Assembly: GCA_030418545.1 (NCBI GenBank)
Contig: QAIB01000005.1
Span: 186,001-250,000 of the forward strand
Length of the DNA stretch: 64,000 bases
Origin: Xenophilus aerolatus
GTDB taxonomy: Bacteria > Pseudomonadota > Gammaproteobacteria > Burkholderiales > Burkholderiaceae_C
Reading direction: 5' to 3'
How positions within the stretch are numbered: position 1 is the stretch's first letter; each line of letters starts with the position of its first letter. Positions 1-64,000 of this stretch are shown here, piece by piece. Both the position numbers and the translations under genes were made by a program. The notes beneath the pieces are model-generated. The model was not told where the DNA came from, did not search any database, and worked only from the letters and a program-made list of their open reading frames with translations.

Positions 1-1
1 C

Positions 2-760
2 GTGATCCACGTGGCCGGCCGCGTCGACCCGATCTCGGACATCGAGGTGATCCAGACCGAGCTGTGCCTGGCCGACCTGGGCACCGTCGAGAAGGCGCTG
101 CACCGCCACACCAAGGTGGCGCGTTCGGGCGACAAGGACGCGCAGAAGCTCGTCGGCCTGCTGGAGCGTTGCCAGAAGGCGCTGAACGACAACATCCCGG
201 TGCGGGCGCTGGAGTTCACCAAGGAAGAGCAGCCGCTGGTCAAGAGCTTCACGCTCATCACGGCCAAGCCCGCGATGTTCGTGGGCAACGTGAGCGAAGA
301 CGGCTTCGAGAACAACCCCTACCTGGACCGGCTGCGCGAGTACGCCGCCAAGCAGAACGCGCCCGTGGTCGCCATCTGCGCCAAGATCGAGGCCGAGCTG
401 TCGGAGATGGACGATGCCGACCGGCTCGAGTTCCTGAAGGAACTCGGCCAGGACGAGCCGGGCCTGAACCGCCTGATCCGCGCCGCCTACAAGCTGCTGG
501 GCCTGCAGACCTACTTCACCGCCGGCGTGAAGGAGGTGCGCGCCTGGACCATCCACACCGGCGACACCGGCCCGCAGGCCGCCGGCGTGATCCACACCGA
601 TTTCGAGAAGGGCTACATCCGCGCCCAGACCATCGCCTTCGACGACTACATCGCCTTCAAGGGCGAGCAGGGCGCCAAGGACGCGGGCAAGATGCGCGCC
701 GAGGGCAAGGACTACGTCGTCAAGGACGGCGACGTGATGAACTTCCTGTTCAGCTCCTGA
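2..760 (+). CDS. ychF: YchF-family GTP-binding/ribosome-associated ATPase, C-terminal part
   Basis: The frame is open from the first bases of the window, so the gene is cut at its 5' end; the visible 252 residues correspond to roughly the last 70 percent of a ~363-residue YchF. The motif NVSED (about residue 96) is the NxxE form of G4 that makes this Obg-family P-loop protein prefer ATP over GTP. The remainder holds the coiled-coil region and a C-terminal TGS-like domain (from about residue 165) ending in the family-typical [12 protein letters not shown]-loop and switch regions lie outside the window. YchF binds ribosomes and acts as a negative factor in oxidative-stress responses in other bacteria. 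The glutathione transferase gene begins 20 bases downstream on the same strand, so co-transcription is plausible. Confidence 0.95.
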
Positions 761-779
761 CGACCTCCGGCGCGCGACC

Positions 780-1451
780 ATGATCACCGTCCACCACCTC
801 AACAACTCGCGCTCGCAGCGCGTGCTATGGCTGCTCGAGGAGCTCGAGCTCCCTTACGAGATCGTCCACTACCAGCGCCACCCGCAGACGATGCTGGCAC
901 CGCCGGAACTGCGGCAGGTGCATCCGCTGGGCAAGTCGCCCGTGGTCACGGTGGATGGGCTCGTGCTGGCCGAGTCGGGCGCCATCCTGGAGACGCTGAC
1001 CGAGCGCTACGGCAACGGCCGGCTGGCGCCGCCGGCCGGCTCGCCCGAGGCGGTGCGCTATCGCTACTGGCTGCATTACGCGGAAGGCTCGGCCATGCCG
1101 CCGCTGCTGCTCAAGCTGGTGTTCGACCAGATCGAGAAGGCGAAGATGCCCTTCTTCGCCAAGCCCATCGCACGCGGCATTGCCGCCAAGGCGAAGGCGA
1201 GCTTCATCCAGCCGCAGATCTCGAACCACCTGAACTTCATGGAAGGCGAGCTGGGCAAGAGCGAATGGTTCGCCGGCGACGCGTTCACGGCGGCCGACAT
1301 CCAGATGAGCTTCCCGATCGAGGCGGCGCAGGCGCGTGCGGGGCTCAACGAGAAGCGCCCGCGCCTGATGGCCTGGCTGGCGCGCATCCATGCGCGCCCG
1401 GCCTACCAGCGCGCGCTGGAGCGCGGCGGCCCGTACGAACTGCTGAGCTGA
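780..1451 (+). CDS. Glutathione S-transferase family protein
   Basis: A 223-residue protein of normal cytosolic GST length. The N-terminal ~80 residues form the thioredoxin-like glutathione site: NNSRSQRVLWLLEEL near the start (a Ser/Arg pair where the catalytic residue sits in many bacterial GSTs) and ESGAILE at about 62-68, the glutathione gamma-glutamyl contact. Residues ~90-215 are the all-helical C-terminal domain with the FTAADIQMSF N-capping motif. The physiological substrate cannot be read from sequence. The gene follows ychF by 20 bases and ends in front of a dispersed palindrome (1462-1516). The start ATG directly follows the ychF intergenic stretch and agrees with the family N-terminus. 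Confidence 0.9.
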   Translation: MITVHHLNNSRSQRVLWLLEELELPYEIVHYQRHPQTMLAPPELRQVHPLGKSPVVTVDGLVLAESGAILETLTERYGNGRLAPPAGSPEAVRYRYWLHYAEGSAMPPLLLKLVFDQIEKAKMPFFAKPIARGIAAKAKASFIQPQISNHLNFMEGELGKSEWFAGDAFTAADIQMSFPIEAAQARAGLNEKRPRLMAWLARIHARPAYQRALERGGPYELLS

Positions 1452-1461
1452 CTCTTCGGGT

Positions 1462-1516
1462 CACATCGCGCTGCAGCGCCCGTCGGGCGGGCGCAGGCAG
1501 CTATGGTTTCGATAGT
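1462..1516 (+). repeat. Dispersed palindrome, family B, copy 1
   Basis: Contains GCAGCGCCCG, a short centre, CGGGCGCAGGCAGCTATG and a trailing GATAG. The same core (inverted GCGCCCG/CGGGCGC followed by GCAGCTAT) recurs at 18012, 22509, 24491, 38618, 49043, 55027 and 56124. Here it fills the gap between the converging GST and YqaA-like genes. Confidence 0.7.
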
Positions 1517-1532
1517 GCGCCGCGCGGCGTAC

Positions 1533-2006
1533 TCACTTGTCGGGCCACAGGTACAGCAGCGCCACCGTCATGCTGACGTAGCGCGCGAACTTGCCGATGG
1601 CCATGTAGACCAGGCAGGGCCAGAAGGACAGCCGCAGCCAGCCCGCCACTGCACACAGCGGGTCGCCCACCACGGGCAGCCAGCTCAGCAGGCAGGCCTT
1701 GGGGCCGAGCTTCTCCAGCCACGCGAGCACGCGCATGTGGTGCTTCGAATGGGCGTACTTGTCGGCCACCTTGTGTGCGCCGTAGCCCATCCACCAGTCG
1801 ACCGCGCCGCCCAGCGTGTTGCCCGCCGTCGCGACCAGGATCGCGGGCCAGAACATGTCGGGGTTGAGCTTGAGCAGGCCGAACAGCGCGGGCTCCGAGC
1901 CCAGCGGCAGCAGCGTGGCCGAGATGAAGGCGACGATGAACAGCGTCGACAGGCCGAACTGCGGCAACGCGAGAAGCGCCAGGAGTGAGTCGAGCCAGGC
2001 TTGCAT
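1533..2006 (-). CDS. YqaA/DedA-like (VTT domain) small inner-membrane protein
   Basis: A 157-residue hydrophobic protein with about four membrane segments. The segment FISATLLPLGSEPALF and the later LVATAGNTLGGAVDWWMGY match the YqaA branch of the VTT/SNARE-associated superfamily, whose larger DedA members act in membrane lipid flipping and proton-motive-force homeostasis. Length fits YqaA rather than DedA (~200 residues). It faces the GST gene convergently and is followed by the family B palindrome, which could help terminate both. Its start lies ~210 bases from dusB on the opposite strand, so the two share a divergent promoter region. Function is inferred only from family membership. Confidence 0.82.
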   Translation of the reverse strand: MQAWLDSLLALLALPQFGLSTLFIVAFISATLLPLGSEPALFGLLKLNPDMFWPAILVATAGNTLGGAVDWWMGYGAHKVADKYAHSKHHMRVLAWLEKLGPKACLLSWLPVVGDPLCAVAGWLRLSFWPCLVYMAIGKFARYVSMTVALLYLWPDK

Positions 2007-2110
2007 GGGTGCGGGAGTATAGGAATCGGCCGGGCGCCGCCCGCGTCGGAAACGGTGCCGCGCTGCGGGAGGAATCCGTGCATCCCCGGGGGTCGGCGGG
2101 TACCAATCGT

Positions 2111-2141
2111 TTCAGTGTCCGAAATGCCCGCTGGCTACAAT
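2111..2141 (+). promoter_or_regulatory. Possible promoter of dusB-fis-purH
   Basis: TACAAT at 2136-2141 in the context CTGGCTACAATCG is a good -10 candidate ~75 bases before the dusB start; the -35 (TTCAGT at 2111, spacing 19) is poor. Inference only. Confidence 0.35.
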
Positions 2142-2215
2142 CGATGCCTCATTTTTCAGCAGACGCTGCCACCTCGCGGTGCCGGCGTCTTTGTTTCTCC
2201 ACCCCTCGCCCTCCC

Positions 2216-3298
2216 ATGCAGATCGGTTCCATCGCGCTGGACAACCGGCTGTTCGTCGCGCCCATGGCGGGCGTCACCGACCGTCCGTTCCGCATGCTGT
2301 GCCGGCGGCTCGGTGCGGGCTACGCGGTGAGCGAGATGGTGACTTCGCGCAAGGAACTGTGGGGCTCGCTCAAGACCTCGCGGCGGGCCAACCACGAGGG
2401 CGAGCCGGGCCCCATCGCGGTGCAGATCGCCGGCACCGATGCGGCCATGATGGCCGAGGCCGCGCAGTACAACATCGACCGCGGCGCGCAGATCATCGAC
2501 ATCAACATGGGCTGCCCGGCCAAGAAGGTCTGCAACAAGTGGGCCGGTTCGGCGCTCATGCGCGACGAGCCCCTGGCGCTCGAGATCGCGCAGGCCGTGG
2601 TCGATGCCGCGGCCCCGCACGGCGTGCCGGTCACGCTCAAGATGCGCACGGGCTGGAGCCACGAGCATCGCAATGCCGTAAAGCTGGCACGCGACTTCGA
2701 GGCCGCCGGCGTGCAGATGCTCACCGTGCACGGCCGCACGCGCGAGCAGGGCTACAAGGGCCGTGCGGAATACGACACCATCGCCGCCGTCAAGGCCGCG
2801 GTGCGCATCCCGGTGGTGGCCAATGGCGACGTGACGAGTCCCGAGAAGGCGCGCGAGGTGCTGGCCGCGACGGGGGCCGACGCGGTCATGGTCGGCCGCG
2901 CGGCGCAGGGGCGGCCGTGGATCTTCCGCGAGATCGGGCATTTCCTCGCGACCGGCGAACACATGGCGCCGCCGCTGGTGGCCGAGGTGCGGCGCCTGCT
3001 GCTCGACCACCTTCGCGAGCACTACGCGCTGTACGGCGACTACAGCGGCGTGCGCACGGCGCGCAAGCACATCGGCTGGTACGTGCGGGCGCTGCCCGGC
3101 GGCGAGGCCTTTCGCGATGCGATGAACCGCATCGAGGACTGCGAGGCGCAGTGGGAGGCGGTGGCCGCCTTCTTCGATGCGCTGGGCGAGCGCATGGAGC
3201 GCCTGCCGGTTCAGGCCGGCGCGGCCGGTGACGAATCCAGGGAAGACGACGACAACAACAACGACGAACTCCAGGAGAGCTGCAGCAGCGCGGCCTGA
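2216..3298 (+). CDS. dusB: tRNA-dihydrouridine synthase B
   Basis: FMN/NADPH-dependent reduction of uridine to dihydrouridine in the tRNA D-loop. The frame is open further upstream, but the ATG at 2216 gives the family N-terminus MQIGSIALDN and a 360-residue protein. Visible motifs: APMAGVTD at ~15, the catalytic cysteine Cys100 in NMGCPAKKVC, KMRTGW at ~141, VHGRTREQGY at ~168, NGDV at ~205 and GRAAQGRPWIF near 225 for flavin binding. It precedes fis by 65 bases, the conserved enterobacterial-type dusB-fis pair. The C-terminal tail is unusual: after the conserved helical domain it runs into an Asp/Asn-rich stretch (DDDNNNDE) encoded by near-perfect trinucleotide repeats, probably disordered. 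Confidence 0.95.
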   Translation: MQIGSIALDNRLFVAPMAGVTDRPFRMLCRRLGAGYAVSEMVTSRKELWGSLKTSRRANHEGEPGPIAVQIAGTDAAMMAEAAQYNIDRGAQIIDINMGCPAKKVCNKWAGSALMRDEPLALEIAQAVVDAAAPHGVPVTLKMRTGWSHEHRNAVKLARDFEAAGVQMLTVHGRTREQGYKGRAEYDTIAAVKAAVRIPVVANGDVTSPEKAREVLAATGADAVMVGRAAQGRPWIFREIGHFLATGEHMAPPLVAEVRRLLLDHLREHYALYGDYSGVRTARKHIGWYVRALPGGEAFRDAMNRIEDCEAQWEAVAAFFDALGERMERLPVQAGAAGDESREDDDNNNDELQESCSSAA

Positions 3299-3363
3299 CG
3301 CGCGCGGCCTTCGGGCCGGCTGCAGTCGACGGGACACCCGACAGAACTGCAAGAACGAAGAAG

Positions 3364-3600
3364 ATGAGCAAGAAACAGATCGAGGAGTGCGTGCGCACCA
3401 GCCTGGAGGGCTACTTTCGCGACCTGCGCGGCACCGAGCCCGACGGCATGTACGAGATGATCGTCACCGTGGTCGAGAAACCGCTGCTGGAGGTCGTGAT
3501 GCTGCGTGCCGAAGGCAACCAGTCGCGCGCCGCGCAGTGGCTGGGCCTGAACCGCAACACCCTGCGCAAGAAGCTGGTCGAGCACCGCATCATCAAGTAA
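3364..3600 (+). CDS. fis: DNA-binding nucleoid protein Fis
   Basis: A 78-residue homodimeric nucleoid-associated DNA-bending factor. The C-terminal helix-turn-helix is clear: residues ~48-76 read [20 protein letters not shown] followed by TLRKKLVEH, closely matching enterobacterial Fis. It is shorter than the 98-residue E. coli protein because it lacks the N-terminal beta-hairpin arm that contacts Hin/Gin recombinases; this short form is usual in betaproteobacteria. The gene follows dusB and precedes purH on the same strand. The 150 bases between fis and purH are almost entirely occupied by a family A palindrome, beginning 3 bases after the fis stop. Confidence 0.93.
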
Positions 3601-3602
3601 GC

Positions 3603-3726
3603 CTGAAGCCGGACATCCGTACGCGAAAGGAAGACAAAAACTTCGCGAAGGACGCGAAGGTCTTTTTCTTGAAATTCCATTCGCGTCCTTCGCGCAAGCT
3701 TCGCGCCCTTCGCGTTCGGCAGTCCG
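3603..3726 (+). repeat. Long imperfect palindrome, family A, copy 1 (fis-purH gap)
   Basis: Starts CTGAAGCCGGACATCCGTAC, then GCGAA-rich units (CTTCGCGAAGGACGCGAAGG), an AT-richer centre (3661-3690) and the complementary arm CGCGTCCTTCGCG...CCCTTCGCGTTCGG. It is the same element as 22306-22432 and 61791-61922. It starts 2 bases after the fis stop and ends 28 bases before the purH start. Confidence 0.85.
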
Positions 3727-3754
3727 CCCCCGTATTCCCATTCCGAAGCAATCC

Positions 3755-5355
<1,601 letters not shown>

Positions 5356-5356
<1 letters not shown>

Positions 5357-5478
5357 AAAGTTCGCCGCTCGGCTACTGCGCGGCGCCATCTCGCACCTGC
5401 GGTCCTCGCCGTACGGGTGTACGGCTCCGGTCCTCGGCGCGACCTGGCGCCGCTCGCTACGCCGCTCGGCGAACTTTT
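5356..5478. terminator. Large inverted repeat between convergent purH and hemL, probable bidirectional terminator
   Basis: Perfect 12-base arms AAAAGTTCGCCG (5356-5367) and CGGCGAACTTTT (5467-5478), extended inward by a second complementary block (CGGCGCC / GGCGCC). The A-run at one end and T-run at the other would read as a hairpin plus U-tract in both directions. The centre contains repeated GGTCCTCG and GTACGG words. The outer A-run begins inside the purH stop codon. Confidence 0.55.
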
Positions 5479-5538
5479 CGCGCTGCGCCGGTTGCTTCGA
5501 AGAGAGAAGGCTGCAGCCCCCGGGACCGGCGTCGGCGG

Positions 5539-6834
<1,296 letters not shown>

Positions 6835-6865
6835 CGGAGGCAGGAAGAAGGAAGGCCGGCGGCGG

Positions 6866-7828
6866 TCAATGGCGGGTGTCGTGGGCCGGCAGGGCGAAGT
6901 CGGTGTCGGCCGGGCCTTCGTCGTCGCCCTCGTCCTCGGGCTGGGCCCAGAAGAGGCGGTCGGGCAGCACGTGGCCCATGCCGGGGCGAAAGCCCGCATC
7001 CAGGCAGCGGTCCATGTAGGCGAGCGCTTCGGTGGTGGCGGCGGCGAGGTCGGCGCCGGTGGCCAGCAGGGCGGCCAGCGCGGCCGACAGCGTCTCGCCG
7101 GCGCCGGCGAAGACGGCTTCGAGCCGCTCGTACTTTTCGCTGGCGAGGACGGCCTGCGGCGACGCCAGCACGTTGTCGATGAAGGGGTCGGGCCGGACGA
7201 TGCCGGTCACCAGCGTGTAGGGCACGCCCAGTTCGCCGGCGGCCTTGGCGATGTCGCGCGGACCCGGCGGCTTGTCGCCCGACCAGTCGGGTAGCAGCCA
7301 GCGCCACAGCGTGCTGTGGTTGCCCACCAGCACCGCGGTCTGCGGCAGCACCAGTTCCTGGAAGGCGTCGAGGTAGCTCTCGATGTCCTGGTCGTTCCAC
7401 CACGACAGGTTGGGCATGTAGGCCACCACGGGCACCTCGGGGTAGTCGGAGGCGGTCTCGGCGATGCGGCTGAGGTTGTCGGGCGAGCCGGCGAAGCCGA
7501 CCTTGATGACCTGGGCCGGCACGTCCTCCAGGATGGCGCGGGCCTGCTCGGCGACATGCTCCTCGTCGAAGGCGAAGTGATCGAAGACTTCGGCGGTGTC
7601 GCGGGCGTAGGCGCCCGTCACGACGCCGAGCATGTGGGCGCCCACTGATGAGATCGCGAGGGCATCGGCCCCCAGGCCACCGGCGCCGCTCGGGTCGCTG
7701 GCGTTGAAGACCAGCACGCAGGGCGGGCGGCCGTCGTCCTCGGTATCGGCGGTGGGGTCGGGGTCCGGCGCCCCGTTAACATCGTCCGCCTCCGGCGGGT
7801 CCTCGGGCGGTAGTAAGTGCGTATTCAT
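6866..7828 (-). CDS. ThiD-like hydroxymethylpyrimidine/phosphomethylpyrimidine kinase
   Basis: Ribokinase-fold HMP(-P) kinase homologue of thiamine synthesis, 320 residues from ATG at 7828. The N-terminal ~35 residues are an Asp/Pro/Glu-rich extension not found in canonical ThiD (~265 residues). The core starts [20 protein letters not shown] (substrate-site SDPSG conserved) and ends [12 protein letters not shown]. The anion-hole motif, GTGC in classical ThiD and GAGD in ribokinases, here reads [10 protein letters not shown], so neither the Cys nor the Asp is present. It may be a divergent paralogue with altered activity; the ThiD label is family-level. It is transcribed toward hemL and is divergent from the rubredoxin gene, with 110 bases between starts. 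Confidence 0.72.
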
Positions 7829-7898
7829 TCGGCCCGGATGAACCCCGGATGGTGGTGTTTCTGAGACGACTTGAGCAGGATTGCCTGAGACGTCTGGA

Positions 7899-7904
7899 TA
7901 CAAT
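7899..7904 (+). promoter_or_regulatory. Possible -10 element for the rubredoxin/pil transcript
   Basis: TACAAT 35 bases before the rubredoxin ATG in the divergent gap. No -35 at good spacing (TTGCCT at 7881 is 12 bases away), so this is weak. Confidence 0.28.
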
Positions 7905-7938
7905 CGTTGCATTCTATGTACAAGGCTCGTAAGCTGCG

Positions 7939-8109
7939 ATGAACACGAAAACCTGGATGTGCCTGATTTGCGGGTGGATCTACGACGAAGCGGCAGGCGT
8001 GCCGGAGGATGGTATTGCGCCCGGAACCCCTTGGGATCAGGTGCCCATGAACTGGACCTGCCCCGAGTGCGGTGCGCGCAAGGAAGACTTCGAGATGGTC
8101 GAGATCTGA
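7939..8109 (+). CDS. Rubredoxin
   Basis: A 56-residue one-iron electron carrier. Four cysteines in two CxxC knuckles, Cys8/Cys11 ([11 protein letters not shown]) and Cys41/Cys44 ([13 protein letters not shown]), bind one Fe. The spacing and conserved aromatic residues (Trp6, Tyr15, Trp39, Phe51) match type I rubredoxin, at full length. It begins ATG AAC ACG directly after a short leader, is divergent from the ThiD-like gene and lies 80 bases before pilG on the same strand. This position is seen in other Burkholderiales, but no redox partner (alkane hydroxylase, rubredoxin reductase) is visible in the window, so its electron acceptor is unknown. Confidence 0.94.
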
Positions 8110-8189
8110 CAGCATGGCACAAGGCCGGGCCTCGCGCGCCGTGTTGGCGCGACGGCCCGCCAGGTGGTGATCGATGAGGAGTTGGTGCC

Positions 8190-8585
8190 ATGAGCACGAA
8201 CGGGTCAGGTTTCAAGGTGCTGGTCATCGATGACAGCAACACCATCCGGCGCAGTGCCGAGATCTTTCTGAAGCAGGGCGGTCACGAGGTCCTGCTGGCC
8301 GAGGACGGCTACGACGCGCTGTCCAAGGTCAATGACCACAAGCCGCATCTGATCTTCTGCGACATCCTGATGCCGCGGCTCGATGGCTACCAGACCTGCG
8401 CCATCATCAAGCGCAACGCGCATTTCACCCACGTCCCCGTCGTCATGCTGTCGTCCAAGGACGGCGTGTTCGACAAGGCCCGCGGCCGCATGGTCGGCTC
8501 GCAGGACTACCTCACCAAACCCTTCACCAAAGAACAGCTGCTGCAGGCCGTGCAGCAGTTCGGCGCCGTCCAACAGGAAGCCTAA
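8190..8585 (+). CDS. pilG: Twitching motility response regulator PilG
   Basis: A stand-alone 131-residue CheY-like receiver. Conserved acidic pair Asp14-Asp15 (VIDDSNTIR), phospho-acceptor Asp58 (FCDILMP), Ser/Thr switch at MLSSKD and Lys110 (LTKPF) are all present. First of the pilG-pilH-pilI-pilJ-chpA Chp-type chemosensory genes that steer type IV pilus extension and retraction and, in Pseudomonas, cAMP levels. A strong GAGGAG site lies 8 bases before the ATG. Its stop is followed directly by the pilH ATG with no spacer. Confidence 0.9.
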   Translation: MSTNGSGFKVLVIDDSNTIRRSAEIFLKQGGHEVLLAEDGYDALSKVNDHKPHLIFCDILMPRLDGYQTCAIIKRNAHFTHVPVVMLSSKDGVFDKARGRMVGSQDYLTKPFTKEQLLQAVQQFGAVQQEA

Positions 8586-8951
8586 ATGACCATCCGCAAA
8601 GTGCTCGTCGTCGACGACTCGAAGACGGAACTGATGTTCCTCACCGATCTGCTGCAGAAGAACGGCTTCGCCGTGCAGACGGCCGAAAACGCGGACGACG
8701 CCATGCGCCGGCTCGAGGCCGACCGCCCCGACCTCATCCTGATGGACGTGGTGATGCCGGGCCAGAACGGCTTCCAGCTCACCCGTGCGCTGGCACGCAG
8801 CCCCGAGTTCGCGCAGGTGCCGATCATCCTGTGCACGAGCAAGAACCAGGAGACCGACCGCGTCTGGGGCATGCGCCAGGGCGCGCGCGACTACATCGTC
8901 AAGCCCGTGCAGGCGGCCGAACTCCTGGCCAAGATCCAGGCGCTGAACTGA
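8586..8951 (+). CDS. pilH: Twitching motility response regulator PilH
   Basis: Second single-domain receiver of the Chp system, 121 residues. Asp10-Asp11 (VVDDSKTE), phospho-acceptor Asp54 (LMDVVMPG), Thr in LCTSKN and Lys106 (YIVKPV) complete the active site. In Pseudomonas PilH counteracts PilG and promotes pilus retraction; here the assignment rests on order and similarity. The start abuts the pilG stop, implying translational coupling, and pilI starts 19 bases downstream. Confidence 0.9.
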   Translation: MTIRKVLVVDDSKTELMFLTDLLQKNGFAVQTAENADDAMRRLEADRPDLILMDVVMPGQNGFQLTRALARSPEFAQVPIILCTSKNQETDRVWGMRQGARDYIVKPVQAAELLAKIQALN

Positions 8952-8970
8952 GCGCCCGCGCGACGCGTCC

Positions 8971-9504
8971 ATGGCCACCCGCGAAGCCCTCCGCGAGTTC
9001 CAGTCCCGGCTCGCGGGCCGTCTGCAGGCCGCGCGCACCTCAGGCGTGTCGGCTTCCTGGCTCGCCGTCGAGGCGGGGGAGGCGAAGTACCTGTTTCCCC
9101 TGGGCCAGGCCGGCGAGATCTTTCCCTGGACCGCGCCGCAGCCCGTGCCCTACACCCTGCCGTGGTTCCTCGGCGTGGCCAACCTGCGCGGTGGCCTCTA
9201 CGGCGTGGTGCAGCTGTCGGCCTTCGCCAGCGGCGAGCGCCCGGCACCGTCCAGCACGGAGTCGGCCCGTGCCCAGTCACGACTGGTCGCGCTGAACGAA
9301 GCGCTCGACGTCAACTGCGCCCTGCTGATCGACCGGCTGGTCGGCTTGCGCGGCATCGAGGCCTTCAAGAGCTCGCAGGCCCCCGCGGCCGACGCCCCCG
9401 CCTGGCAAGGCCACACCTACACCGACGCCGCAGGCCAGCGCTGGCAGGAGATCAATCTCCAGTCGCTGTCGCAGCAGCCCGAATTCCTGAGCATCGGCGC
9501 CTGA
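8971..9504 (+). CDS. pilI: CheW-like adaptor PilI
   Basis: A 177-residue CheW-domain coupling protein linking the PilJ receptor to the ChpA kinase. The SH3-like CheW fold is indicated by YLFPLGQAGEIFPW (~30), the VANLRGGLYGVVQLS segment (~68-82) equivalent to the conserved NLRG/V...D turn, and LLIDRLVGLRG (~111-121), matching the CheW motif that contacts receptor tips. A ~20-residue N-terminal extension and an Ala/Pro-rich insert are present. It lies between pilH and pilJ in the expected order. Confidence 0.88.
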   Translation: MATREALREFQSRLAGRLQAARTSGVSASWLAVEAGEAKYLFPLGQAGEIFPWTAPQPVPYTLPWFLGVANLRGGLYGVVQLSAFASGERPAPSSTESARAQSRLVALNEALDVNCALLIDRLVGLRGIEAFKSSQAPAADAPAWQGHTYTDAAGQRWQEINLQSLSQQPEFLSIGA

Positions 9505-9540
9505 GCCGACGCCCCGCATACATCCCCCGAAGGACCGACC

Positions 9541-11886
9541 GTGAACTCGATCGCCGACAAGTTCAAGAAGCTGCTGCCCGCCCGCGATGACAGCGTGACC
9601 GTGCGGGTGGACAACACCGCTTCGCTGGTGCTCGACAACGCCGAGACCGTGCAGCCGCCCGAGGAGCGCACTGTCTACATCCCGCGCGGACCGGCGCCTG
9701 CTGCCGAGCCTGCCGCCAGTGCCTTCGAGGTGCCTCCGGATTTCGTGCCCAGCCGCCATGTCGACGAGCCCGTCGAGGCGCCGCCGATGGAGCCCCTGGC
9801 CGCCGCCGCGGCACCGGTTGCCGCCGAGCCGGCCCCCGTCGACAAGCGCGCCACGCCGGCTCGCCAGCAGCGCCTGCTGGCCGTGCTGCTGGCAGTGACC
9901 GTGCTGCTGCTCCTGCTGGTCGCCGGTTCCGCCATCCTGCGGTCCGAGCGCCTCGCTCAGCAGGTGGCCGCCACCGGCCAGTCGCTGATGCAGTCGCAGC
10001 GCCTGGCCAAGTCGATCTCGCAGGCGCTGGTGGGCAGCGCGCCGGCCTTCGACGAAGTCAAGGACAGCGCGGACGACCTCTCGCGCCGGGTCAACGGCCT
10101 GGCCAACGGCGACGAGGCCCTGCAGCTCGAACGCGTGGGCACGCAGTACGACGCCGAACTGGAGAAGATCCAGCCGCTGGTCAAGCGCGCGGACGCCAGC
10201 GCCAAGGTCGTGCTGGCGCAGAAGCAGATCCTGACGCAGGTGGGCACGGCGCTGCGCACCATCAACCGCCAGTCGTCCGAGCTGCTGGAAATGACCGAGA
10301 CCATCGCGTCGCTCAAGATGCAGCAGAACGCCTCGGTGCCTGAAATCTCGGCGGCCGGCCAGCTCGTGATGCTGACGCAGCGCATCGGCAAGTCGGCCAA
10401 CGAATTCCTCACCGTGGAGGGCGTGAGCCCCGACGCCGTGTTCCTGCTGGGCAAGGACCTGAACAGCTTCCAGGAAATCGCCAAGGGCCTGCTCGACGGC
10501 AATGCGCAGCAACGCCTGCCCGGCACGCGCGACGCCCAGACCCGCGAGCAGCTCGACGCGATCCTCAAGACCTACGAACAGACCCGCACGCAGGCCGGCG
10601 CCATCCTGGGCAACCTGCAGGGCCTGGTGGCCGCGCGTGAAGCGCAGGCCACCATCCTGGCCGACAGCGAGCCGCTGCGCGTGTCGCTGGGCCAGCTTCA
10701 GACCCAGCTGTCCGAGCGCACCGGCCTCGGGGCCGGCACGCTGGCGCTGCTGGTGCTGCTGTCCGTCGCCGCGCTCGGCCTGGCCGCCGCCATCGGTCTC
10801 GTGCAGGTGCGCGAAGGCCGTGCCCGCGCCGCCGCTGCCGAACAGGAGCGACTCGAAGCCGAGCGCGCCAGCGAGGAGGCCAACCGCATCAACACCGCCA
10901 ACCAGGCCGCCATTCTTCGCCTGATGAACGAGCTGCAGACGGTGGCCGAAGGCGACCTGACCCACGAAGCGACGGTGACGGAAGACATCACCGGCGCCAT
11001 CGCCGACTCGGTGAACTACACGGTGGAAGAACTGCGCCTGCTGGTGGGCAACGTGCAGAACACGGCCACCCGCGTCGCCCACACCACTTCGCAGGTGGAA
11101 AGCACGTCGACCGAGCTGCTGGCCGCCTCGACCGAACAGCTGCGCGAGATCCGCGAAACCGGCCAGTCGGTGCTGACGATGGCCGAGCGCATCAACGGCG
11201 TGTCCTCCCAGGCGCAGGAATCGGCCTCGGTGGCGCGCCAGTCGCTGCAGGCCGCCGAGTCGGGCCTGCAGGCCGTGCAGAACGCCATCGGCGGCATGAA
11301 CTCCATCCGCGACCAGATCCAGGAAACCTCCAAGCGCATCAAGCGACTGGGCGAGTCCTCGCAGGAGATCGGCGAAATCACCGAACTGATCTCGGACATC
11401 ACGGAACAGACCAACGTGCTGGCACTGAACGCCGCCATCCAGGCCGCGTCCGCGGGTGAGGCCGGCCGCGGCTTCTCGGTGGTGGCGGAAGAAGTGCAGC
11501 GGCTGGCCGAACGCTCGGCAGACGCCACGCGCCAGATCTCGGCGCTGGTGAAGGCGATTCAGACCGACACGCAGGACGCGGTGGGCGCCATGGAGCGATC
11601 CACGCAGGGCGTGGTCGAAGGGGCCAAGCTGTCCGACAACGCCGGCACGGCGCTGTCCGAGATCGACCGCGTGTCGCGCCGCCTGGCCGACCTGATCGAG
11701 CAGATCTCGCAATCCGCATCGCGCGAGGCCGAGTCGGCCAACGTGGTGGCCGCCAACATCCAGCACATCTTCGCCGTGACCGAGCAGACCGGCGAGGGCA
11801 CGCGCGCCACCGCCAAGCAGGTGCGCGAGCTCTCGCACATGGCCGAGGAATTGCGCCAGTCCGTGTCGCGGTTCAAGATCGCCTAA
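9541..11886 (+). CDS. pilJ: Methyl-accepting chemotaxis protein PilJ
   Basis: Inner-membrane chemoreceptor of the Chp system, 781 residues from a GTG start; Pseudomonas PilJ is ~680. The extra length is an N-terminal Pro/Ala-rich cytoplasmic segment of ~105 residues. TM1 is at ~107-130 (LLAVLLAVTVLLLLLVAG), followed by a periplasmic PilJ-type four-helix sensor region, TM2 at ~400-425, a HAMP-like linker and the long coiled-coil signalling domain. The hairpin tip reads EQTNVLALNAAIQAASAGEA and continues GRGFSVVAEEVQRLAERS. No dedicated methyltransferase or methylesterase gene follows in this window. The GTG start sits just after a GAAGGACCGACC leader. Confidence 0.92.
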   Translation: MNSIADKFKKLLPARDDSVTVRVDNTASLVLDNAETVQPPEERTVYIPRGPAPAAEPAASAFEVPPDFVPSRHVDEPVEAPPMEPLAAAAAPVAAEPAPVDKRATPARQQRLLAVLLAVTVLLLLLVAGSAILRSERLAQQVAATGQSLMQSQRLAKSISQALVGSAPAFDEVKDSADDLSRRVNGLANGDEALQLERVGTQYDAELEKIQPLVKRADASAKVVLAQKQILTQVGTALRTINRQSSELLEMTETIASLKMQQNASVPEISAAGQLVMLTQRIGKSANEFLTVEGVSPDAVFLLGKDLNSFQEIAKGLLDGNAQQRLPGTRDAQTREQLDAILKTYEQTRTQAGAILGNLQGLVAAREAQATILADSEPLRVSLGQLQTQLSERTGLGAGTLALLVLLSVAALGLAAAIGLVQVREGRARAAAAEQERLEAERASEEANRINTANQAAILRLMNELQTVAEGDLTHEATVTEDITGAIADSVNYTVEELRLLVGNVQNTATRVAHTTSQVESTSTELLAASTEQLREIRETGQSVLTMAERINGVSSQAQESASVARQSLQAAESGLQAVQNAIGGMNSIRDQIQETSKRIKRLGESSQEIGEITELISDITEQTNVLALNAAIQAASAGEAGRGFSVVAEEVQRLAERSADATRQISALVKAIQTDTQDAVGAMERSTQGVVEGAKLSDNAGTALSEIDRVSRRLADLIEQISQSASREAESANVVAANIQHIFAVTEQTGEGTRATAKQVRELSHMAEELRQSVSRFKIA

Positions 11887-11907
11887 GAACGCCCGCCGAG
11901 TTCCAAC

Positions 11908-14900
11908 GTGTCGATCCGCCCCCCTGTCACCGCCCCGGTCGCGGGCAATGCGCCCGCCACGGAAGACCTCGGGCCGCTGGCCTGGGTCATCGGCGAGATC
12001 CAGAAATCGCTCGAAGGCGCGAGCAAGTCCCTGCGTCGCCATGCCCGCGAGCACGGCCAGGTGCCCGAGCTGGACACCGGCCTGCTGCGCATGGCGCGCC
12101 AGCAGCTGCACCAGGCCGTGGGGGCCCTGCAGCTGGTGGGCCACCCGGCGCCGGCCATGGTGCTGGGCGCGATGGAGTTCGCGGCGCAGAGCTTCATCAA
12201 CGACCCCTCGCGCTGCACCGAGGCCGCGGTGCAGAAGATCGACCAAGCGGGCTTCGCCATCACCGACTTCCTGCAGGCGGTGCTGGCGGGCAAGGCCGTG
12301 TCGCCGGTCGCGCTGTTCCCCCAGTACCGTGACGTGCTGGAGCTGGTGGGCAACGAGCGGGTGCACCCCGCGGACCTGTGGATCTACCCGTGGGTGTGGG
12401 CCGAGGTGCCGCGCCCGGGCGCCTACCGCACCATGGTCTACGACCCGGCGGTGCGCGCGCATCTCGACCGCGACGTGCTCAAGGTGGTCAAGAGCGGCGA
12501 CGACCAGGCGGCGCGCCGCCTGTGCGCGCTGTGCGTGGGCCTCGGGCTGGGCGTGCCGCAGCCCAAGGTGACCAGCTTCTGGATGCTGGCGGCCGGATTC
12601 TTCGAGGCGCTCGCGCTGTCGCTGCTGCCGCCCGACGTCTACGTGAAGCGCGCGGCGTCGCGCGTGCTGCTGCAATACACGACGCTCGCGCGGGGCGATC
12701 CCGCGGTGTCCGACCGCCTGGGTCAGGACCTGCTCTTCTTCTGCGCGCAGGCCGTGCCCACCCCGCGCGAGGAAGCGCCGCTGCTGCGCGCCGTGCGCGT
12801 GGCCTGGGGGGTTTCCAACCTCGAGCACGTGGACTACGCGACGCCGCAGTTCGGCCGCTTCGATCCCGTCGTGCTGGCGCAGGCGCGCAAGCGCATCGAG
12901 ACGGCCAAGGAAATGTGGTCGGCGCTGTCCGGCGGCGACATCACGCGCGTGCGGCAGGTGGCCGACACCTTCGCCCAGCTCGGCGAATCGCTCGGCAAGC
13001 TGCATCCGGCCAGCGGGCCGATGGTGCAGGCGCTCAACCACGCGGTCGACGCGTCGGTGCGCTCCGGCCGTCCGCCGTCGACCGAGCTCGCGATGGAAGT
13101 CGCCACCTCGGTGCTGTACCTGGAAGCGGCTTTCGAGGACCTCGACCCCCAGGACCGGCAGCTCACCGCGCGCACCGTCCAGCTTGCCGGCCGCATCGAA
13201 CGCGCCCGCGAAGGCGGCAAGTCGGAGCCGCTCGAGCCCTGGATGGAGGAGCTCTACCGCCGCGTGAGCGACCGCCAGACCATGGGCACCGTGGTCGACG
13301 AGCTGCGCGCGCACCTCTCCGAGCTCGAGAAATCGCTCGACCAGTTCTTCCGCCGGCCGAACGAAAAGGGCCTGCTGCGCACCGTGCCCGGCCAGCTGCT
13401 GCAGATGCGCGGCGTGTTCTCCGTGCTGGGCCTGGAGCAGGCGGCGCAGACCGTGCAGCGCATGCGCGAGAACGTCGATCACCTCACGGCCAACGACGGT
13501 GCCGACGAGAGCCGCGACTTCGATTCGCTGGGCAACAACCTCGGCGCGCTGGGCTTCCTGATTGACATGCTGGGCTACCAGCCCGCACTGGCCAAGCGCC
13601 TCTTCGTGTTCGATGCCGATGCCGGCGAGCTCAAGCCGCTGATGGGCCGGCAGGTCGACGACAGCACGCCGATCCACGGCCTCGGTGCCGATGGCGTGGC
13701 CGCGGCCTCGTCGGGGCCGGTCCCGCTCACCGACACCGTGCTCAGCGTCGAGGCGGTGGATGCCCAGATCGCCGCCAAGCTGGCGGCGCTCGCTGCGCCC
13801 GCGAAGTCCGCCAAGCCGGCGTCGCCGCTGGAAGAGTTCAGCCGCGCGGCCGACAGCTGGACGCGCAAGATCACTGGGCCGGCGCCGCTGGAGGCGCTGC
13901 CCGACACCGAGGTCACCGAGCTGGAGGAGGACGACCTCCAGAACATCTTCCTCGACGAGGCGCGCGAGGTGCTGCACAACGGCCTGGCGGCCGTGTCGGC
14001 GCTGGGCGTGCAGCCCGACGACGTGGGTGAGCTCACCGTGCTGCGCCGCGCCTTCCACACGCTCAAGGGCAGCTCGCGGATGGTCGGACTGATGGACTTC
14101 GGCGAAGCCGCCTGGTCCTTCGAGCAGGTGCTCAACACCTGGCTGGCCGACCAGCAGCCGGCCACGCCGGCGCTGCTCGCCGCCACCGGCAAGGCGCTGC
14201 GCGACTTCGCCCAGTGGGTCGAGGCGATCGCCGCCGGCGCGCCCCATTCATGGCAGGCCGGCCCCTTCCGCGCCGCGGCCGAGGCCGTGCGCGACGGCGA
14301 GGCGGCCCCTTCACCCGTGGCCGTGCCCGATGCGGCGGCCCTGGCGGTGGCGGCGCGGCAGATCGCCGCCGAGCCGCCCGCCGTGCCCGCGCTGCCCGAG
14401 CTGGATTTCGACCTCGAGCTGAGCCTGGCGCCCGCGCCGGCCGAACCCACCGTGGCGCCGGAAGCGGTCGAGGTCGATGCGCCGCTGCACGGCGACGACT
14501 TCGCCAGCACCGACATCCTGCCCAAGTTCATGGACGAGGGCGAGGCCGCGCCGCTGCCAAAGGTGCTTGATGGTGGCGACGCGATCGACTTCTTCGCCGT
14601 CAACGACGCCCCGAAGCCGGCCGCACCGGCCGAGACCGGGTTGGCGCCGCTGGACTTCGCGCTGCCGGCCGACTGGAAAGCCGATCCGTCGCACGACGAG
14701 GCTTCCGCCGAGGCCGCGCTGGCGGCCTTCGAGCTGGACGCGCCCGCGGCGAGGTCCGAGCCCGAGTCCGAGCCCGTCGCGACCGAAGGCGAGGCCGCGC
14801 AGCCTGTCGAGGCGCAAAGCGCGGAGGCACCGGCATCGATCCCCGAGACGCGCGACGACGCCTTGGATGTCTCGCTGCCAGCCGTCGACGCGCCTTCGGT

Positions 14901-17900
14901 GCAGGTCGAGGACGAAGCGGTGGCCGAGCCGTCCGCGATCGACGCGCAGCCGGAGGTGGTGCCCGACGTGTTGCAGGCGCCCGCCGAGGCCGCACGGCAA
15001 CCCGAAGCGCTGCCGGAAGCCGTCCCGACCGTCACCCCCTTGAGTCCCGTCAGCGCCGAGGACCAGGTCAAGGTCATCGGTCCGCTGCGCATCGGCCTGG
15101 CGCTCTACAACGTCTACCTCAACGAGGCGGACGAATGGTCGCGCCAGCTCGCGAACGATGTCGGCGAATGGGCGCTGCAGCCGCACGAGCGCATCCCCGA
15201 CGCCACGATCGGCCTGGCCCATTCGCTGGCCGGCAGCTCGGCCACGGTGGGCTTCCATGGGCTGTCGGGCATGGCACGGCTGCTCGAAGCCGCCATGCAG
15301 CACCTGCACAACCTCGGGCCGGGCACCGCCGCCCAGGGCGCGGCGCTGGTGAGCGCCGCCGACGAGCTGCGCCGCCTGCTGCATCAATTCGCGGCCGGCT
15401 TCCTGAAGGAGCCGAGCGCCGAGGTCCTCGAGTCGCTGCGTGCGCTCGCATCGGCGCAGCCCCAGCCGCCTGTCCTCGCGGTGCCCGAGCCGGTCCGCGC
15501 CGCGGAGCCGCCCGTGGCCTCCGCCGGCGACGTGGTCCTGGAGGATTCCGAGGACGCGATCGACCTCTCCGATGCGGTCGACCCCGACCTCTTCCCCGTG
15601 TTCGAGGAAGAAGCCGCGGAACTGCTGCCCCAGCTGGGAGGCGCGCTGCGCGCCTGGGCCCAGCGGCCGGAGGACGCCGCCCAGCGCACCTCGGCGCTGC
15701 GCACGCTGCACACGCTCAAGGGCAGTGCGCGCCTGGCCGGCGCCATGCGTCTGGGCGAACGCGCGCACCGCATGGAGTCGGCCATCGAGGCGATCGCCGT
15801 CGACGCCGCAGAGCGCCCCGCCATCGAAGCGCTGATCGGTCGCTTCGACACGATGCAGGCGACCTTCGATGCGCTGCGCGCGGCCGACAGCGCCGGTCAG
15901 GCCGAGCTGGCGCAGCGCGCCGCCGCCGCGGTGGCGGCCGCGCCCGCGGCGCCTGCCGTCGTCGTCGACGCCGTGGTGCCTGCTGCCAGACCCGCAGGGC
16001 CGGCCGCCGACGCGACCACCGAAACGGCCCCCGACATCGCGCCGGAAGCTGCGGCCGACGCACCGACGGCGCCGCTTGCACGGCCCGCGCCGCTGGTGTT
16101 GAGCCAGGCGCGCGCCGGTTCGGGCCAGACGGTGCGCATCCGCACCCACCTGCTCGACCGCCTCGTGGCGCAGGCCGGCGAGGTGATCATCACGCGTTCG
16201 CGGCTCGAGGCCGAGATTGGCCAGCTGCGCAGCTCGCTGGTGGACCTCACGGGCAACCTGGACCGCCTGCGGCAGCAGCTGCGCGACATCGAGGTGCAGG
16301 CCGAAAGCCAGATGCAGTCGCGCCTGGCCCAGGCCAAGGACACGCAGCAGAGCTTCGACCCCCTGGAGTTCGACCGCTTCACCCGCGTGCAGGAACTCAC
16401 CCGCATGATGGCCGAGTCGGTGAACGACGTGGCCACCGTGCAGCGCACCTTGCAGAAGACGGTGCAGGCGACGGAAGACGACCTGTCCGCGCAGGCACGC
16501 CAGACGCGTGAACTGCAGCGCGGCCTCCTGCGCACGCGCATGGTGGAGTTCGAGGGCATCTCCGAGCGCCTGTACCGCGTGGTGCGCCAGGCCTCGAAGG
16601 ACACCGGCAAGCAGGTGCGCCTGGACATCACCGGCGGCACGATCGAGATGGACCGCGGCGTGCTCGACCGCATGACGCCCGCCTTCGAGCACCTGCTGCG
16701 CAACTGCGTGGCCCACGGCATCGAGGACGCCGCCGAGCGCGAGCGCGCCGGCAAGGAGCCGGCCGGCCTGATCACCATCGACCTGCGGCACGAAGGCAAC
16801 GACGTGTCGGTGAGCTTCCGCGACGACGGCGCAGGCCTGCAGCGCGACCGCATCCTCCAGCGCGCCCGTGCCCTGGGGCTGGTCGAGGCGGGCCAGACGC
16901 TCTCGGACGAGGAAACCGCCGAGCTCATCTTCAAGCCCGGCTTCTCGACCGCCGCGCAGGTCTCCGAACTCGCGGGTCGCGGCATCGGCATGGACGTGGT
17001 GCGCTCCGAGGTGGCGGCGCTCGGCGGCCGCATCGAGACCCACAGCGCGCCCGGTCAGGGCACCGAGTTCCGCCTGGTGCTGCCGCTGACCACAGCGGTG
17101 ACCCACGTGGTGATGCTGCGCGCCGGCGAGACCTCCATCGGCGTGCCGTCGAACCTGGTCGAACTGGTGCAGCGCACCTCGGCCGCCGAGCTGGAGAAGG
17201 CCTACCTCGAGCAGCACCACGCCTTCGGCGGCGAGCAGGTGCCCTTCTACTGGGCCGGGGCGCTGCTGCAGGCCTCCTCGCGCAGCACCCGCGCGCCGGG
17301 CAGGACCAACACCGTCGTCGTGGTGCGAAGCGCGGCGCAGCGCGTGGCCTTGCACGTGGACGAAGTGCTGGGCAACCAGGAAGTCGTGGTCAAGAACCTC
17401 GGCCCGCAGCTGGCCCGCGTGCCGGGCATGGCCGGCATCTCGGTGCTGGCCTCCGGCGCGGTGGCTCTGATCTACAACCCGGTGGCGCTGGCCGCGTTGC
17501 ATGGCGCGCAGGCGCTGCAGATGCAGGCGGCGGGCGGCGCGGCGGCCTCGGCACCGGCGACTGCGGCAGGCGCACCGGCCGAGCCGGCGCAGGCCGCCGT
17601 GGCCGCGCCTTCGCAGATCCCGCTGGTGCTGGTGGTCGACGACTCGATCACCGTGCGCCGCGTCACGCAGCGCCTGCTGCAGCGCGAGGGCTACCGCGTC
17701 GCGCTGGCCGCCGATGGCCTGCAGGCGCTGGAACGGCTGCAGCAGGAGCGCCCGGCGGTCGTGCTGTCCGACATCGAGATGCCGCGCATGGACGGCTTCG
17801 ACCTGGCGCGCAACATCCGCGCCGATGCCTCGCTGGAAGGCCTGCCGATCGTGATGATCACCTCGCGCATCGCCGAGAAGCATCGCGAGCATGCCAAGCA

Positions 17901-18000
17901 GCTGGGCGTGGACCACTACCTGGGCAAGCCCTACTCCGAAGAGGAACTGCTGCGCCTGGTGCGGCAGTTCACGGCCACCGAGGCGGCGCTCGAAGCCTGA
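11908..18000 (+). CDS. chpA: Hybrid CheA-type histidine kinase ChpA/PilL
   Basis: A 2030-residue multidomain kinase from a GTG start, core of the twitching/Chp system. The N-terminal ~560 residues are helical with no phospho-histidine visible. Three Hpt-like segments follow: His in HTLKGSSRMVG at ~717, AHSLAGSSAT at ~1104 and HTLKGSARLAG at ~1268. They are separated by Ala/Pro/Glu-rich linkers (~800-1045 and ~1330-1390). The dimerisation region is ~1410-1560, the HATPase core has HLLRNCVAHG (~1595), DDGAG and GRGIGMDVV, then a CheW domain, and the C-terminal receiver is ~1905-2025 with phospho-acceptor Asp near 1955 (LSDIEMPRMDG) and LGKPY. Pseudomonas ChpA is longer (~2470, eight Xpt sites). 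A strong hairpin terminator follows the stop. Confidence 0.92.
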   Translation: MSIRPPVTAPVAGNAPATEDLGPLAWVIGEIQKSLEGASKSLRRHAREHGQVPELDTGLLRMARQQLHQAVGALQLVGHPAPAMVLGAMEFAAQSFINDPSRCTEAAVQKIDQAGFAITDFLQAVLAGKAVSPVALFPQYRDVLELVGNERVHPADLWIYPWVWAEVPRPGAYRTMVYDPAVRAHLDRDVLKVVKSGDDQAARRLCALCVGLGLGVPQPKVTSFWMLAAGFFEALALSLLPPDVYVKRAASRVLLQYTTLARGDPAVSDRLGQDLLFFCAQAVPTPREEAPLLRAVRVAWGVSNLEHVDYATPQFGRFDPVVLAQARKRIETAKEMWSALSGGDITRVRQVADTFAQLGESLGKLHPASGPMVQALNHAVDASVRSGRPPSTELAMEVATSVLYLEAAFEDLDPQDRQLTARTVQLAGRIERAREGGKSEPLEPWMEELYRRVSDRQTMGTVVDELRAHLSELEKSLDQFFRRPNEKGLLRTVPGQLLQMRGVFSVLGLEQAAQTVQRMRENVDHLTANDGADESRDFDSLGNNLGALGFLIDMLGYQPALAKRLFVFDADAGELKPLMGRQVDDSTPIHGLGADGVAAASSGPVPLTDTVLSVEAVDAQIAAKLAALAAPAKSAKPASPLEEFSRAADSWTRKITGPAPLEALPDTEVTELEEDDLQNIFLDEAREVLHNGLAAVSALGVQPDDVGELTVLRRAFHTLKGSSRMVGLMDFGEAAWSFEQVLNTWLADQQPATPALLAATGKALRDFAQWVEAIAAGAPHSWQAGPFRAAAEAVRDGEAAPSPVAVPDAAALAVAARQIAAEPPAVPALPELDFDLELSLAPAPAEPTVAPEAVEVDAPLHGDDFASTDILPKFMDEGEAAPLPKVLDGGDAIDFFAVNDAPKPAAPAETGLAPLDFALPADWKADPSHDEASAEAALAAFELDAPAARSEPESEPVATEGEAAQPVEAQSAEAPASIPETRDDALDVSLPAVDAPSVQVEDEAVAEPSAIDAQPEVVPDVLQAPAEAARQPEALPEAVPTVTPLSPVSAEDQVKVIGPLRIGLALYNVYLNEADEWSRQLANDVGEWALQPHERIPDATIGLAHSLAGSSATVGFHGLSGMARLLEAAMQHLHNLGPGTAAQGAALVSAADELRRLLHQFAAGFLKEPSAEVLESLRALASAQPQPPVLAVPEPVRAAEPPVASAGDVVLEDSEDAIDLSDAVDPDLFPVFEEEAAELLPQLGGALRAWAQRPEDAAQRTSALRTLHTLKGSARLAGAMRLGERAHRMESAIEAIAVDAAERPAIEALIGRFDTMQATFDALRAADSAGQAELAQRAAAAVAAAPAAPAVVVDAVVPAARPAGPAADATTETAPDIAPEAAADAPTAPLARPAPLVLSQARAGSGQTVRIRTHLLDRLVAQAGEVIITRSRLEAEIGQLRSSLVDLTGNLDRLRQQLRDIEVQAESQMQSRLAQAKDTQQSFDPLEFDRFTRVQELTRMMAESVNDVATVQRTLQKTVQATEDDLSAQARQTRELQRGLLRTRMVEFEGISERLYRVVRQASKDTGKQVRLDITGGTIEMDRGVLDRMTPAFEHLLRNCVAHGIEDAAERERAGKEPAGLITIDLRHEGNDVSVSFRDDGAGLQRDRILQRARALGLVEAGQTLSDEETAELIFKPGFSTAAQVSELAGRGIGMDVVRSEVAALGGRIETHSAPGQGTEFRLVLPLTTAVTHVVMLRAGETSIGVPSNLVELVQRTSAAELEKAYLEQHHAFGGEQVPFYWAGALLQASSRSTRAPGRTNTVVVVRSAAQRVALHVDEVLGNQEVVVKNLGPQLARVPGMAGISVLASGAVALIYNPVALAALHGAQALQMQAAGGAAASAPATAAGAPAEPAQAAVAAPSQIPLVLVVDDSITVRRVTQRLLQREGYRVALAADGLQALERLQQERPAVVLSDIEMPRMDGFDLARNIRADASLEGLPIVMITSRIAEKHREHAKQLGVDHYLGKPYSEEELLRLVRQFTATEAALEA

Positions 18001-18011
18001 TCGGAGATCCG

Positions 18012-18068
18012 AGCCAAATCGGCTGCCAGCGCCCGCAGGGCGGGCGCTGGCAGCTACGTTTTTTGTAG
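18012..18068 (+). terminator. Family B palindrome, copy 2: terminator of the pil operon
   Basis: Perfect 12-base stem GCCAGCGCCCGC (18025-18036), loop AGG, GCGGGCGCTGGC (18040-18051), then AGCTACG and six T. This reads as an intrinsic terminator for chpA. The same DNA encodes the last codons and stop of the convergent photolyase gene. Confidence 0.75.
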
Positions 18069-19610
18069 CGCCTTGCGCGCTGCCGGCTTGCCGGCCTGCG
18101 CGGCGCTGCGCACCACCGCATAGCGCTGCAGGGTGCGCTCCCGCGCCTCGGCATGGTCCACCACCGGCTTGGGGTAGCTCTCGCCCAGCGTCACGCCCGC
18201 GGCCTCCAGTTCAAGCGGCGCAGCCAGCCACGGCGCGTGGATCAGCTTGTCGGGCAGCTTCGCCAGCTCGGGCACGTAGCGGCGGATGAACTTGCCCTCG
18301 GGGTCGAAGCGCTCGCTCTGCGTCACCGGGTTGAAGATGCGGAAGTAGGGCTGCGCGTCGCAGCCGCTCGAGCTGGCCCACTGCCAGCCACCGTTGTTGG
18401 ACGAGAACTCGAAGTCGTTCAGGTGGTTGGCGAAGTAGGCCTCTCCGCGCCGCCAGTCCAGCCCCAGGTCCTTGCACAGGAAGCTCGCGGCCACCATGCG
18501 CAGCCGGTTGTGCATGTAGCCCGTCTCGTTGATCTGCCGCATCGCGGCGTCGACCAGCGGGTAGCCGGTGCGCCCGGCGCACCAGGCGGCGAACAGGCCG
18601 TCGGCATGCTTGCCGTGGTGCCAGGCGATGCGGTCGTATTCGGGCCGGAAGCTCTTGCCCTCGGCCACGTCCGGCCGATGCGCGAGCACCTGGAAGTAGA
18701 AGTCGCGCCAGATCAGCTCGGCGAGCCAGGTGGCCGCGCCCTGGTTGCCGCCGAGTGCGAGGCGGTGGGCCGTGCCCGCCAGTTCGCGGATCGACAGCGT
18801 GCCGAAGCGCAGGTGCACACCGAGGTAGCTGGGGCCGCGCACGGCCGGGTAGTCTCGGGCGACGTGGTAGCGGTCGATGCGCTCGAAGAAGCCCTCGAAC
18901 AGCCTGGCGCCGCCCTCGGTGCCGGGCGGCAGTTCGAGCTCGCCGAGATTGGTGGGCGCGAAGCCCAGCGCCTCCAGCGACGGCACCGCGGCACGGTGGC
19001 TTTCCGGCGTCGGCGCCAGCGCGTCGGCGTGACGGTCGATGGGGTAGGCGCGCAGGTAGAAATCGTCGAGCTTGGCGAGCCAGGCGCGCTTGTAGGGCGT
19101 GAACACCGTGTAGGGCGCGCCGGCCTGCGTCATGACCTCGTCGCGGTCGAAGATGGCCTGGTCTTTGAAGGTCTGGAAGCTCACGCCGGCATTGGCCAGG
19201 CCGCCGAAGACCTGGGCGTCGCGCGCGAGCGCGGCCGGCTCGTCGTCGCGATTGGCGAACACCGCCTGCACGTCCAGCGCGTGGGCCAGTGCGGGAATCT
19301 CGTCCTCGGCCCGGCCGTGGCGCACGATCAGGCCGCCGCCCATCGCCTCGAGCTTGGCGCCCAGGGCCAGCACCGATTCGCGGATGAACTCCACGCGGCG
19401 GTCGGCGCGCAGGCCGTCGTCGCGTGGCTGGGCGTCCTGGCCGGGCAGCGGATCGAGGATGGCGGTGTCGAACACGAACACGCACAGCACCTGCCGACAG
19501 CTGCGCAGCGCGTGGTAGAGCGCCGCGTTGTCGTACGCCCGCAGGTCGCGGCGAAACCAGATGAGGCCCTTGGGGTAGGTCTTGTCGACGGCCAGTAAAA
19601 TCGGCGGCAT
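18054..19610 (-). CDS. phrB: Deoxyribodipyrimidine photolyase (class I CPD type)
   Basis: Light-driven repair of cyclobutane pyrimidine dimers using FAD and an antenna cofactor. With the ATG at 19610 it is 518 residues. The N-terminal alpha/beta antenna domain starts GLIWFRRDLRAYDN; the C-terminal helical FAD domain carries WRDFYFQV, YPLVDAAMRQINETGYMHNR, DWRRGEAYFANHLNDFE and QWASSSGCDAQPYFRIFNP, including the Trp/Asn/Arg contacts typical of CPD photolyases. The start codon overlaps that of the divergent yqgE gene (CATG), leaving no intergenic DNA. The last four residues and the stop lie inside a family B repeat. A start further upstream would run into yqgE. Confidence 0.93.
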   Translation of the reverse strand: MPPILLAVDKTYPKGLIWFRRDLRAYDNAALYHALRSCRQVLCVFVFDTAILDPLPGQDAQPRDDGLRADRRVEFIRESVLALGAKLEAMGGGLIVRHGRAEDEIPALAHALDVQAVFANRDDEPAALARDAQVFGGLANAGVSFQTFKDQAIFDRDEVMTQAGAPYTVFTPYKRAWLAKLDDFYLRAYPIDRHADALAPTPESHRAAVPSLEALGFAPTNLGELELPPGTEGGARLFEGFFERIDRYHVARDYPAVRGPSYLGVHLRFGTLSIRELAGTAHRLALGGNQGAATWLAELIWRDFYFQVLAHRPDVAEGKSFRPEYDRIAWHHGKHADGLFAAWCAGRTGYPLVDAAMRQINETGYMHNRLRMVAASFLCKDLGLDWRRGEAYFANHLNDFEFSSNNGGWQWASSSGCDAQPYFRIFNPVTQSERFDPEGKFIRRYVPELAKLPDKLIHAPWLAAPLELEAAGVTLGESYPKPVVDHAEARERTLQRYAVVRSAAQAGKPAARKALQKT

Positions 19611-20220
19611 GGCGTCCGATTCTGCCCCGATCAACCTCACGCATCATTTTCTGATCGCGATGCCGGGGCTGGAAGACCGCTCCTTCAGCCGCAGCGTCGT
19701 CTACCTGTGCGAGCACAGCGAGCGCGGCGCCCTCGGGCTGATCATCAACAAGCCCAGCGACATCAACCTCCGGGGCCTGTTCGAGAAGGTCGAGCTGCAC
19801 CTGTCGCGCCCCGACCTCGGCGATGCCCCCGTCTTCCAGGGCGGCCCGGTGCAGACCGAGCGCGGCTTCGTGCTGCACGAGCCCGTGGTCGCTACCGGCG
19901 AGGGTGCCGAAGGCGGTACCGACCACGCGGTCTACGCCTCGACCATGACCATCCCCGGCGGGCTGGAAATGACCACCTCGAAGGACGTGCTGGAAGCCAT
20001 GGCGACCGGCTCCGGCCCGCGCAAGGTGCTCGTCACGCTGGGCTATGCGGCCTGGGAAGAAGGCCAGCTCGAATCCGAACTGGCCGAGAACAGCTGGCTC
20101 ACCGTCGGCGCCGACCCGGCCGTGATCTTCGACACGCCGGTCGAGCAGCGCTACGACAAGGCCCTGGCGCTGCTGGGGCTGGAGGCGTGGAAGCTCTCGC
20201 CCGAGGCGGGGCACGCATGA
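19609..20220 (+). CDS. yqgE: YqgE/AlgH family protein (DUF179)
   Basis: A 203-residue conserved protein of unresolved biochemical function, widely found next to ruvX. The family signatures are clear: LTHHFLIAMPGLED at ~10-23, LCEHSERGALGLIINKP at ~33-49, VFQGGPVQTERGFVLH at ~74-89 and LGYAAWEEGQLE at ~143-154. The ATG at 19609 overlaps the photolyase start on the other strand. TAAAAT at 19596-19601 could be a -10 whose start point would fall at or near the ATG, giving an almost leaderless mRNA. First gene of the yqgE-ruvX-pyrR-pyrB-pyrC'-plsC run. Confidence 0.93.
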   Translation: MASDSAPINLTHHFLIAMPGLEDRSFSRSVVYLCEHSERGALGLIINKPSDINLRGLFEKVELHLSRPDLGDAPVFQGGPVQTERGFVLHEPVVATGEGAEGGTDHAVYASTMTIPGGLEMTTSKDVLEAMATGSGPRKVLVTLGYAAWEEGQLESELAENSWLTVGADPAVIFDTPVEQRYDKALALLGLEAWKLSPEAGHA

Positions 20221-20245
20221 GCCTGGCACTGTGAGTGTTTTGGCC

Positions 20246-20662
20246 ATGCCCGATGCCGCCCACCCCGCCGTTCCTCCTCATTTCCAGAGCTTTCTCGCTT
20301 TCGATTTCGGCCAGAAGCGCACCGGCGTCGCCAGCGGCAACCGACTGCTGAAGACCGCCACCCCGCAGGGCACGATCGCCGCACAGGGGGATGCGCGCTT
20401 CGCGCAGATCGAGGCCCGGGTGCGCGAGTGGCAGCCCGACGCGCTGGTGGTGGGCGTCCCTTACCACCCCGACGGCGCCGCACACGACAACACGCGCGCC
20501 GCGCAGCGTTTCGCGCGCCAGCTGCATGGGCGCCTCAGGCTGCCGGTGTACGAGGTCGATGAGCGCTACAGCACCACCGAGGCCCTGGCCGCCGGCGCCC
20601 GCGACGCCGATGCCGCCAGCGCCTGCATCATCCTTGAACAATTCCTGAGGACCCTCCCGTGA
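20246..20662 (+). CDS. ruvX: RuvX/YqgF Holliday-junction-resolvase-like nuclease
   Basis: RNase H-fold protein implicated in 16S rRNA 5' maturation and recombination. With the ATG at 20246 it has 138 residues; a GTG at 20231 would add five. Acidic catalytic positions are conserved: Asp in LAFDFGQKRTGVA near the start, Glu in VYEVDERYSTTEA, and Asp in ARDADAASAC near the end. VVGVPYHPDGAAHDNTRA matches the family VVGLP.N.DG segment. It follows yqgE by 25 bases, and the gap to pyrR is a family C repeat. Confidence 0.9.
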   Translation: MPDAAHPAVPPHFQSFLAFDFGQKRTGVASGNRLLKTATPQGTIAAQGDARFAQIEARVREWQPDALVVGVPYHPDGAAHDNTRAAQRFARQLHGRLRLPVYEVDERYSTTEALAAGARDADAASACIILEQFLRTLP

Positions 20663-20675
20663 GACATCACACCCA

Positions 20676-20741
20676 CGCCCACTGCTTTGCGTGGTCGCAG
20701 CCCCTCGAGGGGCTGCGCCTTCACCCCGGGGCGGCCCGGCG
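20676..20741 (+). repeat. Dispersed repeat, family C, copy 1 (ruvX-pyrR gap)
   Basis: Core GCAGCCCCTCGAGGGGCTGC is a perfect palindrome, preceded by CACTGCTTTGCGTGGTC and followed by CCCCGGGGCGGCCCGGCG. Related copies are at 21246-21327 and 49975-50042. It ends exactly at the pyrR ATG. Confidence 0.7.
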
Positions 20742-21245
20742 ATGAAAGCGCCTGCGATGCCCGAAGCCGAAGCGCTCTATGCCGAGCTGCTCGCCGGCGT
20801 GAAGACGCTGCTGCGTGCCGACACCAAGCTGGTCGGCATCACCTCCGGCGGTGCCTGGCTGGTGGAGCGCCTGCACAAGGACCTGGGCCTGCCGGGCTCG
20901 CCGGGCGTGATCTCCTCGGCCATGCACCGCGACGACTTCGCCCAGCGCGGCATGACGGCCAGTGCCCAGACCACGCTGCCCTTCGAGATCGACGGCGCCG
21001 ACGTGCTCCTGCTCGACGACGTGCTCTACACCGGCCGCACCATCCGCGCGGTGCTCAACGAGCTGTTCGACTTCGGCCGCCCCGCCTGCGTGCGCCTGGC
21101 GGTGATGGTCGACCGCGGGGGCCGGCAACTGCCCGTGGCGGCCGATTTCGCCGCCGCGCGCTTCACGCTGCCCGACACGCAGTTGCTGGCCCTGGCGCGC
21201 GAAGAGGACGGCCGTCTGCGCTTCCACGTCGAGGAGACGCCATGA
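20742..21245 (+). CDS. pyrR: Bifunctional PyrR: pyr regulator / uracil phosphoribosyltransferase
   Basis: A 167-residue type I phosphoribosyltransferase. The PRPP loop [20 protein letters not shown] (~88-107) is exact for the family; [11 protein letters not shown] (~31) and a C-terminal FHVEE are also typical. In Bacillus PyrR is an RNA-binding attenuator of pyr operons; in many proteobacteria only UPRTase activity is expected, and no PyrR-binding anti-antiterminator is evident before pyrB here. The frame is open upstream, but that part is repeat sequence, so the ATG at 20742 is preferred; 20757 is the alternative. The stop overlaps the start of another family C repeat. Confidence 0.9.
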
Positions 21246-21327
21246 ACCCCCGCGCTCATCACTGCGTGTGTTCGCTGCCCCTCATGGGGGCGCAGGCCGC
21301 CGTCGGGGCGGCGCGTCGGGAGGCCTG
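21246..21327 (+). repeat. Dispersed repeat, family C, copy 2 (pyrR-pyrB gap)
   Basis: CGCTCATCACTGCGTGTGTT, CGCTGCCCCTCATGGGGGCG, CAGGC, then a GGGGCGGCGCG stretch ending GGGAGGCCTG directly before the pyrB ATG, so the repeat supplies the pyrB Shine-Dalgarno site. Confidence 0.72.
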
Positions 21328-22290
21328 ATGCTCTACAAGCGCAACCCCCAGCTCAACAAGAACGGCGAGCTCATCCACCTGCTGTCCATCGAAGGGCTGC
21401 CGAAGTCGATCCTCACGCACATCCTCGACACGGCCGCCAACTTCGTGAGCGTGAGCGACCGCGAGGTCAAGAAGGTGCCGCTGCTGCGCGGCAAGAGCGT
21501 GTTCAACCTCTTCTTCGAGAACAGCACGCGCACGCGCACCACCTTCGAGATCGCGGCCAAGCGCCTGTCGGCCGACGTCATCAACCTGGACATCGCGCGC
21601 TCCTCGGCCAGCAAGGGCGAATCGCTGCTCGACACGATCGCCAACCTGAGCGCGATGGCGGCCGACCTCTTCGTGGTGCGGCACAGCGAATCGGGTGCGC
21701 CCTACCTGATCGCGCAGCACGTGGCGCCGCACGTGCATGTCATCAACGCCGGCGACGGGCGCCATGCGCACCCCACGCAGGGGCTGCTCGACATGTACAC
21801 CATCCGCCACTACAAGAAGGACTTCAGCAACCTCACGGTGGCGATCGTGGGCGACGTGCTGCATTCCCGCGTGGCCCGCTCCGACATCCATGCGCTCACC
21901 ACGCTGGGCGCCGCAGAGGTGCGCGTGGTGGGCCCGCGAACGCTGGTGCCCGGCGACCTGGCGCCCATGGGCGTGAAGGTCTTCCACTCGCTCGAAGAAG
22001 GCATTCGGGATTGCGACGTGGTCATCATGCTGCGCTTGCAGAACGAGCGCATGAGCGGCGCGCTGCTGCCCTCGAGCCAGGAATACTTCAAGACCTACGG
22101 CCTCACGCCCGAGAAGCTGCAGCTGGCCAGGCCCGACGCGATCGTGATGCACCCCGGCCCCATCAACCGCGGCGTGGAGATCGCGTCCGAGGTGGTCGAC
22201 GGCAAGCAGAGCGTCATCCTGCCGCAGGTGACCTTCGGCATCGCGTGCCGGATGGCCGTGATGAGCATCGTCGCCGGCAACGAGGCGTGA
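21328..22290 (+). CDS. pyrB: Aspartate carbamoyltransferase, catalytic chain
   Basis: Condenses carbamoyl phosphate and aspartate to carbamoylaspartate in UMP synthesis. 320 residues. Carbamoyl-phosphate site STRTRTTFE (~65-73), the [11 protein letters not shown] loop (~93), [13 protein letters not shown] (~151), [13 protein letters not shown] (~174), MLRLQNERM (~235) and the aspartate-binding [11 protein letters not shown] (~275) are all intact. The ATG at 21328 has a GGGAGG Shine-Dalgarno provided by the upstream repeat. No pyrI is present; instead the gene is followed by an inactive dihydroorotase homologue, the arrangement of Pseudomonas-type (class A) ATCase dodecamers. Confidence 0.96.
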
Positions 22291-22305
22291 GCATGAACGG
22301 CAGAA

Positions 22306-22432
22306 CCTCCATACGCGAAGTTCGCGAAAGTGACGCGAAGGTCGCGAAGAAAGCCTTTCCGAAGACTTCCGGATTTGTTTCGCGTCCTTCGCGTGGTTTT
22401 AGCGTCCTTCGCGTACGGATGTCCGATTTCAG
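22306..22432 (+). repeat. Long imperfect palindrome, family A, copy 2 (pyrB-pyrC' gap)
   Basis: Left arm TACGCGAAGTTCGCGAAAG with GACGCGAAGG, right arm CGTCCTTCGCGTGG, then GCGTCCTTCGCGTACGGATG and TCCGATTTCAG. It ends 9 bases before the pyrC' ATG, which has no other visible ribosome-binding site. Confidence 0.85.
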
Positions 22433-22441
22433 CATTGCTCC

Positions 22442-23719
22442 ATGAACATCCTCATCACCAATGGCCGCGTCATCGATCCCGCTTCGGGTTTCGATGAAAA
22501 AGTGCCTGTCGCGCTTGCTGGCGGGGCGGTGGCAGCTATCAAGAACATAGCAACCGACTTCCGGCCGGAGCGCACCATCGATGCGGCCGGCTGCCTGGTG
22601 CTGCCCGGCCTGGTCGACCTCGCGGCGCGGCTGCGTGAACCGGGCTACGAACACGAGGGCATGCTCGAGAGCGAAATGTCCGCCGCGGTGGCCGGCGGTG
22701 TCACAAGCCTCGTGTGCCCGCCTGACACCGACCCCGTGCTCGACGAGCCGGGCCTGGTGGAGATGCTCAAGTTCCGCGCCGAGAAGCTGCAGCGCGCGCG
22801 CCTGTTTCCGCAGGGCGCCCTGACGCGCGGCCTGAAGGGCGAGGTGCTGACCGAGATGGCCGAGCTGTCGGAGGCCGGCTGCATCGGCTTCGGCCAGGCC
22901 GAGGTGCCGCTGACCAACACGCAGGTGCTGCAGCGCGCCATGCAGTACGCCAGCACCTTCGGCTACACCGTCTGGCTGCGCCCGCAGGACCGCGACCTGG
23001 GCAAGGGCGTGGCCGCGAGCGGCGCACTGGCGACGCGGCTCGGGCTGTCGGGCGTGCCCGTGGCGGCCGAGACGATCGCGCTCTTCACCATCTTCGAGCT
23101 GATGAAGTCCACCGGTGCGCGCGTGCACCTGTGCCGCCTCTCGAGCGCCGCCGGCGTGCAGCTGGTGCGCGAAGCCAAGGCCGCCGGCCTGCCGGTGAGC
23201 TGCGACGTCAGCATCAATTCGCTGCACCTGGCCGACACCGACATCGGCTACTTCGACAGCCGCGCCCGGCTGTCGCCGCCGCTGCGCCAGCAGCGCGACC
23301 GCGATGCGCTCTCGGCCGCGCTGGCCGACGGCACCATCGACGCCCTGGTGTCCGACCACACGCCGGTCGAGGCCGATGCCAAGACCCTGCCTTTCGCCGA
23401 GAGCGAGCCGGGCGCCACCGGCCTGGAGCTGCTGCTGCCGCTGGCGCTGCAGTGGGGCGAGCAGAGCGGCGCGGGCATCCGCCGCGCCATCGAGGTCGTC
23501 ACCTCGGCACCTGCGCGCCTGCTGGGTGGGGCGGCGGCCGGCACGCTGGCGGTGGGTGCGCCCGCCGACATCGCCGTCGTCGCGGCCGACGACGAATGGC
23601 AGGTGCTGCCCGAGGCCCTGCGCAGCCAGGGCAAGTACACGCCCTTTGCTGGCTACGCGATGCGCGGGCGCGTGCGCGCCACGCTGGTGGGCGGGCAACT
23701 GGTGCACGAAGCCGGCTGA
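22442..23719 (+). CDS. pyrC': Dihydroorotase-like protein lacking zinc ligands (pseudo-DHOase, PyrC'/PyrX)
   Basis: A 425-residue class I dihydroorotase fold with metal sites missing. Where active enzymes have DxHxH before LREPG, this reads LVDLAARLREPG; the paired His of strand 6 is replaced in SINSLHLAD; and the catalytic SDHAPH-type loop reads SDHTPVEAD. Such proteins form the non-catalytic partner of PyrB in Pseudomonas-type ATCase, where they are needed for holoenzyme assembly. Adjacency to a PyrB without pyrI fits that role. Residues ~23-38 (LAGGAVAAIKNIATD) are encoded by DNA matching a family B repeat, suggesting a repeat became part of the coding sequence. A true dihydroorotase must lie elsewhere. 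Confidence 0.88.
   Translation: MNILITNGRVIDPASGFDEKVPVALAGGAVAAIKNIATDFRPERTIDAAGCLVLPGLVDLAARLREPGYEHEGMLESEMSAAVAGGVTSLVCPPDTDPVLDEPGLVEMLKFRAEKLQRARLFPQGALTRGLKGEVLTEMAELSEAGCIGFGQAEVPLTNTQVLQRAMQYASTFGYTVWLRPQDRDLGKGVAASGALATRLGLSGVPVAAETIALFTIFELMKSTGARVHLCRLSSAAGVQLVREAKAAGLPVSCDVSINSLHLADTDIGYFDSRARLSPPLRQQRDRDALSAALADGTIDALVSDHTPVEADAKTLPFAESEPGATGLELLLPLALQWGEQSGAGIRRAIEVVTSAPARLLGGAAAGTLAVGAPADIAVVAADDEWQVLPEALRSQGKYTPFAGYAMRGRVRATLVGGQLVHEAG
22509..22554 (+). repeat. Family B repeat, copy 3, embedded in the pyrC' coding sequence
   Basis: GCTTGCTGGCGGGGC...GGCAGCTATCAAGAACATAG matches the right half of the intergenic family B elements (GCAGCTATCAAAA...TAG) but is read in frame as AGGAVAAIKNIA. 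Confidence 0.5.
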
Positions 23720-23745
23720 ACCCCTTCTTCTCTGCGCACCCACCC

Positions 23746-24513
23746 ATGCGATTCCTCCGCGCCCTGGGCAAGCTGCTGCGCGCCATCGCGCATGCACTGC
23801 GTGGCTGGTGGATCATCCGCACCCGCTTCGAGATGCTCGACGACGCGCACCGCGCTGCGCACGTCGAGCGCTGGGCGCGGCGCATGCTCGACGTGCTGGG
23901 CATCGAACTCGTGGTGCAGGGCACACCGCCCGCGGGGCCTGCGGGCGGGCCGGTGCTGCTGATCTCCAACCACATCTCCTGGCTCGACATCGTCACCCTG
24001 CATGCGGCGCGGCATGTGCGCTTCGTCTCCAAGGCGGCGGTGAAGCACTGGCCGCTGATCGGTACGCTGTCCACCGGGTCCGGCACGCTCTACATCGAGC
24101 GCGAGAAGCGACGCGATGCGCTGCGCGTGGTGCACCACATGACCGAGGCCCTGCGCAATGGCGACCGCATCGCGGTCTTCCCCGAAGGCACGACGAGCGA
24201 TGGCCGCGTGCTGCTGCCCTTCCATGCCAACCTGCTGCAGGCCGCCATCTCGGCCAACGTGTCCGTGCAGCCAGCGGCGCTGCGCTTCGTCGACAAGGCG
24301 ACCGGCCAGCCGAGCTACGCGCCGCGCTACATCGACGACGACACCCTGCTCAGCTCGCTCTGGCGCACGCTGAGCGCGCCACCCCTTCAGGCCATCGTGC
24401 GCTTCGGCGCGCCGCAGGACCCGCACGGCCGCGACCGCCGGCATTGGGCCCAATCGCTGCATGCCGACGTGCTGGCCTTGCGCGAAGGCGGTGGGGTGCT
24501 ATCGAAAGAGTAG
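23746..24513 (+). CDS. 1-acyl-sn-glycerol-3-phosphate acyltransferase (PlsC family)
   Basis: A 255-residue inner-membrane LPLAT enzyme transferring a fatty acyl chain to lysophosphatidate, making phosphatidate. Catalytic block I NHISWLD at ~76-82, block II (TLYIERE at ~110), block III FPEGTTSDG at ~144-152 and block IV near QPAALRF are in order. A basic amphipathic N-terminus (RFLRALGKLLRAIAHALRGW) precedes a hydrophobic segment. The ATG at 23746 lies 26 bases after pyrC', in a gap without other features. The last residues (LSKE) and the stop fall in a family B repeat remnant. It is the last gene before tRNA-Arg. Whether it is the main PlsC or an ornithine-lipid-type OlsA cannot be told. Confidence 0.85.
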   Translation: MRFLRALGKLLRAIAHALRGWWIIRTRFEMLDDAHRAAHVERWARRMLDVLGIELVVQGTPPAGPAGGPVLLISNHISWLDIVTLHAARHVRFVSKAAVKHWPLIGTLSTGSGTLYIEREKRRDALRVVHHMTEALRNGDRIAVFPEGTTSDGRVLLPFHANLLQAAISANVSVQPAALRFVDKATGQPSYAPRYIDDDTLLSSLWRTLSAPPLQAIVRFGAPQDPHGRDRRHWAQSLHADVLALREGGGVLSKE

Positions 24514-24515
24514 CG
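24491..24515 (+). repeat. Family B repeat remnant, copy 4, at the 3' end of plsC
   Basis: GTGCTATCGAAAGAGTAGC resembles the GCTATCAAAA.G.GTAGC tail of family B and includes the plsC stop codon. Confidence 0.4.
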
Positions 24516-24589
24516 GCTTGGCTTGGCTGCGAGCGCCGCGCAGCCACCTGGGAACGCCAGGCACGCGGTAGGTTAAAGTCGCCGCGCCC

Positions 24590-24664
24590 GTCTCCGTAGT
24601 TCAATGGATAGAACGGCCCCCTCCTAAGGGGCAGATACAGGTTCGATTCCTGTCGGGGGCACCA
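24590..24664 (+). tRNA. tRNA-Arg(CCT), CCA encoded
   Basis: Acceptor GTCTCCG pairs with CGGGGGC (two G-U pairs); D arm GTTC-AATGGATA-GAAC; anticodon stem GCCCC/GGGGC with loop CTCCTAA (anticodon CCT); T arm CAGG-TTCGATT-CCTG; discriminator A plus genomic CCA. The 3' end of such tRNA genes is a common tyrosine-recombinase integration site, and degraded phage genes follow it. Confidence 0.95.
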
Positions 24665-24667
24665 TTT

Positions 24668-24706
24668 GAGAGTCCGGACTGGTCCGAAACCGTCCGGGCT
24701 CTTTCT
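24668..24706 (+). terminator. Intrinsic terminator of tRNA-Arg
   Basis: Stem GAGAGTCCGGAC / GTCCGGGCTCTT with a short loop, followed by TCTCTTT. It lies 4 bases after the CCA end. Confidence 0.65.
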
Positions 24707-24855
24707 CTTTCCCCTCTGTGAAGGCCGCACTTTGCTCCGTATGCGTCCGGGCAAGTCTACATGCAGCCGACGGTGCGAGGGGGTAGTTTGGGGGCGGCAA
24801 GGCCGAGACCTGGAAGCTCATCAAGCTCGCTTGAATGGAGGTTCGCGGTCCGTAA

Positions 24856-25140
24856 CTACACCGCGAACCCCGATGGCAGGTACTGCTGGGCCTGCACGTC
24901 GCTGAGCATCAGCTCGGTGAAGGTGCCGGCAGTGAGCGTGGCGGTGGCCACCCGGTACGCCACGCGCACATAGCGACGCAGGCCAGCGGGCAGGCGGGCA
25001 GGCGGGCAGGCGCGAGCGCACCAGGATCTTGGAGGCGGTCATCGCGGCCAGGGCCATGACAGCCGTCAGAGCCTGCACGTCTGCCCAGCTCGAGTTGTCC
25101 GCCGAGTCCTGCAGCACCAGCTGCCAAGGTTTGACCCAGT
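24856..25140 (-). pseudogene. Remnant of a phage structural gene (Bbp16-like capsid cement protein C-terminus)
   Basis: Reading the minus strand gives WQLVLQDSADNSSWADVQA and then ALTAVMALAAMTASKILVRS, followed by a frameshift and LRRYVRVAYRVATATLTAG and FTELMLSDVQAQQYLPSGFAV ending at 24856. The SADN..W..VQA...RS..P.GLRRYVR..Y pattern resembles the C-terminal part of Bbp16-type head proteins (my inference). The two halves join perfectly if two of three tandem CCTGCCCG octamers (24987-25010) are removed, so slippage broke the frame. No start or 5' half is found. The stretch from 25141 to 25351 carries no recognisable gene. Confidence 0.6.
24987..25010. repeat. Tandem octamer CGGGCAGG x3
   Basis: Three exact copies of an 8-base unit inside the phage remnant. 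A single copy restores the reading frame ...VRSRLPAGLRRY..., so the extra 16 bases are a slippage duplication that caused a frameshift. Confidence 0.85.
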
Positions 25141-25351
25141 TGGGAGCAGCATCTCTTAAATCATCTCCGGCCTGTGGTGCTCCATCACCCGGCGCTACTC
25201 ACATCACTGCACCATGAACCTGCTTGCCCCTTACTGCGGGCGTGAGCGCTCTGCACCGGATGCTCTGGCGAAAAGCGCTCGCCTGGGATAGTTGGGCATG
25301 ATCCTCGATACTAGCGATGAAGCTGGCTGCCGCTTGTAGCCGCCCATCGGC

Positions 25352-26347
25352 ATGACACACAACAACAACTTCGACGCGATCCGCCTCATCGCTGCTTTGA
25401 CCGTACTGATAAGCCACCAATTCCCCCTGACAGGACGCACGGAGCCGATGGCTCTTGATCCCTACCGCTTCGGGACGGTCGGGGTGGTGGCGTTCTTCTC
25501 GATCAGCGGCTATTTGGTGATGACCAGCTGGGCGCGAGATCCTCGAATTGTTGCCTTCGCGGTCAAGCGCTTGCTGAGACTATGGCCGGGCCTGGCTGTC
25601 GTGACATTGGTGCTCACAGTCCTGGCCATTTGCTTTCAGCCTCATCGCTGGTCGGAGGCGATGGAGTTTCTGCGCATGAACTTGGTCTTCGTGCAGCGCG
25701 GCGGCAACTACTTCCAGGCGAACCCGATCGCGATCCTCAACGGCCCGACCTGGACGATCCCAATTGAGGCGTTCTGCTACTTCGCGCTGGTGATCGCGGC
25801 GCTGATGTTTCGCAGGGCGCTACCCCTTGCACTGATTGCCTTTGTCGTGCTCGTAGGGAACTACGCGCGTAGCGTCTCCGATGCGTCACTGATCGAAAAG
25901 GCTCAAGCCATGGGCCATCCAACATTTGCGCCATGGCTCATCGCAATTTTTATGTTTGGAGCCTTGCTCAGCCTCTGGCCTCGCCTTCAACGTCCGTGGC
26001 CGATCTTCGTAGCTATTGGCCTAGCAGCGCTCTGGGCCGGGCACAGCTCGCTCGCCTTGCTGATCGCCGCACCACCACTGCTGATCTGGGTGGGACAGAG
26101 GTCGTGGCCTATTTTCCAGCAGGCAGGGCGCTTCGGTGACTTCTCCTACGGCATCTACTTGTGGGCATGGCCTGTCCAGCAGTCGGTGGTGGCACTGATC
26201 GGGAAGGATGCCCCAATCGCTGCGCACCTTTTCCTGTCGATCTCCATCACGGTCGCACTTGCCGCGATCTCCTGGCACATGGTCGAGAAGATCGCACTGA
26301 TGCAAAAGGATCAAGTGAGACGACCGCCCGAGTCCCAGCGTGGATGA
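25352..26347 (+). CDS. Acyltransferase-3 family membrane protein (OafA/YrhL-like)
   Basis: A 331-residue multi-pass protein. The N-terminus NFDAIRLIAALTVLISHQFP carries the family R-x10-H signature (Arg near residue 11, His near 22). Next come GTVGVVAFFSISGYLVMTSW and a C-terminal GRFGDFSYGIYLWAWPVQQS, both diagnostic of O-acyltransferases that acetylate O-antigen, exopolysaccharide or Nod factors at the inner membrane. About ten hydrophobic segments are visible and the frame is intact. It lies between decayed phage genes and its composition looks less GC-biased than the flanking chromosome. That is consistent with a lysogenic-conversion (serotype-changing) cargo gene retained after the phage decayed; this last point is inference. 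Confidence 0.85.
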   Translation: MTHNNNFDAIRLIAALTVLISHQFPLTGRTEPMALDPYRFGTVGVVAFFSISGYLVMTSWARDPRIVAFAVKRLLRLWPGLAVVTLVLTVLAICFQPHRWSEAMEFLRMNLVFVQRGGNYFQANPIAILNGPTWTIPIEAFCYFALVIAALMFRRALPLALIAFVVLVGNYARSVSDASLIEKAQAMGHPTFAPWLIAIFMFGALLSLWPRLQRPWPIFVAIGLAALWAGHSSLALLIAAPPLLIWVGQRSWPIFQQAGRFGDFSYGIYLWAWPVQQSVVALIGKDAPIAAHLFLSISITVALAAISWHMVEKIALMQKDQVRRPPESQRG

Positions 26348-26384
26348 AGATGCATTTCGCGGCTCGTGCTACTGCGCTTCCTGC

Positions 26385-27445
26385 TCATCCCTTCCCGTTG
26401 GTCTGATAGTTGACCCGTACAGTGATCGCGCCGGGATTGGGGCGCACCGAAAACGCGATGTTTCCAATGCCTGAGCTCGCCTGGTTGGCGATAAACGCCG
26501 CGGTGGGGGACGCCGCGGGGTCGCCGTTGGAGATGGTCGGGTAGTGCGTGCCAGCGAAATTCTTTGGCAGAGTGACGGAGCCGTCGCCGCTAGCGTTCAG
26601 CGACACCACCGCGGAGCCCCATTGGCGCATATCGCCCAGCTCGTCAGTGGCCCAGAACTGGCCGGCAGTGCTGCCGTTGTCCCGAACCCGGTTGCTGGTG
26701 CCCTGGTTGAGGTATGGCGTCAGCGTGTCGTTGAACGTATTCGCGCCCACCGTGCAGTTCGTGGCGCCGGAGGTGAGCCACACGCCGGTCCCGGTGCCGC
26801 TGCTCAGCCCATTGGCGCGGCGGGTCACGTTGTTGGCGGTCAGCCCACGATCGCCCGAGCTCACAACGATGACGTTCATGCCCACCGCCGCGTTCAGGTT
26901 CTCGAAGATGTTGTGTTGAATGCTGAAGTAGTTGGCTGAGCTCACCACGTTGACGCCAGTGCCGATGCCGCCGCCGAGCTGCTTGTAGATCAGGTTCCCG
27001 TGCACGAGAACTTCAGCCATGCGGCTGATGGTCACGCCGGTGCGGCTGGCGTTGAAATGGTTGTCGAGAATCGAGGCGTGGGGATAGTTCGAAGGCCCGT
27101 CGACCACGCAGCCGTCGTTCGTGGCAATCACCTGGTTACCGCGGATCAGCGCGCCCTCGAAGTCGTAGCGCGAACGCCCGTCTTCGCGCAAGCAATGAAG
27201 CAGTTGGTGATCGTGATCGCGCAGGCGTGAGGTGAGGCGGTGCCGACGTACTCGACCCCGATCGTGGAGTCGTAAATCGGTTCACCGCTACCGCTGATCT
27301 TGCCGAGGAAGGCCACGGAGTCCACGACGCAGTTCGTCACGTTCAGGAGCTCGAGGCCCTTGTTCCAGCCCATGGCGAACGCGCCGCCCGATCCTCCCCG
27401 GATCATCAGATCCCGAACGATCACCATGCCGGTCAAGAACCACAA
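26385..27445 (-). pseudogene. Phage tailspike-like beta-helix protein, frameshifted and N-terminally truncated
   Basis: Two minus-strand frames make one protein. The upstream part (27146-27445) reads VIVRDLMIRGGSGGAFAMGW and continues to ITITNCFIACAKTGV; the downstream part (26385-27191) continues YDFEGALIRGNQVIATNDG, with NHFNASRTGVTISRMAEV, NIFENLN and NTFNDTL, regular N-x-F/I rungs of a right-handed parallel beta-helix. A single frameshift near 27165-27195 separates them. The C-terminal ~80 residues resemble a fibre trimerisation/receptor head (GSVTLPKNFAGTHYPTISNG). The 5' part is missing at ~27445, where a foreign fragment on the other strand begins. It would be a host-recognition protein of the lost prophage, pointing away from its tail operon. 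Confidence 0.7.
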
Positions 27446-27804
27446 AGAAGGTCTTCGACGCCTATTCTTCGACCGATGGAGAGTACGGTTTCAACAAGAC
27501 TGTTATCCCGATCGACCTGGCTCAATATGGCGCGGACTCACTTGTCTCGCGTTCTCAAGCCAAGCGGGTGCTGGATCGTGCGGACAAGTTCGAGCTTGTC
27601 GTCTTTGACTTTAAGAACGTGGAGAGTGTTGGCCAAGCGTTCGCTGATCAGATTTTCAGGGTCTACGCGGCCGATCACCCCGACATTCAGCTCTCCCCGA
27701 TCAACATGAATGTTGAGGTTCGCCGGACGGTGAATAGAGCGCTCGCCGCGAAGGACGGTCTGGGGCATGCCAACATGGCTGCCTCTGACGTTACTCAAGG
27801 GTAG
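27445..27804 (+). pseudogene. C-terminal fragment of a STAS-like DUF4325 protein
   Basis: The frame reads KKVFDAYSSTDGEYGFNKT, VIPIDLAQYG, SRSQAKRVLDRADKFELVV, then FDFKNVESVGQAFADQIFRV and YAADHPDIQLSPINMN to a stop at 27802. This is the STAS-like DUF4325 domain that normally ends ~300-residue GHKL-ATPase proteins of phage or defence-island context. Only ~119 residues remain; the ATPase part is absent and the sequence abuts the truncated tailspike gene, so 27430-27445 is a deletion or rearrangement junction. No start codon or ribosome site precedes the conserved part (an internal ATG-less frame). Probably non-functional. Confidence 0.65.
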
Positions 27805-28606
27805 TCTTGAGGAACGCATCCAGCTTTCTTCTCTCTCCCCCTCAATCCACCGGCTGTAGACCCGGAAGAACATCTCCGGCGAGTGCCCCATCTGCCGGGC
27901 CACCCAGCCCGGCGTGATGCCTCCCATCAGGCAGATCGTGGCGAACGTGTGCCGCGTCTGCCTGGCATCCCGATACCTCAAGCCGCTGGACGCAATGGCC
28001 GGCTTCCACCACGCGTCCAGCGGGCCGTCCGTGGTGGTGTACGGTTGCCGTCCTCCCCAACGAATACGGGCGTGCCTTCTCCCGTGATGGCTCGCTGCCG
28101 ATCCAGCGCATCCGTCACCCGTGACGTGAGTTCGACCAGCCTGGCCCGGTATCTCGACGCTGTCGTGCAAGGGCTCGGCCAGCAGCTTGGCCCGAAAGCC
28201 GTACTCCAGGATCTGCCGCCAGACGGTAGCGATGTTGTTGAAGGTCTTCGGGTTCTTCGGCAGCTTCGACAGGGCGTCCTGCAGTTCTCGGAACCCGAAG
28301 TTCCCGAGCAGCACCCCGTCCACCTCTGCGAAGTGCTTGCTGGTGATGGTCTGCTCGTAGTGGTGGGCCGTGCTGTGCTTCACCGTTGCCTTCTTCACCT
28401 TCAGCCACTCGCGCGCCAAGTCACCCACCGTGAGGTTGGGTGCGGCGGGGGCTGCTCGGGAAGTACTCGGCCAGCGCGAACGTGGCGCGCTCGATCTTCC
28501 CCAGGGTCTCATTCCGCAGCCGCTGGGCATAGGCGATGTTGGCCGGCGTCGGAGCGAGTTCCAGCCGCTCCTTGCTGAAGCCGTAGGTGCGGTTTTATTC
28601 TGGCAT
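27791..28606 (-). pseudogene. Phage-type tyrosine recombinase (integrase), degraded
   Basis: Pieces of a P4/phage-type integrase are spread over several frames. N-terminus: ATG at 28606, then an in-frame TAA at 28595-28597, followed by TYGFSKERLELAPTPANIAY and AQRLRNETLGKIERATFALA. A frameshift near 28443 leads to the core-binding domain LTVGDLAREWLKVKKATVKH. The segment carrying the first catalytic Arg is missing (near 28120). ELTSRVTDALDRQRAITGEG is in yet another frame. The catalytic C-terminus is intact in outline: TRHTFATICLMGGI, VARQMGHSPEMFFRVYSRWI with the H-x-x-R, H and Tyr residues. A final one-base loss near 27830 precedes the original end at 27791. It cannot mobilise the element. 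Confidence 0.8.
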
Positions 28607-28728
28607 ACACACCCGCTTACCTGCTCGCCACGTTCTTCGGCGCAGCCGTCGCGCTGGTTGTTTCAAAATGTGTTTTTTTTTGAGAGAATTAGGGATCGCT
28701 GTTGCGCTCTCCAAATGCAGGTATCGGC

Positions 28729-30558
28729 ATGTCCCTTTGCATTCTCGGACGCTTCGTCCGCCGTCCTGGCCTCTCCTTGCTCCTGCTGCCCCTGGTGATG
28801 TCAGCCTGCGGCGGTGGCGGCGATGGTGGCGGATTGCCGATCGCAGTATTTCCTACGGATCCGGCAACGCAGCCGCAACCGGCCGCCTTGATGCGGGCGG
28901 TCGAGGACAGCACGGGGCCCCAATGTGCCGCGGGTGGCCTGCGTATCGACGCGGGCGTGGATGTCAACCGTGACGGAGTCCTGGCGGATCAGGAGGTGAC
29001 TTCGACCCAGTATGTTTGTGCAGTCGCAGGGTCCGCGGGACTTGGCGTGCTGGTCCGGATGCGCGCAGAACCCCCTGGGGCGAACTGCGCGCAAGGCGGC
29101 TCGCAGGTGCTCGCAGGCATCGACAGAAACGCAAGCGGCACGCTCGAGGATGCTGAGGTCACCACCTCCGCTTATGTGTGCAACGGCAGCCCTGGGGCCT
29201 CGGGTTCATCAGGCCGGGACAGCCTGATCTCTTTTGCTGCCGAACCACCTGGTGCCGCCTGCCAGTACGGCGGGCAGCGCGTGCTCTCTGGGTTGGATCT
29301 CGACGGCAACGGCGTGTTGGGCGCCGGCGAGGTGACCTCCACGGCCTACGTGTGCAGCGCCGCGCCCGCCGATACCCGATGGATCGACGTGACAGGCGCG
29401 GCCATCCAGGCCGAATCGAACACGGGCTATCTGGCGAACTCAAGCGCGAGGACCGTCATCACCTTGCCAGCCGCGCCGAGCGTGGGAGATTGGGTCAAGG
29501 TCAGCGGTGTGGGCACGGGAGGGTGGACGATCGCGCAGAACGCTGGCCAGCGCATCAGCACGCTCGGCCTGCCTGGCGGTCTGGACATTCGCTGGACGAC
29601 CGGTTCGACCACCGGAAGCTGGTCCAGCATCGCGTCCTCGGCAGACGGCGCGCGGCTGGTGGCTGCATCCTCCAGCGGCGAGCTCTACACCTCGACGGAT
29701 CAGGGCCTGAGCTGGACGCTCCGGCTGACCGGGCAGGTCTGGAGCAGCGTGGCGTCATCGAGCGACGGCCTCAGGTTAGTTGCCACCACCAACGGAGGCT
29801 CGATCTTCGTGTCCACCGATGGCGGCGACACCTGGGCGAACGATGGATCGTCGCGCGCATGGACTTCCGTGGCCAGCTCCGCGGACGGCATGCGCCTGAC
29901 CGCGGCGGCGTACCTCGGTCAGATCTGGACCTCGGCCGATGGCGGTGCCAGTTGGACGGCGCGTGACAGCAATCGCGCCTGGCGCACTGTGAGCACGTCG
30001 GCCGACGGACGCGTTCAGGTGGCGGGAACGAACGGAGGCCAGCTCTTTGTGTCGACGGACTACGGAAGCACGTGGACGGCCAGGGCCAGTGGCAATTTCT
30101 GGTGGGCCGTGAGTGCGTCGGCAGACGGAAAACGGATGTATGCGACGGTCGACACGGGCACCCTGTGGAGATCGGAGGACTTCGGATCGACCTGGGAGGC
30201 CGTGGACACCGCTCGTGACTGGCGCGGTCTCGCGACTTCGGCGGACGGGCGCTTCGTCGTGGCGGGGACGGCTGGCGGTCGGATGTATCAGTCAACCGAC
30301 TTCGGTGCGTCCTGGCGAGCCACGGGCAACAGTGGCCACTGGCTGGGGATCGCCATCAGCGCAGATGGTCTTCGCGTGATTGCGGGGAATACCGGGGCGG
30401 CCCTGCAAAGCGGGATGCGCGTGACATCCACGACCTTGGGCGTGGCGGGTTCCCTTTCTGGAGAGCAAGGCGATACCGTCCAGCTGCAATACACGGGAGG
30501 AGGGGTGTTCGCGCCCATCGGATACGTGAATGCGGGGATCGACTTCGGGATTCAGTGA
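28729..30558 (+). CDS. Lipoprotein with EF-hand-like repeats and a seven-bladed BNR-type propeller
   Basis: 609 residues from ATG 28729 (a TTG nine codons upstream is less likely). The signal sequence ends LVMSAC, predicting lipidation at Cys27 and then a GGGG linker. Residues ~50-215 contain three ~45-residue repeats with a Cys pair and an acidic loop: GVDVNRDGVLADQEV, GIDRNASGTLEDAEV and GLDLDGNGVLGAGEV, each ending T.YVC (DUF7151-like). From ~300, seven ~40-residue repeats follow the pattern W.S.A.S.DG.R..A....G..Y.S.D.G.SW, a sortilin/BNR-like beta-propeller. Probably outer-membrane anchored and surface or periplasm exposed; ligand unknown. It lies just beyond the integrase remnant and may be island cargo. 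Confidence 0.78.
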   Translation: MSLCILGRFVRRPGLSLLLLPLVMSACGGGGDGGGLPIAVFPTDPATQPQPAALMRAVEDSTGPQCAAGGLRIDAGVDVNRDGVLADQEVTSTQYVCAVAGSAGLGVLVRMRAEPPGANCAQGGSQVLAGIDRNASGTLEDAEVTTSAYVCNGSPGASGSSGRDSLISFAAEPPGAACQYGGQRVLSGLDLDGNGVLGAGEVTSTAYVCSAAPADTRWIDVTGAAIQAESNTGYLANSSARTVITLPAAPSVGDWVKVSGVGTGGWTIAQNAGQRISTLGLPGGLDIRWTTGSTTGSWSSIASSADGARLVAASSSGELYTSTDQGLSWTLRLTGQVWSSVASSSDGLRLVATTNGGSIFVSTDGGDTWANDGSSRAWTSVASSADGMRLTAAAYLGQIWTSADGGASWTARDSNRAWRTVSTSADGRVQVAGTNGGQLFVSTDYGSTWTARASGNFWWAVSASADGKRMYATVDTGTLWRSEDFGSTWEAVDTARDWRGLATSADGRFVVAGTAGGRMYQSTDFGASWRATGNSGHWLGIAISADGLRVIAGNTGAALQSGMRVTSTTLGVAGSLSGEQGDTVQLQYTGGGVFAPIGYVNAGIDFGIQ

Positions 30559-30850
30559 GTTATGGACAGCGCGGAAACGTCGTGGCCGTGATCCGCGGCG
30601 AATGCGGGGTCTGCCCCTCTCAAGTCTCGGCGCTTCCATTCAGATCGACGCCGAAGAGCGATTGTCCTGAATGTAGGCGGCAGTAGGTCGCCGGTCCCTC
30701 TGCCGCGCCTCTGGTCGCAGGCCGCCCGCGCCCCAACCCGGGCAGAAATGAACGCGAGCCCTTGCGGGACGCGCGGCCCGTGAGGGCCAGCCTCACCGCC
30801 TCAGGGTCAGCGCGCAACGAACCTGCAGGCAGGTGCGCCCGGCGAGGCCC

Positions 30851-31045
30851 CTAGTGCGCGCGATCTGGCGACGGGGCCCAGACATTCAGCGACCGGGACA
30901 AATCTCTGACCTGCTTGGCGGTCTTTGCCAGTTCTGCACTCACTGGCGCCTTTTCGGCAGAGGCGTGTGCCAACTGCGCTCTCAGGTTGTCCGTGAGGTC
31001 CACCCAGCGTGCGAACTCTTCTCCGAGCGGATGCGGGCTTTGCAT
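30851..31045 (-). CDS. Small hypothetical protein (64 aa)
   Basis: The frame from ATG 31045 has a near-perfect Shine-Dalgarno (GGAGGTGTT immediately before ATG), stronger than for most genes in the window. The product begins MQSPHPLGEEFARWVDLTDN and continues LRAQLAHASAEKAPVSAELA, a soluble, largely helical, charged peptide with a likely coiled-coil segment (residues ~15-50). No recognised family. It is preceded by an AT-richer stretch with inverted repeats that could be its operator. The 290 bases between the propeller lipoprotein and its stop hold nothing I can support. Confidence 0.55.
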   Translation of the reverse strand: MQSPHPLGEEFARWVDLTDNLRAQLAHASAEKAPVSAELAKTAKQVRDLSRSLNVWAPSPDRAH

Positions 31046-31096
31046 AACACCTCCGTTCCAAGTTGCTGATGGATGTGCGTCCAGTGCCAATTCGTC

Positions 31097-31158
31097 AAAT
31101 GTGCATTTGTCACATTCAACTATACGCCAGAACCTGTACGAGTGTGACTAAATGTGCA
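31097..31158. promoter_or_regulatory. Composite repeat, candidate operator/promoter region
   Basis: Direct repeats AAATGTGCA (31097-31105, 31150-31158) flank the inverted pair TTTGTCACATTC (31106-31117) and GAGTGTGACTAAA (31140-31152). It lies 50-110 bases upstream of the small minus-strand gene in an AT-richer patch. The remaining gap to 31390 holds no gene I can support. Confidence 0.4.
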
Positions 31159-31390
31159 CCGGGTAACTTCCGATAGGCTTCTGAATCGTCTTCTTGCATG
31201 CGCGTCGGCGACCCAGGGTCAGCGCGGTGTGACGCGTGAATGTCGATGCACGGCTCAACGATGAAGAGAGGGTTCGTCGCGGCGGCTTCGGGGGTGTACG
31301 CTTGGATCAAGCGCACTCCGCGTGACGTCGAGGCCACGGCAGCGCCCCCGTTGAAGGAGATGTGACTTTTAGGGAGGATTGCTGCCTGTC

Positions 31391-32092
31391 ATGCCCAAAG
31401 GCCGTTACAACAGTGCAGAGTTCTATGCGCTCTATCGGTACGCGTACGGCTGGTCGGTCAGGCTGACTCGGCAAGGGCGTCGTTTCGAAAAGAGCTTCAG
31501 CGATCGCGCCTACGGTGGCGAGGCCAAGGCGCTGGACCATGCGCGCAGCTGGCGGGATCAGGTGGTCCGCGCTCATCCCCCTTTGCCGCGGATCCAGAGG
31601 GCAACGCGGCCGGTCGGCGGAAGTGGTCCGGTGCCGGGCGTCACGCCCGAACTGGATCGAAAGGGCCGCGTCAAGCTCTGGCGCGCCAAGACTTACGTGT
31701 CCCCCGGCAAGGTGCTGCAAAAGACCTTCAGCCTGGTGCAGTACGGGAGTTCGGCAATGCGACTCGCGGTTGCAGAGCGGCAGCGGCAGTTGCGGGCGCT
31801 CAGCGGGCGGTGTCATGTGCATCCAGCCGAGGAAGGCTTGAGAAACTCTCCACCCTCCCGCAACAGGCAGCTACCTCCCGTCCCGAAGGTGCTCCCCGCC
31901 CATCAGATGCTGCGGACCACGAACACCAGCGGCTATCCGGGGGTCGTGAGACGAGGCAAGCACTGGACGGCCCAGTCCACGATGGGCGGCAAATGGGTGA
32001 GCCAGTCCTACCGTATCGACCGGCTCGGAGAGGAGGTGGCGTTGATCCTGGCTGTGTGGGCGAGACTGGACCAGTTGGGGCAGAGGCGGTAA
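31391..32092 (+). CDS. AP2/ERF-like domain protein with three repeats
   Basis: A 233-residue basic protein. Three segments share the AP2 pattern W-basic-aromatic...F..YG..A...A..WR: residues ~20-56 (GWSVRLTRQGRRFEKSFSDR then AYGGEAKALDHARSWRD), ~92-135 (KLWRAKTYVSPGKVLQKTFS then YGSSAMRLAVAERQRQL) and ~180-226 (SGYPGVVRRGKHWTAQSTMG), the last being the closest match to a canonical AP2 DNA-binding domain. Bacterial AP2 proteins are usually phage- or HNH-homing-associated; here no nuclease domain is present. AGGGAGG lies 13 bases before the chosen ATG; a TTG at 31379 is too close to that site. Probably DNA-binding; targets unknown. Confidence 0.6.
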   Translation: MPKGRYNSAEFYALYRYAYGWSVRLTRQGRRFEKSFSDRAYGGEAKALDHARSWRDQVVRAHPPLPRIQRATRPVGGSGPVPGVTPELDRKGRVKLWRAKTYVSPGKVLQKTFSLVQYGSSAMRLAVAERQRQLRALSGRCHVHPAEEGLRNSPPSRNRQLPPVPKVLPAHQMLRTTNTSGYPGVVRRGKHWTAQSTMGGKWVSQSYRIDRLGEEVALILAVWARLDQLGQRR

Positions 32093-32191
32093 CCCACACC
32101 GTGAGGGCCGCAGACCGTGAACTACGTCACGGAAACTCGGCAATGAGAACCTTAGTTAACATTCGTCGCAGATTGTGGCGACAATGTGAAT

Positions 32192-32377
32192 ATGAACCAA
32201 AGTATTCAAGACAGCTGGTGGCACGAGCGGCCAACGCGCCCGGCTGACATCGAGACGCCATCCCGGCACCAGCTCTACCGGCGGCCCAAGGGCAACGAGG
32301 TGTGGATCAAAGCGGGCCTGGTCGTTGGGCTCATGCTCGCTCTCATTCTGACGGTGATCAGCGCGCTGACCAGGTAG
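32192..32377 (+). CDS. Small single-pass membrane protein (61 aa)
   Basis: A short charged, proline-containing N-terminus (MNQSIQDSWWHERPTRPADI) precedes a C-terminal hydrophobic helix (WIKAGLVVGLMLALILTVIS), suggesting a tail-anchored inner-membrane peptide. GTG at 32186 would add two residues. No clear ribosome site precedes it; ATTGTGGCGACAAT just upstream is a small inverted repeat. Family not recognised. Confidence 0.45.
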   Translation: MNQSIQDSWWHERPTRPADIETPSRHQLYRRPKGNEVWIKAGLVVGLMLALILTVISALTR

Positions 32378-32438
32378 CTCGGTCGGGCAATTTCGTTGCC
32401 ATCGCGCCCGTGGCTGAAAGTCGACGCGGGCGGTCCGG

Positions 32439-32822
32439 TCAACGGTCCTGGATCCAGCGCAGCACCGTGATCCCGGCCCACAGGTTCAGCGCGATGGCCG
32501 ATGCCAGAAGCGCCGCCCCTGCCCACGCCGAATTCCCTGGTACCAGGAGCAGCAGCGGCGTCCAGGGCAGTGCCAGCACCAGGGTGTACAAGGCCGCGAC
32601 CGCATCCGCGCGCGCGCCCAACCACCCATTCGCGCTGAATGGAATGAGCAACAAGGCAAGGGCACCGGCGGCCGCATACGCCCACAGCAGGCGGCGAAGA
32701 AGAAGCGCCGAGCCGGCATGCCAACGATGCGCGTCCTTCCAGTCGGTGAGCCACCGGGCCACCTCCCTGAGGCGCATGGCCTTCGCATCGATGTCGGCCG
32801 TGCCGCCGGGTCGGGGTTGCAT
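32439..32822 (-). CDS. Hypothetical membrane protein (127 aa)
   Basis: A soluble basic N-terminal ~40 residues (IDAKAMRLREVARWLTDWKD) is followed by about three hydrophobic segments: LLWAYAAAGALALLLIPFSA, AALYTLVLALPWTPLLLLVP and GAALLASAIALNLWAGITVL. No known domain. It stands alone between the plus-strand peptide gene and the minus-strand RNA candidate at 32933; the terminator of that RNA would insulate it. Codon usage is like the chromosome. An alternative start is possible within the soluble part. Confidence 0.6.
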   Translation of the reverse strand: MQPRPGGTADIDAKAMRLREVARWLTDWKDAHRWHAGSALLLRRLLWAYAAAGALALLLIPFSANGWLGARADAVAALYTLVLALPWTPLLLLVPGNSAWAGAALLASAIALNLWAGITVLRWIQDR

Positions 32823-32932
32823 GAGGGCATTCTGGCGGAGTCCCGCGCACCCGCCAGGCGCTTTCGCTCAGGGATTCGTAGGACTGCAACACCGCCGCAA
32901 GCGGTCTTGCCGAACCCGAAAAGCCGTGCTGG

Positions 32933-33129
32933 AAAAAAGACAACCCGCCGAAGCGGGTTGAAGGCAGCCCTTCATACGAGGAGGGAGGAGGAGAAGAGAC
33001 AAGGGCCGCAGCCACGGACTGTGACGGCGTCGACTTAAGCGAGGCTGAAGCGGGCGTCCCCGCCAGTGCGCCTTCGGCGGTGCTGGAACGCCGGGCACCT
33101 GCAACATCTGTCACGACTCATAAAGAAAA
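32933..33129 (-). ncRNA. Candidate small RNA 1 with CCUCCUCCC loop
   Basis: On the minus strand, a 9-pair stem GCGGCCCTT/AAGGGCTGC (plus-strand 33001-33009 and 32964-32972, one G-U) encloses GTCTCTTCTCCTCCTCCC; the anti-Shine-Dalgarno motif CCTCCTCCC maps to 32983-32991. It is followed immediately by a terminator AACCCGC-TTCG-GCGGGTT (32942-32959) and TCTTTTTT. The 5' end is uncertain; TAAATT (plus 33136-33141) could be a -10. A 28-codon frame (MSRDRCC...) lies in the 5' part. A paralogue is at 33593. Confidence 0.6.
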
Positions 33130-33208
33130 AGTACTAATTTAACTACGAGTTGTGAACCTAAGTGTTCGTTTGTGCGGTATCTTTGGTGCTCTTCGAGCGC
33201 ACCGTGCC

Positions 33209-33511
33209 ATGACCAACGATCGCGACTTCCAGCTTTTCCTTACCCGCCTGAGTGCGGCCGACCTGGCGCGCATTGCCGGCTCGCGCCAAGGGTGGGGTGA
33301 CGAAGCGGCCGATCGCGTGGCGGAAGGCTTGCGTATCGCAGCCGAATGCCGCCGTCGCGCGGAGCAGCGCGAGGCCCGGGCCCGTGCGCGACGGGCCGTT
33401 TGGGTGGGCATGCGCCGGCAATGGCGCCACTGGTGCCACGTCGCCAGTCGCCCGGCCGGTGTGGGCGGTCGCCTACGTCAGCGGCTGTCTTCCTTCGGCC
33501 AACTGGCCTGA
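33209..33511 (+). CDS. Hypothetical Arg-rich protein (100 aa)
   Basis: Starts MTNDRDFQLFLTRLSAADLA, then ADRVAEGLRIAAECRRRAEQ and a strongly basic second half. Predicted helical and soluble, with no recognised family. It lies between two minus-strand small-RNA candidates and shares the AT-rich upstream patch (33117-33160) with the first. A GTG at 33152 would extend it by 19 residues. Real coding status is likely but not certain in such GC-rich DNA. Confidence 0.45.
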   Translation: MTNDRDFQLFLTRLSAADLARIAGSRQGWGDEAADRVAEGLRIAAECRRRAEQREARARARRAVWVGMRRQWRHWCHVASRPAGVGGRLRQRLSSFGQLA

Positions 33512-33592
33512 ACGGCTTCGCTGCCTGGCTGCAGCAGCGCGCGGCGGGTACGCCCGCGCGCCTCTTTCCGACAGATTCCGTGCGCGCAAAAG

Positions 33593-33700
33593 AAAACCCG
33601 CCGAAGCGGGTCAACAACAGCCCGATAGACGGGAGGAGGAGTCGGAAGAGACGCCGGGCTGCCGAGAGGCCAGTGTGCCGGCGGCACCTGAACGTGCGCT
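33593..33700 (-). ncRNA. Candidate small RNA 2 with CCUCCUCCC loop
   Basis: Paralogue of the 32933 element. Minus-strand stem CAGCCCG/CGGGCTG (plus 33655-33661 and 33618-33624) encloses GTCTCTTCCGACTCCTCCTC and CC; CCTCCTCCC maps to 33631-33639. It is followed by terminator ACCCGC-TTCG-GCGGGT (33596-33611) and TTTTCTTTT. Upstream hairpin GTGCC-GCC-GGCAC precedes it. The 5' end is unknown. No protein gene is supported between 33512 and 33827. Confidence 0.6.
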
Positions 33701-33827
33701 GAGTAAACCCGCAAGGCAAACACCGCCGTGCGAGCTCGCCGACAGCCGGCGGCCGGGCCGGCCTACCTGCGTGACGCGCGAGCCTTCGCAGCATGGGCCT
33801 TTGTTGACTCAGCGAAAGGAGCCCACC

Positions 33828-34142
33828 ATGCCACGTGGAGACAAGTCCGCCTACTCGGACAAGCAGAAACGACAGGCCGAGCACATCGAGAAGGGTTACG
33901 AGAAACGGGGCGTGTCCGGGCCCGAGGCAGAGCGCCGTGCCTGGGCCACCGTGAATGCCGAGACCGGCGGCGGAAAGAAGTCCGGCTCCGGGCGCGGCAA
34001 GGCCGAGAACCATGCGCCCTCACGCAAGGGCGGCGAGCGTGGCGGTGCGGCCTCCGCCGGCCGGTCGGCCGCGGAGCGCTCCGCCTCGGCGAAGAAGGCG
34101 GCCGCCACCCGCAAGCGCAACGCGGCACGCGCCAAGCGCTGA
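33828..34142 (+). CDS. Small basic 'plasmid stabilization protein'-type protein (104 aa)
   Basis: Begins MPRGDKSAYSDKQKRQAEHI, then EKGYEKRGVSGPEAERRAWA and TVNAETGGGKKSGSGRGK, the conserved core of a small, widespread proteobacterial family often labelled plasmid stabilization protein without experimental support. The C-terminal half is a low-complexity Lys/Arg/Ala tail (KKAAATRKRNAARAKR), suggesting nucleic-acid binding. AAAGGAG lies 7 bases before the ATG. Stand-alone gene on the chromosome; no toxin partner is nearby, so a stabilisation role is doubtful. Confidence 0.75.
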   Translation: MPRGDKSAYSDKQKRQAEHIEKGYEKRGVSGPEAERRAWATVNAETGGGKKSGSGRGKAENHAPSRKGGERGGAASAGRSAAERSASAKKAAATRKRNAARAKR

Positions 34143-34263
34143 GCCTGTCGCATCTCCTGCCGACAAGAAAACGCCGCGCGGCCGACGTGGCCGCGCGCAG
34201 CGGTCTGAACGGCCGTCAGCGTGATGTCGCCGCACCCTCCGACAATCGGGCGCTGGAGGTCCG

Positions 34264-34512
34264 ATGGTCAACTGGATGGGTGTGCTGCTGCTGCTCGTGG
34301 CGGTGTCGTGTGGTGCAGGCTATGTATGGCACGAGCGCGAAGTGAAGCGGCTGCGCCGGCGCAGCCGGCGGCTGGCGGCACGTGCGCCCCACGCCACGCC
34401 CCAAACCCAGCGCCTGCATGACGAGCTCAGCGAGCGCATGAACCTCGCCGTGCTCCTCGCGTTGATCGGGCTGCTCAGCCTGGCAGCCGGTCTCACCCTG
34501 CTGCTGCGCTGA
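34264..34512 (+). CDS. Small two-pass membrane protein (82 aa)
   Basis: N-terminal hydrophobic helix MGVLLLLVAVSCGAGYVW, a very basic middle (KRLRRRSRRLAAR), then a C-terminal helix LAVLLALIGLLSLAAGLTLL. Ideal GGAGG site 5 bases before the ATG. No known family. It ends 17 bases before the convergent tamB stop. Confidence 0.6.
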   Translation: MVNWMGVLLLLVAVSCGAGYVWHEREVKRLRRRSRRLAARAPHATPQTQRLHDELSERMNLAVLLALIGLLSLAAGLTLLLR

Positions 34513-34528
34513 AGCGCCTCGACGCGCT

Positions 34529-37500
34529 TCAGTCGTACTGCACCGTGTAGATCAGGTCCACTCCGCTGGTTCGGCCCGCCTGCCCGCGAAGGGTCAGGCG
34601 CCGGGTCAGGTCGTAGAAGACATACAGCGTGCCTAGCGTGCCGGCCAGGCTGCGCTCGTAGGTCACATAGAAGTCCTTCGACAGGCGCTTGCCGAGCGTC
34701 ACCGACGATTCCTTCAGTTCGCCGCCCGAACCGGGGCCCTTGAAGCCGATCTCGTCGAGCCCGAAGCGGCTGGCCAGGCTGCCGCCGCTGCCGCCCTTGC
34801 CGAGCCCGCCCAGCAGCGCCAGCGCGGCCTGCTGCATCAGGATGGCCTCGCCGCCGCTGGACGCCGAGGCGCGGCCGAGCACGACCCAGGCCAGCGCCTG
34901 CGCGTCGGGCAAGGGCGGGTCGGAATACAGCCTGACGCGCGGCGACTGGGCCGTGCCCGTGATCTGTACGCCGGCGCGCTGGCTGATGTTGGGACGGATG
35001 GCGAGGATGTCCAGCGACGGGTTGTCGACGGGTCCGTTGAAGCGCGCCAGCCCGCTCTCGACGTCGAGCTCCTGGCCGTAGGCTCGGTACTGGCCCTGCA
35101 CCGTCTTCACCTCGCCCGTGACGCGCGGCGGGGCGCTCAACTGGGTGGTGCGGATGTCGAGCTGGCCTTCCAGCCGCGTGGTGATGCCGCGGCCCTGCAC
35201 CGCGAAGTCCTTGCCGAGGTCGAAGGCGACCTCGATGTCGGGTGCCTTGGCCAGCAGCGGCTGGTTGACGCGGCCCGCGGCGGCCTCGTCCTGCGCGGCG
35301 CGTTCCTTCGCCTGCTTCTCTGCCGCCGCGCGCTCCTCGCGTTCCTTGGCCGCCGAATGGACGACCACGTCGGTGCCCAGGCTGGGCGCTGTTTCGTCCG
35401 GCAGGATGATGACGGCGCGGTCGGTCGTCACCTTGCCGCGCACCCGCAACTGGCCCGCGTTGAGCCCGGCCTGCAGGTCGCCGGACACGGTGACCTGCCG
35501 GTCGGAGCGCACCAGCGCGCGCAGGCGCCGGACCTCGCCACGCATGTCCATCGACAGGCCCGAGCCGCCGCCCGCCGGGTTTGCCGGGCCCCAGCCCAGC
35601 TCCCCCTTGAAGGACAGCGTGCCGCCGTCGGCCGCGGCCTCGCTCGCGCCGGTGCTCAGGTTGCCGGCGCGGCCCGGGATGCGCACCTTGCTGCCTGGGC
35701 CGCCCTTGAGCGTGAATTCGTCCAGCACCAGCCGGTTGCCCGCCAGGCGCGCGCGCAGCCGGCCGTCGCGCAGGTCCAGGCCCTCCACCATCGCCTTGAG
35801 CGCCAGTTCGTCGGCCGCCAGCGTGCCGTTCCAGCGCGGATCGTTGCGCGTGCCGGCCAGCGTGGCGTCGGCGCTCAAGGTGCCTGCGATGCGCCAGCCC
35901 GGCGGCGCGAGCATCGACCACACGCCCAGCTGCGGCAGGCGGGCGCGCACGCTGCCGTTGAGGGGCGCGTCCTCGGCCCATTGCCAACCGCCGTCGCGTT
36001 GCACGAGCCGCGTTCCGGCCTCGGCCTGGATCTGTCCGGCGCGCTCGCTGTCCCAGGCCAGTCTTGCGCGCACCGCGTCGCCTTCGGCGTCGAGCCGCAG
36101 TTCGGCCTGGCGCAGGCCGGCGGGCGTGGAGGGCGCGTCGTCGCTCGAGTCGGTGGTGATCTCGCTCTTCGTGCCCGTGCCGCGGCTCTCGATGCGGCGC
36201 ACCAGCGCGGCTTCGCCGGCCTGCACCCGCAGGTCGCCGCTGGCGCGCGCGATGCGGGCCTGGGCGCGCAGCCGGTCGCCGGCCTCGATGTCCCAGTCGC
36301 CGTCGAAGACCAGGTCGCCGCTGATGCCGAGTTCGCGCAGGCTGGTGTCGCCGCCGAAGGCGCGGCTCCAGGCCATCGGCAGACCCTGCATGCGGCCCTT
36401 GGACTGCAGGCGAAGGGCGGTGCCGCTGGCGCTGGTGGTCTGGCGCAGGCGCACCGGCTCCCAGTCGAGGCGCACCGTGCCCGGCACCGGGCCGCGCAGC
36501 GTGGCGCCGCCGGCCGTGCTCTCGAGGTCGAGCTGGCCGTTGCCCACGCGCACGGTGCTGCTGAATTCGCGGGCCAGTTCCAGCGTCCAGGGCGCATCGC
36601 TGCGCGTCGTGTCCTGCAGCTGGGTGCGCAGCGACGCCAGGGCGAGGCGCCACTGGTTGGCGCGCTCCAGGCCGCCGCTGGCGCGGGTGTCGAGCGTGAG
36701 CTTGCGCGTGCCCTGCTGCGCCTCGCCGCGCAGGGTGAGCGCCGCGCGCGCGAGGCTGCCGTCCAGCGTGGCCTGCAGGCCGCGCAGCTGGATCTCGGCC
36801 GGCGCGGGTTCGGCGGGCCTGGGGGCGGGCAGGCGCAGCTCCAGGCGCGGCGCTTCCAGGCGGGCCTTCAGGCTGGGCTCCGCGGCGCGGTCGGCGGGCG
36901 GCGTGTTCACGGCCTGCAGGCGTTGCTGGATGGCACGCCAGCCGCCCTGCCAGCTGGCGTCGAGCCGAGCGCTGCCGCGGGCCAAGGCGCCGGCAAAGGC
37001 CTTCTCCAGCCCCGGCAGCCGCTCGACCCAGGCCTGCAGCGCGGCGGCGTCGTCGATGCGTGCCTGCACCTCGCCGGCGCCCTGGGTCGGCGCGATCCGG
37101 CCCTTGACCTGGGCACTGCCGCCGGGCAGCGTGGCCCTGAGGTCGCCGCTGCCCGCCTGCTCGGCCACGCGCACCTGCAGCTGGCCCTGCACGCTGGCGC
37201 GCTCGGCCTCGATGCGCAGGCTGCGCAGGTCCAGCACCTGTTTCGCCCACTGGCCTTGCGCTGCCGCGCGCTCGAGCTTGAAGCCTTCGAGCGCCTTGGC
37301 CGCTGCGCCGCCCTCGGCCTGCAGCGCCAGGTCGAAGGCGATGGCGTCGTCCTTCTGCGTCGCCTTGGCGCGGCCGCTGATGGGCGCGCCCGCCAGCTCG
37401 GTGTGCAGCAGCCCGGGGCGCACGCCGCGCACGGTGGCCTCGATCTGCCAGGGCTGCGGTGCCGGCGCCCATTCGCCCGCGGCCTCGATGCGGCCCCGGC

Positions 37501-38623
37501 CGGCCTGCACCTTCGCCTCGGCCACCCGCCACACGGTGCCGTCGTAGCCGATCTGCGCCTGCACCGCCTCGACCGGCAGCCGGCCTTCATCCCACGGGCC
37601 CGGCTCGGCGTTGGTGACGTCGGCGCGTGCCTTCCAGGCGGCGGCGCCGGTGGCGGGGTCGGGATCGACCGCCACCTCGCCACTCAAGCGCGTGCGCGGG
37701 GCGTCGGGCAGGAGCCAGGCCACATCGAGGTTGCGCATCCTGAGCAGCGCGTCGACCACGGGCTGCGGCGCCCAGGGCGCGATGCGGGCGTTGAGCTGCG
37801 CGTCGACCGGGTGGTCGGCGTCGGGCTGCTCCTGCGGTCGCAGAGCGGCGTCGATGGCGATCCGCGCATCGGAGCCCGCCAGCGTGCCGCTGGCGGTGGC
37901 GCGGGCGTCCAGCGCGATGCGCCGCTCGTCGTTCAGCGGTGCCTGCACGCGGCCCTCCAGCGCGAGCTGCAAGGCCATCGGCGCGGCACCCTGGAGCTGC
38001 ACCGTACCGCTGTAGTGGCCGTCGGCAAGGTCCACGCCGTCGAGCTTCAGGCGGTGCTGCTGCGCCTCGTACACGTAGCGGCCCGCCAGCGCCTGCGCCC
38101 GCACCTCGGGCGGGCCCTTCCACAGCACTTCGTCGGCGCTGAAGGGCAGGTCGATCTCCACCGGCAGCACGATCGGCGAGAGCGGCTCCAGCGGCTTCTT
38201 CTCTTCGTCCCTGGGTCCGCGCGGCTCGATGACGATGCGCGCCGCATGCACCTCGCCCAGCTGCACGCGCTTGCGCAGCAGGGGGCGCAGTGCCCAGCCG
38301 ATGCGGGCGCCCTGCACCTCGACCGCCATCGTGGGGCTCTGCCATCGCAGGTAGCCGATGGCGCCGCCGCGGCGCAGCGAGCCGGTCACCTCGCGCGACT
38401 CGAGCGTCTGCCCCGCCGGCAAGTAGCGCGCGGCGCGGGCGAGGGCACTGGCCAGCGAGCTGTCGGTGCCGGCCCACCACCAGCCGGTGGCGACGAGGGC
38501 GAGCACCAGCACCAGCAGCGAGGCCAGGCTCCAGCCGATCGCGCGCAGAGTGCGCCGCGTGCGCGAGCGGCGCACGGGCGTGGCGGCTTCCTGGCTCGGC
38601 GCGTCGCTCGGCTTATGAGCCAA
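34529..38623 (-). CDS. tamB: Translocation and assembly module inner-membrane component TamB
   Basis: A 1364-residue AsmA-like/TamB protein. After a basic N-terminus (RRSRTRRTLRAIGW) a single signal-anchor helix (SLASLLVLVLALVATGWWWA) is followed by long beta-rich repeats forming a hydrophobic periplasmic groove that is thought to carry phospholipids to the outer membrane and help autotransporter assembly with TamA. The C-terminal ~350 residues are the conserved DUF490 region (RLEGQLDIRT...YGQELDVESGLARFNGPVDN...AWVVLGRAS). The start is TTG at 38623: no ATG is available, and CTGGAGGCCGATTTG gives a GGAGG site at correct spacing. Both that site and the TTG lie in a family B repeat. tamA is 74 bases upstream. 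Confidence 0.92.
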   Translation of the reverse strand: MAHKPSDAPSQEAATPVRRSRTRRTLRAIGWSLASLLVLVLALVATGWWWAGTDSSLASALARAARYLPAGQTLESREVTGSLRRGGAIGYLRWQSPTMAVEVQGARIGWALRPLLRKRVQLGEVHAARIVIEPRGPRDEEKKPLEPLSPIVLPVEIDLPFSADEVLWKGPPEVRAQALAGRYVYEAQQHRLKLDGVDLADGHYSGTVQLQGAAPMALQLALEGRVQAPLNDERRIALDARATASGTLAGSDARIAIDAALRPQEQPDADHPVDAQLNARIAPWAPQPVVDALLRMRNLDVAWLLPDAPRTRLSGEVAVDPDPATGAAAWKARADVTNAEPGPWDEGRLPVEAVQAQIGYDGTVWRVAEAKVQAGRGRIEAAGEWAPAPQPWQIEATVRGVRPGLLHTELAGAPISGRAKATQKDDAIAFDLALQAEGGAAAKALEGFKLERAAAQGQWAKQVLDLRSLRIEAERASVQGQLQVRVAEQAGSGDLRATLPGGSAQVKGRIAPTQGAGEVQARIDDAAALQAWVERLPGLEKAFAGALARGSARLDASWQGGWRAIQQRLQAVNTPPADRAAEPSLKARLEAPRLELRLPAPRPAEPAPAEIQLRGLQATLDGSLARAALTLRGEAQQGTRKLTLDTRASGGLERANQWRLALASLRTQLQDTTRSDAPWTLELAREFSSTVRVGNGQLDLESTAGGATLRGPVPGTVRLDWEPVRLRQTTSASGTALRLQSKGRMQGLPMAWSRAFGGDTSLRELGISGDLVFDGDWDIEAGDRLRAQARIARASGDLRVQAGEAALVRRIESRGTGTKSEITTDSSDDAPSTPAGLRQAELRLDAEGDAVRARLAWDSERAGQIQAEAGTRLVQRDGGWQWAEDAPLNGSVRARLPQLGVWSMLAPPGWRIAGTLSADATLAGTRNDPRWNGTLAADELALKAMVEGLDLRDGRLRARLAGNRLVLDEFTLKGGPGSKVRIPGRAGNLSTGASEAAADGGTLSFKGELGWGPANPAGGGSGLSMDMRGEVRRLRALVRSDRQVTVSGDLQAGLNAGQLRVRGKVTTDRAVIILPDETAPSLGTDVVVHSAAKEREERAAAEKQAKERAAQDEAAAGRVNQPLLAKAPDIEVAFDLGKDFAVQGRGITTRLEGQLDIRTTQLSAPPRVTGEVKTVQGQYRAYGQELDVESGLARFNGPVDNPSLDILAIRPNISQRAGVQITGTAQSPRVRLYSDPPLPDAQALAWVVLGRASASSGGEAILMQQAALALLGGLGKGGSGGSLASRFGLDEIGFKGPGSGGELKESSVTLGKRLSKDFYVTYERSLAGTLGTLYVFYDLTRRLTLRGQAGRTSGVDLIYTVQYD

Positions 38624-38675
38624 ATCGGCCTCCAGCGCTCGTCCGATCTGGGCGAGTAGCTATCAAAAGATGAGC
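38618..38675 (-). repeat. Family B repeat, copy 5 (tamA-tamB gap)
   Basis: Plus strand GCCAAATCGGCCTCCAGCGC, TCGTCC...GGGCGAGTAGC and TATCAAAAGATGAG. On the minus strand it supplies the GGAGG and TTG start of tamB. Confidence 0.75.
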
Positions 38676-38697
38676 AAATCCCGGCATCGACGCGTCC

Positions 38698-40608
38698 TCA
38701 GAACGTGACGCCCAGCCGCAGGTGCAGCCGGAATTTCTTGACGTCGACCCCGTAGGCCACGTCGGCCTGCAGCGGCCCCACCGGGCTGCGCCAGCGCAGG
38801 CCCGCGCCCACCCCCACCTTGGGCTTGCTGAGCTCGCGGGCTTTGTCGGCCACGTTGCCGGCATCCACGAAGACCGCGCTCTCGAATGCGGTGAGCTGGC
38901 CGTTCCACACGATGGGCTTCTGCCACTCGGCGCTGGCGACGGCGAGGTAGCGACCGGCCACGGTGGCGCCGGCGGCGTCCACGGTGCCGATCTGCTGGTA
39001 GGCATAGCCGCGCACGGTGGTGTCGCCGCCGGTGAGGAAGCGCAGGGTCGATGGGATCTGCGCCGCTTCCTTGGCGGTGATGGCGCCGAGTTCGGCGCGC
39101 AGCGCGATGCGCGACTGGCGTGCCACCGCGGCGGTGTCGCCGTCGGGCACGCGGCCCAGCGGGATCACGTTCATCCAGCGGCCGTAGGCACGGGTGAAAG
39201 GCAGGCGCTGGCCGCTCAGGGTGTAGCCCGCGCCCAGTTCCAGCGCCAGGCCCCAGCCGCGGCGGGGGTTGGCGTTGTCGTCGAAGTAGCGGCCGGTCCA
39301 GTTCCAGTTGGCGCTGATGGCGGACGCCGCCGGCTCGACGGTGGACGGCAGGTCGCTGCCGCTGGGCACCGCGTAGTCGTACTGCAGGAAGAGTGCGCGA
39401 TCGATGTGCCCTTCCGACTTGCTGCGGCCGTAGCGCAGGCGGCCGCTGTCCACGTCGTAGGTGCCCGATTGCTCGCGCTTGAGCTGGGCCAGCGAGCCCC
39501 ATTTCCAGCCGTCCTCGCCGGGCAGGCCGGTCCAGGTGGTGTTGAGCAGCTTGGTGTCGCGCTCGATCGAGAGCTTCGACACCGCGCGCCAGCCCAGCAG
39601 CGGCATCTGGTTGTAGATGTGGTCGACCGACACGCGCGGCCCGCTGTCGGTGGTGAAGCCCACGCCCAGCACCACCTTCTGCATCTGCGCCTCCCGCACC
39701 TGGGCGATCACGGGTGCGAAATCGGGATTGCCGGCGCTGGTGTCGAGCGTGAGGAAGACCGAGTCGTAGTAGCCGCTGCTGGCCAGGCGCTCCTGCGCAT
39801 CGAGCAGCTTCTGCTGGTCGTAGGGCTCGCCGGTGGGCAGGCGTGCGATGCGGCTGGGCCCGACGACGCCGTAGCGTTCGGCGCCGCGCACCACCAGCGG
39901 GCCGAAACGGTAGGCCGGCCCGGACTGGTAGGTGACGGCCAGGCGGGCTGTCGCGGTGTCGGCGTCGATGTCGGCCCGGCTGGTCTGCACGCTGCCGGTG
40001 GGGAAGCGCTTCGCCGTCAGGGCACGCAGGCCGAGGGTCTTGGCGTTGTCCCAGCCTTGCTGGGTGAAGTCGCGGCCCGCCCCGAGCGCCCAGCCGCTGC
40101 GGATCGCCTCGCGCTGCGCGTCGGCCGCGGCATCGCCGACGATGGGCCCCGCGAAGCCGACCTGCGTCTGCACCACGCGCGTGCGCGGGCCGGGTTCGAC
40201 GCGGATCAGCACGTCGCGCGGCGTCTTCGCCTGCGGCGTGTCGCGCAGTTCGAGCACCAGGTGCGGCGTGAAATAGCCCAGGGTGCCGAGCAGCTCGCGC
40301 GCATTCGCCTCGGCCGCCACCATGAGCCGCGACAGTTCGGCCGCGCCGATGTCGTCGAGCTGGCGGTAGCGCTGCAGTTCCAGGTGTTTGTCCAGCAGCT
40401 CGCGTGCTTCGTCGGGTCCTTCGACCGTCACGGTGAAGCCGGTGCGCGCCGTGCCTTCGGTGCCCGCGCCGCCCGCGGTGGCGAGGGCCGACGGCGCATC
40501 ATCCTGGGCGTTGCCCTGGCGGCCCGGCAGCAGGCTGCAGCCGCTCAGCACGACGGCCAGCGCCACCGCGCCCAGCCACGTGCGTCGGGTGGCCAGCGGT
40601 CCGGCCAT
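38698..40608 (-). CDS. tamA: Outer-membrane Omp85-family assembly factor TamA
   Basis: 636 residues from ATG 40608 (a start at 40653 adds 15 residues rich in Arg/Met). Domain order: signal sequence, three POTRA-like domains (~60-280; VEPGPRTRVVQTQVGFAGPI) and a 16-strand barrel ending in the C-terminal Phe of RLHLRLGVTF. FLTGGDTTVRGYAYQQIG (~540) is the conserved RGY-type L6 loop of Omp85 proteins. The signal sequence reads AVALAVVLSGCSLLPG, a good lipobox (L-S-G-C), unusual for a barrel; it predicts an acylated N-terminus. With tamB downstream it forms the Tam nanomachine for outer-membrane protein and lipid transport. Confidence 0.92.
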   Translation of the reverse strand: MAGPLATRRTWLGAVALAVVLSGCSLLPGRQGNAQDDAPSALATAGGAGTEGTARTGFTVTVEGPDEARELLDKHLELQRYRQLDDIGAAELSRLMVAAEANARELLGTLGYFTPHLVLELRDTPQAKTPRDVLIRVEPGPRTRVVQTQVGFAGPIVGDAAADAQREAIRSGWALGAGRDFTQQGWDNAKTLGLRALTAKRFPTGSVQTSRADIDADTATARLAVTYQSGPAYRFGPLVVRGAERYGVVGPSRIARLPTGEPYDQQKLLDAQERLASSGYYDSVFLTLDTSAGNPDFAPVIAQVREAQMQKVVLGVGFTTDSGPRVSVDHIYNQMPLLGWRAVSKLSIERDTKLLNTTWTGLPGEDGWKWGSLAQLKREQSGTYDVDSGRLRYGRSKSEGHIDRALFLQYDYAVPSGSDLPSTVEPAASAISANWNWTGRYFDDNANPRRGWGLALELGAGYTLSGQRLPFTRAYGRWMNVIPLGRVPDGDTAAVARQSRIALRAELGAITAKEAAQIPSTLRFLTGGDTTVRGYAYQQIGTVDAAGATVAGRYLAVASAEWQKPIVWNGQLTAFESAVFVDAGNVADKARELSKPKVGVGAGLRWRSPVGPLQADVAYGVDVKKFRLHLRLGVTF

Positions 40609-40690
40609 CGAAGAGAGCACCTCCCTGAACATGGCGGCGATTCTCGCCGCCATGCGTCGCCTCCCGCGTCGGACAGGGGGCCAGATGGGG

Positions 40691-41584
40691 CTATCGCGGC
40701 CGGCCGCGCACCGCCCGGCGCGCGAGCGACCACAGAACAGGCGGGCTGACGCCGCGCATCGCGTCGACCACCCGGTTCTTCCAGGTCGAGTGGTAGAAGC
40801 CGGAGCCCTCTTCGGGCTCGTTCGCTGGCCGGGGACCTTCGCCCGTGTAGTAGTAGGCCGCCACGGACCGACGCTTGACCCCCGGGGGCGGTGTCATCGG
40901 CGTCGGATGGCCGTGGAAGCTGTGCTGGCCGTGCAGGAAGACGATGGTGCGGCCGAATTCGGGCGCGACCTTCTTCTCGCAGCGGTCCTGCTGGTCGTTC
41001 CAGAGTTCCAGGTGGCCGCCCCAGCTGTCCTGCCAGTGCTCGTTCAGGTAGGTGATCATCACCATCCGGTTGCGCAGGCCGGTGTCGCAGTGGTAGCTGA
41101 AGTCGCGGTGGATGGAGAAGTGGGCGCCGGCGCCGCTCTCGTGCAGACCGCCGCCCCACTGGTGCGGGTCGAGCACCAGGTGGTCGATACCGGTGATGCG
41201 CGACAGCGCCTCGATGAACCAGCCGGAGTGCACGACCGAGAAATACAGCTGCGTGGCGGGCCCGAGCGGCGAGTGGGTGTCGCTGCGGTGGTAGGTCTCG
41301 TAGCCGGACTTGAAGTGTCGCCAGCGCACGCAGGGGTGCTCGAACTCCTCGCGCACCAGCGCCAGCAGGCGCGCGTCGAACAGGCCGTCGAACACGAGGT
41401 GCGGGAAGGGGCGGGCCTGGGTCAGCTGCTCGTGCATGGCCAGCTGCCAGGCCGGATCGAGCAACTCAGGGGTGACCAGGCGGTCGAGCGGCAGTTCCTG
41501 TCCGCGGATCCGGACGACGTCCGGTTCGGCCCGCAGGGGCGCGGTTGCCGTGCTTTCGGGGGCCAGTGCGGCGAGGGCGGTCAC
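40691..41584 (-). CDS. 2-oxoglutarate/Fe(II) oxygenase, prolyl-4-hydroxylase-like
   Basis: A 297-residue cupin-fold dioxygenase. The Fe ligands are visible: His159 and Asp161 in the IHRDFSYH segment and a distal His in HSFHGHP (about residue 224); the 2OG-binding Arg is in KRRSVAAYYYT (~237). The family (2OG-FeII_Oxy_3) hydroxylates Pro or other residues in proteins or modifies small molecules; substrate unknown. A short helical N-terminus precedes the domain and a basic C-terminus follows. It stands alone between tamA and the VWA gene, all on the minus strand, with a 91-base gap upstream, so it probably has its own promoter. Confidence 0.82.
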   Translation of the reverse strand: MTALAALAPESTATAPLRAEPDVVRIRGQELPLDRLVTPELLDPAWQLAMHEQLTQARPFPHLVFDGLFDARLLALVREEFEHPCVRWRHFKSGYETYHRSDTHSPLGPATQLYFSVVHSGWFIEALSRITGIDHLVLDPHQWGGGLHESGAGAHFSIHRDFSYHCDTGLRNRMVMITYLNEHWQDSWGGHLELWNDQQDRCEKKVAPEFGRTIVFLHGQHSFHGHPTPMTPPPGVKRRSVAAYYYTGEGPRPANEPEEGSGFYHSTWKNRVVDAMRGVSPPVLWSLARRAVRGRPR

Positions 41585-41675
41585 GGCAGGACATCGGAAA
41601 CAATGAGGACTTCAGTGTTACACGAATGTCACCAGGAAAACCTGACCAAGGCTGACTATTTACAGATTCCGCGTG

Positions 41676-42863
41676 TCATTTGGACAACAGGCGCATGGCG
41701 TCCTCCAGACCCTTGAGGGTCAACGGGAACATGCGGTGCGACATCAGCTGCTGCATCACGGCGATGCTCTGGCGGTACTGCCACACGCCCTGCGGCTCGG
41801 GATTGATCCAGGCGAACTTGGGGAAGGCGTGGGTGAGGCGCTGCAGCCATTCGGCGCCCGGCTCCTCGTTGTTGTATTCGACGCTGCCGCCGGGCTGCAG
41901 GATCTCGTAGGGGCTCATGGTCGCGTCGCCGACGAAGATGAGCTTGTAGTCCTTGTTGTACTTGCGAATGATGTCCCAGGTCGCGAACTTCTCGGAGAAG
42001 CGGCGCCGGTTGTTCTTCCACATGAAGTCGTAGACGCAGTTGTGGAAGTAATAGAACTCCAGGTGCTTGAACTCGGTCTTCACGGCCGAGAACAGCTCTT
42101 CCACGCGGTGCACGTGCTCGTCCATCGTGCCGCCGACGTCCATCAGCAGCAGCACCTTGACGTTGTTGTGCCGCTCCGGGCGCATCTTGATGTCGAGGTA
42201 GCCGGCGTTGGCGGCGGTGCGCTCGATGGTCGCGTCCAGGTCCAGCTCGTCCTCGTGGCCCTCGCGCGCGAACTTGCGGAGGCGCCGCAGCGCCATCTTG
42301 ATGTTGCGCGTGCCCAGCTCCTGGCTGTCGTCGTAGTCCTTGTAGGCGCGCTGCTCCCACACCTTGACCGCGCTCTTGTTCTTGCCCGCGCCGCCGATGC
42401 GGATGCCCTGCGGGTTGTAGCCGCCGTGGCCGAAGGGCGAGGTGCCGCCCGTGCCGATCCACTTGTTGCCGCCCTCGTGGCGCTCCTTCTGCTCCTCGAA
42501 GCGCTTCTTCAGCGTCTCCATGAGCTCGTCCCAGCCCATCTTCTCGATCTTGGCCTTCTCCTCGGCCGTGAACTCGCGCTCCAGCGTCTTGCGCAGCCAG
42601 TCGAGCGGCACTTCCTTGGTGAAGTCGGTGAGCATGTCCACGCCCTTGAAGTAGGCGGAGAAGGCGCGGTCGAACTTGTCGTAGTGCTTCTCGTCCTTCA
42701 CCAGCGCGGTGCGGCTGAGGTAGTAGAAGTCGTCCAGCCCGAAGGCGTCCTCGGAATTGGGCCCCACCACGTCGGCCTGCAGGGCCTCCAGCAGCATCAG
42801 GTATTCCTTGACCGACACCGGCAGCTTGGCCGAGCGCAGGGTGTAGAAGAAGTCGATCAGCAT
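41676..42863 (-). CDS. VWA-domain (CoxE-like) protein, partner of MoxR ATPase
   Basis: 395 residues. The C-terminal half is a von Willebrand A-like fold: the metal-site strand reads LLLMDVGGTMDEH (~234-246), a DxGxT variant of the MIDAS DxSxS, followed by VFVGDAT-type and FAWINPEP segments. The N-terminal half is a helical region with acidic/basic coiled coil (EKAKIEKMGWDELMETLKKR). Such proteins pair with MoxR AAA ATPases in chaperone-like complexes that activate or insert cofactors in client enzymes; the MoxR gene lies 0.9 kb upstream on the same strand, with a GNAT and a small membrane protein gene between. Client unknown. Confidence 0.87.
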   Translation of the reverse strand: MLIDFFYTLRSAKLPVSVKEYLMLLEALQADVVGPNSEDAFGLDDFYYLSRTALVKDEKHYDKFDRAFSAYFKGVDMLTDFTKEVPLDWLRKTLEREFTAEEKAKIEKMGWDELMETLKKRFEEQKERHEGGNKWIGTGGTSPFGHGGYNPQGIRIGGAGKNKSAVKVWEQRAYKDYDDSQELGTRNIKMALRRLRKFAREGHEDELDLDATIERTAANAGYLDIKMRPERHNNVKVLLLMDVGGTMDEHVHRVEELFSAVKTEFKHLEFYYFHNCVYDFMWKNNRRRFSEKFATWDIIRKYNKDYKLIFVGDATMSPYEILQPGGSVEYNNEEPGAEWLQRLTHAFPKFAWINPEPQGVWQYRQSIAVMQQLMSHRMFPLTLKGLEDAMRLLSK

Positions 42864-42888
42864 GGGAGGCCTCCTTGCCGCGCGCGGT

Positions 42889-43485
42889 TCAGCCGCGCGG
42901 CTTGTCGAGCAAATAGAGCAACTGCGCCTGCACCTCGGGCCACTCGCCGCTGCGCAGGCTGTACATCACGGTGTCGCGGATGGTGCCGTCGCGGCGCAGC
43001 GCGTGGCCGCGGATGACGCCGTCCTTCTTCGCGCCCAGGCGCTCGATGGCGGCCTGCGAGGCGAAGTTGAAGTTGTCGGTGCGCCAGCCCACGACATGGC
43101 AGCCGAGGGTGTCGAAGGCATGCCGGAGCATCAGCAGCTTGCAGCTGGTGTTGACGTGGGTGCGCTGGCAGCGCCTGGCATACCAGGTGTAGCCGATCTC
43201 CACGCGCTTCACGGCGGGCAGGATGTCGTGGTAGCTCGTGGTGCCCAGCACCTCGCCGGTGGCTTCATCGGTGACGGCGAAGGCGAAGCGGTGGCCTTCG
43301 TCGCGCATCTTCAAGGCGGACTCGATGTACGCACGCGTCTGGTCCGGCTCGGGCACGGAGGTGACGCGCAGCTTCCACAGTTCGCCGTCGGCCGCGGCAG
43401 CGGCCAGGCCGGCCTCGTGGTCGAGGGACAGCGGCACGAGCTGCACGCCGCGATGCGAAAGGGTGACGGGGTCGACGAAAGCCAT
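42889..43485 (-). CDS. GNAT-family N-acetyltransferase (RimJ/RimL-like)
   Basis: 198 residues from ATG 43485. Typical RimJ/RimL features: GVQLVPLSLDHEAGL at the N-terminus, GTTSYHDILPAVKRVEIGYT in the strand 3-4 region, RCQRTHVNTSCKLLMLRHAF providing the CoA pyrophosphate loop, and a C-terminal NFASQAAIERLGAKKDGVIR. It transfers acetyl from acetyl-CoA to an amine, possibly a protein N-terminus or small molecule; substrate unknown. The frame is open upstream but only in sequence without family similarity. It lies 25 bases upstream of the VWA gene within the MoxR-VWA neighbourhood. Confidence 0.83.
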   Translation of the reverse strand: MAFVDPVTLSHRGVQLVPLSLDHEAGLAAAAADGELWKLRVTSVPEPDQTRAYIESALKMRDEGHRFAFAVTDEATGEVLGTTSYHDILPAVKRVEIGYTWYARRCQRTHVNTSCKLLMLRHAFDTLGCHVVGWRTDNFNFASQAAIERLGAKKDGVIRGHALRRDGTIRDTVMYSLRSGEWPEVQAQLLYLLDKPRG

Positions 43486-43507
43486 GGCGTCGAGGATAGC
43501 GAGCCGT

Positions 43508-43762
43508 TCAGCCGCGCGGTTCGCCGCATCTGCCGCGGTACCAGCGGCGTGCCAGTTGCACGCCGCCGCCACCGCCTGCGCCGATGAGCGCGATGCCGCC
43601 CATCGCCCGGCCGGTATAGCCTTCGGACGCCAGAGCGTCCCACCCGAGCACCAGGCCCAGCCAGCGGCCGAGCAGGGCGCCGACGAGGAAGCCGGCAGCC
43701 TGCGCCACGCCCAGCAGCAGGAGCTGCCGGTTCGAAGGCCGGGTGTCTTCGCCTCGCGTCAC
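43508..43762 (-). CDS. Small two-pass membrane protein (84 aa)
   Basis: Two hydrophobic segments (LLLLGVAQAAGFLVGALLGR and MGGIALIGAGGGGGVQLARR) flank a short loop. Glycine-rich second helix; no recognised domain. Located between the MoxR ATPase (13 bases upstream) and the GNAT gene, so probably co-transcribed. A role as membrane anchor for the MoxR/VWA complex is conceivable but unsupported. Confidence 0.62.
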   Translation of the reverse strand: MTRGEDTRPSNRQLLLLGVAQAAGFLVGALLGRWLGLVLGWDALASEGYTGRAMGGIALIGAGGGGGVQLARRWYRGRCGEPRG

Positions 43763-43775
43763 GACAGGCGCGGCC

Positions 43776-44618
43776 TCAGCGGTTGTTGCGTTGCATGAAG
43801 ACCAGCTTCTCGAACAGCGTCACGTCCTGCTCGTTCTTGAGCAGGGCGCCCACCAGCGGCGGCACGGCGACCTTGTCGTCCTTGCTCTGCAGCGCCTCGA
43901 GCGGAATGTCCTCGGCCACCAGCAGCTTGAGCCAGTCCAGCAGCTCGCTCGTCGAGGGCTTCTTCTTCAGGCCGGGCAGGTTGCGCACGTCGTAGAAGGT
44001 CTTCATCGCGGCCGTGAGCAGTTCCTGCTTCAGGCCGGGGAAGTGCACGGCCACGATGTCCTTCATCGTCTGTGCGTCCGGGAACTTGATGTAGTGGAAG
44101 AAGCAGCGGCGCAGGAAGGCGTCGGGCAGCTCCTTCTCGTTGTTGGAGGTGATGAACACCACCGGGCGGTGCTTGGCCTTGATCAGCTCGCGCGTCTCGT
44201 AGCAGTAGAACTCCATGCGGTCGAGTTCGCGCAGCAGGTCGTTCGGGAATTCGATGTCGGCCTTGTCGATCTCGTCGATCAAGAGCGCCACCGGCTCGTC
44301 GGCGGTGAAGGCCTGCCACAGCACGCCCTTGACGATGTAGTTGTGGATGTCCTTGACGCGTTCGTCGCCCAGTTGCGAATCGCGCAGGCGGCTCACCGCG
44401 TCGTATTCGTACAGGCCCTGCTGCGCCTTGGTGGTCGACTTGATGTGCCACTGCAGCAGCGGCAGGCCCAGCGCGGACGAGACTTCCTCGGCCAGCATCG
44501 TCTTGCCGGTGCCGGGCTCGCCCTTGACCAGGAGCGGGCGCTTGAGGGTGATGGAGGCGTTCACCGCCAGCATCAGATCCTGCGTGGCGACGTAGTTGTC
44601 GGAACCCTTGAATTTCAT
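43776..44618 (-). CDS. MoxR-family AAA+ ATPase
   Basis: 280 residues from ATG 44618 (MKFKGSDNYVATQDL). Walker A GEPGTGKT at 33-40, Walker B LLIDEIDKAD at ~104-113, sensor 1 FITSNNEKELPDAFLRRC (~150-167) with arginine finger, and a C-terminal lid domain. MoxR ATPases act with VWA proteins to remodel or mature partner enzymes; the VWA gene is 0.9 kb downstream in the same direction. The frame extends upstream to 44675 but the extra Pro-rich residues are not conserved and would overlap the divergent promoter region of cytochrome c4. Confidence 0.92.
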   Translation of the reverse strand: MKFKGSDNYVATQDLMLAVNASITLKRPLLVKGEPGTGKTMLAEEVSSALGLPLLQWHIKSTTKAQQGLYEYDAVSRLRDSQLGDERVKDIHNYIVKGVLWQAFTADEPVALLIDEIDKADIEFPNDLLRELDRMEFYCYETRELIKAKHRPVVFITSNNEKELPDAFLRRCFFHYIKFPDAQTMKDIVAVHFPGLKQELLTAAMKTFYDVRNLPGLKKKPSTSELLDWLKLLVAEDIPLEALQSKDDKVAVPPLVGALLKNEQDVTLFEKLVFMQRNNR

Positions 44619-44714
44619 GTGAGAGGCGCGCGGGGGTGGAACAAAAGACACACCCGGAGGCGGCGGAGTCGCCAACGGGATGACGCCATGAAGGGCCGCC
44701 CGGAACGCGACCCA

Positions 44715-44720
44715 TATAAT
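44715..44720 (+). promoter_or_regulatory. -10 element upstream of cytochrome c4 gene
   Basis: Exact TATAAT 48 bases before the ATG, in the 149-base divergent gap with moxR. No good -35 at 17 bases (AGGGCC), so activator dependence is possible. Confidence 0.4.
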
Positions 44721-44767
44721 CGAACGTTGGTGCGGAGACCCGATCTGCCACGAATTGTGCGCGCAAA

Positions 44768-45451
44768 ATGAACAAGCTGTTGACCACGATGTTTGCCCTC
44801 GCTGTCGCTTCCGTGACGGCTTCCGTTCAGGCCCAGAAGGTGACGCCGAACGCCGAGAACGGCGGCAAGAAAGTCGCCATGTGCGTGGGCTGCCACGGCA
44901 TCGTGGGCTACCAGGCCAGCTTCCCCGAGATCCACAAGGTCCCGAAGATCGCGGGCCAGAGCGCCTCGTACATCACCGCCGCGCTCACGGCGTACAAGGG
45001 CGGCGACCGCAAGCACCCCACCATGCGTGCCATCGCCGACACGCTCACCGAGCAGGACATCGCCGACCTTGCGGCCTACTACAGCACGCTGGGCCTGGCC
45101 GAGGGCGACGCACCGCCGGCCGCGGTGGCCAAGCAGCCGAGCGAGAAGGTGCAGGCGCTCATCGCCCGCAACGCCGACAACAACTGCACCAAGTGCCACG
45201 GCGCCAACTTCAACACCCCCAACGACGGCACCGTGCCCAAGCTGGCCGGCCAGTACGCCGACTACCTCTTCGTCGCGCTCAAGGCCTACAAGGCGGGCAG
45301 CCATCCGATGGTCGGCCGTTCGAACGCCGTCATGAGCACGCAGGTCAAGCCCTTCAGCAACGCCGAACTGAAGGAACTGGCCAGCTACATCAGCACCCTG
45401 CCGGGCGAGCTGAAGACGGTGCCCGAGTCGCGCCTTCACCACGCCAAGTAA
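44768..45451 (+). CDS. Dihaem cytochrome c4
   Basis: 227 residues with a cleavable signal peptide (about 1-22, ...TASVQA). Two class I c-type haem sites: CVGCH at 39-43 and CTKCH at 140-144, each with a later axial Met (MRAIADTL and MSTQVKPF). The duplicated ~90-residue cytochrome c halves give the c4 fold. It is periplasmic, possibly membrane attached, and delivers electrons to terminal oxidases (often cbb3). The ATG is preceded by GTGCGCGCAAA without an obvious Shine-Dalgarno. It is monocistronic: followed by an intrinsic terminator at 45496 and divergent from moxR. Confidence 0.93.
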   Translation: MNKLLTTMFALAVASVTASVQAQKVTPNAENGGKKVAMCVGCHGIVGYQASFPEIHKVPKIAGQSASYITAALTAYKGGDRKHPTMRAIADTLTEQDIADLAAYYSTLGLAEGDAPPAAVAKQPSEKVQALIARNADNNCTKCHGANFNTPNDGTVPKLAGQYADYLFVALKAYKAGSHPMVGRSNAVMSTQVKPFSNAELKELASYISTLPGELKTVPESRLHHAK

Positions 45452-45495
45452 GGCCCCTGTCGCGCGGCGCCCCTGCGGTGCGCCCGCAGCCTCCG

Positions 45496-45527
45496 ATGCC
45501 TGCCGGCTCACGCCCGCAGGCATTTTT
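45496..45527 (+). terminator. Intrinsic terminator of cytochrome c4 gene
   Basis: Stem ATGCCTGC (45496-45503) / GCAGGCAT (45516-45523), 12-base loop, then TTTTTC. It lies between the convergent c4 and aldo/keto reductase genes. Confidence 0.75.
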
Positions 45528-45544
45528 CTTGGGGCGGCGACGGT

Positions 45545-46555
45545 TCAGCCGGCGGCGAACTCCTCGGTATCCACTTCCTGCGTGGCCTGCGCCGGGTAGC
45601 GCGGGCCGCTCACGGTGCGCTGGTTGATCAACTCGCCGGCACGGGCAACGACGTCGGCGGGCAGCGGCAGGTCGGCGGCGGCCAGGTCCTCGTGCAGGTG
45701 GTCCAGGCTCGTGGTGCCGGGGATGGGCACGATGTCCTCGCCCTGCGCCAGCAGCCAGGCCAGCGCCAGCTGCGCGGGCGTGCAGCCTGCGTCCCGGGCC
45801 AGGGCCTCGAAGGCCGGCAGCAGGGCCAGGTTGCGCGGGTAGTGCTCGGCCGAGAAGCGCGGCATCGGGCGCCGGATGTCCTTCGCGTCGAGCGCGCCCA
45901 CGTCGGTGAGACGGCCGGTCAGGAAGGCCCGCGCCAGCGGGCTGAAGGCGACGAAGGCGGCGCCGATCTCGCGGCAGGCGGCCAGCACCGCGATCTCGGG
46001 GTTGCGCGTCCACAGCGAGTACTCGGTCTGCACCGCGGCGATGGGATGCACCGCATGCGCCTTGCGCAGCGTGGCGGCCGAGACCTCCGACAGGCCGATC
46101 GCCCGCACCTTGCCCACCTCGACCAGCCGCGACAACTCGCCCACCGAGTCCTCGATCGGCACCTGCTTGTCCCAGCGGTGCAGGTAGTAGAGGTCGATCA
46201 CGTCGGTGCGCAGGCGGCGCAGGCTGTCCTCGCAGTTGCGTCGCAAGGTGGCGGGACGGCCGTCGATCACGCGGCGCGTCACGCCGTCCTCGCCCTTGAC
46301 GCCGGCCATGCCGCCCTTGCTGCACAGGGTGATCTTCCGGCGATGCGGCGCGAGCACGCGGCCCACCAGCTCCTCGTTGGCGCCGAAGCCGTACAGCGCC
46401 GCCGTGTCAAACAGGGTGACGCCGGCGTCCAGGGCGGCCAGCAGCACCCGCTCGCCCTGCTCGGGCGAGGGCGGGGTGCCGTAGGCATGGCTCAGGTTCA
46501 TGCAGCCCAGGCCGATGGCCGAGACCTCAAGGTTCGCGATTCGTCGTGTGTGCAT
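45545..46555 (-). CDS. Aldo/keto reductase
   Basis: 336 residues, (beta/alpha)8 NADPH-dependent oxidoreductase. Catalytic tetrad visible: Asp and Tyr in LFDTAALYGFGANEEL (~50-65), Lys in LCSKGGM (~82) and His in YYLHRWD (~125). NADPH-binding C-terminal motif DIVPIPGTTSLDHLHEDL is present. The N-terminus LEVSAIGLGCMNLSHAYG is typical of the YajO/AKR11-13-like group that reduces aldehydes or quinones; substrate cannot be inferred. The ATG at 46555 overlaps the extended 3' reading frame of the upstream minus-strand pseudogene-like gene by 29 bases. Confidence 0.9.
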   Translation of the reverse strand: MHTRRIANLEVSAIGLGCMNLSHAYGTPPSPEQGERVLLAALDAGVTLFDTAALYGFGANEELVGRVLAPHRRKITLCSKGGMAGVKGEDGVTRRVIDGRPATLRRNCEDSLRRLRTDVIDLYYLHRWDKQVPIEDSVGELSRLVEVGKVRAIGLSEVSAATLRKAHAVHPIAAVQTEYSLWTRNPEIAVLAACREIGAAFVAFSPLARAFLTGRLTDVGALDAKDIRRPMPRFSAEHYPRNLALLPAFEALARDAGCTPAQLALAWLLAQGEDIVPIPGTTSLDHLHEDLAAADLPLPADVVARAGELINQRTVSGPRYPAQATQEVDTEEFAAG

Positions 46556-47051
46556 GGGCAGAGCTTAGTCGGGGTTGGAAGGTCGGCAAGGGTGCGAGGA
46601 CTCTTTGCCAGGCCAGGTGCCGCCAGGAAGGTGTGCCGTAGCCGGCCACGAGGTCGCGGTCGATGGCCTGCCAGGCCGCATCGGCCGCGTCGAGTCCCAG
46701 TGCCTAGATGAAGGGGGCGTCCACGATGAAGCACTGGCGCCGGTAGGGCAGCAGGAAGCCGCTGCGTCGCGTGGCGAAGACCTGCCGCGCATCGTCGTGG
46801 CGGGCGAACCATGCATGCAGCAGCAGGCCGGTGCGGGGTGCATGCCAGAAGTCGCCCATGTCCTCATCCACCGCGGCCGTGCCGCCCAGCACGCGGCGTG
46901 CGTGATCCCAGTGCAGGAAGCCGAGCTCGCGGGCCGCCGCCTGCAAGTGATCGCCGAGGGATCGGGTGTCGTCCTTGCCCTCGCGGCGGGCGCGGTTGAG
47001 CCGTACGCGGGCGCGCACCTTGAGTTCCTCTGCAGGTGTGGGGTCGCTCAT
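46527..47051 (-). pseudogene. Conserved hypothetical protein interrupted by an amber codon
   Basis: The frame from ATG 47051 reads MSDPTPAEELKVRARVRLNR ... LGFLHWDHARRVLGG ... DDMGDFWHAPRTG-like ... LLPYRRQCFIVDAPFI and then meets TAG at 46704-46706. Reading on without shift gives ALGLDAADAAWQAIDRDLVA and GYGTPSWRHLAWQRVLA to a TGA at 46527, sequence that looks conserved rather than random, so TAG probably replaced CAG (Gln). The product is thus either a 115-residue truncated protein or a decaying gene. It is the last gene of an operon: its ATG overlaps the stop of the preceding winged-helix gene (ATGA). Confidence 0.5.
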
Positions 47052-47503
47052 CGCGCGTGGACCTCCGGTGTCGCATGACCCGTGGCGGCCGCTACGGCGT
47101 CGAGCTGCGACAGCAGGGTGTCGAATGCCTCGCCGTCGAGGCGCAGCGTGTTCCATGCCTTGCCACAGACCGCGCCGACGGTCTGCGAGGCTTCGGCATG
47201 CAGCTGCCGGCCCGCGGCTCGCAGTTGCACTGCCCCGGCCTCGCGGGCGAGCAGCCCGGTCTTTTCCAGTGGCAGCAACTGGCGCACGAGGGCCGACGGC
47301 GGGCAGTGAAGCTGCCTCGCCAAGGCCAGGGTAGAGAGACGGCCGTGCGGCGATCGCGACAACGCGTCCAGCAGCAGGAAGTCCGCCTGGCCGATGCCGT
47401 GCCACATGCCCAGGTGCTCGTCCAGCCGCTGCTGCTGGCGCGCATGGCTGCGGGCCAGCGCGAGGCCCAGGTGCAAGGCCTGCAGGTCGGTCGGCCGGTT
47501 CAT
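47048..47503 (-). CDS. MarR-like winged-helix protein
   Basis: 151 residues from ATG 47503. Helical start (LQALHLGLALARSHARQQQR), then a winged-helix region: GIGQADFLLLDALSRSPHGR, LSTLALARQLHCPPSALVRQ (recognition helix), LLPLEKTGLLAREAGAVQLR (wing), matching MarR layout. It overlaps both neighbours by ATGA junctions: its ATG overlaps the stop of the GIY-YIG gene and its stop overlaps the next ATG. It therefore probably regulates its own operon or an adjacent function. A longer reading frame exists upstream but lies inside the GIY-YIG gene. Confidence 0.75.
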   Translation of the reverse strand: MNRPTDLQALHLGLALARSHARQQQRLDEHLGMWHGIGQADFLLLDALSRSPHGRLSTLALARQLHCPPSALVRQLLPLEKTGLLAREAGAVQLRAAGRQLHAEASQTVGAVCGKAWNTLRLDGEAFDTLLSQLDAVAAATGHATPEVHAR

Positions 47504-47880
47504 GCGGCACCTCCTGCCTGCAAGGGTGCCGCACCGGCGGCGGGCAGCAGTTCCGCCTGCCACAGCGCCAGCAACGAGGCCAGTTCGGCGTCGTAGTCGA
47601 AGGCAGGATCGTCCCGCTCCTTCACGCGATCGATCACCTCGAAGCGGAAGGCCTGTGCGCCGTGCGTGCGCCAGGCCTGCTGCAAGGCCCGGTCGCGGTG
47701 CGCGCCGCGCACGAGTTCGAAGCGCACGCGGTTGAGCATGCCTTCTGCATTTCGGCTGCTGCCGAGGCGGAGCAGGCCGGCCGCGTCGCAGCGCAGGGCG
47801 TAGATGCCCATGCACGGAAAAGCTTGCTTGTACTGGCGCGCGAGCTCTCGGCGCGCCTGGGCGGAAAGGATGGGGAACAT
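47500..47880 (-). CDS. GIY-YIG nuclease family protein
   Basis: 126 residues from ATG 47880. Motif MGIYALRCDAAGLLRLGSSR matches the GIY...(Y)IGSS start of a stand-alone GIY-YIG subfamily, with YIG degenerated to RLG; LNRVRFELVRGAHRDRALQQ continues the conserved helix with the basic residue expected for catalysis, and FRFEVIDRVKERDDP ends the fold. Members of this group are small nucleases of unknown role. First gene of a three-gene operon with one-base-offset ATGA overlaps. A promoter candidate lies at 48015-48044, 135 bases upstream. Confidence 0.75.
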   Translation of the reverse strand: MFPILSAQARRELARQYKQAFPCMGIYALRCDAAGLLRLGSSRNAEGMLNRVRFELVRGAHRDRALQQAWRTHGAQAFRFEVIDRVKERDDPAFDYDAELASLLALWQAELLPAAGAAPLQAGGAA

Positions 47881-48014
47881 GGCAGCACTCCAGGTGTTCG
47901 TCGGCGAGCCGGTCCCGCATGGGGCTCGAACGAAGACCGCAGTCTGTCCACGGAAGAAAGGTCGGGAGGGTGAGTGCCTCTTGAGCGGGTAGGCGCCCCT
48001 CAGCACCTACCTGA

Positions 48015-48044
48015 ATTTTACCCGGGTTATTCGCGCCGGATCAA
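48015..48044 (-). promoter_or_regulatory. Sigma-70 type promoter for the GIY-YIG operon
   Basis: Minus strand TTGATC (plus 48039-48044), 18-base spacer, TAAAAT (plus 48015-48020). The -35 lies inside the hairpin that follows pmdC. Confidence 0.55.
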
Positions 48045-48054
48045 GCGATCCGGC
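48035..48054 (-). terminator. Hairpin after pmdC
   Basis: GCCGGATC-AAGC-GATCCGGC, a perfect 8-pair stem 13 bases downstream of the pmdC stop; no U-tract, so termination would be partial or Rho-assisted. Confidence 0.4.
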
Positions 48055-48067
48055 GGTGAGCGCGGGA

Positions 48068-49036
48068 TCAGGCGTTCAACTGCTGCTCGAGCTGATGCAG
48101 CACCTGGTAGCAGGGCAGCACCTGCGCGATGCTGCTGTTGGGCTCGCGGCCTTCCTTGATGGCAGCGAAGAACTCGCGGTCCTGCAGCTCGATGCCATTC
48201 ATCGACACATCGACCTTGCTCACGTCCACGGGTGTCTCGGGGCCCTTGCTGTGCGTCTGCACCAGGTCGTCATAGCGCGCGATGTAGGTCGCGGTGTCGC
48301 CGATGTAGCGGAAGAAGGTGCCCAGCGGCCCGTCGTTGTTGAACGAGAGGCTCAGCGTGCAGATGGCGCCGTTGGCCGCCTGCAGCTGGATGCTCATGTC
48401 CATGGCGATACCCAGGTCCTTGTGGATCGGGCCCTGGATGGCGTTGGCCTTCACGATCGGGCTGCCGGCCTGGTAGGCGAACAGGTCCACCGTGTGGGCG
48501 GCGTGGTGCCACAGCAGGTGGTCGGTCCAGCTGCGCGGCTGGCCCAGCGCATTCATGTTGGTGCGGCGGAAGAAATACGTCTGCACGTCCATCTGCTGGA
48601 TGTTGAACTCGCCGGCGGCGATCTTCTTGTGCACGTACTGGTGGCTCGGGTTGAAGCGGCGGGTGTGGCCGACCATCGCGACCTTGCCGGTCTTCTTCTG
48701 CAGCGCCAGCACCTCCTCGCCTTCCTTGAGCACGTCGCACAGCGGGATCTCCACCTGCACGTGCTTGCCGGCTTCCAGGCAGGCCTTGGTCTGCGCGGCG
48801 TGCATCTGCGTCGGCGTGCACAGGATGACGGCGTCGACCTCCGGCAGCGCGAGGCTGTCGGCCAGGTCGGTGCTCACGTGCTTGATGCCGTACTGGTCGG
48901 CGATCTCGCGCGTCTTGTCCAGGTCGCGGCTGATGAGCGAGACGACTTCGACGCCGTCGATGTTCTTGATGCCGTCCAGGTGCTTGATGCCGAAGGCGCC
49001 GGCGCCGGCGAGTGCGACTTTGATGGTGTTGCTCAT
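48068..49036 (-). CDS. pmdC: 4-carboxy-2-hydroxymuconate-6-semialdehyde dehydrogenase
   Basis: A 322-residue Gfo/Idh/MocA-type NADP-dependent enzyme (LigC/PmdC) oxidising the protocatechuate 4,5-cleavage product (as its hemiacetal) to 2-pyrone-4,6-dicarboxylate. The Rossmann start VALAGAGAFGIKHLDG and the C-terminal alpha/beta domain (HVQVEIPLCDVLKEGEEVLA, VGHTRRFNPSHQYVHKKI, TDHLLWHHAAHTVDLFAYQ) match LigC closely. Last gene of the pmd operon, 46 bases after pmdB; that gap holds a family B repeat plus an AGGAG site. A hairpin follows the stop. Confidence 0.93.
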   Translation of the reverse strand: MSNTIKVALAGAGAFGIKHLDGIKNIDGVEVVSLISRDLDKTREIADQYGIKHVSTDLADSLALPEVDAVILCTPTQMHAAQTKACLEAGKHVQVEIPLCDVLKEGEEVLALQKKTGKVAMVGHTRRFNPSHQYVHKKIAAGEFNIQQMDVQTYFFRRTNMNALGQPRSWTDHLLWHHAAHTVDLFAYQAGSPIVKANAIQGPIHKDLGIAMDMSIQLQAANGAICTLSLSFNNDGPLGTFFRYIGDTATYIARYDDLVQTHSKGPETPVDVSKVDVSMNGIELQDREFFAAIKEGREPNSSIAQVLPCYQVLHQLEQQLNA

Positions 49037-49042
49037 TGAATG

Positions 49043-49958
<916 letters not shown>

Positions 49959-49974
49959 TCAAGCCTCCTGATGA

Positions 49975-50042
49975 GCCGCCTCGAAGGAGGCTTGCGCCCC
50001 CTCGGGGGGCAGCGAGTACACGAAGTGAGGAGCGTGGGGGAA
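49975..50042 (-). repeat. Dispersed repeat, family C, copy 3 (pmdA-pmdB gap)
   Basis: Minus strand CCCCCACGCTCCTCACTTCG, TGTACTCGCTGCCCCCCGAG, GGGGCGCAAGCCTCC. Same layout as 21246-21327 (CTCATCACTGCGTGTGTTCG then CTGCCCC...GGGGGCGCA). Confidence 0.75.
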
Positions 50043-50047
50043 CATGG

Positions 50048-50491
50048 TCAGTTTGCTTTCGTGGGATGGTGGGCGCCCTGCGGCTGGTTCTGCGCCTGCG
50101 CGTCGCCGTCCTCGCCCACGTAGCGGTTGCCGTCCACGCGGCGGCCGCCCTTGATCATCATGTTGCGGTACTCCTCCTCGGTCATGCCGGTCATCGAGCC
50201 CGCCATCTGCTGGAAGCTCTTGCCGTCGGTGGCACCGATCTTGGCCAGGAAGTAGATGTTGCCGCCGGTGCGCATGCACCAGTTGAGGTCGCGCGCGAGC
50301 ACGGCCTGCTTCTGTTCCTCGGTCATCGGCCACTCGTCGAGGTAGGCGCGCTCGTCGGCCTTGAAGCGCTCGCGGTTCCCGGCCTTCATCAGGCTCATGC
50401 AGAACTGGTTGAGCCAGTAGCCTTTGCGGCTCTGCTCGGCGTCGAAGATGATCGTGCCGGGCACGTCCAGGTAGGGTTTGTCGAGGGCCAT
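50048..50491 (-). CDS. pmdA: Protocatechuate 4,5-dioxygenase, alpha subunit
   Basis: 147 residues, LigA-type small helical subunit that closes the LigB active site. Conserved: PGTIIFDAEQSRKGYWLNQF at the N-terminus, MSLMKAGNRERFKADERAYL, and NWCMRTGGNIYFLAKIGATD, the segment lining the substrate pocket. A hydrophilic C-terminal tail (VGEDGDAQAQNQPQG) is longer than in LigA. It starts one base after the pmdD stop (minus-strand order D-A-B-C), implying coupling. Confidence 0.94.
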   Translation of the reverse strand: MALDKPYLDVPGTIIFDAEQSRKGYWLNQFCMSLMKAGNRERFKADERAYLDEWPMTEEQKQAVLARDLNWCMRTGGNIYFLAKIGATDGKSFQQMAGSMTGMTEEEYRNMMIKGGRRVDGNRYVGEDGDAQAQNQPQGAHHPTKAN

Positions 50492-50492
50492 G

Positions 50493-51437
50493 TCAGACCT
50501 CCTCTGGCCAGTAGAGCTTCATGGGGTTCGTCACGAGAAGCTTCTCCTGCAGTTCCGGCGTGGTGGCGATGTGCGGGATGAAGTCGACGAGCAGCCCATC
50601 GTCCGGCATGTGGTCCTTGAGGTTCGGGTGCGGCCAATCGGTGCCCCACAGCACACGGTCGGGGAACTGCTCGACGATGCGCCGCGCGAAGGGCACCACG
50701 TCGCGGTAGGCGCTCTGCTCGCCGTCCAGCGCCTTGGGGCCGGCGACCGACAGGCGCTCGGGGCAGCTCACCTTGCTCCACACGTTGTCGTGTTCGCGCA
50801 TGAACTTCTCGAAGAGCGCGAACTCCGGGCCGTCCACCGGCTTGCTCACGTCGGGGCGGCCCATGTGGTCCACCACCACCGTGGTCGGCAGCGCGGTGAA
50901 GAAGTCCCACAGCTCGGGCAGGTCCACCGCCTCGAAGTAGATGACCACGTGCCAGCCCAGCTTGGCGATGCGCCCGGCGATCTCCATCAGCTCGTCCTTG
51001 GGCGTGAAGTCCACCAGCCGCTTGACGAAGTTGAAGCGCACGCCGCGCACACCGGCATCGTGCAGCTGCTGCAGCTCCTCGTCGCTGATGCTGCGCTTGA
51101 CCGTCGCCACGCCGCGCGCCTTGCCGTTCGAGGACTGCAGCGCGTCGACCAGCGCGCGGTTGTCGGCGCCGTGGCAGGTGGCCTGCACGATCACGTTGCG
51201 CGAAAAGCCCAGGTGGTCGCGCAGGGCGAAGAGCTGCGCCTTGCTGGCATCGCAGGGCGTGTACTTGCGCTCGGGCGCATACGGAAATTCGGCGCCCGGG
51301 CCGAACACGTGGCAGTGCGCATCGACGCTGCCGGCCGGCACCTGGAACTTCGGCTTGCTCGGGGCGGTGTACCAGTCCAGCCAGCCGGCCGTCTTCTCGA
51401 AGGGGCCGGTCGTCGGCTTGCCCGTGGGTGTGCTCAT
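50493..51437 (-). CDS. pmdD: 2-pyrone-4,6-dicarboxylate hydrolase
   Basis: A 314-residue amidohydrolase-superfamily lactonase (LigI/PmdD) opening 2-pyrone-4,6-dicarboxylate to 4-oxalomesaconate. The N-terminal strand carries VDAHCHVFGPGAEFPY (~35), later RFNFVKRL (~140), YFEAVDLP (~173), VVDHMGRPD (~195) and WGTDWPHPNLK (~268) with the catalytic Asp. The ATG at 51437 with GGAGA 8 bases upstream is preferred over one 18 bases further up. It follows pmdE by 18 bases. Confidence 0.94.
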   Translation of the reverse strand: MSTPTGKPTTGPFEKTAGWLDWYTAPSKPKFQVPAGSVDAHCHVFGPGAEFPYAPERKYTPCDASKAQLFALRDHLGFSRNVIVQATCHGADNRALVDALQSSNGKARGVATVKRSISDEELQQLHDAGVRGVRFNFVKRLVDFTPKDELMEIAGRIAKLGWHVVIYFEAVDLPELWDFFTALPTTVVVDHMGRPDVSKPVDGPEFALFEKFMREHDNVWSKVSCPERLSVAGPKALDGEQSAYRDVVPFARRIVEQFPDRVLWGTDWPHPNLKDHMPDDGLLVDFIPHIATTPELQEKLLVTNPMKLYWPEEV

Positions 51438-51455
51438 GGCGTGCGTCTCCTGCAT

Positions 51456-52139
51456 TCAGTCGATGTAGCGCAGGCCGGCCTTCTCGAGCGGCTCGCGCAT
51501 CTTGTAGTAGTCCAGGCCCAGCGTGCCGGCGGCGAAGATGTCGCGCTTGCCGCCTTCGTTGGCCTCGCGCTTGCGGGCGGCTTCCAGCGTTTGCTTGGCG
51601 ATGCCGCGCGGCACGCAGACCACGCCGTCGTCGTCGGCCACGACCACGTCGCCGGGCGTGACGTAGGCGCCCGCGCAGACGATCGGGATGTTCACCGAGC
51701 CCGGCGTCGCCTTGATGGTGCCCTTGGACGACACGTAGCGGCTCCAGACCGGGAACTTCATCTCGCGCAGCACCTTGGTGTCGCGCACGCCGGCCTCGAT
51801 GATCAGCGCGCGGGCGCCGCGGGCCTGGAAGCTGGTGGCCAGCAGGTCGCCGAAGTAGCCGTCGCTGCATTCCGCGGTGACGGTGGCGACCACGATGTCG
51901 CCGGGGCGGATCTGCTCGGCCGCCACGTGCATCATCCAGTTGTCGCCGGGCTGCAGCAGCACCGTCACGGCCGTGCCGGACACGGCGACGTCCTGCTGGA
52001 TGGGGCGCATGTAGGGCTTCATGAGGCCCACGCGGCCCATGGCCTCGTGGACGGTGGCCGCGCCGAAAGCGGCCAGCGCATCGGCCGTCTCGCGGTCGGT
52101 GCGCTCGATGTTGCGGTAGACGACGCCAAGTTCGTACAT
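51456..52139 (-). CDS. pmdE: 4-hydroxy-4-methyl-2-oxoglutarate / 4-carboxy-4-hydroxy-2-oxoadipate aldolase
   Basis: 227 residues, class II aldolase of the RraA-like fold (LigK/PmdE), splitting 4-carboxy-4-hydroxy-2-oxoadipate to pyruvate and oxaloacetate; also oxaloacetate decarboxylase. Signature residues: [10 protein letters not shown] (~29), [20 protein letters not shown] (~63), the metal/substrate loop [16 protein letters not shown] (~93) and [11 protein letters not shown] (~111), where Arg and Asp bind pyruvate and the divalent metal. It lies between pmdF and pmdD. Confidence 0.93.
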
Positions 52140-52160
52140 GGGATGTGCTCCTGGAATGAG

Positions 52161-53189
52161 TTACCGGCCCTTGGCCTTGAGTGCGGCATCCAGCCGCGGG
52201 AAGACGCGCCGCGCGTTACCTTCGAAGACCTGGTAGCGCTCGTCGTCCGTCAGGTTGGCGGTCGCATTGACGTAGCGCTTGGTGTCGTCGTAGTAGTGGC
52301 CGGTCTGCGGGTCGATGCCGCGCACGGCACCGATCATCTCGCTGGCGAAAAGAATGTTCTTGACCGGGATCACCTTGGTCAGCAGGTCGATGCCTGGCTG
52401 GTGGTACACGCAGGTGTCGAAGAAGATGTTGTTGAGCAGGTGCTCTTCCAGCAGCGGCTTCTTCATCTCCTGGGCCAGGCCGCGGAAGCGTCCCCAGTGG
52501 TAGGGCACCGCGCCGCCGCCGTGCGGGATGACGAACTTCAGCGTCGGGAAGTCCTTGAACAGGTCGCCCTGGATGCACTGCATCACCGCGGTGGTGTCGG
52601 CGTTCAGGTAGTGCGCGCCGGTGGTGTGGAAGCAGGCGTTGCAGCTCGTGCTCACGTGGATCATCGCGGGGATGTCGTACTCCACCATCTTCTCGTAGAT
52701 GGGGTACCAGTGCCGGTCGGTGAGCGGGGGGCTGGTCCAGTGGCCGCCGCTCGGGTCGGGGTTGAGGTTGATGCCGACGTTGCCGTACTGCTCGACGCAC
52801 TTCACCAGCTCGGGGATGCAGGTCTTCGGGTCCACGCCGGGCGACTGCGGCAGCATCGCGGCGGGGATGAAATGGTCGGGGAAGAGCTGCGAGACGCGGT
52901 AGCACAGCTCGTTGCAGATCGCCGCCCAGGTGCTCGACACCTCGAAGTCGCCGATGTGGTGCGCCATGAAGCTGGCGCGCGGGCTGAAGATGGTGAGGTC
53001 GGAGCCGCGTTCCTTCATCAGGCGCAGCTGGTTCTGCTCGATCGATTCGCGCAGTTCGTCGTCGCTGATCTTCAGGTCGGCCGGGTTGGGCTTGGCCGAC
53101 GGGTCCTTGATGCCCGCGATCTGGGCGTTGCGCCAGTTCTCCAGCGCCTTGGGCGCGGTGGTGTAGTGGCCGTGGCAGTCGATGATCAT
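52161..53189 (-). CDS. pmdF: 4-oxalomesaconate hydratase
   Basis: 342 residues from ATG 53189, amidohydrolase-2 fold (LigJ/PmdF), hydrating 4-oxalomesaconate to 4-carboxy-4-hydroxy-2-oxoadipate. The N-terminal MIIDCHGHYTTAPKALENWR carries the H-x-H metal pair; MIHVSTSCNACFHTTGAHYL, KFVIPHGGGAVPYHWGRFRG and NIFFDTCVYHQPGIDLL supply the remaining His/Asp. A long upstream extension of the frame belongs to other coding DNA. It is the first enzyme gene of the operon, after the binding-protein-like gene. Confidence 0.93.
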   Translation of the reverse strand: MIIDCHGHYTTAPKALENWRNAQIAGIKDPSAKPNPADLKISDDELRESIEQNQLRLMKERGSDLTIFSPRASFMAHHIGDFEVSSTWAAICNELCYRVSQLFPDHFIPAAMLPQSPGVDPKTCIPELVKCVEQYGNVGINLNPDPSGGHWTSPPLTDRHWYPIYEKMVEYDIPAMIHVSTSCNACFHTTGAHYLNADTTAVMQCIQGDLFKDFPTLKFVIPHGGGAVPYHWGRFRGLAQEMKKPLLEEHLLNNIFFDTCVYHQPGIDLLTKVIPVKNILFASEMIGAVRGIDPQTGHYYDDTKRYVNATANLTDDERYQVFEGNARRVFPRLDAALKAKGR

Positions 53190-53233
53190 CGCTTCGTTCT
53201 CCAGTGTGCGGGTTCGGTGAAGGGGAGGGCGCG

Positions 53234-53926
53234 TCAGGCCGGCTGCATGCCCTGGCGGCGCTTGGCTTCGGCGGCGTCTGGCGAGGCCATGAAGGCGAGC
53301 AGTTGCCGCGCGGCTTCGGCATTCGGCGAGCCGGCGACCACGCCCGCCGAGAAGACCGTGTCGATGGCGATGGCCGCCGGCAGCGGGCCGACGATGTCGA
53401 TGCCCTCGACGTGGATCAGTTCGCTCAGCTGCTGGAAGCCCAGCGCCACCTGGCCCTGCGCCACCAGCGAGCCGACCGGCACGCCGGGCGGCGCCTGCAC
53501 CGTGCGCGCCTTCACCTCGTCCGCGATGCCCCAGCGCTCGAAGAGCTTCTGCAGGGCCACGCCGCTCGGGCCGGTCGAGTAGCCGATGGTCGGCGCGGCC
53601 AGCACGGCCGCGCGCACCGCGTCCTCGCTGCCGATGTCGGGGTGCGCCGTGCCGGCGCGCACGGCCACCGCGGTGCTGGAGAGCATCAGGTCGACCTTGC
53701 TGCCCGCCGCCACGCGGCCGGCCGACAGCAGCTTGTCGATGGCGTCCGAGGCAAGAAACACGAGGTCGAAGGCCTCGTCGCCGGCCTGCACGCGCTTGGC
53801 GGCGTCGACGCCGCCGACCGATTCGATCGCAACCGGTGCGCCGCCGCGCGCCTGCCAGGCTGCCGACAGATCGGCCAGCACCTGGCGCGTGGCCATGGAC
53901 GAGATGCCTTGAAGGGATGCGGTCAT
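53234..53926 (-). CDS. ModA-like periplasmic-binding-fold protein without signal peptide
   Basis: 230 residues resembling molybdate-type (type II) substrate-binding proteins: VLADLSAAWQARGGAPVAIE, AFDLVFLASDAIDKLLSAGR, IGYSTGPSGVALQKLFERWG, VALGFQQLSELIHVEGIDIV and PLPAAIAIDTVFSAGVVAGS. It begins MTASLQGISSMATRQ, already inside the fold, with no hydrophobic leader, so it is probably cytoplasmic. It is the promoter-proximal gene of the pmd operon, 44 bases before pmdF. An aromatic-acid sensing, binding or isomerase-assisting role is conceivable; no transporter (pmdK) or tautomerase (pmdU) gene is present in this operon. Function uncertain. Confidence 0.65.
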   Translation of the reverse strand: MTASLQGISSMATRQVLADLSAAWQARGGAPVAIESVGGVDAAKRVQAGDEAFDLVFLASDAIDKLLSAGRVAAGSKVDLMLSSTAVAVRAGTAHPDIGSEDAVRAAVLAAPTIGYSTGPSGVALQKLFERWGIADEVKARTVQAPPGVPVGSLVAQGQVALGFQQLSELIHVEGIDIVGPLPAAIAIDTVFSAGVVAGSPNAEAARQLLAFMASPDAAEAKRRQGMQPA

Positions 53927-54044
53927 GCAGGTGTCTCCGGGGCCGCCGTGCGGGCGCGCGGCGGTGGTGTTCTTGCCGCGGATTCTCCGAAGCGGGGCCG
54001 GCCACGCAAAGGGATGCCGGCCGCTATCAGATAGATCAATCCGG

Positions 54045-54060
54045 CATATCCGGTGGTATG
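54045..54060. promoter_or_regulatory. LysR-type operator in the pmd/pmdR divergent promoter
   Basis: CATA-TCCGGTGG-TATG, an interrupted palindrome of the LysR T-N11-A kind, 36 bases before the regulator start and ~120 before the first operon gene. Confidence 0.5.
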
Positions 54061-54095
54061 GTTCTTCTTTCTGCGATACCTCCTGTCACCGGCCT

Positions 54096-55016
54096 GTGGA
54101 CCTCAAGCAACTCGAGTACTTCGTGCGCGTCGCCGAGCTGGGCAGCTTCACCCGCGCCTCTCAAGCGCTGGACGTCGCGCAACCCGCGCTGTCGCGCCAG
54201 GTCCGGCTGCTCGAGGTGGAGCTGCGGCAGAACCTGCTGGTGCGCAACGGCCGCGGCGTCACGCTCACCGACGCCGGCGCGCTGCTGCTGGAGCACGGCC
54301 GCGGCATCCTGCACCAGGTGGCGCGCGCGCAGGAAGAGTTGGCCGGCGCCCGCGGCGGCCTGGCCGGGCGGGTGGCGCTGGGGCTGCCGCCCAGCGTGGC
54401 GCGGGCCTACGCCGTGCCGCTCACCCGCGCCTTCCGCCAGCGGCTGCCGCAGGCGCGGCTGTCGATCACCGAGGGCCTGACCCTCGCGATGCAGGAGGCG
54501 CTGACGGGCGGCCGGCTCGACATCGCCGTGCTCTACAACGCACGGCCGGCGGCCGGCCTGGAGATCCAGCCGCTGATGGACGAGGAACTGGTGCTCGTGC
54601 AGCCGCGCCCGCCGGGCCTTGCCGAGGACCCGCCGCCACCGCCGCTGCCGCTCGCCGCGCTGGCCGGGCTGCCGCTGGTGATCCCCAGCCGGCCCAATGC
54701 GATCCGCATGCAGGTGGAGTCCGAACTGGCCGCCCTGGGGCTGCAGCCGCAGGTGGCGCTGGAGATCGACGGCGTGCCCGCCATCCTCGAGCTGGTGGCC
54801 GACGGCCTGGGCGTCGCCGTGCTCACGCGCCACGCCGTGGCCAGCTCGGTCCGGCCCTCGGCCTACACGGTGCGCCGCATCGGGATGGAGGGCGGCCCTT
54901 CGCTGCACGTGCAGGCCTGGCTCGCGACCAGCGCCCAGCGCCCCGTCACGCGCACCCAGCAGGCGGCACTGGCGCTGCTGCGCGAGGTGGTGGGGGCCGC
55001 CTCGGCCAGGTCGTAA
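54096..55016 (+). CDS. pmdR: LysR-family regulator of the pmd operon
   Basis: 306 residues from a GTG start that gives the canonical LysR N-terminus (DLKQLEYFVRVAELGSFTRA then SQALDVAQPALSRQVRLLE). Residues 1-60 form the winged helix; ~90-300 form the two-lobed co-inducer domain (LALPP-like GLPPSVARAYAVPLTR, ILELVADGLGVAVLTRH). An unusual Pro run (PPPPPLPL) lies at ~182. Divergent from the pmd operon with 169 bases between, which contain a LysR box, so it most likely activates pmd genes in response to a protocatechuate-derived ligand. Assignment as PmdR is by position and family. Confidence 0.85.
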   Translation: MDLKQLEYFVRVAELGSFTRASQALDVAQPALSRQVRLLEVELRQNLLVRNGRGVTLTDAGALLLEHGRGILHQVARAQEELAGARGGLAGRVALGLPPSVARAYAVPLTRAFRQRLPQARLSITEGLTLAMQEALTGGRLDIAVLYNARPAAGLEIQPLMDEELVLVQPRPPGLAEDPPPPPLPLAALAGLPLVIPSRPNAIRMQVESELAALGLQPQVALEIDGVPAILELVADGLGVAVLTRHAVASSVRPSAYTVRRIGMEGGPSLHVQAWLATSAQRPVTRTQQAALALLREVVGAASARS

Positions 55017-55026
55017 CGACCGTGAC

Positions 55027-55063
55027 GAATTGGGCTGCAGCGCCCGGCTGGCGCGGGCCGCAG
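55027..55063 (+). repeat. Family B repeat, copy 7 (partial), after pmdR
   Basis: AATTGGGCTGCAGCGCCCGG, CTGGCGCGGGC. Left half plus hairpin only; the GCAGCTAT tail is missing. It lies between the converging pmdR and Bug-type genes. Confidence 0.5.
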
Positions 55064-55112
55064 GCCGACTGCACTTTTCTCGATCGGATCCTTTTGAGGA
55101 TCGTTGCGGGCG

Positions 55113-56099
55113 TCAGAGCCTGGGCAACTTCGCCTTCGCGATCACCTCGCTCCAGCGCCGGATGTCCGCCGCCAGGAAGTCGCGCAACGCGGCCGGGCTG
55201 CTGCCCTGGGCCCGCATGTTCAGCGCCTGCAGCTGCTTCTTCACATCGTCCTGAAGGGCGGCGGCCTGTACCGCGCGCGAAAGCTTGTCGACGATGGCCG
55301 CGGGTGTCTTCGCCGGCACGGCCAGGCCGTTCCAGGAGCTGACGTCGAAGCCGGCCAGCGCGCCGCCGCTCTCGCGCACCGCCGGCACCTCGGGCAGCTC
55401 GGGCGCGCGCTCGCGGCCCAGCACGGCGAGTGCGCGCAGCGCCTTGCCCTGCAGGTGCGGCATCAGCGGGCCGAGGATGTCGATCAGCACGTCGATCTCG
55501 CCACCGCGCACGGCCGTCACCACCGGTGGCGTGCCGTTGAAGGGCACCACCTGCGCGTCGATGCCGGCCGAGAGCTTGAGCAGTTCGGCCGCCAGGTTCT
55601 GCGTGGTGCCGATCTGCGGCGTGCCGATGTTGAGCTTGCCGGGGTTCGCGCGCGCGTGGGCCAGCAGGTCGGCCAGGGTCTTGAAGCGGCTGTTCTCGGC
55701 CACTGCGACCGCCAGGTCGAAGCGCGCCATCTGCGAGACGGGGGCGAAGTCGGCCAGGGTGTCGAAGGGCAGCTTCTTGAACAGCGCCGCACTCACGGCG
55801 GTGCCGCTGGAGATCAGCAGCAGCGTGTGGCCGTCGGGCTCGGCGCGCGCCACCACCTCGCCGGCCACCACGCCGCCCGCGCTGGGCCGGTTGTCGACCA
55901 CCACCGGCTGCCCCAGTGCGGCGGCCAGCTTCTGGCCCACCGCGCGCGCCGTCAGGTCGGCGGCGCCGCCGGCCGCGTTGGGCACCACGAGGCGCAACGG
56001 GCGCGACGGAAAGGCGGGCTGTGCGGGCGCGGTGCCCGCGGCGCCCAGCAGCGCCAGCGCGCCGGCACCCTGCAGCAGAACTCGGCGGTCGAGGGTCAT
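55113..56099 (-). CDS. Bug-family tripartite-tricarboxylate-type substrate-binding protein
   Basis: 328 residues. Twin-arginine-like leader TLDRRVLLQGAGALALLGAA with Ala-rich cleavage region (~25, PAQPAFP). The mature protein begins PSRPLRLVVPNAAGGAADLT and continues ARAVGQKLAAALGQPVVVDN, GTPQIGTTQNLAAELL and VPFNGTPPVVTAVRGGEID, the standard Bug two-lobed fold in which an aspartate of the second loop binds ligand carboxylates. These soluble receptors are greatly expanded in Burkholderiales; ligand unknown, perhaps an aromatic or dicarboxylic acid given the neighbours. No TctA/TctB membrane genes nearby. Confidence 0.9.
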   Translation of the reverse strand: MTLDRRVLLQGAGALALLGAAGTAPAQPAFPSRPLRLVVPNAAGGAADLTARAVGQKLAAALGQPVVVDNRPSAGGVVAGEVVARAEPDGHTLLLISSGTAVSAALFKKLPFDTLADFAPVSQMARFDLAVAVAENSRFKTLADLLAHARANPGKLNIGTPQIGTTQNLAAELLKLSAGIDAQVVPFNGTPPVVTAVRGGEIDVLIDILGPLMPHLQGKALRALAVLGRERAPELPEVPAVRESGGALAGFDVSSWNGLAVPAKTPAAIVDKLSRAVQAAALQDDVKKQLQALNMRAQGSSPAALRDFLAADIRRWSEVIAKAKLPRL

Positions 56100-56123
56100 G
56101 GGAATGTCTCCGGAATCCTGGAA

Positions 56124-56180
56124 TGAAATCGGCCCGTAGCGCCCGGCCAGCGGGCGCGAGCAGCTATGAAAGGTGTAGCA
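56124..56180 (+). repeat. Family B repeat, copy 8
   Basis: GAAATCGGCCCGTAGCGCCC, GGCCAGCGGGCGCGAGCAGC, TATGAAAGGTGTAGC. Complete element between DUF1841 and the Bug-type gene (both minus strand). Confidence 0.75.
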
Positions 56181-56186
56181 ACAGCC

Positions 56187-56621
56187 TCAGTCGCGCGTCG
56201 CGCGTCGCTGCACGCAGTCCACGTAGGCGTTGCCGTCCGGCGGCCGGCCGGCGCGCTGGCTCTCCCACATCATGCGGCCCAGGCACTCCATGGCCTCGTG
56301 GTGCGCCTCGAGCAGGGAGCCGCGGCGGGCGGTGAGGAGTTCCACCGCCTGCCGGATGCCGCGCGGTTGGTCGATCGAGCACTGCTCGCTGATCGAAAGG
56401 TGCATCGACAGGTGAAGGAAGGGGTTCTCGCGCCCGTCCTGGCCGTCGTAGACGCGCGCCACGGCGGCGTCGGCATCGGCCAGGTCGGCGTGGTATTCGG
56501 GATGCTGGTCGATCCAGCCGCTCGCGATGGTCTCCAGCGCCTCCATCGGCTGGCCGCTGCGGCCCTTGGCGTAGACGTTGCAGAAGAAGCGCCGCACTTC
56601 TTCCTGGGAGGGATTGAACAT
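56187..56621 (-). CDS. DUF1841 family protein
   Basis: 144 residues matching the conserved DUF1841 family of beta/gammaproteobacteria: MFNPSQEEVRRFFCNVYAKG at the start, HPEYHADL, ENPFLHLSMHLSISEQCSID and GIRQAVELLTARRGSLLEAH, and a C-terminal MWESQRAGRPPDGNAYVDCV. No biochemical role is established; the His-rich HLSMHLS segment hints at metal binding. Divergent from the PAP2 gene 131 bases away; a family B repeat follows the stop. Confidence 0.9.
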   Translation of the reverse strand: MFNPSQEEVRRFFCNVYAKGRSGQPMEALETIASGWIDQHPEYHADLADADAAVARVYDGQDGRENPFLHLSMHLSISEQCSIDQPRGIRQAVELLTARRGSLLEAHHEAMECLGRMMWESQRAGRPPDGNAYVDCVQRRATRD

Positions 56622-56751
56622 GGTGCGGCGAGGTTAGCACCCGCCCCCGACCCCCTGCCTGGCGGGGTTGGCCGACAGCGCGCGGTCATGCAGCTCGGGC
56701 AAGATGTCGGGCGGCGCCCGCCTCGGGCCCTCGCATTGCCTACCGTTTTCC

Positions 56752-57456
56752 ATGACCGTTCCCGACCCCGCGCGCCCCTGGACCACCGAACTCGGCTCGC
56801 GCATGCGCGAGCACTTCCTCCTCAAGGCCGTGGGCACCACCGTGTGGGTCTGGGTCTTCTTCATCGGCTACTTCCACATGCTGCGCCACCCGGCGTATCC
56901 GGTGACGGTGATGCCGCTGACCTGGGTGGACCACTGGGTGGCCTTCGAGCCGGCGGCGCTGGTGCCCTACCTGTCGCTGTGGCTGTACGTGGGCATCGCG
57001 CCGGGGCTGCAGCGCGGCTTCTGGCCGCTGCTCGCCTACGGGCTGTGGGCGGCGGCGCTGTGCGCCGTGGGCCTGGGCATCTTCCACTTCTGGCCCACGC
57101 AGATCCCGCCCATGCCGGTCGACCCCACGGCCCCGGGCTTCGCGCTGCTGCAAGGCATCGACGCGGCCGGCAATGCCTGTCCGTCGATGCACGTCGCCAT
57201 CTCGGCCTTCACCGTGCTGTGGGTGGAGCACCTGCTGCGGCGCGCCGGCGCGCCCGTCTGGTTGCGGCTCGCCAACCTGGCGTGGTTCCTGGCGATCACC
57301 TGGTCGACCCTGGCCGTCAAGCAGCACGTGGCGCTGGACGTGCTGGCCGGTGCGGCCCTCGGCGGCGTGTTCGCGGCGGCCTCGCTGCGCTGGCGGCCGG
57401 CCGAACGGCCAGCGCCTGCCGCGGCACCTCGAACGGCTATCATGAGCCGACAGTGA
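56752..57456 (+). CDS. PAP2-family membrane phosphatase
   Basis: 234 residues, about six membrane helices. The phosphatase site is in the C-terminal half: NACPSMHVAISAFTVLW carries the (P)SxH motif with catalytic His (~145), and TLAVKQHVALDVLAGAALGG gives the KQHxxxDVxAG third motif with the nucleophile-activating His/Asp. The upstream first motif (K-x6-RP) is not obvious, as in inositolphosphotransferase-like PAP2 proteins. Substrate could be a lipid or undecaprenyl phosphate. The ATG at 56752 starts MTVPDPARPW; 118 bases separate it from the downstream ACP gene. Confidence 0.8.
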   Translation: MTVPDPARPWTTELGSRMREHFLLKAVGTTVWVWVFFIGYFHMLRHPAYPVTVMPLTWVDHWVAFEPAALVPYLSLWLYVGIAPGLQRGFWPLLAYGLWAAALCAVGLGIFHFWPTQIPPMPVDPTAPGFALLQGIDAAGNACPSMHVAISAFTVLWVEHLLRRAGAPVWLRLANLAWFLAITWSTLAVKQHVALDVLAGAALGGVFAAASLRWRPAERPAPAAAPRTAIMSRQ

Positions 57457-57574
57457 CCCACCAGCGACGCGGCATGCGCGCGTCCTGCCTGGCGGGTCGG
57501 ACACATCACAGACGAATGGGCCCGGCCGGCGACCCCTGCGGCGCCGGGCCGCGACGAGGACGGACCCCGCACAC

Positions 57575-57844
57575 ATGAGTTCGCTGAAGGAATTGCAGGA
57601 CCTGATCCAGGAGAAGTACGGCATCGACCCCGCCACGCTGGACCCGAACGAGTCCATGCGCGACAAGGGTTTCGATTCGCTGGCCATCGTCGAATTCCTG
57701 TTCGAGATCGAGGACCGCTTCAAGATCTCCATGCCCGACCCCGACCCCAGCATCGAGACGCTCGCCGGACTGGCCGCCGTGGTCGACCGCGTGCGCGCCG
57801 AGGCCGCAGCCTCGGCCGACGAGCAGCAACAGCCCGCCGCCTGA
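57575..57844 (+). CDS. Acyl carrier protein (orphan)
   Basis: 89 residues with the 4'-phosphopantetheine site at Ser35 in DKGFDSLAIVEFLFEIEDRF, the standard DSL motif and helix II. Acidic N-terminal helix KELQDLIQEKYGI and a Gln/Ala-rich tail extend a ~75-residue ACP core. It differs from the housekeeping AcpP (usually in fabH-fabD-fabG-acpP-fabF) and is coupled to a ketosynthase gene by a one-base TGATG overlap, so this is a dedicated ACP-KS pair, perhaps for a special fatty acid or polyketide-like chain. Confidence 0.88.
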   Translation: MSSLKELQDLIQEKYGIDPATLDPNESMRDKGFDSLAIVEFLFEIEDRFKISMPDPDPSIETLAGLAAVVDRVRAEAAASADEQQQPAA

Positions 57845-59073
57845 TGGCCGACGCGCGGGTTGCCGTCACCGGCCTGGGTGTCGTCTCGCCCCATGGCGAG
57901 GACCCGCAGGCTCTGTTCGCGGCCCTGATGCGCGGCGAATCCGCGATCCGTCCCGTCTTCCCCGAGCTTGCCAAACCCGCCGCCGCGGCCACCGTCGCCT
58001 TCGACGAGAGCCGCTGGTTCACCAAGCTGCAGCTGGCGGGCGTCGACCGCGTGAGCCAGATGGCCGTGGCCGCGGCCGACTTCGCCGTCAAGGACGCCGG
58101 CGCCCTCGACGTCGACCCCGAGCGGCTGGGTGTCTTCGGCGGCTGCGGCATGGGCGGCGCCACCGCCCTCGAAGCCGCGTATCGCGGCGGCATGGCCACC
58201 GCGGGCGGGCGCGTGCCGCCGCTCACCATCCCGGCCTTCATGCCCAACGCACCGGCCTCGCAGGTCGCGATGCGCCAGCGCGCGCAGGGCCCCGTCTTCA
58301 CCTATTCGGTCGCCTGTTCGTCCTCGGCCGTCGCGATCGCCGAAGCCGCCAAGGCCGTGGCGCGCGGCGAGGTCGACGTGGCCATCGCCGGTGGCGCCGA
58401 GTCGCTCATCGTGCCCGGCGTCGTGATGGCCTGGCAGGCCATGCAGACCCTGGCCGCCTTCCCGGCCGGCGACGTGCAGGCCGCGGCCACGGCGGTGAAG
58501 CCCTTCGCCGCCGACCGCAGCGGCTTCGCGCTGGGCGAGGGCGCCGCCTTCCTCGTGCTCGAGTCCGAGGAACGCGCCCGGGCGCGGCAGGCGCGGCGCT
58601 ATGCGCTGCTCTCCGGCTGGGGCCACAGCTGTGATGCCACGCACCTCACCAAGCCCGACGCACCCGGCCAGGCGCGTGCACTGCGCGCGGCGCTCGCGAT
58701 GGCCGGCCTGCGGCCGCAGGACGTCGGCTACTGCAACGCCCACGGCACGGCGACCAAGATCGGCGACCCGATCGAGCGCGACGCGCTCGCGCTGGTGTGG
58801 GGCGATGCGCTCGAGGGCCTGAAGGTCAGCTCGACCAAGGCGCTGCACGGCCACCTGCTCGGGGCTGCGGGCGCGCTGGAGGCCGCGATCACCATCCTGG
58901 CGCTGCAGCAACGTCAACTGCCGCCCAACGCGCATTGCACCGAGATCGACCCGGCCTGCCAGCTGAACCTTGTGGGCCAGCAGGGCGAGGCGGCGCCTGC
59001 GCTCGCGGCCGCGGTGAGCAGCTCCTTCGCCTTCGGCGGCAGCAACGCCGTGCTGCTGTTCGAGCAGGCCTGA
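57844..59073 (+). CDS. Beta-ketoacyl-ACP synthase (FabF-like)
   Basis: 409 residues, thiolase-fold condensing enzyme. Catalytic Cys158 in SVACSSSAVAIAEAA, His in CNAHGTATKIGDPIE (~300) and Lys/His in SSTKALHGHLLGAAGALEAA (~330-335) form the Cys-His-His triad of elongating synthases. N-terminus VAVTGLGVVSPHGEDPQALF is canonical. Coupled to the upstream ACP gene. A gene for a starter (FabH), reductase or dehydratase is absent nearby, so it must draw on the central FAS or act on an ACP-bound intermediate. Relationship to the PAP2 gene upstream is suggestive of lipid remodelling but unproven. Confidence 0.9.
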   Translation: MADARVAVTGLGVVSPHGEDPQALFAALMRGESAIRPVFPELAKPAAAATVAFDESRWFTKLQLAGVDRVSQMAVAAADFAVKDAGALDVDPERLGVFGGCGMGGATALEAAYRGGMATAGGRVPPLTIPAFMPNAPASQVAMRQRAQGPVFTYSVACSSSAVAIAEAAKAVARGEVDVAIAGGAESLIVPGVVMAWQAMQTLAAFPAGDVQAAATAVKPFAADRSGFALGEGAAFLVLESEERARARQARRYALLSGWGHSCDATHLTKPDAPGQARALRAALAMAGLRPQDVGYCNAHGTATKIGDPIERDALALVWGDALEGLKVSSTKALHGHLLGAAGALEAAITILALQQRQLPPNAHCTEIDPACQLNLVGQQGEAAPALAAAVSSSFAFGGSNAVLLFEQA

Positions 59074-59084
59074 GCATCCACGCC

Positions 59085-59468
59085 ATGCGAAGCCTTTGCT
59101 GCGCCGCGCTGGCGCTCCTGCCCTTCATGGCCATGGCGCAGGCCGCGTCGCCGGCGCGCCCCAGCTGGGGCGCCATCGCCTCCAGCTACCCCGCGTACGG
59201 CTACGCTTTCGAGCATCCGACGCGCGAGGCGGCCGAGCACGAGGCGCTCAACCAGTGCCGGCGCAACGCGCGCAAGCCCGCGGGCTGCGAGGTGCGCACG
59301 ACCTTCGAGCGCGCCTGCGGCGCTTATGCACAGGGCAATTTCGGCGAGTGGGGCGCGGCCGTGGCGCCCGTCGCGAACGACGCCGCGCGGGCCGCCGCTC
59401 GGCAGTGCGACAACCACCTGCCCACCGAGCCGTGCAAGGTGGTGGTGCGCGCCTGCTCGCCGCGCTGA
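59085..59468 (+). CDS. Secreted DUF4189 domain protein
   Basis: 127 residues with a signal peptide (CCAALALLPFMAMAQA, about 1-19). The mature part starts SWGAIASSYPAYGYAFEHPT, the WGAIA opening of DUF4189, and has four conserved cysteines (NQCRRN, AGCEVR, RACGAY, RQCDNH, plus PCKVVVRAC) likely forming disulfides. Function unknown; family members are periplasmic or extracellular. It follows the ketosynthase by 11 bases and its stop abuts the stop of the convergent IclR gene without spacer. Confidence 0.82.
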   Translation: MRSLCCAALALLPFMAMAQAASPARPSWGAIASSYPAYGYAFEHPTREAAEHEALNQCRRNARKPAGCEVRTTFERACGAYAQGNFGEWGAAVAPVANDAARAAARQCDNHLPTEPCKVVVRACSPR

Positions 59469-60275
59469 TCAGAGCATCGCCGAGATGCGCTGCGCCGCGG
59501 CCTGCAGCGGCGGCAGCATCGTCTCCTGCATGAGCTTGGCGCTGGTGCGGTTGGCCTGGCCGCTGATGTTCAGCGCCGCGACCACGCGACCGACGCGGTC
59601 CACGATGGGCGCGGCGATGGAAATCATGCCCTCCTCCAGTTCCTGGTTGGTCAGCGTCCAGCCCTGGCGGCGCGCCTGCGCGATGCGTGACTCGATCGCC
59701 GCGGGGTCGGTCAGCGTGTAGCGGGTGAAGGCCTGGATCTGCGAGGCCGCGAGGCGCTCGCGCACCTCGTCCGGCGGCAGGCCGCCCAGCAGCAGCCGGC
59801 CCATCGAGGTGCACCAGGCCGGCAGGCGCGAGCCCACGCCCAGCGTGACGCGCATGATCTTCTGCACCGGCACGCGCATCACGTAGACCACGTCGGTGCC
59901 GTCGAGCACGGCGATGGAGCAGGACTCCTGCACCTGCCGCGCGAGCGCCTCGAGTTCCGGCTCGGCGAGGTTCCAGATCGGCATCGACGAGAGGTAGGCG
60001 AAGCCCAGGTCGAGGATGCGCGGCGTGAGGGCGAAGAGCCGGCCGTCGCTTTCCACATAGCCCAGGGTCTGCAGCGTCAGCAGGATGCGGCGCGCGCCCG
60101 CGCGCGTGAGGCCGGTCGCTGCCGCCACGTCGCTCAGCGTCTGCTTCGGCGCCTGCGCGCTGAAGGAGCGGATCACCTGCAGCCCGCGCGCGAAGGATTG
60201 CACGTAGCTGTCCCCGGGGACGGGGCTGTCGGGCGGCGGAGTGCTGTCGTGCGGGGTCTTGCTGCCGGTTGCCAT
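59469..60275 (-). CDS. pcaR: IclR-family regulator (PcaR/PcaU type)
   Basis: 268 residues. An N-terminal Pro/Ser-rich ~22-residue tail is followed by the winged helix (YVQSFARGLQVIRSFSAQ, TLSDVAAATGLTRAGARRIL, LQTLGYVESDGRLFALTPRI) and the effector domain (GTDVVYVMRVPVQKIMRVTL, GSRLPAWCTSMGRLLLGGLP, EGMISIAAPIVDRVGRVVAA). The similarity and divergent position to pcaIJF identify it as the beta-ketoadipate-responsive activator PcaR. The 156-base intergenic region carries repeated GAACA/TGTTC boxes with overlapping promoters. Convergent with DUF4189, stops adjacent. Confidence 0.88.
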   Translation of the reverse strand: MATGSKTPHDSTPPPDSPVPGDSYVQSFARGLQVIRSFSAQAPKQTLSDVAAATGLTRAGARRILLTLQTLGYVESDGRLFALTPRILDLGFAYLSSMPIWNLAEPELEALARQVQESCSIAVLDGTDVVYVMRVPVQKIMRVTLGVGSRLPAWCTSMGRLLLGGLPPDEVRERLAASQIQAFTRYTLTDPAAIESRIAQARRQGWTLTNQELEEGMISIAAPIVDRVGRVVAALNISGQANRTSAKLMQETMLPPLQAAAQRISAML

Positions 60276-60296
60276 GGCTGCGTCCTGGGTCTAGAA

Positions 60297-60328
60297 TTCA
60301 TTATACGAACACATGTTCTATATACGAA
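60297..60328. promoter_or_regulatory. pcaR-pcaI divergent promoter and operator
   Basis: Plus strand: TTCATT (60297-60302), 16 bases, TATATA (60319-60324) for pcaI. Minus strand: TTCGTA (plus 60323-60328), 17 bases, TATAAT (plus 60300-60305) for pcaR. Between them lies the inverted repeat GAACA-CA-TGTTC (60307-60318), followed by a second ATACGAACA box (60322-60330). Confidence 0.6.
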
Positions 60329-60431
60329 CATTCGGAAAACGAATCGAGTGCGCGACGTCCGGCGCTCGCTCATGCCGCACGGCACGCCGTTCGTCTGCCC
60401 TGCGATTCCCCTTGCCTGGAGACCGCTTCCC

Positions 60432-61133
60432 ATGATCGACAAGATCGCGCGCTCGGTGGCCGACGCGCTGGCCGACACGGCCGACGGCGCCACCGTGCTC
60501 ATCGGCGGCTTCGGCACCGCCGGCATCCCCAACGAGTTGATCGACGGCCTGATCGAGCAGGGCGCGAAGGACCTCACGGTCGTCAACAACAACGCCGGCA
60601 ACGGCGATGCCGGCCTGGCCGCGCTGCTCAAGGCGGGGCGCGTGCGCAAGATCATCTGCAGCTTCCCGCGCCAGGCCGACAGCCATGTCTTCGACGCGCT
60701 GTACCGCAGCGGCAAGCTGGAGCTGGAACTGGTGCCGCAAGGCAACCTGGCCGAACGCATCCGTGCCGCCGGCGCCGGCATCGGCGCCTTCTTCTGCCCC
60801 ACGGGCTACGGCACCGAGCTGGCTGGCGAGCGCGAGACGCGCGTGATCGACGGCAGGCCTTACGTGCTCGAGTACCCCATCCACGGCGACCTGGCGCTCA
60901 TCAAGGCCGAACGCGGCGACCGCTGGGGCAACCTCACGTATCGCAAGGCCGCGCGCAACTTCGGGCCCGTGATGGCGATGGCGGCGAAGAAGACCGTGGC
61001 CACCGTGCACGAGATCGCCGAGCTGGGCAGCATGGACCCCGAGGCCATCGTGACGCCCGGCATCTTCGTGAGCCGCATCGTGAAGATCGGGCGCGTCGCC
61101 ACGCAGGCCGGTGGCTTCAAGAAGGCCGCCTGA
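60432..61133 (+). CDS. pcaI: 3-oxoadipate CoA-transferase, alpha subunit
   Basis: 233 residues. Transfers CoA from succinyl-CoA to beta-ketoadipate with PcaJ. The glycine-rich CoA site TVLIGGFGTAGIPNELIDGL (~20-39) is typical, followed by LTVVNNNAGNGDAGLAALL and NLAERIRAAGAGIGAFFCPT. The ATG at 60432 gives the family start MIDKIARSVADAL; the frame is open further upstream but crosses the promoter/operator. pcaJ begins 12 bases after the stop with an AAGGAGAC site. Confidence 0.95.
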   Translation: MIDKIARSVADALADTADGATVLIGGFGTAGIPNELIDGLIEQGAKDLTVVNNNAGNGDAGLAALLKAGRVRKIICSFPRQADSHVFDALYRSGKLELELVPQGNLAERIRAAGAGIGAFFCPTGYGTELAGERETRVIDGRPYVLEYPIHGDLALIKAERGDRWGNLTYRKAARNFGPVMAMAAKKTVATVHEIAELGSMDPEAIVTPGIFVSRIVKIGRVATQAGGFKKAA

Positions 61134-61145
61134 AGGAGACACGCC

Positions 61146-61787
61146 ATGGCTTACCAACGCCGCACCAAGGACCTGCTTGCCGCCCGCGTGGCGCAGGACA
61201 TCTTCGACGGCGCCGTCGTCAACCTCGGCATCGGCCAGCCCACGCTGGTGGCCAACCACCTGCCCGCGGGCCGCGAGGTGATCCTGCACAGCGAGAACGG
61301 CATCCTCGGCATGGGCCCGGCGCCGGCGGAGGGCGCCGAGGACTACGACCTCATCAACGCCGGCAAGCAGCCCGTGACGCTGCTGCCCGGCGGCGCGTAC
61401 TTCCACCATGCCGACAGCTTCGCGATGATGCGCGGCGGGCACCTCGACATCTGCGTGCTGGGCGCCTTCCAGGTGTCGGCCACGGGCGATCTGGCCAACT
61501 GGAGCACCGGCGAGCCCGGCGCCATCCCGGCGGTGGGCGGGGCGATGGACCTGGCCATCGGCGCCAAGCAGACCTGGGTCATGATGGACCTGCTCACCAA
61601 GACCGGCGCCAGCAAGGTCGTCGAGCGTTGCACCTATCCGCTCACCGGCATCGGCTGCGTCAAGCGCGTGTATTCCGACCTGGCGACACTCGCATGCACG
61701 CCGCAGGGCCTGAAGCTCATCGACAAAGTCGACGGGCTGGACCACGCCGAGCTCGAAAGGCTCGTGGGCTTGCCGATCGCTGCGTAA
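61146..61787 (+). CDS. pcaJ: 3-oxoadipate CoA-transferase, beta subunit
   Basis: 213 residues. The catalytic glutamate that forms the acyl-CoA thioester is in HSENGILGMGPAPAEGAED (~50), followed by the LLPGGAYFHHADSFAMMRGG and HLDICVLGAFQVSATGDLAN segments of the beta subunit, ending with CTPQGLKLIDKVDGLDHAEL. Works as a heterodimer (or tetramer) with PcaI. A family A palindrome begins 3 bases after the stop and fills the gap to pcaF. Confidence 0.95.
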   Translation: MAYQRRTKDLLAARVAQDIFDGAVVNLGIGQPTLVANHLPAGREVILHSENGILGMGPAPAEGAEDYDLINAGKQPVTLLPGGAYFHHADSFAMMRGGHLDICVLGAFQVSATGDLANWSTGEPGAIPAVGGAMDLAIGAKQTWVMMDLLTKTGASKVVERCTYPLTGIGCVKRVYSDLATLACTPQGLKLIDKVDGLDHAELERLVGLPIAA

Positions 61788-61790
61788 AAA

Positions 61791-61922
61791 GCGGACATCC
61801 GTACGCGAAGGGCGCGAAGGTTTCGCGAAGGACGCGAAAGAAAACATCCAAAATTCTTCTCTGACTTCTTTGCGACCTTCGCGCAGTTTTCGCGTCCTTC
61901 GCGTACGGAAGTCCGTATTCAG
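61791..61922 (+). repeat. Long imperfect palindrome, family A, copy 3 (pcaJ-pcaF gap)
   Basis: Left arm GCGGACATCCGTACGCGAAG, GGCGCGAAGGTTTCGCGAAG, GACGCGAAAG; right arm CGACCTTCGCGCAGTTTTCG, CGTCCTTCGCGTACGGAAGT, CCGTATTCAG. Best-preserved copy: the outer arms pair almost completely. It ends 23 bases before the pcaF ATG. Confidence 0.88.
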
Positions 61923-61945
61923 ATCACTTACCCGAGACAACTGAC

Positions 61946-63151
<1,206 letters not shown>

Positions 63152-63182
63152 TCGACGCCGGCCCGCTCGGGGAAGCCGCCCG

Positions 63183-63812
63183 TCAGCGAAGCAGCTGCAC
63201 GAGCTGCCACAACGCCAGCCCGGCCAGCATCGCGGCCGAGCACAGGTTGATGGCGCGTTGCCAGCGTGCGTCGAAGCGCTCGCGCAGCAGGCCGACCCCG
63301 GTCGACAGCAGCAGCCACCACAGTGCCGAACCCACCAGCACCCCCGACACCATGGCCCAGGGCGAGGCCGATGCGGCCGGCGCCCGGCCGGCGAGCACGC
63401 CGAAGACGGCGATGAAGGACAAGATGGTGCTCGGGTTGGACAGCGTCAGCACGAAGGTGCCCGCGAGGTAGCGCAGCAGCGAGCGCCCCGATGCGCGCTC
63501 GTCGCTGCGCGGCGTGATGGGCTGGGTGGCGATGCGCCAGGCCATCCACAGCAGGAAGGCAGCGCCGAACAGCGCCAGCCACAGGCGAACGCCCAGCAGC
63601 CAGGTGATGAGCGTGGTCACGCCGAAGGCGCCGACGGCACCGTACACCGCATCCGCCAGCGCGGCCCCGAGGCCGGTCGCCAGCCCGGCGGCGCGGCCAT
63701 GGTCGAGGGTGCGCTGGATCGCGAGCACGCCGATCTGGCCGACCGGCGCGGCGATCGACAGGCCGATGAGCAGGGACTGCCAGAAGAGGGCGAGCGTGGC
63801 GGTGGAATGCAT
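63183..63812 (-). CDS. LysE/RhtB-family exporter
   Basis: 209 residues from ATG 63812, six hydrophobic segments. The N-terminus LFWQSLLIGLSIAAPVGQIG and the segment TLDHGRAAGLATGLGAALAD carry the family G-x3-P-G/G...GLG signature of amino-acid/small-metabolite efflux proteins; RYLAGTFVLTLSNPSTILSF has the NP motif of helix IV. Substrate unknown. Divergent from the partial gene at the right end; a repeated TTCCAGGCAGG box lies between the two. The longer upstream frame is unlikely. Confidence 0.88.
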   Translation of the reverse strand: MHSTATLALFWQSLLIGLSIAAPVGQIGVLAIQRTLDHGRAAGLATGLGAALADAVYGAVGAFGVTTLITWLLGVRLWLALFGAAFLLWMAWRIATQPITPRSDERASGRSLLRYLAGTFVLTLSNPSTILSFIAVFGVLAGRAPAASASPWAMVSGVLVGSALWWLLLSTGVGLLRERFDARWQRAINLCSAAMLAGLALWQLVQLLR

Positions 63813-63855
63813 GCCAAGGATTGTGCGAAGCCGGCGCTGCCGCGCCCAGCTGGAA

Positions 63856-63899
63856 TTCCAGGCAGGAACGGCCGATCGCTCGCTATTTTTCCAGGCAGG
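63856..63899. promoter_or_regulatory. Direct repeat TTCCAGGCAGG x2 in the lysE divergent region
   Basis: Exact 11-base copies at 63856-63866 and 63889-63899, 33 bases apart (about three helical turns), between divergent start codons. Same-face direct repeats suggest an operator for the regulator that may be encoded by the partial gene at 63909. Confidence 0.5.
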
Positions 63900-63908
63900 G
63901 ACCCCGCG

Positions 63909-64000
63909 ATGGCTGAATCTCCCCCGCCCCTGCAGCTCGACGCCCGCGCCTGGAAACTGCTGCAGCACGGCCATCCCTTGCTCAAGGCCCTGGCCGCGGC
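63909..64000 (+). CDS. Start of an unidentified gene, cut by the window end
   Basis: The frame opens MAESPPPLQLDARAWKLLQH and continues GHPLLKALAA to the last base. Too short to assign. Its divergent position to a LysE exporter and the direct repeat in front of it would fit a regulator, but this is a guess. Confidence 0.4.
   Translation, partial: MAESPPPLQLDARAWKLLQHGHPLLKALAA

Follow-up and report, generated by a model that had tools for sequence, protein, structure and literature searches.

On the minus strand of the window, the 64,000-nucleotide stretch of Xenophilus DNA analysed here, two hairpins about 600 bp apart each combine a stem, a C-rich loop with CCUCCUCCC and an identical UUCG terminator, which raises the question of whether they are genes for small RNAs and, if so, what would switch them on and what they would act upon. 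We suggest that they are probably sibling genes of a family of stress-induced, trans-acting small RNAs of the Comamonadaceae that stands under PmrA/QseB-type control and masks Shine-Dalgarno sites.

Two hairpins with a C-rich loop

Copy 1 (32932-33009, minus strand) is supported by its fold and z-score, by conservation in five genomes, and by a covariance model that it matches with 84.7 bits, its own sequence being part of the model alignment. With a predicted 5' end at about 33010-33012, the RNA would be about 78-80 nt long. Its stem arms (33001-33009 and 32964-32972) enclose the single-stranded C-rich loop GUCUCUUCUCCUCCUCCCUCCUCGUAUG (32973-33000), and an intrinsic terminator with a UUCG loop and a U-run follows at 32932-32960 (hairpin 32941-32960). 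Copy 2 (33588-33663, minus strand), supported by its fold, the five-genome conservation and the covariance model (86.9 bits, its own sequence likewise forming part of the alignment), has a predicted 5' end at about 33663-33666 and a predicted length of about 75-79 nt. Its stem arms (33656-33662 and 33617-33623, minus strand) flank the C-rich loop region GGCGUCUCUUCCGACUCCUCCUCCCGUCUAUC (33624-33655), the end bases of which may extend the stem by one G-C pair, and its intrinsic terminator occupies 33588-33612 (hairpin 33595-33612). Between the two genes and outside both of them, on the opposite strand, lies an ORF of 100 aa without a Pfam match (33209-33511). Refolding and motif counts located both hairpins, their nonamers and their terminators just as the original prediction had described them.

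The 14-base terminator core CCCGCTTCGGCGGG is exact in both copies (32944-32957 and 33597-33610), and these are the two occurrences in the window, against 0.02 expected in shuffles. The nonamer CCTCCTCCC is likewise present in both loops (32983-32991 and 33631-33639, minus strand), but the bare nonamer, taken alone, is weak and unremarkable evidence, with three occurrences in this G+C-rich window against 0.82 expected. The third, at 30495-30503 on the minus strand, has no terminator core and is probably a chance copy. With copy 1 as the query, a search of the whole genome returned copy 1 and copy 2 alone (E 0.001), and a search of a plasmid collection gave no match. The view of two paralogous small-RNA genes is supported.

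From the stem onward, copy 1 folds with -29.2 kcal/mol (z -4.4; none of 200 dinucleotide shuffles as good) and copy 2 with -30.1 kcal/mol (z -2.9; one of 200 as good), the fold of copy 2 including a small inner hairpin over GUCUCUUCCGAC in the loop and leaving CUCCUCCUCCC unpaired. For 149-nt stretches that include upstream sequence, z is -1.4 for both copies, and 20 and 19 of 200 shuffles, respectively, are as good. As z drops when upstream sequence is added, the fold stands out only for an RNA whose 5' end is at the stem, and a start at the foot of the stem is what the promoter box and its spacing, described below, predict.

Both stems do pair, as had been claimed, but they are not simply different in sequence: a core of CAGCCC/GGGCUG, with an A to G change in copy 1 of the window, is common to the two. 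They differ in their apical pairs, and at the base the pair may be G-C or G-U. The claim of compensatory differences did not hold up among 26 relatives, where one of the seven stem pairs is changed on both sides, in a single sequence; a 17-sequence alignment gives three of nine pairs, two of them apical. Because the stem sequence is itself conserved, the argument from compensatory evolution is weak.

Within Xenophilus, the two copies stand in tandem, about 600-700 bp apart, in five genomes (G000, G002, G008, G012 and G013) and also in G333, a second genome of the same species, and an identity profile was drawn from these tandem genomes except G333. The 30 nt around each pyrimidine tract (two 15-nt bins) are 100% identical in each copy, the terminators are nearly invariant, and the bins of box and spacer are 81-92% identical, the 92% belonging to the bin with most of the copy 1 box. 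Identity falls to 28-66% in the bins just beyond box and terminator and is about 90% again farther out. The invariance of the pyrimidine tracts against these flanks supports the earlier proposal of an anti-Shine-Dalgarno-like loop under selection at the RNA level. A 28-codon leader peptide (33035-33121), also proposed for copy 1, is rejected: the ORF reaches into the promoter box, where it ends ahead of the predicted start of the RNA, and its part before the box is 34-63% identical per bin and includes the lowest bins of the copy 1 profile.

A covariance model of hairpin plus terminator without the promoter (R1), the search that the original prediction had called for, found a copy scoring 70 bits or more in 13 of the 15 genomes of Xenophilus; G003 gave a terminator-level match only (30.9 bits) and G004 no match. 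Six genomes (G001, G006, G007, G009, G010 and G011) have, instead of the tandem pair, two dispersed relatives on different contigs, and G005 has one copy. The second dispersed paralogue scores 39-40 bits and contains CCCCTCC. By its fold and its conserved CUCCUCC, the loop is C-rich, unpaired and able to complement Shine-Dalgarno sites, with one exception, the first dispersed paralogue: in five of the six genomes (all but G006) its stem is the same but CCUCC is missing from the loop, which reads, for example, ATTCCCCCCTC. The relative in G005 (L008, 1104-1185) has an sX8 RNA (RF02227, 95 bits) and two tRNA genes as neighbours, all within about 400 nt.

The promoter box and its recurrence

Ahead of both stems lies an element that the original prediction had missed and that, by its sequence, points to a PmrA/QseB-type two-component regulator. 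The copy 1 box, CTTCAG-CCTCG-CTTAAG (33034-33050, minus strand), is an exact fit to CTTMAGN5YYTAAG, and 10 nt past it stands the -10-like hexamer CACAGT (33018-33023, minus strand), of the form NANNNT. The copy 2 box, ACTCAG-CGCAC-GTTCAG (33688-33704, minus strand), is diverged, with four mismatches to the strict pattern, and keeps the 11-bp period; its -10-like hexamer, CACACT (33672-33677, minus strand), is again 10 nt past the box. The layout is the same in both copies, with half-sites 11 bp apart, 10 nt, the hexamer, and a stem that begins 24-25 nt past the box.

In an alignment of 26 copies (A2), every one is preceded by two half-sites 11 bp apart. Seventeen rows have the exact CTTMAG-N5-YYTAAG, nine of which are no evidence for the box because the scan that yielded them required it, and the remaining nine rows (four of copy 2, five from the dispersed Xenophilus group) deviate at four positions with the period kept. 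A NANNNT hexamer follows exactly 10 nt past the box in 20 rows and 9 nt past it in five, and is missing in one (Variovorax N23). The stem lies 23-25 nt past the box in 21 of the rows, and 21 nt past it in the other five. The second Xenophilus paralogue (L140-L145) shows CGTCAG-N5-ACTCAG, 10 nt and CATACT at about the same distance in all six cases. No box was found for the member in G250.

Since R1 contains no promoter, the loci it finds are independent evidence for the box. Of 27 R1 loci fetched from other genera, five (L068, L069, L070, L071 and L074) show, by eye, the stem and C-rich loop, and four of these five, L068-L071, have a perfect box 38-39 nt ahead of the start of the match, with no second site of one mismatch or less elsewhere in the 3-kb locus. 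No such promoter site was found at L074. The other 22 loci were, by eye, terminator-driven matches without a C-rich-loop hairpin, and in none of them does a strict box occur within 60 nt.

The strict box also occurs at other genes. In the 5.8 Mb genome it occurs five times and a backward control twice; in six genomes the counts are 19 and eight, respectively (palindromes counted on both strands). Being about twice the control, these counts imply that some of the other genomic sites are chance. Neighbours were viewed at 12 strict-box loci among those listed. Apart from the one at the RNA gene, the window genome has a site ahead of a DegP-like protease with Trypsin_2 and PDZ domains, a second ahead of an SbmA/BacA-type transporter (PF05992), a third ahead of an uncharacterized small protein, and a fourth within a long reading frame. 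A strict box precedes a DegP-like protease in G211 as well, so that the DegP-like cases come from two genera, and G008 has one box before the same SbmA/BacA-type transporter and one before the same small protein; in G299 a box near an SbmA/BacA gene is oriented the other way. A 114-aa protein without a Pfam match, encoded directly behind a PmrA-type box at L199 (2060-2404) and with a G008 counterpart in L151, is by its position a candidate member of the regulon.

Response-regulator genes are also among the box-bearing loci. In G211 a box (a site that came from the genome-wide strict-box search) separates a PAP2 gene from the gene of a PmrA/QseB-type response regulator, and the orthologue of this regulator in G106 (L166) has a perfect box as well. 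L166 is the only perfect case among 30 related response-regulator promoters of 250 nt each, a set that does not include the G211 operon; L172 has one mismatch and five others have two. The window genome encodes at least three PmrA/QseB-type regulators, with the recognition-helix motifs VHIH, VYIH and VLIH. One operon, at C3:84819, consists of a response regulator and a kinase with PAP2 farther upstream, and carries the near-box GATCAG-GCTGG-CTTAAG, followed by 10 nt and TAGCCT; the closest solved relatives of its regulator are the BasR/PmrA chains 8jo2 and 4s04. At C22:282524 lies a regulator in which the PmrA-like VHIH residues are kept; its own promoter is without a box. As there are several PmrA/QseB-type regulators with differing recognition-helix residues, no single one can be named.

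Judged by sequence, the RNA-gene box is closely like the verified box CTTAAT-N5-CCTAAG, where PmrA of K. pneumoniae is reported to bind CTTAAT and CCTAAG head to tail and 5 bp apart; this enterobacterial PmrA (BasR) box, with the same half-sites and 5-bp gap, is described in that source for protein genes (PMC3973317). That half-sites so near to it, CTTAAG and CCTAAG, recur in strict form at PmrA/QseB-type regulators and envelope genes makes it unlikely, though worth weighing, that the RNAs are real and their 11-bp repeats serve another OmpR-class regulator, for example one of metal or carbon sensing. Such a regulator would fit the diverged NNTCAG-type site of copy 2 and the second paralogue, and also a strict box that exceeds its backward control just about twofold, and tandem sites of an 11-bp period are used by many OmpR-class regulators. 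We nevertheless favor a regulator of the PmrA/QseB type.

Distribution and relation to known RNAs

Beyond Xenophilus, copies are also present in Pseudorhodoferax, Paracidovorax, Acidovorax, Variovorax and one further genus. Searched against 299 genomes of the family, R1 gave some match at E 0.01 in 245, and low-scoring matches were left uncounted because most of those inspected are bare terminators. At four places in G031 (L015, L024, L025 and L027) a near-identical terminator stands, by eye, beside similar short reading frames and is possibly part of a repeated mobile segment.

A pattern scan of 84,980 species genomes for the box followed after 14-40 nt by GCAGCC..GGCTGC returned 29 loci, 14 of them from genomes that we take to be Comamonadaceae. 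All 14 have a spacing of 23-25, a C-rich loop and the terminator, which formed no part of the pattern; at none of the other 15 loci do all three features occur together. Of the 14, six come from genomes examined before and eight from genomes new to the analysis, namely five Paracidovorax/Acidovorax isolates, one Acidovorax MAG and two Variovorax. A 115-position model that includes the promoter (R2) matched at E 1e-7 in at least 12 of 399 family genomes and five of 141 genera, a lower bound since only nine candidates per genome were scored. Genus g146 is a weak member by R2 (55.9 bits), and none of 21 genomes of genus g12, presumably Variovorax, matched, in a search that had no positive control and whose empty result proves nothing. 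The distribution of the family is patchy.

Over the gathering score, Rfam 15 reports a single tRNA in the window, and in 16 loci of relatives and paralogues it leaves the RNA itself unmatched. Membership in RF02278, ar14, anti-hemB and rsmX was considered and set aside, all scores being under the cut-off. The literature matches listed, mostly titles and the beginnings of abstracts, include no description of this RNA family.

By design, the nearest known RNAs are those of RF02278 (ncS03, ncS05, ncS27, ncS62 and bdhR1; S17 in Bordetella), which are reported to be short, to combine a CU-rich hairpin with a terminator, to occur in three to five copies per Burkholderia genome, and to have a CU-rich part predicted to cover ribosome-binding sites (PMC5688073, PMC11722255). 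The RNAs described here could be a divergent branch of this family of Burkholderia double-hairpin 'toxic' RNAs and Bordetella S17, with which they share the plan of a CU-rich single-stranded part and a terminator hairpin within less than 100 nt, a GUCUC element, and a weak match of 18.6 bits for copy 1 (14.3 for copy 2, and 23.7 for copy 1 of X. aerolatus) against a cut-off of 50 bits. Their loop and stem sequences differ, however, from those of RF02278, and true RNAs of the RF02278/S17 type were found at another locus in all eight Comamonadaceae genomes tested (60-70 bits; L227-L234), that of the window genome scoring 62 bits (L229, C32:62333-62395). Upstream of the true copies stands TATACT in six cases and TACACT in the other two, and the 160 nt upstream contain no site within three mismatches of the strict box in any of the eight. 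Because the true RF02278 RNAs sit elsewhere and lack the box, we regard the two as coexisting families and a divergent branch as improbable. A second RF02278-like RNA (TGTCTCCTTGG.., 34-47 bits; L235-L239) starts no more than about 70 nt past the end of a reading frame, which at L235 encodes a phasin (PF09361), and ends in a terminator; it looks like a small RNA from the 3' end of an mRNA.

The original prediction had likened the two RNAs to the cuckoo/CcsR type of alphaproteobacteria. The likeness of the loop stands, since SmelA075, SmelA099 and CcsR1-4 are described with CCUCCUCCC loops on stems of varied sequence (PMC3927594), but kinship is not supported by the features that were compared. 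SmelA075 is reported to have three and SmelA099 four loop hairpins (PMC3927594), and CcsR1-4 to lie behind a DUF1127 gene with an RpoH-type promoter and processing by RNase E (PMC10253847), whereas in the present genes a single loop hairpin is combined with a box promoter and a terminator that belong to each copy separately. No tandem CCUCCUCCC hairpins occur in one transcript, none of the five neighbouring window proteins scanned contains DUF1127, and the Rfam ar14 model gives 13 bits (E 9.4), for copy 1 only, against a cut-off of 58.8 bits. NmsR of Neisseria offers another likeness, with tandem homologous RNAs whose unpaired CU-rich stretches are described as complementary to ribosome-binding sites (PMC5688073).

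Proposed function

From the anatomy of the RNAs, the box and its spacing, the conservation, and the recurrence of the box at other genes, all of them features of the DNA itself, we infer the following course of events. Under an envelope-stress signal, a phosphorylated response regulator of the OmpR/PhoB class and PmrA/QseB type would bind the two head-to-tail half-sites 11 bp apart and replace the -35 element, so that transcription would begin at the foot of the stem. The predicted product is an RNA of 70-80 nt in which one stem carries a large C-rich loop, for the most part unpaired, and an intrinsic terminator ends in a U-tail. Its loop (CUCCUCC and variants) would pair with purine-rich Shine-Dalgarno sites and so block the translation of a set of mRNAs whose ribosome sites are strong and rich in purines. 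Hfq probably takes part in this pairing, a terminator with a U-run being a usual form among Hfq-bound RNAs. Within an envelope-stress regulon, the RNAs would be the arm that represses and codes for no protein; the regulon may also include the DegP-like protease, the SbmA/BacA-type transporter and two-component operons.

Candidate targets were sought in nine genomes as GGAGRAGAGAC followed by ATG within 14 nt. Six places were listed, in four of the nine, and none for the backward control; two of the six are one site listed twice, one is the complement of the RNA gene itself, and one, in G419, belongs by eye to a look-alike of a glycerophosphodiester phosphodiesterase lipoprotein. No gene recurred and no target was common to several species among the nine genomes.

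Instead of pairing with mRNAs, the C-rich loop might act as a sponge for an RNA-binding protein, as could be read from a loop whose composition is kept across genera while its exact sequence varies. The loop lacks the GGA repeats of the CsrA type and complements Shine-Dalgarno sites, and comparable CU-rich RNAs pair or are predicted to do so (PMC5688073, PMC4132741), which makes titration of a protein very improbable. Least probable of all is a leader or attenuator controlling the minus-strand ORF at 32439-32822, which lies about 110 nt downstream of copy 1 on the same strand, since the ORF after copy 2 is on the opposite strand, some relatives have different surroundings, tRNA genes for example, the terminator is a strong one, and conservation falls on the loop and not on an alternative pairing.

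For the favored reading, that of Shine-Dalgarno-masking siblings under PmrA/QseB-type control, there are precedents. One involves GcvB, presumably an RNA other than these two. BasS/R of E. coli is reported to induce it (PMC4651636), so that a small RNA driven by a PmrA-type regulator is precedented. The closest circuit is that of LhrC1-5 in Listeria, siblings with UCCC/CU-rich sites that, in the account of PMC4132741, were shown to bind one mRNA, with a predicted block of its Shine-Dalgarno site, and whose induction under envelope stress runs via the two-component system LisRK. The likeness of sibling RNAs, CU-rich sites and two-component control is one of circuit and not of homology, as LhrC belongs to a Gram-positive host and has three CU-rich sites per RNA (PMC4132741).

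Whether a PmrA/QseB-type system in these bacteria is both a repressor of translation, through Comamonadaceae small RNAs that are absent from Rfam 15, and an activator of transcription is in our estimate an even call. If it is, activation of the regulator would flood the cell with anti-Shine-Dalgarno siblings while raising DegP and the SbmA/BacA-type transporter, and the system would be an independently evolved Gram-negative counterpart of the LisRK-LhrC circuit. Small RNAs of the Comamonadaceae, bacteria of soil, water and plants, seem to have been little studied, and no title on one appeared among the literature matches listed. It is unusual for a new RNA that a fixed box, spacing and start predict the inducing pathway ahead of experiment. 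If the reading is right, these genes would provide a simple system for testing how a short C-rich loop resembling the ribosomal anti-Shine-Dalgarno sequence chooses its targets, and why such RNAs form sibling pairs.
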